From: Acidobacteriota bacterium
Lineage (GTDB): Bacteria; Actinomycetota; Acidimicrobiia; Acidimicrobiales; RAAP-2
NCBI GenBank assembly: GCA_018970215.1
Contig: JAGWWX010000010.1
Coordinates: 1-36,983 of the forward strand
Length of the DNA: 36,983 nucleotides
Direction: 5' to 3'
A program made the translations under genes and the position numbers. Shown here piece by piece: positions 1 to 36,983 of the stretch. Numbering within the stretch: the stretch's first letter is position 1; every line of letters starts with the position of its first letter. The notes beneath the pieces are model-generated. The model ran no database searches, was not told the DNA's origin, and was given only the letters and a program-made list of their open reading frames with translations.

Positions 1-20
1 GAAAGGATCGAGAATCGCTA

Positions 21-96
21 GCTCCCATCGTCTAGCGGCCTAGGACACCGCCCTTTCACGGCGGCAGCGCGGGTTCGAATCCCGCTGGGAGTGCCA
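21..96 (+). tRNA. tRNA-Glu (anticodon TTC)
   Basis: A complete cloverleaf can be folded by eye. The acceptor strands are 21-27 and 86-92, the anticodon stem is 48-52/60-64 with anticodon TTC at 55-57, and the T arm carries GGTTCGAAT. The discriminator is G93 and the 3' CCA (94-96) is encoded. It decodes GAA/GAG. No clear rho-independent terminator follows. The next gene lies on the opposite strand. Confidence 0.97.
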
Positions 97-125
97 AATG
101 CGCTATGCCCCGTTTAGTGGGCCAC

Positions 126-569
126 TCATTGCTCGAGTTTGGCAACATCGGCCAAGTCCTGAGGCCGAGCAACCGCCTTCTTGTTGGTAATTAAGTCTTC
201 GCGACTAATGAATGGAATCTGCTGACCATTTACTTCGACTTCCATACGCCGATTCCACGCCTCATCAAAACTCACCCCATCGATGCCCGTGAGCAGGTCG
301 ATTCGATGTGGTGGATAACCCAGCTGAATCACGGTATCGGGATTGAGAAGATCCTCACGCGTGATATTGAGTGAACCAAACCCAAAACTATCTAGCACTA
401 CCAGCATGCGGTCCGCGTTGTGATCGTTAACCCAGAGCCAGGTGTCGAGGTCGCCGGTGTAGCGAGGGGCACCGTGTGCGGCTAGGGCGTAGCCCCCAAC
501 GATGAGAAATCGAACGTCGTTAGCGAGTAGTAATTGAACAAACTCGTTGAAGTCTTGATCCAGTTCCAC
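126..569 (-). CDS. MNT-type nucleotidyltransferase-like protein (DUF6036-like)
   Basis: This 147-aa protein has the minimal nucleotidyltransferase signature. A Gly-Gly pair (residues 25-26, in FLIVGGYALAAHG) is followed by an Asp-x-Asp pair (Asp40, Asp42, in YTGDLD), with a further Asp near residue 91 (RIDLL). Such proteins transfer a nucleotide to a protein or RNA target, or are inactive relatives. They commonly sit in two-gene modules of toxin-antitoxin type. The start is GTG at 569, with GGAGAG 4 nt upstream. The first 50 nt overlap the small gene at 520-702, so the two are probably translationally coupled. Composition around it is AT-richer than in most of the window. The family call is fairly secure. 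Its role as toxin or antitoxin is inference. Confidence 0.8.
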   Translation of the reverse strand: MELDQDFNEFVQLLLANDVRFLIVGGYALAAHGAPRYTGDLDTWLWVNDHNADRMLVVLDSFGFGSLNITREDLLNPDTVIQLGYPPHRIDLLTGIDGVSFDEAWNRRMEVEVNGQQIPFISREDLITNKKAVARPQDLADVAKLEQ

Positions 570-702
570 TGGGCTCTCCGATCATTTGACGTCGAAGTAC
601 CTCTACGGCGGCAATGCGCTCTGACGGACTCTTCGCAAGCCAATACTGCAAGTCGCTCTGCTGCTCATGTAGCGGCCGAATCGACACAACGGGAGTAATC
701 AT
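520..702 (-). CDS. small partner protein of the nucleotidyltransferase
   Basis: This 60-aa protein has the pattern DLQYWLAKSPSERIAAVE, then LRRQM and a C-terminal LQRV-type tail. Proteins with a (D/E)YWL..(T/S)P.ERL.A(V/L)E.LR core typically sit directly upstream of MNT/DUF6036 nucleotidyltransferases, as here. Its last 50 nt overlap the downstream gene in another frame. A TAAAAT hexamer lies 7 nt before the ATG at 702, consistent with a leaderless transcript, and no Shine-Dalgarno sequence is visible. It is probably the first gene of a bicistronic toxin-antitoxin-like module. No biochemical role can be read from the sequence. Confidence 0.7.
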   Translation of the reverse strand: MITPVVSIRPLHEQQSDLQYWLAKSPSERIAAVEVLRRQMIGEPSGTGSRLQRVCSITTR

Positions 703-709
703 TATTAAT

Positions 710-715
710 ATTTTA
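710..715 (-). promoter_or_regulatory. -10 hexamer TAAAAT for the two-gene module
   Basis: On the minus strand TAAAAT is followed by 7 nt and then the ATG at 702. This spacing would place the transcription start at or next to the A of the start codon. The surrounding 20 bp are strongly AT-rich. No good -35 box is evident. Confidence 0.5.
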
Positions 716-776
716 CCGTCTCGGGTCGAAAATTGCTTGTCCTGAGACTTGCAACCTCAGCCGCACGGCGCGCAAT

Positions 777-899
777 TTATTCTCCAAAATTCCGATCAAC
801 ACGCATACTCAAGTCCATCATCGATTCCACGAAGAGCCCGCTAGGGGTGCTCATTTGCCAAAGGTCGAGAATTGGCATGAATCTTGTATCTTTTGTCAT
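777..899 (-). CDS. possible 40-aa small ORF in the 703-1057 gap
   Basis: The stretch 703-1057 has no convincing gene and is AT-richer than its surroundings. The only candidate is this ORF, starting ATG at 899. It encodes a short Met-rich peptide (seven Met in 40 residues) containing MPILDLWQM and ending DRNFGE. A weak GGCGGA lies about 8 nt upstream, and a TACATT that could be a -10 lies further up. I do not recognise it. It may be a remnant of a larger gene or chance. Confidence 0.2.
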   Translation of the reverse strand: MTKDTRFMPILDLWQMSTPSGLFVESMMDLSMRVDRNFGE

Positions 900-1057
900 T
901 TGCTTATTCCGCCTAAGAAATGTACGCGCTGAGATTTCAGCCCGGTTAATGGTTTGACCTTGCGATTCCAACGAATGTCAACGGCCGGGCAGTCGCTTTC
1001 GGTACGTCTCGCGAAACAGTAGGTAATAGTCAATTTGTAACTTGAAATCTCCAATAA

Positions 1058-1948
1058 TCAGCGTCGAGACAGGTGACTTGGCGGACAGTTTTCAACCATT
1101 GGCGATTCTTCGCAATCGGGGCATTGCAAGAGAAGTGCGCGGCATGCGAGATTCGGGCAGTTGATGTAGTTGCTCGTTGGTTGTTGACATATTTCGCACT
1201 TACCGATGACCTGTGCTCCATCTGAAAACACAATCGACTGCCGTTCATCAAACACGTACAGCGCGCCTTCCCACAATCCACTGTCTTTCTTTTCCGCGCC
1301 GTATCGAACTATCCCTCCATCTACTTGATAGACCTCCGAAAATCCTCGATTCTTCATCAGGACCGTCAATATTTCGCATCTCACCCCACCAGTGCAGTAC
1401 GTAATGACGGGTCGATTCTTAAGAGCGTCATATTTCCCACTCTCGATTTCGTTGATGAAGTCATGCGTCGTCTTTATCCCCGGAATGACAGCATTCCTAA
1501 ATCGCCCGATGGCAGCTTCAAATTCGTTTCGACCGTCAAAAAAGACAACTTCATCACCACGCATCGCGACAAGTTCGTCGACTTCATCAGGTGACAGATG
1601 AACTCCTCCATTCATTATCCCAGATGTGTTCACAGTGATTTCATGTGGAACTCCGAAAGCAACTAATTCGTCGCGAACCTTGATCGACAGTCGGGGAAAG
1701 TCTTTACCCGTTCCTTCCGACCACTTGAATTCAATGTTCTTAAAGGGTAAGTATCTCTTTGTGGCGCGAATGTACTTCTTAACCTCACGCAATCCACCAC
1801 CGACTGTTCCATTGATGCCATGAGGAGAGACAATGATTCGGCCCTTCAAGCCCAGGCTCTCGCAGAGAACTCGCTGCCATTGATGGATTGCTTCCGGATC
1901 GGAAAGTGGTGTAAAGATGTAGAACAGAAGAATTTTTGGTTCTATCAC
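1058..1948 (-). CDS. trhO: tRNA uridine-34 5-hydroxylase, rhodanese-type (TrhO/YceA family)
   Basis: This 296-aa protein has an N-terminal ferredoxin-like acylphosphatase-type region (about 1-95), a rhodanese domain (about 130-215) with the active loop CTGGVRC (residues 185-191, catalytic Cys185), and a Cys-rich C-terminus (seven Cys between 251 and 288). This is the TrhO/YceA layout. TrhO uses O2 to make 5-hydroxyuridine at U34 of certain tRNAs. I place the start at GTG 1948 rather than the upstream ATG at 1972. The 1948 start gives a protein beginning VIEPKILLFYIFTP, aligning with the usual family start, and TACACT lies exactly 6 nt before it. The ATG at 1972 remains possible. GC content is visibly lower than in the genes that follow. 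It is divergent from the MBL gene at 2022. Confidence 0.9.
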   Translation of the reverse strand: MIEPKILLFYIFTPLSDPEAIHQWQRVLCESLGLKGRIIVSPHGINGTVGGGLREVKKYIRATKRYLPFKNIEFKWSEGTGKDFPRLSIKVRDELVAFGVPHEITVNTSGIMNGGVHLSPDEVDELVAMRGDEVVFFDGRNEFEAAIGRFRNAVIPGIKTTHDFINEIESGKYDALKNRPVITYCTGGVRCEILTVLMKNRGFSEVYQVDGGIVRYGAEKKDSGLWEGALYVFDERQSIVFSDGAQVIGKCEICQQPTSNYINCPNLACRALLLQCPDCEESPMVENCPPSHLSRR

Positions 1949-1954
1949 ATTGTT

Positions 1955-1960
1955 AGTGTA
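1955..1960 (-). promoter_or_regulatory. -10 hexamer TACACT, leaderless start of trhO
   Basis: Minus-strand TACACT, then 6 nt (1954-1949), then the GTG at 1948. No Shine-Dalgarno sequence precedes this GTG or the alternative ATG at 1972. Confidence 0.5.
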
Positions 1961-2021
1961 AGCAACCAACATGCAACGCTTCGGGCCGCGGGTGAGTAGA
2001 TCAATAGTTGGAGGGGTGCCA

Positions 2022-3719
2022 ATGTGGAGCTTTGAGAATGATTCATCACACACGGTCACGTCACGTACGGGTGCACGGGTCCATCGAGACCATGAAGCAC
2101 AGAGCGAAGTCCTTGCCACTCACTTTTACCAAGTACGTCCAGGGGTGTGGAATTTTGTCGGCAATGGACTCTCGAACCAAACGTTCATTGAGGGGCCGGA
2201 GGGCATCATCGCCATCGACACGGGCGAGTCGATCGAAGAGATGGATGTCGCGCTACGTCAACTTCGCGAACACACGCCCTTACCAATTGCGGCTGTGATA
2301 TACACACACTTTCACTACATCGAAGGAACCCGTGCGATTCTGAAGGAAGGGAATCACCTGGAGCCATTGGCGATTTTCGGACACCCCAAAATTGCGATTA
2401 ACCGCGTTCGCACGACAACCGAGATTGCTCCGGCGTACGTCCGAGGCATGGTGGAGCAGTTCGCGATGTTCATGCCTCTCGAAGGACCTGACGCCAATGT
2501 GAACATCGGACTTGGCTTCCACTTTCGGAACCCCGAACACGCACCTTTCACCCCGGGGCATCTCCCCTGCACTTCGACATTTACCGACGGCACAGTTGTG
2601 AAAATTGCCGGGCTCGAAGTTCACGTGACCTATGCCCCGAGTGATGCTGATGACTCGGTGACGTTGTGGTTCCCGGAACTCGACGTTGCTGTTCATAACG
2701 TCATCTGGCCGACCCTATTCAACGTTTTTGCGATTCGTGGCGAAGAGTACCGCGATCCACAAACCCTGATTGGGGCCGTCGATCATCTGCTGTCGCTCAC
2801 ACCCGAATATCTGGTAGGGACCCATGGGCCGCCCTTACTAGGTCGAGAGGACAACCTCTCGAGAATGCGACGCTACCGAGACTCTCTCTCGTTCCTCTGG
2901 GATCAAACAGTTCGTGGAATTAACAAAGGCTGGACGGCTGACGAGATTGCGGAGAGAGTACGCCTACCAGAACTATTCAACGTTGACTATCTGACGAGCG
3001 AGCGGTACGGTGTCGCCGAGCATCACGTTCGTCAAATTCATAACGGACTTCGTGGTTGGTTCGATGGCGATGAGTCGAAACTTTTTCCCCTCGGGCCACA
3101 GGTGCGACACGAGCGACTCATTGAGGAGCTGGGGGGTCGACATCGAGTACGTAGCAAGGTCCGAGACGCCATCAGCAGTGATGACTTGCGGTGGGCAACA
3201 GAGTTAGCCACCTGGTTGGTTCGGAGTAACGACGCGGACGACGTCGATCGTCAGCTACTAGCCGAATGCCTCCGCATCATCGCCTCACGGACACCGTCGG
3301 CGAACGTTCGCAACTGGTGCGTTACTCGTGCGCGTCACCTCGATGGCACCGGAGACCTCAGTGTGATGTACCAGCATCGGTTCAATGCTCGTGCGACAGG
3401 TTCTTTGTCTCACCGCGAACTTCTGAACACCCTGCGGGTTGTGGTCAATCCCGAAAGAGCCCTAGGTGTTGATGCCCGCATCGCCTTTGTGATTGATGGC
3501 GAGCAGATTCCACTACATATTCGTAACTGTGTCGCTGTCGTCGAGGACGTTACTCCGGAGGCGACCATAGTGATGACGCGAGACACTCTGAATCGATTGG
3601 TTTCGAACAAGCTCGGCCTATCCGTCGGAATCGAAAACGGCGACGTAGCAATCTCGGGAGATCGCGAACTCGCCATCACGGCACTCAAGGTCTACGAGGT
3701 CGATGGGTTTCACTCGTGA
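2022..3719 (+). CDS. alkylsulfatase-like MBL-fold protein with altered metal site
   Basis: The 565-aa product has the SdsA1/BDS1 alkylsulfatase layout: an MBL-fold domain (about 30-275), an alkylsulfatase dimerisation region (about 285-440) and an SCP2-like C-terminal domain (about 460-565). The family hydrolyses alkyl sulfate esters with two metal ions. Here the usual THxHxDH motif reads THFHYIE (95-101). The two His are kept, but Asp becomes Ile and the last His becomes Glu. The later AEN-type ligand segment reads VHN (224-226), so a His stands where Glu is usual. The final His in GTHGPP (266-271) is present. No signal peptide is seen. The start is ATG 2022 with GGAGGG 6 nt upstream; the in-frame ATG at 1971 is unlikely. 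It is coupled to the arylsulfatase gene downstream. The substrate is unknown. Confidence 0.85.
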   Translation: MWSFENDSSHTVTSRTGARVHRDHEAQSEVLATHFYQVRPGVWNFVGNGLSNQTFIEGPEGIIAIDTGESIEEMDVALRQLREHTPLPIAAVIYTHFHYIEGTRAILKEGNHLEPLAIFGHPKIAINRVRTTTEIAPAYVRGMVEQFAMFMPLEGPDANVNIGLGFHFRNPEHAPFTPGHLPCTSTFTDGTVVKIAGLEVHVTYAPSDADDSVTLWFPELDVAVHNVIWPTLFNVFAIRGEEYRDPQTLIGAVDHLLSLTPEYLVGTHGPPLLGREDNLSRMRRYRDSLSFLWDQTVRGINKGWTADEIAERVRLPELFNVDYLTSERYGVAEHHVRQIHNGLRGWFDGDESKLFPLGPQVRHERLIEELGGRHRVRSKVRDAISSDDLRWATELATWLVRSNDADDVDRQLLAECLRIIASRTPSANVRNWCVTRARHLDGTGDLSVMYQHRFNARATGSLSHRELLNTLRVVVNPERALGVDARIAFVIDGEQIPLHIRNCVAVVEDVTPEATIVMTRDTLNRLVSNKLGLSVGIENGDVAISGDRELAITALKVYEVDGFHS

Positions 3720-6040
3720 CACAACTACCCCCACCGACTCCGCCCTATAAGGGGGTCATTGGCAACACGTTTGCCACATCGACCGCGGCACCGATTGATG
3801 TGATCACCCCGCCCACGGGGGCGCCTAACGTCATTGTGATTCTGCTCGACGATGTGGGATTCGGTACATGCTCAACTTTTGGTGGGCCGGTACCCACCCC
3901 TTCTCTGGATCGAGTCGCACGTCGTGGGTTGCGATACAACCAATTTCACACGACCGCATTATGTTCACCCACTCGCGCATCACTAATGACCGGGCGCAAC
4001 CACCACTCCGTCCACATGGGTCGCATCCCCGAGGGAGCAAACGTCTTCCCCGGGTACGACTCCATCATTCCCAAAGAAGCAGGGACCGTGGCGCAAATTT
4101 TGCGCCTACACGGTTATTCCACATCGGCGTTTGGCAAGTGGCACCTCACGCCAAGTTGGGAACAAACACCCACCGGTCCATTTGACCGTTGGCCCAGTGG
4201 ATTGGGCTTTGACAGCTTCTATGGGATCTTGGCTGCCGAGGCGAGTCAGTACGAGCCACCGATGTATCGCGATCACACCGCGGTCATGCCGTACGTCGAT
4301 CAACCGAACTATCACATGACCGAAGACATCACTGACGAGGCAATCCGATGGATGGAGATGCAACGTGCCACCAATCCAAACCGTCCGTTTTTTATGTACT
4401 TTGCGACCGGAGCAATGCACTGCCCTCATCACGTCGCGCCCGAGTGGAGCGACCTTTTCCGCGGTCAGTTTGATCAGGGCTGGGATCAGCTACGTCAAGA
4501 GATCTACGAGCGTCAACTTGCGTTAGGCGTCATTCCTCCAGGTACCGCACTCACCCCACGACCGAACGAACTGCCGTCGTGGGATGAGTACCCCGACCGC
4601 TATAAACCAGTAGCCAGTCGCCTCATGGAAGTCTTCGCTGGCTTTCTCTCCCACACCGATGCGCAAATTGGTCGACTACTCGACGCTACGGAGAGTTTGG
4701 GTATCGACGACAACACCGTGGTGATGTATATCACCGGCGACAATGGTGCTTCGGGAGAAGGTACGATTCACGGCGCGTGGAGCGCGCCGAGTTTTCAAAA
4801 CGGTGTTCCCGAAGATCCCGAATGGCTTCTTGAGCACATCGATGACTTCGGAACCGCGCGGTGTGAAAATCACTACAACGCCGGGTGGGCGTGGGCCCTT
4901 GATTCCCCATTCCAGTGGATGAAGCAGGTAGCTAGTCACTTCGGAGGAACTCGTAACGCTATGGCCGTTCAATGGCCGGCGGGAATCACTGATGCCGGTG
5001 GACTGCGTTCTCAGTTCCACCACGTCATTGATGTGATGCCCACTCTTCTCGACATCGTTGGGATTGACGCGCCGACAACTCTTTTCGGAATTGAACAAAT
5101 GCCAATTCAGGGCGTTTCAATGACGTACTCCTTTGCCGACGAAGAAGTGGAGAGCCGTCGTACAACTCAATACTTCGAAATGTTGGGGAATCGAGCGCTC
5201 TATCACAACGGATGGATGGCATCTTGCTTCCACGGACGGATGCCATGGGATCGATTCGGAACCTACGAATTCGATGGCCCGACAGAAAAGTGGGAGCTCT
5301 ACGACATCGCTCACGACTTCTCGCAGGGACACGACCTCGCCCACGAATACCCTGAAAAATTGGCGGAACTCCGAGCACTCTTTACAGAGATTGGATACGA
5401 CAACAATGTCTTCCCCCTGAACGAGCCGGGTGCAATGTTTTCGTTAGGAGTCTTGCCGCCGTCCAACCTTGGCAACCTCAAAGAGATGACGTACACAACC
5501 GCACACGTACGAATGCCGGAGCGGAGTGTTATTAATTTAAAGAACTGTTCTTTTCGCATCACGGCGACAGTCGAAACCAACGCCGATTCGTCCGGAGTCA
5601 TCGTGGCGCAGGGTGGATCGATGGCGGGCTGGTCGCTGTATCTCGATGAAGACAGTCGACCCACCTACCATTACAACTGGTTCGGGCACGAGCACTATGT
5701 CGCCGTAGGACAGCCACTCACACCCGGCGCGCATCGCATCGTGGTGGAGTTTGCGTACGACGGCGGTCTTGGTGGATCGGGCCGCGTGGTGCTCTTCGTT
5801 GACGATGTAGCCGTCGGACACGCCGTCGTCCATAAGACGGTACCTATCGTCTTTTCCATCAGTGGCGAAACGTTCGATGTAGGCATCGATACGGGATCTC
5901 CGGTGGGGCCGTACCCCCACCACTTCCCCTTCCGCGGGAAAATCCAGGGTGTGCACTGTCAGCGACTCAGTGAGCCTCCGCCACACATCGCTCAGCTCAT
6001 TGCCGACGGCGAATTTCGCGCGTCCATCGCCACGCAGTAA
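3716..6040 (+). CDS. arylsulfatase (formylglycine-dependent sulfatase)
   Basis: This 774-aa type I sulfatase has metal-binding Asp45-Asp46 in VILLDDVGFG and the formylglycine signature CSPTR at 83-87, where Cys83 would be oxidised to formylglycine. FGKWHL and ITGDNGAS follow downstream. The C-terminal part (about 590-765) is beta-rich and resembles the LamG/concanavalin-like tail of long actinobacterial arylsulfatases. It would hydrolyse sulfate esters, probably in the cytoplasm because no signal peptide is visible. The GTG start at 3716 overlaps the upstream stop (GTGA, 4 nt), so the MBL gene and this one are translationally coupled. The formylglycine-generating enzyme it needs is not in the window. 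The substrate cannot be told from sequence. Confidence 0.95.
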   Translation: MTQLPPPTPPYKGVIGNTFATSTAAPIDVITPPTGAPNVIVILLDDVGFGTCSTFGGPVPTPSLDRVARRGLRYNQFHTTALCSPTRASLMTGRNHHSVHMGRIPEGANVFPGYDSIIPKEAGTVAQILRLHGYSTSAFGKWHLTPSWEQTPTGPFDRWPSGLGFDSFYGILAAEASQYEPPMYRDHTAVMPYVDQPNYHMTEDITDEAIRWMEMQRATNPNRPFFMYFATGAMHCPHHVAPEWSDLFRGQFDQGWDQLRQEIYERQLALGVIPPGTALTPRPNELPSWDEYPDRYKPVASRLMEVFAGFLSHTDAQIGRLLDATESLGIDDNTVVMYITGDNGASGEGTIHGAWSAPSFQNGVPEDPEWLLEHIDDFGTARCENHYNAGWAWALDSPFQWMKQVASHFGGTRNAMAVQWPAGITDAGGLRSQFHHVIDVMPTLLDIVGIDAPTTLFGIEQMPIQGVSMTYSFADEEVESRRTTQYFEMLGNRALYHNGWMASCFHGRMPWDRFGTYEFDGPTEKWELYDIAHDFSQGHDLAHEYPEKLAELRALFTEIGYDNNVFPLNEPGAMFSLGVLPPSNLGNLKEMTYTTAHVRMPERSVINLKNCSFRITATVETNADSSGVIVAQGGSMAGWSLYLDEDSRPTYHYNWFGHEHYVAVGQPLTPGAHRIVVEFAYDGGLGGSGRVVLFVDDVAVGHAVVHKTVPIVFSISGETFDVGIDTGSPVGPYPHHFPFRGKIQGVHCQRLSEPPPHIAQLIADGEFRASIATQ

Positions 6041-6099
6041 GGACCTCAGCGGCTCGAAACGGGGAACCTCCTCGTCACCGTGTGCTAACACTTACAGGT

Positions 6100-7110
6100 A
6101 TGAGTCCTTTTTCCGCCATGTTCGGACCAGACGTCACATTCCTCGGAGTCCCCCGTGCCGACCTCGAGAGCTCCGATACATGGGCCAACGCCGCCGCGGT
6201 CATCGTCGGCGCACCATTCGACGGAGGGACGTCGCATCGCTCCGGATGTCGATTTGGTCCAGGCGCCATCCGCACCACGGACTACTTGCCACACGACGGT
6301 TCCCGCCCAAGCTTGGCGCTCGGTGTTGACCCACTCACCGACTTAGGGGTTGTTGACATCGGAGATGTCGAGATGCCGACTGGCGACACGGAGACGGCCC
6401 TCCGACGGCTCGAAGAGACCGTTGAAGTGATAGCACGACGAGGAGTCATTCCCGTCATCTTGGGTGGCGACCACACAATCGCCTTACCGGACGTCACTGG
6501 TATCGCCCGACACGTGGGCTGGGGCAGAGTCGCCGTTTTGCATTTCGACGCCCACGCCGACACCGGCGATACTCAGTTTGGATCTCTTCACGGCCACGGG
6601 ACGCCTATGCGCCGACTCATTGAATCGGGGGCGTGCCGGGGGGATCGATTCTTACAGATCGGACTCCGGGGATACTGGCCCGAGCCCGCAACCCTCGCAT
6701 GGATGGCCCAGCAGGGCATGCGGAGTTTCGAAATGACCGAAATAACGTCTCGCGGACTCGACGCGGTTCTTGATGAAGCGTTCGAGATTGCGACACGGGA
6801 CTGTGATGCTGTCTTTCTCTCGGTCGACGTGGACGTGGTTGACCCTGGTCACGCACCGGGTACGGGTACGCCGGAGCCGGGAGGTCTCACGAGTCGACAA
6901 CTCCTCGATGCGGTGCGGCGTTGTGCGATGGAGCTTCCCCTCGGAGGTATCGATGTTGTCGAAGTCTCTCCACCGTATGACCACGCCGAAATCACGGCCT
7001 ATCTCGCGAATCGGGTAGTTCTCGAAGCACTGGGTGGCATCGCGTGGCGTCGGCGCCGCGAGCGTGGCGAGGCGGTGCGTCAGCCACCTCAGCCTCTCCT
7101 CGATCGGTAG
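6100..7110 (+). CDS. agmatinase-family ureohydrolase
   Basis: About 336 aa. The Mn-binding signatures of the arginase/agmatinase family are intact: GGDH (122-125), DAHAD (150-154) and SVDVD (241-245), followed by a Glu in GTGTPEPGG. The family removes urea from guanidino compounds such as agmatine, guanidinobutyrate, guanidinopropionate or guanidine. The loop HGHGTPMRR is of the SpeB/GbuA side rather than arginase, but the exact substrate is open. The start is uncertain: ATG 6100 is chosen, GTG 6082 and ATG 6118 are in frame, and none has a strong ribosome-binding site. It follows the arylsulfatase by about 60 nt and precedes the kinase gene by 6 nt. Confidence 0.85.
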   Translation: MSPFSAMFGPDVTFLGVPRADLESSDTWANAAAVIVGAPFDGGTSHRSGCRFGPGAIRTTDYLPHDGSRPSLALGVDPLTDLGVVDIGDVEMPTGDTETALRRLEETVEVIARRGVIPVILGGDHTIALPDVTGIARHVGWGRVAVLHFDAHADTGDTQFGSLHGHGTPMRRLIESGACRGDRFLQIGLRGYWPEPATLAWMAQQGMRSFEMTEITSRGLDAVLDEAFEIATRDCDAVFLSVDVDVVDPGHAPGTGTPEPGGLTSRQLLDAVRRCAMELPLGGIDVVEVSPPYDHAEITAYLANRVVLEALGGIAWRRRRERGEAVRQPPQPLLDR

Positions 7111-7116
7111 CACGAG

Positions 7117-8133
7117 ATGGGGAGCACCTTTCGAGAATTCTCCGCATCGCAACAGCGGCGGCATCTTCACTCCATCGCGCGGCGTGCGATCGAACACTAC
7201 GACCTTCCCGTTGACCGTATGGCACTCGTGAATGCCGGGTTCAACTTCACCTACCGGGTGACGTTGACGGACGGTAAAAAGTTTGCATTGAGGCTCAATA
7301 TCAACTCGCGCCGGAGTAGTGAGAATCTCTTTGGGGAAGTGGCGTGGACATCGGCGCTGGCGGAAAACTCACGCGTGACGGTTCCCGTGCCGCAAAGAAC
7401 TCGCGATGGGGATCTTTTCGTTGTACTAGATGATCCGCTGATGGAACGCTCTGTTCCGGCCGTGCTCTACTCATGGCTACCCGGACGCAACCTCGAGGTC
7501 AATAACTCGACTGCTGCGTGGTACCACGCGGGTCAGACCATGGCGACATTGCATGACCATGCCCGCCACTTCAGTCTCCCCGCGGGGGCTGCGGTTCCGT
7601 ACCTTCGTGATGCTCTGTGGGGAACCCCCGACCGGCTCGACCGCCGTCATCTCCCGATTACCAGCGATGATGAGGTCCTGATCCGCGACCTCCTCGGCGA
7701 AATCAACCGACGTCTTGATGATCTCTGGTCGCACGACCGTGGACGGCTCCTCCACGCCGATCTTCATGGCGGAAATATGAAATGGCTGCGGGGGCGGCTG
7801 GCCGTGTTCGACTTCGACGATTGCGGTTGGGGATTGCCCGTCCAAGATCTCGCCACCACGCTGTACTACATCCGCGATATCGGGGACTGCGAAGCGGCGT
7901 TCCTCGACGGCTACGAAAAGGAGTCGAGTGTAGAAATGCCCTCGCCCGGCGAGCGCGAGTGGCTCATTGTCCAGCGCAACCTTCTCTTGCTCAGCGACCT
8001 CGCGGGGACGACAACCCGCGAGCTGCTGGACTTCGTGCCGCGCTACACCAGCAATTCACTCATCAAACTGAGAGCCTTTGCGGCCACGGGCGTGTACCAC
8101 CACGAGGTCGAAGGGGTCGTGCGGAATCGTTAG
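7117..8133 (+). CDS. APH/choline-kinase-type phosphotransferase
   Basis: This 338-aa kinase-like protein has NFTYRV plus FALRL near the N-terminus (ATP-binding part), the catalytic loop HADLHGGN (about 212-219) and the metal motif FDFDDCGWG (about 230). The layout is that of the aminoglycoside phosphotransferase superfamily, including homoserine, choline and SrkA-type protein kinases. It starts 6 nt after the ureohydrolase stop, so the two are probably co-transcribed. The substrate is unknown. Its TAG stop interlocks with the stop of the convergent decarboxylase gene (8130-8133). Confidence 0.85.
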   Translation: MGSTFREFSASQQRRHLHSIARRAIEHYDLPVDRMALVNAGFNFTYRVTLTDGKKFALRLNINSRRSSENLFGEVAWTSALAENSRVTVPVPQRTRDGDLFVVLDDPLMERSVPAVLYSWLPGRNLEVNNSTAAWYHAGQTMATLHDHARHFSLPAGAAVPYLRDALWGTPDRLDRRHLPITSDDEVLIRDLLGEINRRLDDLWSHDRGRLLHADLHGGNMKWLRGRLAVFDFDDCGWGLPVQDLATTLYYIRDIGDCEAAFLDGYEKESSVEMPSPGEREWLIVQRNLLLLSDLAGTTTRELLDFVPRYTSNSLIKLRAFAATGVYHHEVEGVVRNR

Positions 8134-9506
8134 AACTCCGGTTCGGTCAACGTGGCCACGATGTTGTCAATCACGCTCAAGGGAACATCAGGATGCAGAA
8201 AACTGAGGCGCCCACATGGCTCTCCCTCCCACACTGATGGTGCGACAAACGCAATTTGACGCTCGAGGAGCGACGTCGACCAGCGCTGGTAGTCCTCGGT
8301 CGTCCAACCGTGACGTGTGAAGAGAACATTGGTGAGTTCAGGAACCCGCAGAAGTTTCGTTGCGGAGCATCGATGAATGGCGTCGGCGGCGTACTGCGCA
8401 AGATCTAGTCCCGCGTCAATGGCGCGGGCGTATGCCGTGGTCCCGTGAGTGGCGAGTGAAAACCAGAGAGCGAGTCCTCGAGGTCGACGAGAGAGGTGAA
8501 TGGCGTAGTCCGAAGGATTCCACTCCGGTGTGTCGGGGGCGGCGTGCAGCACATCGAGGTACCCGGCATGCTGCGTATGAACCGCCCGTGCAAGATGCGG
8601 TTCGCGGTACAACAGACCGGCGCAGTCAAGGGGCGCAAACAACCATTTATGGGGGTCTATGACGAAACTGTCGGCGTGACGAATTCCCGTTAATCGAGGT
8701 GCGAGGCGGTCGCTCAGGATGCCAGCCCCTCCGTATGCGCCGTCAATGTGGAACCAGAGCCCCTGCGAACGGGCAAACTCCCCCAGTCCCTCGAGGTCGT
8801 CAATAATTCCCGCGTTAGTCGTTCCCGCCGTCGCAACGACGGCGATAATGTTCGCCGCTTGAGGATTGCCCGACATCGCGGCGACGAGATCGGCACGCGT
8901 CAAGCGGTGGTCCGACGTTGGGACCACAAACGCTTCCAATCCCAAAATATGCAAGGCGGCGCCGACAGAGCTATGGGACTCCTCACTGACCGCAACGCAG
9001 AGACGATGGCGATCAATTTCGGGATGCCGTGCCGCGCCGATGTCTCGTGCCACGGTTAAGGCGGACAGATTGGCAATGGTGCCGCCCGATACGAATGCCC
9101 CACCGGAGCCGGCGGGCATGCCCGCCGTCCGAGCCAGGAATTCAAGTGTGTGGTTTTCCGCGACGACCGCACCGGCGCTCTCCAACCAACTCGTTCCATT
9201 GAGTCCCGAACACGCCACCACCATGTCGAACAGCAACGACGCTTTCGTGGGGGCGTTGGGGATAAACGCTAAAAACTTCGAGGAGTCAGTCGAGATGACA
9301 TGCTCGGCAAGCTCTCGTATGAACATTTCGAGGACATCATCCGGTGATCGTCCATCAGTGGTGATGAATCCATCCAAATGACGCGGTGAGAGCCCCCGGA
9401 CCGATCCGAAATCAAGCGGCACGGGATCGAGGGCCAAACGCTCCCGACAGTACGCAAAGACACGATCCGCAAAACCTTCATCCAAAGTAAACATGGACGA
9501 CTCCAC
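8130..9506 (-). CDS. PLP-dependent group II decarboxylase
   Basis: The 458-aa product belongs to the aromatic-L-amino-acid/glutamate/tyrosine decarboxylase family. SGGTIANLSAL (phosphate-binding area), HSS at 178-180 (cofactor stacking), HIDGAYGG (253-260, Asp to the pyridine N) and DPHKWLF with Lys287 as the Schiff-base lysine are all present, so it should be active. The substrate (aromatic amino acid, tyrosine or other) is not readable. Starts GTG 9506 and ATG 9494 are both possible, each with a purine-rich ribosome-binding site (AAGGGGG and GGTGGAG). It lies 30 nt after guaB1 on the same strand and is probably co-transcribed. Confidence 0.9.
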   Translation of the reverse strand: MESSMFTLDEGFADRVFAYCRERLALDPVPLDFGSVRGLSPRHLDGFITTDGRSPDDVLEMFIRELAEHVISTDSSKFLAFIPNAPTKASLLFDMVVACSGLNGTSWLESAGAVVAENHTLEFLARTAGMPAGSGGAFVSGGTIANLSALTVARDIGAARHPEIDRHRLCVAVSEESHSSVGAALHILGLEAFVVPTSDHRLTRADLVAAMSGNPQAANIIAVVATAGTTNAGIIDDLEGLGEFARSQGLWFHIDGAYGGAGILSDRLAPRLTGIRHADSFVIDPHKWLFAPLDCAGLLYREPHLARAVHTQHAGYLDVLHAAPDTPEWNPSDYAIHLSRRPRGLALWFSLATHGTTAYARAIDAGLDLAQYAADAIHRCSATKLLRVPELTNVLFTRHGWTTEDYQRWSTSLLERQIAFVAPSVWEGEPCGRLSFLHPDVPLSVIDNIVATLTEPEF

Positions 9507-9536
9507 CTCTACCCCCTTGCAGCGAATGTTTGACGA

Positions 9537-10994
<1,458 letters not shown>

Positions 10995-11056
10995 CTATGA
11001 GCCCCCGAAAAACTAGTTCGCCCGCGACACGCAGTCTGTGGTCGCGGTCGCGCCCC

Positions 11057-11062
11057 TATCGT
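11057..11062 (+). promoter_or_regulatory. -10 hexamer TATCGT for the hydrolase gene
   Basis: TATCGT, then 7 nt, then GTG at 11070. An imperfect palindrome (11023-11030 with 11038-11046, CGCGAC/GTCGCG core) lies just upstream and could be an operator or simply a hairpin. Confidence 0.4.
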
Positions 11063-11069
11063 GGCGGTC

Positions 11070-11747
11070 GTGAATGTTCTGTTGGTTCCCGGATACTGGC
11101 TGACCGGTGACTCATGGGCGCCGATTTCCGCCGCGCTCGCGGCCGCCGGACACCGGCCAATCGCCGTGACCCGTCGAGGGGATACGTTGGCGGAGCAGAT
11201 TGAGTACCTCGGTGCTCTGCTCGACGAACTAGGGGAACCAGTAGTTCTGGTGGGCCACTCGGCGGGCGGACCAATATGTCATGGCGTCGTCGACACGCGG
11301 CCCACGAAGGTAGTGCGCACGATCTATGTCGACACCTGGCCGGGGAGCGACGGATGTGCCGTGAACTCCGGACTACCGACCCATGACGGGTATATCCCGC
11401 TGCCGGACTGGAGCGCCTTTGACGACGCCGACCTCGTCGACCTCACCGACGACCTGCGGTCGGCATTTGCGGCAATGGCAGTCGCCGAGCCCGCGCGAGT
11501 AGACACCGACACGCTCACGCTGATGAACCCTGCGCGTCGAGCAGTGCCCATCGACATCATCGCGTGTGAGTTCACGCCCGATCAACTTCGTGCGTGGGCT
11601 TCAGAAGGCGCCGACGTCCTCAAGGAACTGCTGACGATTGACGATGTTCGATTCCATCATCTCCCGACGGGACACTGGCCGCAACTGACGAAGCCCGCCG
11701 AGCTCGCGCAGCTCATAATTTCACTGGTCGATAACGTCGAACTCTGA
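11070..11747 (+). CDS. alpha/beta hydrolase
   Basis: About 225 aa. It starts NVLLVPGYW (oxyanion region), has the nucleophile elbow GHSAGG with Ser64, and ends with TGHWPQL, the usual catalytic-His context. It is shorter than many relatives but seems complete. The start is set at GTG 11070 because TATCGT lies 7 nt upstream and the family normally begins directly at this first strand. GTG 11061 is the in-frame alternative. It is likely a cytoplasmic esterase or related hydrolase. The substrate is unknown. Its end is 4 nt from the convergent membrane-protein gene. Confidence 0.88.
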   Translation: MNVLLVPGYWLTGDSWAPISAALAAAGHRPIAVTRRGDTLAEQIEYLGALLDELGEPVVLVGHSAGGPICHGVVDTRPTKVVRTIYVDTWPGSDGCAVNSGLPTHDGYIPLPDWSAFDDADLVDLTDDLRSAFAAMAVAEPARVDTDTLTLMNPARRAVPIDIIACEFTPDQLRAWASEGADVLKELLTIDDVRFHHLPTGHWPQLTKPAELAQLIISLVDNVEL

Positions 11748-11751
11748 GACG

Positions 11752-12579
11752 TTAACTCACGACGCGTGCCGAGCGATAGAGCACGACTCGCACTGAAGAC
11801 TGCAGGGCATTGAGACCAATGACCATGGCGAAGAAAATCAGGACAGCGGCGGCTCCGGCTACGCCGACCGCACCTCGCGCCATCAGTGACGCGGTCGAGT
11901 ACGTCCCGACGTAGTACCCCGCTCCCACCGCGGCGGCGATCGGCACTAGAAGTGCGGCTGTCACTGCTATCTGCAGGATGATATTTGACGCAATCGTCAC
12001 TCGGGGATACTTCGCCAGCAGTGTGGCGGAACGCTTCAGCGAATCGACAACAGGAAGTTCCTCAAAGGCGAGGATCGGAGTGATGTAGTAGGTGGCTCCC
12101 GCCCACGCAAAAAATGAGGCGTGTTGCACGATGCGCCCAAGAGTTCCCCCCAGGGCATTACTCACTATCCGCATCACGGCACCGACGGTCGCAGAAAATG
12201 CAACCCACCCGACTATTCGAACCCACTTCGATGACGCCATCTTTAAGGCGTGCGAGAGCGCAAGCGACTCGCCCCGCAAGGCGGCACTCAGCCCATACGT
12301 CAAGGCGACGTTGAACCAGCACCACAGGACGCCTGTCAAGAAAAACACTACGAAGAACTCAATGGCGACTATCAGAACGCCAGCGGACTGCGCGTCCGAC
12401 AACGTGGAAGTCACCATCAGTGTGGGAGCCGCCACCCCGCCCCACAACACCACCGTTGCAACGAGCGCAGCAAACGGCCATGCGAGAAAACGAGGGTGAA
12501 CCCGTAATACTCCGTAGGCCTCACGCAGTATTCGACGTGACTCATCGACGGTGTTGCCGTAGTGTCGCGAATTCAGCAC
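11752..12579 (-). CDS. multi-pass membrane protein (DUF6159-like)
   Basis: The 275-aa protein has a short cytoplasmic N-terminus and about six hydrophobic segments, including paired helices FAALVATVVLWGGVAAP and GVLIVAIEFFVVFFLTGVL. A conserved-looking central segment has ITPILAFEELPVVDSLKRS, a pattern of the DUF6159-type integral membrane proteins. The function is unknown. The start is GTG 12579 because AAGGAG (12585-12590) lies 5 nt upstream. The longer reading from 12663 would add a polar tail without support. Confidence 0.8.
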   Translation of the reverse strand: MLNSRHYGNTVDESRRILREAYGVLRVHPRFLAWPFAALVATVVLWGGVAAPTLMVTSTLSDAQSAGVLIVAIEFFVVFFLTGVLWCWFNVALTYGLSAALRGESLALSHALKMASSKWVRIVGWVAFSATVGAVMRIVSNALGGTLGRIVQHASFFAWAGATYYITPILAFEELPVVDSLKRSATLLAKYPRVTIASNIILQIAVTAALLVPIAAAVGAGYYVGTYSTASLMARGAVGVAGAAAVLIFFAMVIGLNALQSSVRVVLYRSARVVS

Positions 12580-12786
12580 ATTAACTCCTTGGCCTGTCAT
12601 TAATTTAGGCGAGCCGTATCGACATTCAGCGAGGCAACGAGGAAAGAAACGACGGTTTTGCAACGCAGCTTTCAGTTCTTACGTCCTTCTTACCTCCTTT
12701 CATGTCACACCCCCTCGGTACCGTAAGAGTGTTGCTTCTCCGTCACGCTGTTCGAGCGAAGTACGGGAGATCTGAAAGGAGAACCT

Positions 12787-13263
12787 GTGGGTTCGATGTC
12801 CGGCGCAGTTTTTATCGGGGAGTTTCATCCCAACGACGGTGATCTCATTCCAAGTCACGTCATTCAAATCATTGAAGGGGACTCCTTGGCCTTCGCAATC
12901 TCCCCGCTTTTCGGAGGCAGCCACCAACGCTGGCTGATGGTGGACCCCTCACGTGCCCGTGAAACCCTGATGGCGGCGGCGGCACTGGTGTTGCCCACCT
13001 CGGCTCATCATCCTCTGGCCGCCGAGGTGGACATTGACGCATCCCGAGTCAGCACGGATGACTTGGCGGCGTTACGCCGGACGTTCGAAGATGTCCGCCC
13101 CGGCGTTCTCGCGGTCCTCGGGCACGGATGTGTCATTTCGACCGACGAACTTGTGGACCTCGACGACAAGGACATCGCAATCTTTGAACCCGTGTACAAG
13201 AGAACTTTCAGCCACTGGAGCAATGACAACGTGATTTTTGACAATCGCGGCGGACAACAGTAA
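12787..13263 (+). CDS. orphan protein, first gene of a phosphatase operon
   Basis: This 158-aa protein is not recognised. It is soluble, mixed alpha/beta and acidic, with GAVFIGEFHPNDGD at the start, a helix-rich middle and VLAVLGHGCVISTDEL near residue 110. The start is GTG 12787 (AAAGGAG 5 nt upstream). ATG 12796 is also in frame. It is followed after 9 nt by the phosphatase gene. Its leader, GAAAGGAGAACCTGTGG, matches that of the orphan gene at 22657 in 15 of 17 positions. Confidence 0.75.
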   Translation: MGSMSGAVFIGEFHPNDGDLIPSHVIQIIEGDSLAFAISPLFGGSHQRWLMVDPSRARETLMAAAALVLPTSAHHPLAAEVDIDASRVSTDDLAALRRTFEDVRPGVLAVLGHGCVISTDELVDLDDKDIAIFEPVYKRTFSHWSNDNVIFDNRGGQQ

Positions 13264-13272
13264 GGAGACAAT

Positions 13273-13884
13273 TTGACCACCCTCACCCCCGAAGCAATTA
13301 CGACGTGGCACCGGAGACTCTGCGACGTCACCCCGTGGCTCGTCATTTCCGGTGACCTACCGCAACGACGAAAACTAGCCATTGAAAAACTCCGCGAGTG
13401 GGTTGAGGCCGGCATCACTGACATTGTGGACGTGCGCGGTGAATGGTCCGACGCTCGACTCGTGGCGAGCATTGCTCCCCAGATTCGCTACCACTATCTC
13501 GGTACTCACGACGACGGTACCGAGCAGAGCGATCAGTGGTTTCACGACGGCATTGCGGCAATGCGTGCCGCTCTCGAGCATGAGAACGCCAAGGTCATGG
13601 TTCACTGCCACATGGGAGTCAATCGCGGTCCGTCCATGGCCTTCGCCTTCTTACTCGCACACGGGTGGGAGCCCATAGCTGCCCTCGATGCGATTCGTGA
13701 CGCTCGACCAATTGCGGGCATCATCTACGCGAGCGACGCACTGCGAGCACTCCACGCCATCCGTACAGAAAATGGAACAGCCCACAGCGATGATGCCGAA
13801 CGTGTGGAGCAGTGGTTTGACGATAACGAGATTGATATCGAAACCATTATTCGCCGTATTCGAATAACAGGGAGTGAAGACTAA
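13273..13884 (+). CDS. dual-specificity/tyrosine phosphatase-like protein
   Basis: The 203-aa product carries the cysteine phosphatase loop HCX5R: HCHMGVNR at 111-118, with nucleophile Cys112 and Arg118, followed by GPSMAFAFLL. Asp79/Asp80 in THDDGTEQSD are candidates for the general acid. This is the dual-specificity phosphatase fold, which removes phosphate from proteins, lipids, sugars or RNA ends. The start is TTG 13273, supported by AAGGAG (13262-13267) just upstream. It lies in an operon with two orphan genes, the next one overlapping its stop by 1 nt (TAATG). Its partner kinase or substrate is not evident. Confidence 0.85.
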   Translation: MTTLTPEAITTWHRRLCDVTPWLVISGDLPQRRKLAIEKLREWVEAGITDIVDVRGEWSDARLVASIAPQIRYHYLGTHDDGTEQSDQWFHDGIAAMRAALEHENAKVMVHCHMGVNRGPSMAFAFLLAHGWEPIAALDAIRDARPIAGIIYASDALRALHAIRTENGTAHSDDAERVEQWFDDNEIDIETIIRRIRITGSED

Positions 13885-14195
13885 TGAACTACGTGCAACT
13901 ACAGCAGCGAAAGAACGGCGACGTCTGGCTCAACCTCCACTGTCGAATTGATGAGAATGGCGATTTCCGGATTGAGGGTCACGATCTCTCACCCACCAGC
14001 GAGTACGAATGGTGCACCATTGTGGCCCAAAACGACTTCCCTCAACTCTGCGCGCTGTTTGGTGCCGCCACCATGGATGAGCTCTTCGACGTGATCGTTC
14101 GCGACTACCTTCCCATCGAAGGCGATGGTCTCGAGAAATTCATTCGCGATAGTGACGTACCCTCACGCTTCTCGAACTACATCCACATGGACTAA
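13884..14195 (+). CDS. orphan small acidic protein, third gene of the phosphatase operon
   Basis: The 103-aa acidic protein is not securely assigned. It has an N-terminal beta-rich part (DVWLNLHCRIDENGDFRIEG) and a C-terminus ending LEKFIRDSDVPSRFSNY. Its general layout recalls small actinobacterial proteins of immunity/antitoxin-like size, but I cannot name a family. The ATG overlaps the phosphatase TAA by 1 nt. Its own TAA interlocks with the recD stop (CTAA at 14192-14195). Confidence 0.75.
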   Translation: MNYVQLQQRKNGDVWLNLHCRIDENGDFRIEGHDLSPTSEYEWCTIVAQNDFPQLCALFGAATMDELFDVIVRDYLPIEGDGLEKFIRDSDVPSRFSNYIHMD

Positions 14196-15976
14196 GGGCT
14201 GACACTTCGTCGAGCGGTCGCCAGAGCCGCCGACAGCCCCGTGAGTCGAGCAACTGGTCGGGTGATGGCCAAGCGAAGATCTTCAGCAGTCGCAATAACG
14301 GTGACCTCTTCTTTCGCTCTCGTAAGAGCGGTGTAGAGGAGCTCACGTGATAGAAGTCGCGTCCCCGGCGTCACTGACACAATGACGCGCTGAAACTCAG
14401 AGCCCTGTGACTTATGAATCGTCATGGCGTACCACGGCTGCCAGTGTGTGATAGCTGCAGGACGAAGACGAACCGGAAGTGGACCACCCGTGTCAAAGAC
14501 TGGTCCATTCGCCGACTCGCGAATGACCCCGTCGTCGCCGTTCACCAGCTTCGCCCCCCGATCACTTTGGGTAATCAGAACGGGCGTCCCCACAGTGCGC
14601 GGAGAGCCACCCACACTGATGTTGTCGGCATCTGCGACTCGTCGCACCCACCAGGTACGCCCCAGTGGACCTTGATGTTGCGCGACCAACACCATGACGC
14701 TCGTGAGTAAGTCTCGGAATTCTTCCGATGAGGACTGCACATCTGACGCCGCAGCTCGTAACTGACGCGAACGGGCCACAACCTTCGACATAACGTCATT
14801 GGGTACATCAGGCGCCGACGCGGTGATGGGAATCCACGTCACACCATCTACTGAATGCGATAGCAAGGAGATGGCTTCGTCGGCATTGCCTTCACGTACG
14901 GCCTGAAAGAGACTCAAGAGCACATCGCGATTCGTGCCACTGACCCGCCGAACAACCGTGAGCTCAGTGCCGGCAATCTGGCCGTGGCGCATCGCATCCA
15001 CAATGTCCCCCATGGCCGAACCAGCGTCGACACTCTGTAGCTGGTGAGGATCTCCCACGAGAACAATGCGAGTGGTGGGAGAGATCGCCCGCATGAGCTC
15101 GTTCATCAACGCCACATCAACCATCGACGTTTCGTCGCATATCACGATGTCCGCCGCGATGTAGTCGTCCCTTTGACGACGCGGTTGCACTGGCGTGATC
15201 CCGAGGAGAGAGTGGATTGTCGTCGGTGTGACGCGGCTCAGTAGTTGCGTCTTCGTTGCTGCGGGGAGGTCAATGGCTTGAACGGCTGCTTGAATTGCTT
15301 CGCCCATCCGTTGCGCCGCTTTCCCGGTCGGAGCACAGAGCCGAACACGGGGAAACGAGTCAACGCCCACAAGCGAGGCTTCGAGGGCGGCCAGAAATCG
15401 GGCGATAGTGGTCGTTTTCCCGGTGCCCGGTCCGCCAGCGAGAACGTAACACCGGTGAGCCCACACGCCGAGTGCCGCCGACAGAGGGAGATTCTCACTC
15501 TCATTGGTGGCAAAAATTTCGGCGGCTACCGCCGGAAACTGCTCCGGCATGACGACGGCGTCGTTTGGTAGTGGAGCACAGAGTCGCTGCGCGATATCGG
15601 TCTCCATGGCGAAGTATCGGTCAAAGTAGAGACTGTCGTGTCGAACGCATAGTGGCTCGACGTCACCGGAGTCGCGGTGAGTGATCGGTGTGAGATGTTC
15701 CAACCATTCCGTCACGCTCAGTCGTTGCAGTTCCACGGGGAGCTTTTCTGATTCAGGTAGTGCCGCAACTCGATCGAGCGGGAGACACGTACCACCGCGC
15801 GAGAGTGCAATCAGAACGAGAGCGGTTGCCCACAAAACCGGTTCAGGAAGTTCACCGTAGTGTCGATCGAGCGACGCAAGTATTTGAGCGGCTCCCCGTG
15901 GCAGGGTGTGTAGATCTTGATCATCATCGACGCGGCCGCTCAGGGCATCAACAATCTCACGAATGACGCTTCGCAT
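14192..15976 (-). CDS. recD: RecBCD exonuclease V subunit RecD (5'-3' helicase)
   Basis: This 594-aa protein is close to the usual RecD size. An N-terminal RecB-interacting domain (about 1-160) precedes the SF1B helicase core: Walker A GGPGTGKT (181-188), Walker B ICDETSMVD, motif III VLVGDPHQLQSVDAGSA, TIHKSQGSEF and YTALTRAK near the C-terminus. RecD is the fast 5'-3' motor of RecBCD at double-strand ends. The ATG at 15976 overlaps the recB TAA by 1 nt (TAATG), so translation is coupled. It is the last gene of recC-recB-recD. Confidence 0.97.
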   Translation of the reverse strand: MRSVIREIVDALSGRVDDDQDLHTLPRGAAQILASLDRHYGELPEPVLWATALVLIALSRGGTCLPLDRVAALPESEKLPVELQRLSVTEWLEHLTPITHRDSGDVEPLCVRHDSLYFDRYFAMETDIAQRLCAPLPNDAVVMPEQFPAVAAEIFATNESENLPLSAALGVWAHRCYVLAGGPGTGKTTTIARFLAALEASLVGVDSFPRVRLCAPTGKAAQRMGEAIQAAVQAIDLPAATKTQLLSRVTPTTIHSLLGITPVQPRRQRDDYIAADIVICDETSMVDVALMNELMRAISPTTRIVLVGDPHQLQSVDAGSAMGDIVDAMRHGQIAGTELTVVRRVSGTNRDVLLSLFQAVREGNADEAISLLSHSVDGVTWIPITASAPDVPNDVMSKVVARSRQLRAAASDVQSSSEEFRDLLTSVMVLVAQHQGPLGRTWWVRRVADADNISVGGSPRTVGTPVLITQSDRGAKLVNGDDGVIRESANGPVFDTGGPLPVRLRPAAITHWQPWYAMTIHKSQGSEFQRVIVSVTPGTRLLSRELLYTALTRAKEEVTVIATAEDLRLAITRPVARLTGLSAALATARRSVSP

Positions 15977-18900
15977 TAGTGCGTCCGTCCTTCAAAGAAT
16001 TCACTAACTTCCGTGATGAGTGCCTCCGGGAATGTCATGGACAGCACTCCGGACTGTGAGCTGGAAGGATCCATACCCCGTACGAAGAGATACGCCGCGC
16101 CGGCAATGTGTTCGGAATATTGGTACTCCGCCAATCGACTCCGTAAGTAGCGGTGCAGAGCAACAACATAAATCAAGGCCTGGAGGAAGTAGTGGTTGTG
16201 CGTCATGGCCGACGTCATTGTGGGAACGCTGTACTCCTCTTGCCCCGCTTCATTTCGTAATCGATTTGTCTTGTAGTCAACAACAAGAAACTGTGGGGTG
16301 TCATTTTCAGTCCACGACAACACGGCGTCCATGGAGCCCGTCATCGAACCCACCACAGTGGTGTCATCGATAGCCAGCGACTCAATCCACGGGCGAAACG
16401 TCTCAACATCACGAAGATGTTTCGTCACAATGGCGTGAAGATCTCGCAGCGCGCGCGGGTTGGGTATGGAAAAGTCGAATCCAAGTTCCGGGACGATTCG
16501 ACCCGTTGCAAAATCGGTCAGCGTGCGACTACCCGCGATGTCGCCCATCGACGTCATCACTGCTCGCCGTACCAGTTCGACCGCTTCATCAAATGGAAAG
16601 TCAGTAGGAACCATGCCTTCAGCGGCAACGGCCGTGTGCAATTGTTCTCGGATCGCCAACGTGAGATCGGGAGTCGTCACATCGAGATACTCCATAACGT
16701 GGTGAATGATGCGTCCAACCTGCGCGGATGACGCCAGTTCAACAAACCCGGAGGTCGGTAGCACGGCCATAACGCCGTCCGATCCTTCGGGTTCCGTATC
16801 GGCCTCTTGTTGAACCACCGATCCACTCACTCGAAAGAACGACGACAGTTGCGTATAGGAATTTTGACGGCTCGGTGTCGGTAGGACTCTTGACATCGTG
16901 GCCAACACACGAGCGGGCGAACTACCAGACTGGCGGTCGGGTACTCGGGGCGTCTCCGAAACATCAATCGCCTGGACCGCAAAGTGCGCGGGTGATGTCA
17001 GCGCGAGAGCTTCCACTTCGTTGGCGTCGCGGATAAGTGGTGAGCTATTCGACGCTCCGGTCCACGTCCAAATGATGTTCATGACTTTGGCTCGGGTCAT
17101 TGCTACATACCCCTTGCGACGCTGCTCCGCGAGGGCAAGATCACGCTTAATGGCCGGTCCATTACGTCGGGATGCGCCGCCGGGAACGACACCCTTCGTG
17201 CCCGCCGACACGTCAAGAATTGTGGAATTCCTTCCCTGCCGATGCAGACGATACGTGGCCACGTTCTTCTTCGTGGTCACATATGTTGAGAGAAATGGGA
17301 TGAGAACAATCGGGAACTCCAGGCCCTTGGCTTTGTGGATTGTCATAATGCGAACTGTCTTCTTGTCACTCTCTACTCGACGAGCCCACGACATCGATGC
17401 CGAGTCCGTGCTCGCCCCATCGCCGTCATCGGTTCCGGCGGACATCTCCAAAAAATGTGACAACTGAGCAAGACTGTCGCTGGCTCGCGTCCGCAGGACC
17501 TCAGCGACATGAAGGATGTCCGTAATATGCCGTTCGGCCAACGGTCGTTTTGTTGTTCGAATAAGTATCTGCGACTCCTCCACCACCGTGTCAAAGAATG
17601 CGTCGCGGTGTTCGTTATACAGAGATCGCCAGTCGAGCAGATTCTGCTGAAAGGGGGCGAGCCACGACTCGTCGTCTCGATGCCGAGCAACATCAATCCG
17701 ACTCGCACCACCAAACCAGGAGTGGGCGTAGAGGCGAACATTGCTCGCTTCGCTCGGTCCGGAGAGTGCGTTGAGAAGGTACCGCCACTGGCGCGCCGCT
17801 TCTGAGGCGAAGACGTTATTGCCTCCGACAACGGTGCTCGGGATACCAGCCCGACCGAGCTGCTCGGCGATCCACGTTCCGAACGAGTTTTTCGCCACCA
17901 AAATGACAATGTCGTCAAGCTCGACAGGGCGTACCGCGCCGGGATCGACTCTCACCCTGGCCTCATCAGGAATGACCTCTTCCAAAAGGCCGGCGACCAC
18001 ACGAGCAACGTCGGCGAACGCTTCGTGTCGAACAGACGCAGCTTTCGTCGCTTTCACTCGACGAAAGCGCCAGCTCGGACCCAGACCGTTTGCCAGCGAT
18101 AGTTCGCCCGCGGCCGTGACGGGCACAAAATCGATATGCGCCGGCATAACATCACCATCAGCAATCGGCATACCGTCGAAACTCACGCCAAAGTTCTTGG
18201 TGAAATTCTTCTTCGAGGCCTCAGATCCCGACGTATACCGTTCAAAGAAAAGGTTCTCCGCTTCGATGAAGTTGGTGGTCGACCGGAAATTATGAACGAG
18301 CTCGTACTTCTGAGCTGTTGCAATCGCCTCTTGATAGACCTGCACATCACCGCCCCGGAAGCCATAGATCGCTTGCTTTGGGTCACCTACAACGACAAAC
18401 GCCTCTAAGAATCCGCACTCCGCAATACGACAAAAACTCTCCCACTGCAGCGCGTCAGTGTCTTGAAACTCATCAATCAGTAGCGCCCCGATTGACTGCG
18501 CAACGAGCTCACGATCAGCCGCATTCTCCATTCGGACGGCCAAGCGAGTCAAGAGGTCGTCGTAACTCGTCACACCGAGCTGGCGCTTACGTTGGTCTAA
18601 TGCTGTTCGGACGCGTCGCGTGATGTCAGCAATCAGTTCGGTGATGTGATTGGAATCAACCGCCGTTATCTCGGCCGCGGGATTATCCATCATTACCCCA
18701 ATTGACTCATCAAGCCACGTACCAAAACCATCCACCGCGGCAAGTGCGCGCATTTCGTCGGGTGGGAGATTCCGTAATACATCGGCGAGTAGTGATGTGC
18801 GCACCTCGGCCGTGTTCAGTGCCGGTTCGAGTTCGCTCACCGACTCACCGAGGGCAAGCAGAGTTCTCTGGGCAAAACCGTGGATAGTGGAGATGCGAAT

Positions 18901-19197
18901 TTGTGAAAAGTTTGCGAGATGTTGGCGAACTTGAGCAGCCTTCTCGCCGTCGTGTTCGTCATGCTCAGCGTGGCGTAGCACTTCGAGGAGGTGTCGACGA
19001 ATGCGAGCGCGTAGTTCCGTTGCGGCGGCTTTCGTAAAGGTAACGACGACAATTTTTTCCGCGGGCACAATATTGTGCATCAGGAGTCGAGCCACGAGAC
19101 GCTCAATGGTGTAGGTCTTCCCACTCCCGGCACTCGCCTCAATAGCAATGAGTTCGCCCTTGTTAAGCGGTGTGGATTCGGGGTCGAAGACGGGCAT
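15976..19197 (-). CDS. recB: RecBCD exonuclease V subunit RecB (helicase/nuclease)
   Basis: The 1073-aa product has UvrD-like SF1A helicase motifs: Walker A ASAGSGKT (21-28), LLIDEFQDTD, VGDPKQAIYGFRGGD, MTIHKAKGLEFP and YVAMTRAK. A C-terminal nuclease domain carries the metal-binding Asp in GSMDAVLSW and the DYKTN motif. RecB is the 3'-5' motor and the only nuclease of the complex. The true start is ATG 19197, preceded by GGAGGAGG and overlapping the recC TGA by one base. The TTG immediately upstream is not needed. It is slightly shorter than E. coli RecB, as usual in actinobacteria. Confidence 0.97.
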   Translation of the reverse strand: MPVFDPESTPLNKGELIAIEASAGSGKTYTIERLVARLLMHNIVPAEKIVVVTFTKAAATELRARIRRHLLEVLRHAEHDEHDGEKAAQVRQHLANFSQIRISTIHGFAQRTLLALGESVSELEPALNTAEVRTSLLADVLRNLPPDEMRALAAVDGFGTWLDESIGVMMDNPAAEITAVDSNHITELIADITRRVRTALDQRKRQLGVTSYDDLLTRLAVRMENAADRELVAQSIGALLIDEFQDTDALQWESFCRIAECGFLEAFVVVGDPKQAIYGFRGGDVQVYQEAIATAQKYELVHNFRSTTNFIEAENLFFERYTSGSEASKKNFTKNFGVSFDGMPIADGDVMPAHIDFVPVTAAGELSLANGLGPSWRFRRVKATKAASVRHEAFADVARVVAGLLEEVIPDEARVRVDPGAVRPVELDDIVILVAKNSFGTWIAEQLGRAGIPSTVVGGNNVFASEAARQWRYLLNALSGPSEASNVRLYAHSWFGGASRIDVARHRDDESWLAPFQQNLLDWRSLYNEHRDAFFDTVVEESQILIRTTKRPLAERHITDILHVAEVLRTRASDSLAQLSHFLEMSAGTDDGDGASTDSASMSWARRVESDKKTVRIMTIHKAKGLEFPIVLIPFLSTYVTTKKNVATYRLHRQGRNSTILDVSAGTKGVVPGGASRRNGPAIKRDLALAEQRRKGYVAMTRAKVMNIIWTWTGASNSSPLIRDANEVEALALTSPAHFAVQAIDVSETPRVPDRQSGSSPARVLATMSRVLPTPSRQNSYTQLSSFFRVSGSVVQQEADTEPEGSDGVMAVLPTSGFVELASSAQVGRIIHHVMEYLDVTTPDLTLAIREQLHTAVAAEGMVPTDFPFDEAVELVRRAVMTSMGDIAGSRTLTDFATGRIVPELGFDFSIPNPRALRDLHAIVTKHLRDVETFRPWIESLAIDDTTVVGSMTGSMDAVLSWTENDTPQFLVVDYKTNRLRNEAGQEEYSVPTMTSAMTHNHYFLQALIYVVALHRYLRSRLAEYQYSEHIAGAAYLFVRGMDPSSSQSGVLSMTFPEALITEVSEFFEGRTH

Positions 19198-22100
19198 CAA
19201 TCCTCCTCCGTGGTGTCGATGATTTCGGAGATGTCAATGACTCGCGACAGGAGATTTCCCATAGATGAGACAACGTCACCGATTCCCCAACCCTCCAAAG
19301 GGACGTACGCATCAATTTCTCGCACTTCCATGTCGCCAAACAGGAGACGCCACGTCGCCTTACCGAGAAAACGGGGCCAGGGGTTGTGCTTGAAGCCCGT
19401 GTCCTGCCACGTTTCTTCATCGCTGAGCCATGTGTCGGTGAGTTGCGAATCATTTTCAAAGGGAATGGGAGAGGTCAGATTGACGAAATAGAGATCCCCC
19501 ACCTCGTGCAAAATTTCCCGCGCCGCATCGCGATTGACGAGCACATCAAGTCGCTTACTTATGATCTCATCGTCACAAAGTGACACCACGTGCACCTCAA
19601 CGGCCGACGTATCAGGTGTCGACGCTCGAACGGCGAGAGCTTGCACCCATAAGTCAAAGACGTGACGTAGGCGAAGTTTCGCCGTATGAACGTACGGTAC
19701 GACCAGTGTGGAGTCACGTTGCAAAACCTCAATATCGTCAATCACGGTGATGTCACCGAGTGGAATGTGTAAGCGAATCTGAGTCCGTTGCGCATTCTCG
19801 ACAATCGCTTGGTACGCTTCGGCAAACTCTTCAGCTCGGCGCGAGAGGTCCTCCGTACCTCCGAAGAGTTCGGGTGGAATATCTCCACTGTGCACCAGTG
19901 ACTGGCGGGCCACGTCAGTTGGTCCCTTGCCATTCTTCGAATAATCAAATAGTCGGCGCATCACTTGCGGCATTTCCCGCCGACTTATTTCGAGTGCCAG
20001 CTCGTCAAACTCCTCAACTTGCAGACTGTTATCACGAATCCCAAGAGCGAGGTCGAGGTGGGTCCCCACGGGGTCGCGGAGGAAATTCGAGATCTCGCGC
20101 AACGTGAGTTCTCGAAGTGACGACGTCGGAGAAGGAAGTCGAAGTTCTGGTGAGATTCTTTGTGGCGAGGCTCCAATCACAATCTGCTGGTCGAGGTTGC
20201 TATGCGACCATGATCCTTGTATTACTCGGGTGGCGCGGAGTTCGGAGAAAATAGGCGATGCTGGGTCAAAGTTTTCTCGACTAAAGCCATGGCGAGGATG
20301 CCGGACCACGAGCGGGTCGGCACCATTCAGAATTTGCGCCACTGCCTGGCGATACTCCGCAAACGCAGTGCCGAATTCGACTTCTTTGTTATTTGTCAAA
20401 TCGCGATAGGTACGAAAAATGGTGAGTCGCTCCTGTGTGCTGAGTAGAAGCTCACTCAGCCGACTACGTGCATCGTCATGTGGTGCAATATCACCGACGA
20501 TCTTTTCTCGTCGACGAAGATCATCGTGACCCCAATCGGGTCGTGAAAATGCTTCATCGTCAAAGCCCACGACATACACGGCCCGGAACGGCGTCCATCG
20601 CAAGGTATCGGCCGACGTAATCGTTATTCCGCCCGTCAAAAGACGCGATACCCCGCCAGAGGAGCTCCACGAGTCCTCGAGAATGGCAAGGAAGTCCACA
20701 TAGTTGATGTCAACATCAATCGAGTTAGAAATCTCGCGTAGTTCGGTGAGCGCACGCGTTACTCGGGCGGCTTCATGTTGATCGTCGCCCAGCGGCACAA
20801 TCAGCGCACCCACGAACTGATCGAACCACGTTAACCATTCAGAAAGAGAGTGAGGCGTGGTGATGCGGCGAGTGGCATCTTCCAGCACGTCAACAATCTC
20901 TGCAAGATTGCCGAGAAGATCAATCTTTCCAGCGAGAACCTCAACGGGTAGCACGCGGCGAACATCGCGGAGGTTCGGATTGAGTACGGTGACGCCGAGA
21001 TAGAGGCGTTCGAGTCCCGCACGCCACGTGTTGATGTCGCCCAGATCGTTCAGCCCAAACTGGACACGATGTTCAGCTGACAGCCCCCAGCGAATTCCCG
21101 CTTCCTTGGTCCAGGCCGACACGATGTCAAGTTCATCACTACCGAGCCGACGCCGGTTCGCAACTGGCGGCGCTTCGAGTAGTGAAAGTACGTCCGTTCG
21201 AGTACATCGACTTCGAACGACGTTCAGAGCTTGGCGAACGGCGCGGAGATACGCGCCTTCGGCTGTTAATCGTGGGTCGCTGATGCGATAGGCGAGAGAG
21301 GGTTGAGGTGATTCCGTTGCGTCGTAGCGGGGCGCACCAAAGGCGGTACGAATCAATGGAGCAAAAAGCTCGATATCAGAACACACCACCAAAATGTCCG
21401 ATTCATTGAGAGGGTTCGACGGGGCTGCATTCTCCAAATCGTGGCGAATGGCATCCCGGAGTACTTCCGCTTGTCGCATGGGGCCGTGACACCAATGCTC
21501 AACAATGCTCGGCGGCGTCGAATCGAGAGTCTCCTTGACATCGTCTCGGCGCAATGTGTACTGCAGGGCAGAGAGAAGAGACGTCGGTGTGGCGACCTCA
21601 GCTACCCGCCGATCAACAGTTTCGGCTTTCTTGAGTAACTCCTCAATAATTGGCGCGTTGGCGCGAGGTAAGCCACCCCACATCTGCAGGAGTTCACTGC
21701 GAAAACCGGCACCCTTGCCCACATTTTCCACGACCTCGTCATCAAAGCCGTGAACTAAGAACATCGTGACGTCAATGTGGCGGGCAATCGCCACAATCGT
21801 GTCGACGTATCGCGTGCCTCCGGGGAACGCTGTAACTCCGAATACGCTCAGGCGTTCGCGATTCGGCCACTCATCGCGGAGAGGAATGTCTAATCCAGAA
21901 AAACGATCCAAAGCGGCCGACCAGCGCTCCGGTGGACTTGGCAGGTCAATATGACGTCGGACCGCCCGCCACACATCGGACTGCTCCTTTTCGATACGTG
22001 GCCATACATCGTGCTCCTCCTCGGTAGGAGCCTCTTTCGTAACAACCTGGCCAGTCGCCCACGACTCAACCATGTCGGGACGCCATACGTGATAGCGGTC

Positions 22101-22538
22101 AAAGAGATCGGCGAAGTGGCGCGCCCGAGCCATCACTACCTTGCCGTCGTCGGAAAGAATCGGACGGGCGACACTGTCACCAGGATGATTCTGGGCCCAT
22201 TGCATCACGTGAAACGTCAGTTCAGGCAGCGACCACGGATCGCTCGCTCGGCCGTGGATTTCACGTAGATGAGGGAGCAGTATTCGCTGTGTCAGAGCGC
22301 CGGGAAATTCGTGTCGCCAGTTAGCAACGATGCCGTCACGTCGCCCGCGCGTTGTCGCTCCGACTCGTTGCCCCAGTTCATGTCGAAGCCACTGTCGTGT
22401 GCCAACCGACGGCGTGACTACCCATTCGGGCGCTAACGCCCTCTCCAGTACATCGCCTTTCGTCAGTGGGGTGGAGAGGTGCGCAGCGAGTTCATCGACG
22501 AGCTCGGCGTACGACGACCGAATGACAACCTTTAACAC
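19197..22538 (-). CDS. recC: RecBCD exonuclease V subunit RecC (Chi recognition/scaffold)
   Basis: This roughly 1113-aa protein has the RecC layout: an N-terminal inactive helicase (with VTPSVGTRQWL), a central helicase-like part (DILVVCSDIELFAPLI, GGITITSADTLRWTPFRAVYVVGFDDEAF) and a C-terminal inactive nuclease-like domain. RecC splits the duplex and reads Chi. The start is uncertain: GTG 22538 gives the usual family beginning (VLKVVIRSSYAELVDELA), while a TTG at 22586 would add 16 residues. No ribosome-binding site or -10 stands out for either. The order recC-recB-recD is the mycobacterial one. Confidence 0.93.
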   Translation of the reverse strand: MLKVVIRSSYAELVDELAAHLSTPLTKGDVLERALAPEWVVTPSVGTRQWLRHELGQRVGATTRGRRDGIVANWRHEFPGALTQRILLPHLREIHGRASDPWSLPELTFHVMQWAQNHPGDSVARPILSDDGKVVMARARHFADLFDRYHVWRPDMVESWATGQVVTKEAPTEEEHDVWPRIEKEQSDVWRAVRRHIDLPSPPERWSAALDRFSGLDIPLRDEWPNRERLSVFGVTAFPGGTRYVDTIVAIARHIDVTMFLVHGFDDEVVENVGKGAGFRSELLQMWGGLPRANAPIIEELLKKAETVDRRVAEVATPTSLLSALQYTLRRDDVKETLDSTPPSIVEHWCHGPMRQAEVLRDAIRHDLENAAPSNPLNESDILVVCSDIELFAPLIRTAFGAPRYDATESPQPSLAYRISDPRLTAEGAYLRAVRQALNVVRSRCTRTDVLSLLEAPPVANRRRLGSDELDIVSAWTKEAGIRWGLSAEHRVQFGLNDLGDINTWRAGLERLYLGVTVLNPNLRDVRRVLPVEVLAGKIDLLGNLAEIVDVLEDATRRITTPHSLSEWLTWFDQFVGALIVPLGDDQHEAARVTRALTELREISNSIDVDINYVDFLAILEDSWSSSGGVSRLLTGGITITSADTLRWTPFRAVYVVGFDDEAFSRPDWGHDDLRRREKIVGDIAPHDDARSRLSELLLSTQERLTIFRTYRDLTNNKEVEFGTAFAEYRQAVAQILNGADPLVVRHPRHGFSRENFDPASPIFSELRATRVIQGSWSHSNLDQQIVIGASPQRISPELRLPSPTSSLRELTLREISNFLRDPVGTHLDLALGIRDNSLQVEEFDELALEISRREMPQVMRRLFDYSKNGKGPTDVARQSLVHSGDIPPELFGGTEDLSRRAEEFAEAYQAIVENAQRTQIRLHIPLGDITVIDDIEVLQRDSTLVVPYVHTAKLRLRHVFDLWVQALAVRASTPDTSAVEVHVVSLCDDEIISKRLDVLVNRDAAREILHEVGDLYFVNLTSPIPFENDSQLTDTWLSDEETWQDTGFKHNPWPRFLGKATWRLLFGDMEVREIDAYVPLEGWGIGDVVSSMGNLLSRVIDISEIIDTTEED

Positions 22539-22656
22539 GCTGTGGGCTTTTTGCTGCGAATCACACTCAGTACGGTACCGAGCCAATGTGACACACCGTG
22601 GGGTTTGGTGTCACAGCCTTCCGGCACAGTTGATTTATCTCTTGAAAGGAGTACCG

Positions 22657-23124
22657 GTGGAGTTCACCATGTCTGCCCAGCTCACCATTGGGTCGTTGCC
22701 CAACCCGGAAGAAATCGATCGCTACGTTGCGCCAATTAATGGATTTACCTACGCCGAACAAAGCGACGACGGAGTGAACTGGCATATTTCTGAGTTTTTT
22801 GTGGAGGATGGCGCATCCTGGAGCTGCGTACTTCCTGACATTGCCTTTGTAGAAGGTGTGCTCTTCGCCGCGTGCTACATCCACGACGACGTCGATGCCG
22901 ACGACGCCCTCTCGGCCTTAGCCGAAGTTGTCAACGGTGAAACGGAGTTCACCGAAGCGCTCGGTCAGTTTGCCATCACTACGGCGCAGCGGGTGGCTGC
23001 GAAATACCACTGGACGGTGACCCGCTGGCCCCACGCAGACTTCTTTGCTTCATGCCATCTCGTTGATTTCCCCGCCGACACGCTCTACTTTCTCCACTCA
23101 TATAGCGATCTACACGACGAGTGA
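22657..23124 (+). CDS. orphan acidic protein beside recC (YbjN/antitoxin-size, unassigned)
   Basis: This 155-aa strongly acidic protein is not recognised with confidence. It shows alternating beta segments (VNWHISEFFVEDGASWSCVLPDIAF, cut here by my reading into two strands) and a helical stretch rich in Asp/Ala (DDVDADDALSAL), and it ends LHSYSDLHDE. The start is GTG 22657 with AGGAG 5 nt upstream. ATG 22669 is in frame. It is divergent from recC across about 118 bp and is followed after 27 nt by the F420-type oxidoreductase. Its leader closely matches that of the orphan gene at 12787. Confidence 0.75.
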   Translation: MEFTMSAQLTIGSLPNPEEIDRYVAPINGFTYAEQSDDGVNWHISEFFVEDGASWSCVLPDIAFVEGVLFAACYIHDDVDADDALSALAEVVNGETEFTEALGQFAITTAQRVAAKYHWTVTRWPHADFFASCHLVDFPADTLYFLHSYSDLHDE

Positions 23125-23151
23125 ACTACGGTGAGTCGGACGAGGTGAGTT

Positions 23152-24075
23152 ATGCAACCATTCCGATTTGCCGTTCAAGTTTCAAAAGCCGATTCCGCGA
23201 CTTCATGGAGAAATCTGGCACGCAAAGTCGAAGATCTCGGATACTCCACGCTTTTCATCCCCGACCACTTTGACGACCAATTCGGCCCACTCGTTGCGCT
23301 GACGGTCGCGGCCGAATCGACATCACGACTTCGCGTCGGGTCACTCGTTTTCGGCAATGACTACCGGCACCCCGTTGTTCTCGCTAAAGAGATTGCCACC
23401 TTGGCGGTGATGTCCGACAATCGGGTGGAGTTCGGGCTGGGCGCGGGCTGGATGTCAAGCGACTACCGGTCGTCGGGAATCTCCGAAGATCGACCGGGGG
23501 TACGCGTCAGCCGAATGGAAGAAGCCCTCACCCTCTACACGTCGTTATGGACTCACGGGACAGCGTCACTCGACGGGGAGCACTACCACGTTACCGACGC
23601 CGTGCTGACGCCGCCCTTGGCACAACGACCACCCATCATCATTGGCGGCGGGAGTCCTCGGGTACTCGGTATTGCCGCGCGACACGCCGACATCGTGGGG
23701 GTGAATCCCAACCTCGCCGCAGGATACATAGGTCGAGAAGTCATTGAGTCAACGCAAGCGGAGTACTTCGACGAGCGAGTGCGCTGGGTTGCGGAAGCGG
23801 CGGGCGACCGATTTGCCGAACTAGAGCTACAGATACTGACGTTCTTTGTCACAGTAACTAATGAACGACAGAGCGCAATTGACGGACTCGCGGCCATGAT
23901 GGGCGTGACGAGTGAGCAGGTTGCCGAAACGCCCGTGGCGCTCATTGGCTCTATTGACCATATGGTCGAAACGCTGCAGATGCGGCGCGAGAGATTTGGG
24001 TTTAATTACGTTGTGGTGCATGAAGCCGAAATGGAAGCGTTTGCCCACGTGGTGGCAGCCCTCACGGGGCGTTAG
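23152..24075 (+). CDS. F420-dependent LLM-class oxidoreductase
   Basis: The 307-aa product has the luciferase-like monooxygenase barrel: FRFAVQVS at the N-terminus, LGYSTLFIPDHF, RLRVGSLVFGNDYRHP, VEFGLGAGW and a final hydrophobic strand NYVVVHEAEMEAF. It most resembles the actinobacterial TIGR03621-type F420 family (MSMEG_2516-like). It would transfer hydride with cofactor F420 to an unknown substrate. GAGGTGAG lies just before the ATG. The last 14 nt overlap the convergent MBL gene. Confidence 0.9.
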   Translation: MQPFRFAVQVSKADSATSWRNLARKVEDLGYSTLFIPDHFDDQFGPLVALTVAAESTSRLRVGSLVFGNDYRHPVVLAKEIATLAVMSDNRVEFGLGAGWMSSDYRSSGISEDRPGVRVSRMEEALTLYTSLWTHGTASLDGEHYHVTDAVLTPPLAQRPPIIIGGGSPRVLGIAARHADIVGVNPNLAAGYIGREVIESTQAEYFDERVRWVAEAAGDRFAELELQILTFFVTVTNERQSAIDGLAAMMGVTSEQVAETPVALIGSIDHMVETLQMRRERFGFNYVVVHEAEMEAFAHVVAALTGR

Positions 24076-25360
24076 TTTCAGCCGCTTCCACGATCACTTG
24101 ACTCTCGCGGGCCGCTGACCGGAAAATTCCTTGCGCCATTAGCGACGACTCGCTCCGACGACGCAACGTGTAGATCTCGGCCCGCTCTCGGTGGATCCCG
24201 GGATCATCAGGTGCCGCCCACCCCGCGATGTCCGCGAGGTGGCACGCGAGGCGGATATCGCTAGCGGCTAACTCACGCGCCCGGGCGATGACCACCTCAG
24301 CACCACCGGCGAGACGAGCAATCTCCTCTCCCACGGCCGCATCGGGAGCAGGCTTGAGTCGTGACGCGGTACCGTCCCACCAGCCGCCGTACAGTCGCCA
24401 GATATTGCGAATGACGAACTCCGGTTCGTCGTAGTACGGACGAAGATACGGTTTGGCCAGGGTCTCTTGAGGCACTGATACAGAGTGAATAATCGCATCG
24501 AGCTTCTCGCCCGCATTCATCATTGCCACCACTTGCGACACCACGCTTTCGAGGGTTGTCGCAATGTCGTCAAGTACCCGCGCAATTCGATCTTTGCCCT
24601 CGATGGGTAGGCCGTGCGCGGGAAGCAACAGCTCTGGTTCTTGAGCGATCATGCGACGCAGTGACTGCGCCCACTCCAAGGCGTACCGCTGGACTTTTTG
24701 CGGGTTCCCCGCATTCGGGTAGTTCCAAATGATGAAGTCACCCGTAAAGACCCACTTCTTATCGGGGACAAACGCCCAGAGGTGATCGTCGGTCTCTCCC
24801 CGACCGTGATGAAACTCCACCGTGGTGTCACCAAATGTCATCGACGCGAAGTCGTCCACCACGTGGGTGGGCCGGAGAGTAGATGACGGCAAGAATCGCT
24901 TCCCTCCACCTACTTCGAGCCCCATCTCCGATGGGATTCCACCAAACTGACGCTGATTAATGGCGAGGTTCCAGTTATTCGTGTAGTCGTAACGATCAAG
25001 CCGGCGTGCCACGTTGAGATGTCCAATAACCGACGGCGTGGGATCACCTCGCCGTTCGGCATCACCGGCGAAGGCGAAACTGCCACCTACGTGATCCGCG
25101 TGACCGTGGGTATAAAAGAGGTGGGCGACCGGTTGGGAACTCCACTGACGAAGTGACGCCACGACCCATTCGCCACTACCCACTCCCGAAGCGTCGGCCA
25201 CGAAGAGCCCATCGCCGGTGTCCCATACGACCGAGTGCGAGAAGCTCTCAACAATGGCTAGTCCGTCGGCTAGTTCGCTGAGTTCGTTCGTCACGCGATT
25301 CACCGGTTCATCGACGACCCCCGAATCGATAACTTTGGTACTCAGTTCTAACGGGTGCAT
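24062..25360 (-). CDS. alkylsulfatase-type MBL-fold hydrolase (canonical site)
   Basis: The 432-aa MBL-fold protein has an intact metal motif THGHADH (84-90), then GRGETDDHLW, the Asp in FTGDFI and the His in PAHGLP. An alkylsulfatase dimerisation-like helical region fills the C-terminal part (about 280-432). Unlike the gene at 2022 it lacks a clear SCP2-like domain. It is probably an alkyl sulfate or related ester hydrolase. ATG 25360 is chosen because TACGCT lies exactly 6 nt upstream (leaderless). The longer reading to 25513 would run through the divergent neighbour's start. Confidence 0.88.
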   Translation of the reverse strand: MHPLELSTKVIDSGVVDEPVNRVTNELSELADGLAIVESFSHSVVWDTGDGLFVADASGVGSGEWVVASLRQWSSQPVAHLFYTHGHADHVGGSFAFAGDAERRGDPTPSVIGHLNVARRLDRYDYTNNWNLAINQRQFGGIPSEMGLEVGGGKRFLPSSTLRPTHVVDDFASMTFGDTTVEFHHGRGETDDHLWAFVPDKKWVFTGDFIIWNYPNAGNPQKVQRYALEWAQSLRRMIAQEPELLLPAHGLPIEGKDRIARVLDDIATTLESVVSQVVAMMNAGEKLDAIIHSVSVPQETLAKPYLRPYYDEPEFVIRNIWRLYGGWWDGTASRLKPAPDAAVGEEIARLAGGAEVVIARARELAASDIRLACHLADIAGWAAPDDPGIHRERAEIYTLRRRSESSLMAQGIFRSAARESQVIVEAAETNAP

Positions 25361-25366
25361 GGTGTA

Positions 25367-25372
25367 AGCGTA
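25367..25372 (-). promoter_or_regulatory. -10 hexamer TACGCT, leaderless start of the MBL gene
   Basis: Minus-strand TACGCT, 6 nt, then ATG at 25360. No Shine-Dalgarno sequence is present. Confidence 0.5.
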
Positions 25373-25455
25373 GGTCGCGAACGGCGCCGCATTCCGCTCC
25401 TGGCGTTCATCGACCGCCAGAATGGTGCACACGGAGTAACAAAGACTGGGGAGCT

Positions 25456-26382
25456 GTGATTGAAAACCGCGTAACCGCACTACTGGGAAGTCGTTACCCC
25501 ATCGTCCAGGCACCGATGGGGTGGATCGCTCGCAGTGCCCTGGCGTCGGCCGTCTCCAACGCGGGGGGCATGGGCATTATCGAAACGTCGTCAGGCGAGC
25601 TCGACAACGTGAAGAGTGAGATTCAACGTATGGGCGAATTGACCGATCAGCCGTTCGGCGTCAATATTGCGCAGGCCTTCGTTCGCGACCCACACATTGT
25701 GGATTTCGTGATTGACAACGGCGTCAAATTCGTCACCACGTCAGCCGGTGATCCCACCAAATACACTGCCGCGTTAAAGGCAGCAGGTCTCACCGTTTTT
25801 CACGTCGTCCCTACGTTGGCGGCCGCTCTAAAAGCGGTTGACGCCGGAGTGGATGGCCTCGTCGTGGAGGGCGGCGAGGGCGGCGGTTTTAAGAACCCGC
25901 GTGATGTTTCTCTCATGGTCTTGCTCCCGCTGATCGCCTCAAAGGTTGATGTGCCTCTCATTGCCGCCGGTGGTATCACCGACGGCGTATCCATGGCAGC
26001 AGCTTTTGCGTTGGGCGCCGAAGGCGTACAGATGGGGACACGAATGGTGGCTGCCCTCGAGTCCCCCGTGCACGAGAATTGGAAGGCGGCCATCGTTAGC
26101 GCCGCCGAGACCGACACCGTCTTTTTAAATCGCTTCTCCCGACCGGCGTTACGGGCACTTCGAACCGAGCGAACAACCCGCTTGGAGCGCGAAGAGTCGG
26201 TATCGATGGCGGAGTTTGCCCATATCACCGACTTGTATTTCGGAGGGGATCTCGAAGCCTCCATTGCTCTTGGCGGGCAAGTCATGGGGCGTATCGAATC
26301 GGTAATCTCCGTCCGCGCGATTATTGAGTCCACAATGTCTGAATTTCACGCGACATTGCGGCGACTCCGCCCCACTCCATAG
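25456..26382 (+). CDS. nitronate monooxygenase (2-nitropropane dioxygenase family)
   Basis: This 308-aa FMN TIM-barrel protein has YPIVQAPMGWIA at the start, an FMN-binding LVVEGGEGGG, LIAAGGITDG and GAEGVQMGTRM. These are family hallmarks. It oxidises alkyl nitronates or is a related flavin reductase (FabK-like enoyl reductases share the fold). The GTG start at 25456 has GGGGAG only 2 nt upstream, an unusually short spacing, but no other start fits. It is divergent from the MBL gene. Confidence 0.92.
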   Translation: MIENRVTALLGSRYPIVQAPMGWIARSALASAVSNAGGMGIIETSSGELDNVKSEIQRMGELTDQPFGVNIAQAFVRDPHIVDFVIDNGVKFVTTSAGDPTKYTAALKAAGLTVFHVVPTLAAALKAVDAGVDGLVVEGGEGGGFKNPRDVSLMVLLPLIASKVDVPLIAAGGITDGVSMAAAFALGAEGVQMGTRMVAALESPVHENWKAAIVSAAETDTVFLNRFSRPALRALRTERTTRLEREESVSMAEFAHITDLYFGGDLEASIALGGQVMGRIESVISVRAIIESTMSEFHATLRRLRPTP

Positions 26383-26454
26383 CCCAACGGAGCCTTTCTC
26401 CCGCGAGGGGCAGTCACGTCCTACTATCAACGTGACGTACTCCAGGGGGTATTT

Positions 26455-28419
26455 ATGCGCCGGTTCTTGTCCATTGTCACTCTCGTCGGCGGTGCAGTTG
26501 TGCCCTTAAGCGCAACTGCTCACGCCGCAACGACGACGCAAACCATTCAAGGGAAAGTCATTGCAGCCCCTGGCCAAAGTGCGCAGAACTTTCGAATTGC
26601 CTTTGTCGCCGCTCGCGGTTCGAGCAAACTTCAACGACTCACTGCCGCTGGAACGTTTTCCTTCACTGTTCCCAAGACTGTTGTCTACGGTTCAACTCTT
26701 CAGATTATTCGTCCCGATGGTCGCTACGCGGGACCCGTGACGTTGGCGAAAGATAATCTCATGTCGGTCGCGACGACGGCGGTGAAGTCCGCCAAGCTCG
26801 CCGTCGCTGCTCACACACAGTTCGCCGGCGTGAGCGTCAATCTCACGGGCGTCAAGTTGATTTACGACGCCGGGAAAGCCATCGGCGGGGTCGTCACGTC
26901 CGTGTCCGGCATTGGACAGCCCGCCTCCGGATCGACGTGGTATCGCAAGGCTGCCGTTCGAGCATTCGACGCTACGTCGCCGCTCGCGGGATCTCTGCCC
27001 AGCGCCAGCACGATGGGGCTGAAGCGTCCGACCCCATTCACCACCGCCGAAGCTCGACTTTTTACTGGGGCGGCGAGCGCACTCTCACCCCGTGCGGGAT
27101 CTGATGTGACCGTGACCGGCCCCGGTGGTGACCAAGACTCCGACGGAATTCCTAACTCCTTTGATGTCGACGACAACGGCAACCGTTCGCTCGATGCGGT
27201 CGACCCCAACTCGTCCGTGACAGCGGCGGCGAACCCATGGAGCGACATTCGCTTCGACTTCACCGGTGGTGGCGCCGCATTCAACGCCGGGCTCGCATCC
27301 CCGCCGTCCCTCACTGACGTCGCCACGGCAATCGGTGGCGACCAGGGGCACTACGGACTGTGGTTCTTTCTCTCCGAGGAGACCCTGAAGGCCGCCGCCG
27401 GGGCTACCGCATCATTGGACTGGGTGCGGGTGGACTGTGGCACTTTGCAGTACTGCGGTCAAAACGCTGATGGAACGGCGGTGACCTACAGCTCATCGTT
27501 CGGGGTCATCGGTGAGGCGCAAAACGCCTTTACGTCCGCGTTTGGTGATGGTCAAGTGCTGTGGTCGGCTGTCGACGGGGCCGCATTCAACTGCCCCAGT
27601 GGGACAACGAACGGCAAGTTCACTCGCTCCGACGCCAACTTGAACGGCACGGCACCACTGAACGGAATGATTCTGACGTGTCGCAATAACGGACGGGGGA
27701 CCGAACGCATCTGGAATGCCATGCTCAAACCACAGACGGGATCCGCCACGCTATCGACCTACACGCCGGGCGACGTGTACACAATCCAATACAAGGTGCA
27801 CGGTGATGCGGTACTACACACTTACACGATGACACTCGCTCCGTACTTTTTGACCGTCCCCGGTCTCGTGCGGCTCAACGGCTCGACGTCGCTCCCCACC
27901 ACGAATGGGGAAACGATTCTTCCGGACGCCGACGGCAAACTGTCGATGGTGTTCCATCGCCCTCAGCGTGCGGCTCTCGCTGGTGAGACGAACTACGACG
28001 GCAGCGCCGCCACTTTTATGGATATCGGCGGTCTGCACTATGGATTTATTATCGGTGCCGAAAATACCGAATTCGGCTGCGGCCCGACGTACTACACCGG
28101 ACTGCAGGGACTTACCACTGACGCCATCACGTCAGATGGTCAGAATCTGTGGCCGACGTCTGACTCCATGAAGACTGATCGACAAGTTGATGCTCCCGGA
28201 ACCACAGACGCTCCCGACACACTGACGCTGAAAGTGGACCTTGCGGGGTGCCTCGCCGCGATGAAGGTGAAGTTCGGGCACACCATCGATATGAGTAACT
28301 CCTACGTGACCCTGACGGCGGCGGGGGAATTTCTCACCGGGGGCGCAAATCGTTCCACTTTGATGTTCCGACTCGGCACGTTGACGGGTTCGAAATACTC
28401 CGGCAGTATTCACTACTAG
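26455..28419 (+). CDS. large secreted protein with calcium-loop segment
   Basis: The 654-aa product begins with a Sec signal peptide (MRR, hydrophobic core, cleavage likely after AHA at 24). Residues about 25-75 form a beta domain like those that modulate secreted proteins. A thrombospondin-3-like calcium loop lies at about 225-253 (DQDSDGIPNSFDVDDNGN). The rest is Gly/Thr/Ser-rich and beta-rich with six or more Cys (for example DCGTLQYCG). No catalytic motif, LPxTG or C-terminal membrane anchor is visible, so it is probably released or loosely surface-bound. AGGGGG lies 5 nt before the ATG. A TACTAT (26422-26427) may be its -10. I do not recognise the family. Confidence 0.88.
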   Translation: MRRFLSIVTLVGGAVVPLSATAHAATTTQTIQGKVIAAPGQSAQNFRIAFVAARGSSKLQRLTAAGTFSFTVPKTVVYGSTLQIIRPDGRYAGPVTLAKDNLMSVATTAVKSAKLAVAAHTQFAGVSVNLTGVKLIYDAGKAIGGVVTSVSGIGQPASGSTWYRKAAVRAFDATSPLAGSLPSASTMGLKRPTPFTTAEARLFTGAASALSPRAGSDVTVTGPGGDQDSDGIPNSFDVDDNGNRSLDAVDPNSSVTAAANPWSDIRFDFTGGGAAFNAGLASPPSLTDVATAIGGDQGHYGLWFFLSEETLKAAAGATASLDWVRVDCGTLQYCGQNADGTAVTYSSSFGVIGEAQNAFTSAFGDGQVLWSAVDGAAFNCPSGTTNGKFTRSDANLNGTAPLNGMILTCRNNGRGTERIWNAMLKPQTGSATLSTYTPGDVYTIQYKVHGDAVLHTYTMTLAPYFLTVPGLVRLNGSTSLPTTNGETILPDADGKLSMVFHRPQRAALAGETNYDGSAATFMDIGGLHYGFIIGAENTEFGCGPTYYTGLQGLTTDAITSDGQNLWPTSDSMKTDRQVDAPGTTDAPDTLTLKVDLAGCLAAMKVKFGHTIDMSNSYVTLTAAGEFLTGGANRSTLMFRLGTLTGSKYSGSIHY

Positions 28420-28442
28420 TTCCCCACGGGGAGCGCCGCTCG

Positions 28443-28448
28443 TAGTGT
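28443..28448 (+). promoter_or_regulatory. -10 hexamer TAGTGT for the S51-like gene
   Basis: TAGTGT, 6 nt, then ATG at 28455. There is no Shine-Dalgarno sequence. The same hexamer with the same spacing precedes the gene at 35254. Confidence 0.5.
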
Positions 28449-28454
28449 GTGCCT

Positions 28455-29147
28455 ATGGAGGGGACTGTCGCACTCGTTGGATCCGGTGAGTATCTCCCGT
28501 CAATGCGTCCGATCGAGAAGATGCTGTTGGAGAATCGTCCGCCACGATTTGTGCAGATTGCCACGGCGGCGGTACCCGATGGCGATGAGCGTGTGGCGTA
28601 CTGGCATGACCTTGGACGAGCTCAGGCCGAGTCTCTTGGAGTTACCTGCGTCATCGCAACCGTGGCAAATCGCGACGAGGCAAACAATCCTCGGTTTGTC
28701 GAGCTCATTCGTAATGCAGGGCTGATCTATCTGTCGGGTGGGCACCCCGGGTTTCTCGCCGACGTCCTGCGTGACACCGCACTCTGGCATCAGATTGTTG
28801 CGGAGTGGCGTCAGGGCGCATCGCTCGCCGGCTGTAGCGCTGGGGCCATGGCGATGTGCTCATGGGTGCCCTCGCTGCGTCACCCGTTTGATAACGGTGT
28901 GCGAGGACTCGGACTCTTCCCCCGACTTCGCGTCATTCCACATTTCGACGCTTTCTACCAACGCGTGCCGTCCATCGTTGATCGATTCATTCACGGGAAG
29001 GATGAGAGTGTGTCGCTCATCGGAATCGACGAAGAAACCGCGATTGTCGGTGGCCCAGTGAATTGGACGGTGGTGGGACGAGGTTCCGCCTGGCGTCTCG
29101 ATGGCGAACGGATCCAGCTGCCCGCAGGGTCGGTGTTGACGCTCTAG
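28455..29147 (+). CDS. S51-type peptidase (cyanophycinase/dipeptidase E-like)
   Basis: The 230-aa product has the class I glutaminase-like fold of peptidase S51: ALVGSGEYL at the start, IYLSGGHPGFLADVL, and the nucleophile Ser128 in AGCSAGAMAM. A His-rich segment (VIPHFDAF) supplies the likely catalytic His. It would cleave Asp-linked or cyanophycin-type dipeptides or another small peptide. ATG 28455 is preferred over GTG 28449 because of the -10 spacing. It is followed after 9 nt by the DUF2804 gene. Confidence 0.85.
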   Translation: MEGTVALVGSGEYLPSMRPIEKMLLENRPPRFVQIATAAVPDGDERVAYWHDLGRAQAESLGVTCVIATVANRDEANNPRFVELIRNAGLIYLSGGHPGFLADVLRDTALWHQIVAEWRQGASLAGCSAGAMAMCSWVPSLRHPFDNGVRGLGLFPRLRVIPHFDAFYQRVPSIVDRFIHGKDESVSLIGIDEETAIVGGPVNWTVVGRGSAWRLDGERIQLPAGSVLTL

Positions 29148-29150
29148 CGT
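29145..29150 (+). promoter_or_regulatory. -10 hexamer TAGCGT overlapping the upstream stop codon
   Basis: TAGCGT, 6 nt, then GTG at 29157. The first three bases are the stop codon of the S51-like gene. It may be a leaderless internal promoter, or read-through from the upstream gene may suffice. Confidence 0.4.
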
Positions 29151-29156
29151 TGCATC

Positions 29157-30191
29157 GTGACAACGAACGAGCGCGAAATTACTTCTCCGGTCGACCTCTG
29201 TCTTCCAAACGGGAGGGAGCTCAATCCTGCGGCGCGAGGATGGTCACGCTTCCCACTACACCACGACAACCTCGGGCCGTACCACAACCGTAATAAGCGG
29301 TGGGACTACTGGGCCATTATTAGCCGGGACTTTGTCGTGAGTTGTGTCGTCGCGGATATCGACGTCTTCGGGCTCGCGGATATCTATTGGGCCGACTTCG
29401 CGACGGGCGAGAGTGGAGGATCGGCCGTCGTCGTTCCCTCGGGCGACCAACTCCGACTTCCCGCGACGGTCGGGGCGCACCCCGTCGTCGTGACGAGCGG
29501 AGATTTTTCGCTATCTCTTCACGACGACGAGCGGGGAACACATTTTCGTATCACGTGGCGTGAGAGTGACGGTCGCGACGGAGAAGTTGAGATGACCGTG
29601 GAAAACCCGATCGGTCACGAATCTCTCAATGTGGTTATCCCGTGGGACAACGAGATATTCAATTTCACGTCCAAGCAACAGGCCCGTGCCGCACACGGAT
29701 TTCGTCGCGTCGGCGAAGAGACATGGTCATTTGGTGGCGATTCGGGGTGTGATGCCTGGGGCGTGCTCGACGTCGGGCGTGGTCGATGGCCCGACAGCAT
29801 TGTGTGGAACTGGGGTGGTGGTGCCGGACGGGTGGGTGAACGCACTATTGGGCTTCAGTTCGGAGGAAAGTGGACGGAGGGCAGCGGCGCAACCGAAAAC
29901 GCAGTACTCGTTGATGGCCGCCTCCACAAAATCGGTCGCGAACTTATCTTCGACTACGACTGGAATCACCCAATGGAGCCGTGGACCGTTCGAGATCCGG
30001 GCGGTCAATTAGAACTAACCCTCTTCCCCCGATACGACAAATACACCCACACGGATGTCTCGGCGACGCTCGGCAGCGAGGTGCATCAGGTTTTCGGTCG
30101 AATGGAAGGATCGCTGACGACGGACGACGGAGAGACCCTGTACTTCAACGATGTCCTGGGATTCATTGAAGAGGCCCGGCAACGCTGGTAG
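29157..30191 (+). CDS. DUF2804 family protein
   Basis: This 344-aa protein matches DUF2804 in length and pattern: NKRWDYWAI near residue 45, FTSKQQARAAHG, WGVLDVGRGRWPDSIVWNWG and the C-terminal PMEPWTV. It is a soluble, beta-rich protein of unknown biochemical role, often near lipid or surface genes. The GTG start at 29157 has no Shine-Dalgarno sequence and shows the leaderless spacing. Its stop lies 2 nt from the stop of the convergent SDR gene. Confidence 0.85.
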   Translation: MTTNEREITSPVDLCLPNGRELNPAARGWSRFPLHHDNLGPYHNRNKRWDYWAIISRDFVVSCVVADIDVFGLADIYWADFATGESGGSAVVVPSGDQLRLPATVGAHPVVVTSGDFSLSLHDDERGTHFRITWRESDGRDGEVEMTVENPIGHESLNVVIPWDNEIFNFTSKQQARAAHGFRRVGEETWSFGGDSGCDAWGVLDVGRGRWPDSIVWNWGGGAGRVGERTIGLQFGGKWTEGSGATENAVLVDGRLHKIGRELIFDYDWNHPMEPWTVRDPGGQLELTLFPRYDKYTHTDVSATLGSEVHQVFGRMEGSLTTDDGETLYFNDVLGFIEEARQRW

Positions 30192-30193
30192 GA

Positions 30194-30937
30194 CTACAGT
30201 CCGAACTGCTCCTTGAGCGCAGCGGGAACGAAATTATTCTCCTCCGTCGCGTCGGCTTCCACGAGACGTACCATTTCGTCGACCACTTCCTGCGGATCCA
30301 TTTGGCCCTCAGTGATCATCTGGCGCATCATTTGAAATAGGTCGGTGGAGCCAGCACTCACCGCGTCGTCACCAAACCACTCCCACATGGAATCGGCCAT
30401 GCGATCGTTAAACCCTGTGAGATACGGTCCAGGATTCAATAAGCAGACGTCGATTCCCAGGCCGAATAACTCACCGCGCAAAGTCTTGCCCATCCCCTCG
30501 AGAGCAAATTTGCTCATGGTGTAGGGACCAAAGCCAGGCCCCGCGAGATGCCCCGCAATGGAGCTGACGATGATGACACGGCCAGAACCACGCTGCACCA
30601 TCTGCGGCAGCACGGCCTGCGTTACCCGCAACGTGCCAAAGACATTGACGTCAAAGACCTTACGGACTAGCGCCTCGGGGACGTCGGCGAGTGGCCCCGT
30701 TTGTCCAAAACCCGCATTGTTGATAAGAACGTCAATATCCATGGACCGGAGCTTCTCGACGTCGGCCGTCGTGATGTCAACCTTCTCTACACACAGCGAT
30801 GGGGCTTCTTCTCGCAACGCGACAGCCTGTGCTTCAGTTTCCGTTGTGGCGATGACTGCATGCCCGCGCGCCGCGAGGGCGATGCTTGCTCCCTTGCCGA
30901 ACCCCGAGCCTGCACCGGTGATGAGGACGTTTTTCAC
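30194..30937 (-). CDS. short-chain dehydrogenase/reductase (SDR)
   Basis: A 247-aa classical SDR: TGAGSGFGKG cofactor loop near residue 7, NNAGFG, catalytic Ser in IVSSIAGH and YTMSK (Tyr-x-x-x-Lys). It reduces or oxidises an unknown alcohol/ketone with NAD(P). The start is GTG 30937, overlapping the DoxX-like stop (GTGA). The longer reading from 30964 is not needed. It is coupled to the upstream DoxX-like gene. Confidence 0.92.
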   Translation of the reverse strand: MKNVLITGAGSGFGKGASIALAARGHAVIATTETEAQAVALREEAPSLCVEKVDITTADVEKLRSMDIDVLINNAGFGQTGPLADVPEALVRKVFDVNVFGTLRVTQAVLPQMVQRGSGRVIIVSSIAGHLAGPGFGPYTMSKFALEGMGKTLRGELFGLGIDVCLLNPGPYLTGFNDRMADSMWEWFGDDAVSAGSTDLFQMMRQMITEGQMDPQEVVDEMVRLVEADATEENNFVPAALKEQFGL

Positions 30938-31290
30938 GGCGCCATCAACCCGGCAACTACGCACGCCACCGAAAGCCCGAGTAGCAACATGGCGGGCAGT
31001 GCCTTCGCCTGCGGATCGTTGACTTTCTTATGCGTCCTCAGGGCGAGGATGAAGTAGACGACAAATCCCGCACTGGCGAGTAGCCCTACTTTGGGAGCAA
31101 CCATTCCGATGATGAGACCCCAGGCGCCCACCAATTTGATCAGCCCGAGGACTCGCTCAAAACCCGGCTGATAGCCCCACCGTGCCACGTCGGCCTTCAG
31201 AGCGGCCGGTCCGACAAAGTCGTAGATCGCCGAGAGCGAAGCGATAATGGCCAAAATGAGAAAAAAGACTGTGTATGCGTCACTGTTCAT
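30934..31290 (-). CDS. DoxX-like small membrane protein
   Basis: The 118-aa protein has four hydrophobic segments and the DoxX-like layout (GLIKLVGAWGLIIGM, LLASAGFVVYFILAL). It is a small integral membrane protein of unclear function, possibly linked to redox or sulfur metabolism. It is leaderless by its TAGGGT 6 nt before ATG 31290. It overlaps the SDR start by 4 nt. Confidence 0.88.
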   Translation of the reverse strand: MNSDAYTVFFLILAIIASLSAIYDFVGPAALKADVARWGYQPGFERVLGLIKLVGAWGLIIGMVAPKVGLLASAGFVVYFILALRTHKKVNDPQAKALPAMLLLGLSVACVVAGLMAP

Positions 31291-31296
31291 ATGACC

Positions 31297-31302
31297 ACCC
31301 TA
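31297..31302 (-). promoter_or_regulatory. -10 hexamer TAGGGT for the DoxX-like/SDR operon
   Basis: Minus-strand TAGGGT, 6 nt, then ATG at 31290. No Shine-Dalgarno sequence is visible. Confidence 0.5.
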
Positions 31303-31409
31303 GGAGTATTCGGTCACGATGACGATGCAATCACCGGATGGCTCTCGTGGTCCGTGTTCGACGAACCGCGGCACGGTTGTTCATCATTCCTGCACCAGTG
31401 TGACCTCGC

Positions 31410-31443
31410 GAGCCCGGGGCGGGGGGAGATCCACCCCGGGCTC
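31410..31443. repeat. 10-bp perfect GC-rich inverted repeat
   Basis: GAGCCCGGGG at 31410-31419 pairs perfectly with CCCCGGGCTC at 31434-31443 across a 14-nt G-rich loop. It lies just past the stop of the small gene at 31452-31595 and could end its transcript, though no T-run follows on either strand. Otherwise 31303-31451 shows no gene. Confidence 0.6.
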
Positions 31444-31451
31444 GATCGTTG

Positions 31452-31595
31452 CTACATGGAGTGCTGTAGCGATTGAGGTGAGGCGTGCGACATCTTTTGG
31501 TGATGGCGCTTTTCGTGCTGGTACGCCTCGCGCACAATGAGGCCAACTAGTGAAAAGAAGACGACCGGAAGAAGTAGTACGAGCACTGAGTCCAT
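31452..31595 (-). CDS. 47-aa single-pass membrane microprotein, His-rich tail
   Basis: A short ORF encodes a hydrophobic helix (residues about 4-21, VLVLLLPVVFFSLVGLIV) followed by a charged, His-rich tail (REAYQHEKRHHQKMSH; six His in the C-terminal half). It has a good Shine-Dalgarno sequence (AAAGGA, 31607-31602) 6 nt before ATG 31595. The strong ribosome-binding site, the intact helix and the hairpin after the stop argue for a real gene. No family is recognised. The tail could bind metal or a partner protein. It lies 85 nt downstream of the EamA gene on the same strand. Confidence 0.65.
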   Translation of the reverse strand: MDSVLVLLLPVVFFSLVGLIVREAYQHEKRHHQKMSHASPQSLQHSM

Positions 31596-31680
31596 CAGAA
31601 TTCCTTTCTCTGAAACACAACGTACGGCGCTGTTCTAAAAACCCTGTGAAAGATTTTGAAGAGTGAGGTAAGAAATGTCG

Positions 31681-32490
31681 CTAGAGGCTGAGGAGAACGA
31701 CGCCCGCGACGACAAGCACGGCAGGGGGAATCAAACGACGCGCCGTCCCCTCCCGGAAGACAACCACGCCGAGTACGGCCGCCCAGAAGACACCGGTTTC
31801 TCTCAACGCACTGACAGTGCCGAGTGCAGTACGCGTCTGAGCCCACAGAACAGTGAAGTAACCCAGCATCGAGATCACGCCCCCGGCGGCACCCAGTGCA
31901 ATACGTGGTCGCGGCGGGCGCCACGCCCAACCTCGTCGGACGGTCACCGCCAGCGTCCACGACAGAGACTGAAGAAAAAACAGAGTGATTGCGTACTGCA
32001 GCGACGAACCTGCCACCCGCACACCAAATCCATCAATCACTGTGTATACGGCAATGGCGATACCCGTGGAGATTGCCCACCACACCGCCGGTGACGACGC
32101 TGATTGGTTCAATGAACGACGACTGAGCAATACAACACCGCAGGTCACCACCACAACTCCGGTGGCGGTACGGACACCCAGTTTCTCATCCGCAAAAATC
32201 ACCCCGCCGCATGACACGAGGAGTGGCGCAATGCCACGTGCAATTGGATATGACTGAGAGAAATCACCGTGACGATACGCCGCCATGAGTACCAACTCAT
32301 AGATCTGATGCATAACGACGGCAGCGAGTATGTAGGGTACGGCCGCGCGCTGCGGTAAACCAACAAATGGCAGTGCTGTCGCGCACACAGCCAATACTCC
32401 GAGATTCAAAAGTGCGAAACTGTCACGCACATCACCCAGGCCCTTAGCGATGGCGTTCCAAAGGGCGTGAAGGACGCCTGCACCGAGCAC
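31681..32490 (-). CDS. EamA-family (DMT) transporter
   Basis: The 269-aa product has about nine to ten hydrophobic segments in two related halves, typical of the drug/metabolite transporter superfamily: LHALWNAIAKG at the start, SYPIARGIAPL, and the second-half LRETGVFWAAVLGVVVFRE. It probably exports or imports a small metabolite. GTG 32490 is the only usable start in the frame (the upstream open frame has no ATG/GTG/TTG). No ribosome-binding site is visible. Confidence 0.9.
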   Translation of the reverse strand: MLGAGVLHALWNAIAKGLGDVRDSFALLNLGVLAVCATALPFVGLPQRAAVPYILAAVVMHQIYELVLMAAYRHGDFSQSYPIARGIAPLLVSCGGVIFADEKLGVRTATGVVVVTCGVVLLSRRSLNQSASSPAVWWAISTGIAIAVYTVIDGFGVRVAGSSLQYAITLFFLQSLSWTLAVTVRRGWAWRPPRPRIALGAAGGVISMLGYFTVLWAQTRTALGTVSALRETGVFWAAVLGVVVFREGTARRLIPPAVLVVAGVVLLSL

Positions 32491-32586
32491 GACGGCAACA
32501 ACATCAAGGCTGGGCGTGGAAGTAAGGGTGGAGAGCGGGATACGCCATTTTGTTCGCTGGCGGTATTGAAACTAGGTTTTCAATCC

Positions 32587-33141
32587 ATGAGCCCCTGCCT
32601 ACCAACGACCGGCGGCTCGCTCACCGTCTGGCTCGTGGGCAGTCTTTTGGTATGTTGCGGCGTCTATCTAGTGCGTCATTCACGACATCTCGTGGTGACG
32701 GCCCTCGTTGTCCTGATGATGAGCCTGGCGATGATGGCTAACTACTCAGTAGCACCCGCGGTTGCCGCATGTTCCCCCGACAATTCGTCCCTGTTGCGGG
32801 GAGAGTTGCGCGTTGAGGGAGGTTCGCTCTCCTCCTCCGAGCTCCCACTCATGACCGTCACGAACGCAACGACCACCATCACTGCGCGCTGGGGAACTCC
32901 CGAATCCCAGGGTGCGGATACCGTCGTCGGGTTCGCCTTTCCGGATATCACGCCTGGTGAATGGAGTCTCGAATTCACAGAGAGCGATGTCACGGCACTG
33001 AATCTCAGTCACTCCAGCTGGCCCCTCGTGGTGAACTCATCACGACTCCTCACGGGCGGCCCCTTGAACGCGACAACGGCCTCGCCCCAATACATTCCTG
33101 CGGGTGGGGTTCGACTGACTATCAGCGTGGTTCGAAGTTAA
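32587..33141 (+). CDS. membrane protein with N-terminal LPTTG motif
   Basis: This 184-aa protein starts MSPCLPTTGGSLTVW: a sortase-type LPxTG motif at residues 5-9, then a hydrophobic helix and RHSRH, i.e. a complete cell-wall sorting signal in form, but at the N-terminus instead of the C-terminus. A second helix (about 36-58) leads to a Ser/Thr-rich, probably extracellular domain (60-184). ATG 32587 has a TAGGTT 8 nt upstream (weak leaderless pattern). The longer in-frame reading from 32467 is antisense to the transporter gene and unlikely. Its stop interlocks with the convergent GT-C-like gene (TTAA). The function is unknown. Confidence 0.75.
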   Translation: MSPCLPTTGGSLTVWLVGSLLVCCGVYLVRHSRHLVVTALVVLMMSLAMMANYSVAPAVAACSPDNSSLLRGELRVEGGSLSSSELPLMTVTNATTTITARWGTPESQGADTVVGFAFPDITPGEWSLEFTESDVTALNLSHSSWPLVVNSSRLLTGGPLNATTASPQYIPAGGVRLTISVVRS

Positions 33142-34907
33142 GTCCTGAATCGAGAAACGTTCCACCAGATCAAGTTGTCTCTCATCCTGACTTGACCGGG
33201 CCCAAAGGCGTCGTTCAGTCGCGCTACCACCATGTCGGGGTTCCAGCCGGAGTATTCAAGGACGATCGTATGAACATGATGGATCGAGACAAAAGTGAGA
33301 AGAGCCCGGGTCATCTCCGGACCTCGTGGCAAGACCGGGCCGACAGGAACGTTGTAGAGACTGAGCAGTTCGGGGCTGAGGTAACCGTGGGCAAAGAGAT
33401 TGAAGACTGCCCGAGGTTCTCGAGGTTGAACTGACTGACCAGAACCATCGGGACCCGGAACCGTCACCTGTCCACCAATCAGGCGGTATCGCATTCCCGC
33501 TACCGCCTGATCCAACATCGGAGTGTTGATGATGTTTTGCGGATAGGGATATGTCAGCACCACTGACCGATTTGGGATGACACCGCGACCTTCGGGTGAA
33601 TCGAACCACCCCTTGGGTGTGACGCTGGAGGTGGCGAATGCCTGATTTGGGACATACGCCGCTACCAGAAGAATTCCGGCGAATGCGACCATCCATCGAT
33701 ACGCCGACCGGCGGCGCCAAAGGTCATCCATCGCGAACCCAATGACTAACGACATAGCTATTGACGAAATAATTTGAAAGTTGAGAGGATGCGCAGAGCT
33801 AAATCCAGGAAGATATTGAAGAAGGGCGTAGGGACCCGGAATCGATGCGCCGCCCTTGGTCCAAGAAATGTTGGGGCCGAACGACAGCAAAATTGCCGCC
33901 ACCGATACCCACGTCAGACAACAAATCTCACGTCGCCGTCGCTGACTCCACGCGGCAACGAAAAAGCTTGCGATCAGTGGAAGACCTATGTAGCTCGCGT
34001 TACCAAATGCCCCAGAAAGAAAACCTGGATGGTATGTCGCTTCTGCCACTGGCTGCCACCAAGCCCACGACCCCGGATTTATGGTGTCTCTAAGCCGTGT
34101 TGAGTAGCTCATTAACCAATCGTGAGGTGGACCACTTAACGCCTGCGTACCGAATCGAAACTCGTACAGCGGGTAAGCCAAGAGCGCTACCGTCACCACT
34201 GCCCATAATGTGACCGCCCTCAGCCTTTCGACGAACACTGGTGTTCGCCACGTTGAGCGGAGTCGAATCACCACGTAAATTGCGATAGGTATTGCCAAAA
34301 TAAAGAGGCGCTCCAGCGAGACCAACGCACTCCATAGCGTCCATGCCGCGGCATGAACGACCCCATTCCACCGTGATCTCTTCCCCTCCATGAGTTGCCA
34401 TACGGCATCGAGGAGCCACGGCGTTCCGAGCGCGAATATCAAGAAGGGTTGTCCCTGGCCGTGTATCAGACGGACAGGTGCAAAACCAATCAATGTTCCG
34501 ACGAATAGAGCAGCACCGAGGCTCAACCCCCACCGTCGAGCGACGAAGGCGTAGCTCCACGTCGTGGCCGCAATACCGAGGATAAAGACCAGGTTGAGTG
34601 CCACGATTGGTCCAAAGTGCAGCGTCACGGGCGCGAACAATGCACCAACCGCAATCGTCGATGTGTTGGCCAACATATTTGCCCCGTCGGGCACATTGAT
34701 GAGATGCGAGACGAATGGATTTGACAGAGTCGCAATGGCATGCGCCGTATGAGCCAAGAACCACGCCGCTTGGTTTGGATCGCCATTTCCAAACCCGACC
34801 ATGGTTGTCGCAAGATGCGGCAGAAGATGCTGGTACAGGATGAGGGAGATGCCTAGGCAAACGAGGGCGGCGAGAACCCAGACCTTTTTCTCCCCACGTG
34901 ACATCAC
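33138..34907 (-). CDS. multi-pass membrane protein, GT-C glycosyltransferase-like
   Basis: The 589-aa protein has a large N-terminal membrane part (about ten or more helices up to residue 430) and a hydrophilic C-terminal domain (about 430-589). The arrangement is that of GT-C/YfhO-like membrane glycosyltransferases, which use lipid-linked sugars outside the membrane. The first loop includes GFGNGDPNQAAWFL, where an acidic residue (Asp43) could be catalytic. The acceptor is unknown. The starts GTG 34907 and ATG 34904 are adjacent. TACTTT lies 5 or 8 nt upstream. Confidence 0.75.
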   Translation of the reverse strand: MMSRGEKKVWVLAALVCLGISLILYQHLLPHLATTMVGFGNGDPNQAAWFLAHTAHAIATLSNPFVSHLINVPDGANMLANTSTIAVGALFAPVTLHFGPIVALNLVFILGIAATTWSYAFVARRWGLSLGAALFVGTLIGFAPVRLIHGQGQPFLIFALGTPWLLDAVWQLMEGKRSRWNGVVHAAAWTLWSALVSLERLFILAIPIAIYVVIRLRSTWRTPVFVERLRAVTLWAVVTVALLAYPLYEFRFGTQALSGPPHDWLMSYSTRLRDTINPGSWAWWQPVAEATYHPGFLSGAFGNASYIGLPLIASFFVAAWSQRRRREICCLTWVSVAAILLSFGPNISWTKGGASIPGPYALLQYLPGFSSAHPLNFQIISSIAMSLVIGFAMDDLWRRRSAYRWMVAFAGILLVAAYVPNQAFATSSVTPKGWFDSPEGRGVIPNRSVVLTYPYPQNIINTPMLDQAVAGMRYRLIGGQVTVPGPDGSGQSVQPREPRAVFNLFAHGYLSPELLSLYNVPVGPVLPRGPEMTRALLTFVSIHHVHTIVLEYSGWNPDMVVARLNDAFGPGQVRMRDNLIWWNVSRFRT

Positions 34908-34977
34908 CTACGAAAGTAGCCAGTATTTCTGAGAATGTCCGTTCGCCCTGGGCAAATACGTCCTCTTTGGTCTCGTG

Positions 34978-34983
34978 TAGACT
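34978..34983 (+). promoter_or_regulatory. -10 hexamer TAGACT upstream of tRNA-Asp
   Basis: TAGACT fits the actinobacterial TANNNT -10 and lies about 40 bp before the tRNA-Asp, leaving room for a short 5' leader. No convincing -35 box is seen, so this is suggestive only. Confidence 0.4.
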
Positions 34984-35023
34984 TCCTATCTACGTCACAG
35001 CGCTTTGGCGAAGTGACACACCA

Positions 35024-35098
35024 GGACCTGTGGTGCAGCTCGGAGTGCACGCCGCCCTGTCAAGGCGGAGGTCGCGGGTTCAAATCCCGTCAGGTCCG
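35024..35098 (+). tRNA. tRNA-Asp (anticodon GTC)
   Basis: Acceptor GGACCTG (35024-35030) pairs with CAGGTCC (35091-35097). The anticodon stem 52-56/64-68 (of the 35000s) presents GTC at 35059-35061. The T arm has GGTTCAAATCC. The discriminator is G35098. CCA is not encoded, in contrast to the Glu and Phe tRNAs. It lies 28 bp before tRNA-Phe and is probably processed from the same transcript. Confidence 0.97.
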
Positions 35099-35126
35099 CT
35101 CGGTGTCCCCTGGGACAACGAAACCT

Positions 35127-35202
35127 GGTCGAGTAGCTCAGTTGGTAGAGCACACGCCTGAAAAGCGTGGGGTCACCGGATCGACGCCGGTCTCGACCAC
35201 CA
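35127..35202 (+). tRNA. tRNA-Phe (anticodon GAA)
   Basis: Acceptor GGTCGAG (35127-35133) pairs with CTCGACC (35192-35198). The anticodon loop holds GAA at 35160-35162. The 3' CCA (35200-35202) is encoded. A clear terminator follows at once. Confidence 0.97.
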
Positions 35203-35203
35203 A

Positions 35204-35229
35204 GGGCTCGGTGTACGCCGAGCCCTTTT
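35204..35229 (+). terminator. rho-independent terminator after tRNA-Phe
   Basis: GGGCTCGG (35204-35211), loop of 6 nt, perfect complement CCGAGCCC (35218-35225), then TTTT. It ends the tRNA-Asp/tRNA-Phe transcript only 12 bp before the next -10 box. Confidence 0.9.
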
Positions 35230-35241
35230 GTCGTCGTGGCA

Positions 35242-35247
35242 TAGTGT
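35242..35247 (+). promoter_or_regulatory. -10 hexamer TAGTGT, leaderless start of the serine hydrolase
   Basis: TAGTGT, 6 nt, ATG at 35254. The gene directly follows a strong terminator, so it needs its own promoter, which makes this instance the most convincing. Confidence 0.6.
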
Positions 35248-35253
35248 CGAACT

Positions 35254-36318
35254 ATGTCCGATCTGCCTCGTATTGAGCCGCGATACGCACCCCAGCCACT
35301 CGGGCTTGCGTGGCCTACCCACGAGTGGGCATCGGACGTGCATTCGCTGGACCCCGTGGTACGTGAGATTGCCGATCGTGCATTCGATGATCCCGCGGTG
35401 GCCGAAACGCGAACAGTACTCGTTGTACAGCACGGGAAAATCGTGTACGAACGTTATGCCGGATCGCTGCCCTCGTTTATCGATCAAGGTGCAGTAATTG
35501 ACAAGGACACGACGCAAATCTCGTGGTCAATGGCAAAGTCGATGACTCACTTTTTCACGGGGATTCTCATTGACGAACAACGCCTCACGCTCGATGAACC
35601 CGTTCGTATTCCCGAATGGTCTAGCGATGGACGTTCCGCCATCACGCTGCGCCACCTTCTCTCCATGCGTGATGGACTTGAATTTGTTGAGGACTACTTA
35701 CCCGACCACCCCAGTGACGTCATTGCGATGTTGTTTGGGGAGGGTCAAAATGACGTTGCCGGCTACACCATTGCCCGACCGCTGGCGCACACACCGGGTG
35801 AAGTATGGAACTACTCCAGTGGAACGACCAACATCATCTGTCGGATTTTGGCTGATGCTGTAGGACCGGGTTCCATCTTCCACGACTTTATGAATCAACG
35901 CCTCTTCGAACCACTCGGAATGCGAAGTGCTGTTCCCAAGTTTGATGCTCGCGGGACTTTCATTGGGTCAAGTTACGTCTACGCCACCGCACGAGATTTC
36001 GCGCGATTCGGCTACCTCTATCTACGAGGTGGTGAATGGGACGGTCGACAACTCGTATCTCGCGAATGGTGTGACACTGCACAGATTCCCTTGAGTCGTG
36101 ACGATGAGTCGGGGGCTTTCTACTCGTTGCAGTGGTGGGTCACGGGGGACGAGTTTGGTTCGTATTGGGCCAACGGATATGAAGGTCAACTCATCACGGT
36201 TGTTCCGACCCTCGATGCGGTCATCGTGCGTCTCGGAGCCACGGATGCCACACGATACCCAGCTCTGCGGAATTGGAGAAATGACTTACTCCATGCGATG
36301 CACCACGCAGATCACTAG
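35254..36318 (+). CDS. class C beta-lactamase-like serine hydrolase
   Basis: The 354-aa product has the penicillin-binding/beta-lactamase class C fold: SMAKS (Ser-x-x-Lys nucleophile motif) near residue 94, and the Tyr-Ser motif NYSSGTTN near residue 190. DARGTFIGSSYVYATARD is also typical of the esterase/beta-lactamase group (EstB-like). No signal peptide is seen, so it is probably a cytoplasmic esterase or amidase rather than a drug-resistance enzyme. It is leaderless by spacing. Confidence 0.92.
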   Translation: MSDLPRIEPRYAPQPLGLAWPTHEWASDVHSLDPVVREIADRAFDDPAVAETRTVLVVQHGKIVYERYAGSLPSFIDQGAVIDKDTTQISWSMAKSMTHFFTGILIDEQRLTLDEPVRIPEWSSDGRSAITLRHLLSMRDGLEFVEDYLPDHPSDVIAMLFGEGQNDVAGYTIARPLAHTPGEVWNYSSGTTNIICRILADAVGPGSIFHDFMNQRLFEPLGMRSAVPKFDARGTFIGSSYVYATARDFARFGYLYLRGGEWDGRQLVSREWCDTAQIPLSRDDESGAFYSLQWWVTGDEFGSYWANGYEGQLITVVPTLDAVIVRLGATDATRYPALRNWRNDLLHAMHHADH

Positions 36319-36519
36319 ACATCAGCCTGCAGTATGGCCTGCTGTCGATTTTGGCGTTGTATCGAAATGTACTTCGCGAGACGCCTGTTGCTTCCGAAAG
36401 CTCGACGAGATCAGTTGGCGAACTCCAATCACTTAATTCGCTACTTAGAGTTTGAGAAGCGCGGCGAACCCTCACCGTACGTACTCGGCATATCCCTAGT
36501 TGATATGCCATCAATCGGA

Positions 36520-36687
36520 TTACAGCAACGTTCCATCAAAGTGAACGAGACCTGTGGTTCCTGCGGAAATCGATGTTTCCTTGCAGAACAGCGACACGGT
36601 GTTGATGGTTTGATCCTTGGCAGCAGCAGCGGCCCGGAATACTGCGCATTGCGCCTCAAATACGTCCGTTCCGATTTCCAGCAACAT
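36520..36687 (-). CDS. possible 55-aa small protein
   Basis: The stretch 36319-36893 has no clear long gene and lower GC than its neighbours. This minus-strand ORF starts ATG 36687 with a good ribosome-binding site (AGGA, 5-nt spacer) and encodes 55 residues with protein-like composition (MLLEIGTDVFEAQ, an Ala run, then beta-like TVSLFCKE). A 136-aa plus-strand ORF (36334-36744) competes with it but has an unlikely Arg/Cys-rich start and no ribosome-binding site. I recognise neither. Confidence 0.35.
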   Translation of the reverse strand: MLLEIGTDVFEAQCAVFRAAAAAKDQTINTVSLFCKETSISAGTTGLVHFDGTLL

Positions 36688-36893
36688 TTCTTTCCTGTAT
36701 TTGAGTCGAAGTTTTCAAATAAGAGCGCTGGAACCCCAGAGTAGGAGTTGCTCGCTTCCGTTTCCTTGCTGCTCTTGTACGAACATACGACTTCAGCATC
36801 ACATTGCTGATTTGAAAGTAGTCACACACAGGAGGTAGTGAAGTGGGCACGACGTGGGGCGCACGGTAAACAGGTGCATTTAAATTTGGGCAG

Positions 36894-36983
36894 CTAATTC
36901 ACTTGCACACGTTGATGAACTTCACGCGGTCGAGTAAACCACCCCGTCAACATGACGGCGAGAGTCGTGAATAGCAACGCATT
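36894..36983 (-). CDS. C-terminal end of a gene entering from the right edge
   Basis: From the window edge one minus-strand frame reads a hydrophobic segment (ALLFTTLAVMLTGWF), then a polar tail ending VHQRVQVN and a TAG at 36894-36896. It looks like the last helix and cytoplasmic tail of a membrane protein. Only 29 residues are visible, so the call is tentative. The 36688-36893 stretch shows nothing further. Confidence 0.45.
   Translation of the reverse strand, partial: NALLFTTLAVMLTGWFTRPREVHQRVQVN

Follow-up and report, generated by a model that had tools for sequence, protein, structure and literature searches.

The closest described systems to the locus analysed here are those centred on ARG. 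In the sections of PMC9503650 drawn on here, ARG is combined with a rhodanese-phosphatase, ARPP and chaperones of the TY-Chap, vWA or SseB type, and section 3.8 of that paper predicts that R-P phosphatases form conflict systems together with the products of ARG, ARPP, vWA and TY-Chap genes. The anti-ADP-ribosylation role of the ARG systems is, in the same sections, the authors' prediction, and section 3.8 proposes a substrate for such phosphatases and demonstrates none. NERD is not named in that paper, and PMC11833690, in the part drawn on here, is not about a phosphatase of the type considered below. A literature search in general terms returned no paper on the gene pair described in this work.

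The locus consists of three genes, here called P1, P2 and P3, the second of which encodes a phosphatase. Its likeness to the ARG-centred systems (PMC9503650, in the sections mentioned) lies in the presence of a phosphatase of the same superfamily together with small accessory proteins. It differs from them in that no ARG, ARPP-1 or TY-Chap match is found beside P2, and in that P1 and P3 match none of the named accessory families held by Pfam. Since neither ARG nor ARPP-1 lies beside P2, the window, by which we mean the whole 37-kb contig analysed, is not a member of an ARG system. The genome to which it belongs is Acidimicrobiia-like and comprises 1.54 Mb in 119 contigs.

The three-gene locus and its phosphatase

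The three genes are encoded on the same strand: P1 (12787-13263, +; 158 aa, GTG start), which belongs to an unnamed family; P2 (13273-13884, +; 203 aa, TTG start), a DSP-type cysteine phosphatase carrying HCHMGVNR (C112/R118); and P3 (13884-14195, +; 103 aa, ATG start), an acidic protein of a second unnamed family. The coordinates of the open reading frames agree with the original prediction of three tightly linked genes, P1 and P2 being separated by 9 nt and P2 and P3 overlapping by 1 nt. Shine-Dalgarno-like stretches can be read before P1 (AAAGGAG, 12775-12781, +) and before P2 (TAAGGAG, 13261-13267, +, overlapping the P1 stop codon), and a Shine-Dalgarno-like GGAG precedes the P3 start. The description of P3 as acidic was borne out by its composition (19 D+E vs 8 K+R). 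P1 and P3 are real genes and not chance frames, because both have open-frame relatives, P1 in the genus-mate G101 (31% over residues 2-148, E 1e-17) and P3 in G010 (45% over residues 4-96, E 3e-18). In GC and GC3 the three genes resemble the 17 other measured genes of the window, the overall GC of P3 being slightly low (0.532), and thus the locus bears no sign of recent foreign DNA. Upstream are found genes for IMPDH, an alpha/beta hydrolase and a DUF6159 protein (11752-12663, -; 49.6 bits vs a cut-off of 27), the last divergent from P1. At the other end the 3' ends of P3 and of the convergent recD overlap by 4 nt, the minus-strand genes that follow being recD, recB and recC by Pfam (RecD_N; UvrD and PD-(D/E)XK; Exonuc_V_gamma and RecC_C).

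P2 had been read as an HCX5R phosphatase with an intact loop, and this reading stands: the loop, VHCHMGVNRGPS, is complete, and the protein passes the cut-off of Pfam DSPc (PF00782; 36.7 bits, cut-off 33.5). With the dual-specificity phosphatases it shares the loop and this score. D80 is a candidate general acid, identical in both rows of alignment A1 and placed 32 residues before C112, as in VHR; the solved structures closest to P2 by sequence are those of DUSP3/VHR. P2 differs from the dual-specificity phosphatases in forming a bacterial clade of its own. Of two related phosphatase families, PTP-SAK (PF22784) is matched at the borderline (27.1 bits against 27), the P2 of G101 remaining under the cut-off at 14, and Tc-R-P (PF22785) is matched under the cut-off (19.4 against 27). 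A weak Rhodanese match is also obtained, so that P2, with DSPc above the cut-off, qualifies as the rhodanese-phosphatase-superfamily phosphatase that is one trait of the ARG systems. Most members of the clade carry HCHMG[VI]NR[GA]PS; among the 30 rows of the P2 tree, CX5R is kept in all 30, the preceding histidine in 29 and HCHMG in 28. Several rows of this tree have long branches, L092 most of all; two 3-kb stretches (L047, L048) were used in the tree only, and a third (L052) was left out as a duplicate of L024.

Strong matches to P2 were found in 15 of 150 genomes of the family, a count that leaves out five weak matches (E 1e-4 to 1e-6; G027, G034, G047, G055 and G058) and rises to 20/150 at E up to 1e-3. 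In the species collection the clade accounts for 24 loci, one of them a 46-residue fragment from Leucobacter (L040), and the named relatives come mostly from MAGs labelled actinobacterium or Acidimicrobiaceae. P2 belongs to the accessory and not to the core gene set. One relative, 53% identical to the P2 of the window, occurs in a MAG labelled Acidobacteria (L028), which may reflect transfer or mis-binning.

The P1 family and its adjacency to the phosphatase

The P1 family was delimited from sequence alone. Searches with the single sequence gave 3/150 genomes of the family, a two-row profile 8/395 genomes of the class, of which G213 was dropped as doubtful (E 9e-4, the match falling within a frame of 445 aa), and a seven-row profile 5/346 genomes of the phylum. 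Ten genomes result: the genome of the window, G101, G152, G009, G081, G087, G280, G031, G168 and G739. Most members share, by eye, P[ST]H...[LI].EG followed further along by a tryptophan. The original prediction that P1 and P3 match no nameable family is upheld, since neither reaches the cut-off of any family in Pfam, PHROGs, NCBIfam or PADLOC, seven P1 members having been scanned with Pfam. Two candidates for P1 were rejected: DUF6939 (E 0.018, 15.1 vs 27 bits, in one of seven members) and PF10610 (Tafi-CsgC), matched under the cut-off (0.002-0.003) by one divergent relative. A search of PDB sequences with P1 gave no result.

P1 adjoins a P2 relative in three of 28 distinct phosphatase loci, these being the 34 stretches collected minus six duplicates, with the Leucobacter fragment dropped. 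Besides the window, the pair is found in G101, of the same genus (L025; P1 1679-2134, P2 2131-2739, a 4-nt overlap), and in G152, of another family of the class (L073; P1 5641-6111, -, and P2 6408-7115, +, divergent and 296 nt apart). The G101 genes are arranged as TY-Chap3, a gene for a 130-aa protein, P1 and P2, where P1 overlaps each of its neighbours by 4 nt and the TY-Chap3 gene matches PF22552 with 49.5 bits against 27; in G152 the pair adjoins a PLD/ResIII/DUF3427 helicase; and in the window the neighbours are recBCD. P1 and P2 thus recur as a pair, adjoining in two other genomes with different flanks. P2 is present in six of the ten P1 genomes (the own genome, G101, G152, G009, G081 and G087), adjoining P1 in three, and is missing from G031, G280, G168 and G739. 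When the window is left out, the chance of two adjacencies among five is approximately 1.6e-5, a rough value that assumes about one gene per kb. Such a recurrent and differently flanked adjacency is the only feature of the locus that exceeds rough chance, and it supports a functional P1-P2 pair in which P1 would be an accessory protein. As G101 is a genus-mate, its pair may share ancestry with that of the window. In the P2 tree the phosphatases linked to P1 do not form a single clade; two changes are needed, and the linkage may, as far as the sequences go, have had a single origin.

We tentatively favour, at somewhat less than even confidence, a two-component module in which an active phosphatase is joined by the accessory protein P1 in a conflict or repair role, P3 being a passenger. 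A somewhat less probable reading, and one to be taken seriously, is that P2 is a solitary house phosphatase, acting on phosphoproteins or small molecules and moving about the chromosome, P1 and P3 being incidental to it. This is favoured by the 25 of 28 phosphatase loci in which P1 is missing and the 27 of 28 in which P3 is missing, by the relatives up to 64% identical that genus-mates hold in different surroundings, and by the several P1 relatives that are located elsewhere, but it accounts poorly for two further P1-P2 adjacencies with different flanks, one of them overlapping, at a frequency above rough chance. Since P1 is missing from 25 of the 28 loci and several of these phosphatases stand alone among metabolic genes, two of them (L018, L096) beside genes that by eye resemble those of electron-transfer flavoproteins, P2 does not need P1. 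The genome searches are samples, mostly of MAGs with short contigs, and some stretches end at contig ends (e.g. L021, L031), so that a missing neighbour in these is not proof of absence.

In three genus-mates, G009 (L076:4652-5905), G087 (L075:1-1220) and G081 (L074:4414-5710), P1 adjoins an S51-peptidase-like gene, recognised by eye in the three genomes and by a Pfam match from G009, and P2 lies on a different contig from P1. This gene is a second recurrent neighbour of the P1 family and, like the four P1 genomes that lack P2, speaks against the favoured module.

P3, recBCD and the extent of the unit

P3 relatives were found in 5/150 genomes of the family, 4/395 of the class and 4/296 of the phylum, eight different genomes altogether (the own genome, G010, G026, G037, G065, G216, G506 and G586), and a search of genome_contigs with P3 gave no result. 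Of the seven P3 genomes other than G586, three hold P2 (own, G010 and G506).

It had been proposed that the three genes make one functional unit, which would comprise a phosphatase and two regulators or substrates. The 9-nt gap, the 1-nt overlap and the RBS-like stretches do suggest co-transcription and coupled translation, but P3 adjoins the phosphatase in one of 28 loci, that of the window, it lies on a different contig from P2 in both G010 and G506, and it was found together with P1 in the own genome only. A unit of three is therefore improbable; with no P3-P2 linkage in any other locus P3 is probably an incidental neighbour of P2. The expectation that homologues of the small genes accompany the phosphatase away from recBCD thus holds for P1, in G101 and G152, and fails for P3. 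The packing of the locus against recBCD likewise looks incidental, because none of 12 recD stretches of relatives (the best 12 of 26 outside the window, the other 14 being short, weak helicase matches with E 6e-7 or worse) holds P1, P2 or P3, and a recBCD link was rejected as a conserved feature.

In G026 a 301-aa protein (L016:6801-7709) carries a P3-like domain with a TY-Chap3 domain N-terminal to it; it is the only fusion seen in the P3 family. TY-Chap3 (PF22552) itself gave no match at E up to 1 in P1, P3 or those of their relatives that were scanned.

A relationship between P1 and P3 was rejected (hhalign probability 0.1%), and their AlphaFold models are too weak for either fold to be placed. 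The P1 model, from two rows, has a pLDDT of 60.6, four other models ranging from 31.6 to 42.0, and the P3 model, from one row, has 58.8. Foldseek with the P1 and P3 models returned nothing under 1e-3, and the best VIA-align scores are in the noise range, both for P1 (Z 4.5 with 7ktr_C, 77 aligned, 3.7 A) and for P3 (Z 3.0 with 7kra_H, 70 aligned, 4.0 A). The top seven for P1 include 6f5b_A, titled WGR domain, and 2ra8, which is presumably also a WGR structure, neither standing above unrelated rows. A PDB sequence search with P3 gave chance-level rows only. Each of the two models opens with a meander of four strands, after which come helices, and they are too weak for a chaperone fold to be claimed.

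Neighbourhoods of the phosphatase clade and the proposed module

The company kept by P2 relatives resembles in part (ARPP, TY-Chap3, vWA) that of the systems in section 3.8 of PMC9503650, as far as that section describes them. ARPP-1 (PF20208) adjoins a P2 relative in L032 (8.6e-61) and a second phosphatase copy in G152 (4.3e-61), the latter phosphatase being 47% identical over residues 21-161, and, as noted, TY-Chap3 precedes the P1-P2 pair of G101; in these points the clade is like the ARG-centred systems. The ARPP-1 linkage needs two changes in the P2 tree and may, on the sequences, have arisen once. Genes for NERD and an SF1 helicase lie near P2-type phosphatases in L031 and L093, and parts of helicase genes in L029 and L030, L030 and L031 coming from one genome bin. 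In the genome of the window no ARPP-1 was found, and its sole ARG (PF03747) match lies on a different contig (G000:C58:55273-56088), two points that count against the reading favoured here. ARG and ARPP-1 adjoin each other in G168, which has no P2, and in G506, whose P2 is on another contig, an adjacency that these two genomes share with the published ARG systems. No Nudix-HTH or WYL regulator was seen among the main genes family-scanned (6082-24075).

A vWA-like gene, ARPP-1 and a P2-type phosphatase are neighbours in an Acidimicrobiales MAG (L032:1183-4987) and in G152 (L092:3436-6029), with no ARG seen close by. The gene upstream of ARPP-1 in L032 falls just under the VWA cut-off (22.9 against 23.8), and the corresponding gene of G152 is vWA-like by eye, with no Pfam match at 1e-3. 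In both L032 and L093 the phosphatase has a gene of the histone-deacetylase family downstream of it.

It is very doubtful, and slightly less credible than a unit of three genes, that the locus descends directly from an ARG-centred ADP-ribose system through loss of ARG and ARPP-1. The P2 relatives that adjoin ARPP-1, the ARPP-1 end on the contig that carries the P1 relative of G280 and the TY-Chap3 gene upstream of P1-P2 in G101 are in its favour; against it, the P2 of the window groups with genus-mates without ARPP-1, and the own ARG lies elsewhere and is, by eye, without such company. The idea of a toxin-antitoxin or self-limiting toxin module is the least plausible of all: small adjoining genes, a sporadic distribution and the position of a G152 copy about 3.4 kb from a gene pair that by eye is similar to a TA pair of the CopG/MazF type would suit it, but none of the three proteins reaches the cut-off of a toxin or antitoxin family in Pfam or NCBIfam or of any PADLOC family, no relative of the trio was found among the plasmids or viral contigs searched nor, for P1 and P3, among the phages, and neither P1 nor P2 needs the other as antidote, because each often occurs without it (25 of 28 phosphatases without P1, four of ten P1 genomes without P2).

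In the favoured module of P1 and P2, P2 would be a catalytically active cysteine phosphatase from the DSP branch of the rhodanese-phosphatase superfamily, in which C112 would accept the phosphate, R118 and the loop would bind it and D80 would be the likely acid. P1 is predicted to be a non-enzymatic accessory protein that may bind P2 and that would target or stabilise the phosphatase or its substrate, by analogy with the role predicted for other small neighbours of the clade (TY-Chap3, vWA-like). P3 would be a passenger in the operon. Because phosphatases of the clade are linked in other loci to genes of predicted conflict systems that involve ADP-ribose or nucleic acids, P2 would most likely remove a phosphate from a modified macromolecule or from a group derived from a nucleotide or a sugar, and would most likely serve in repair or upkeep after attack. 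The pair of the window may act in a field similar to that of the ARG systems. A bolder version, which we consider rather unlikely, would place P1 in a family of subunits, as yet undescribed, that have a targeting function and became attached on more than one occasion to a single clade of cysteine phosphatases. The result would be an ARG-less and ARPP-less variant of the ADP-ribose or nucleic-acid conflict modules, with P1 recognising a damaged or modified macromolecule and P2 stripping phosphate from it.

If P1 is not a dedicated partner, P2 would be an ordinary phosphatase with chance neighbours; if it is, P1 would offer a way towards the substrate of phosphatases whose clade is otherwise found beside genes of predicted conflict systems.
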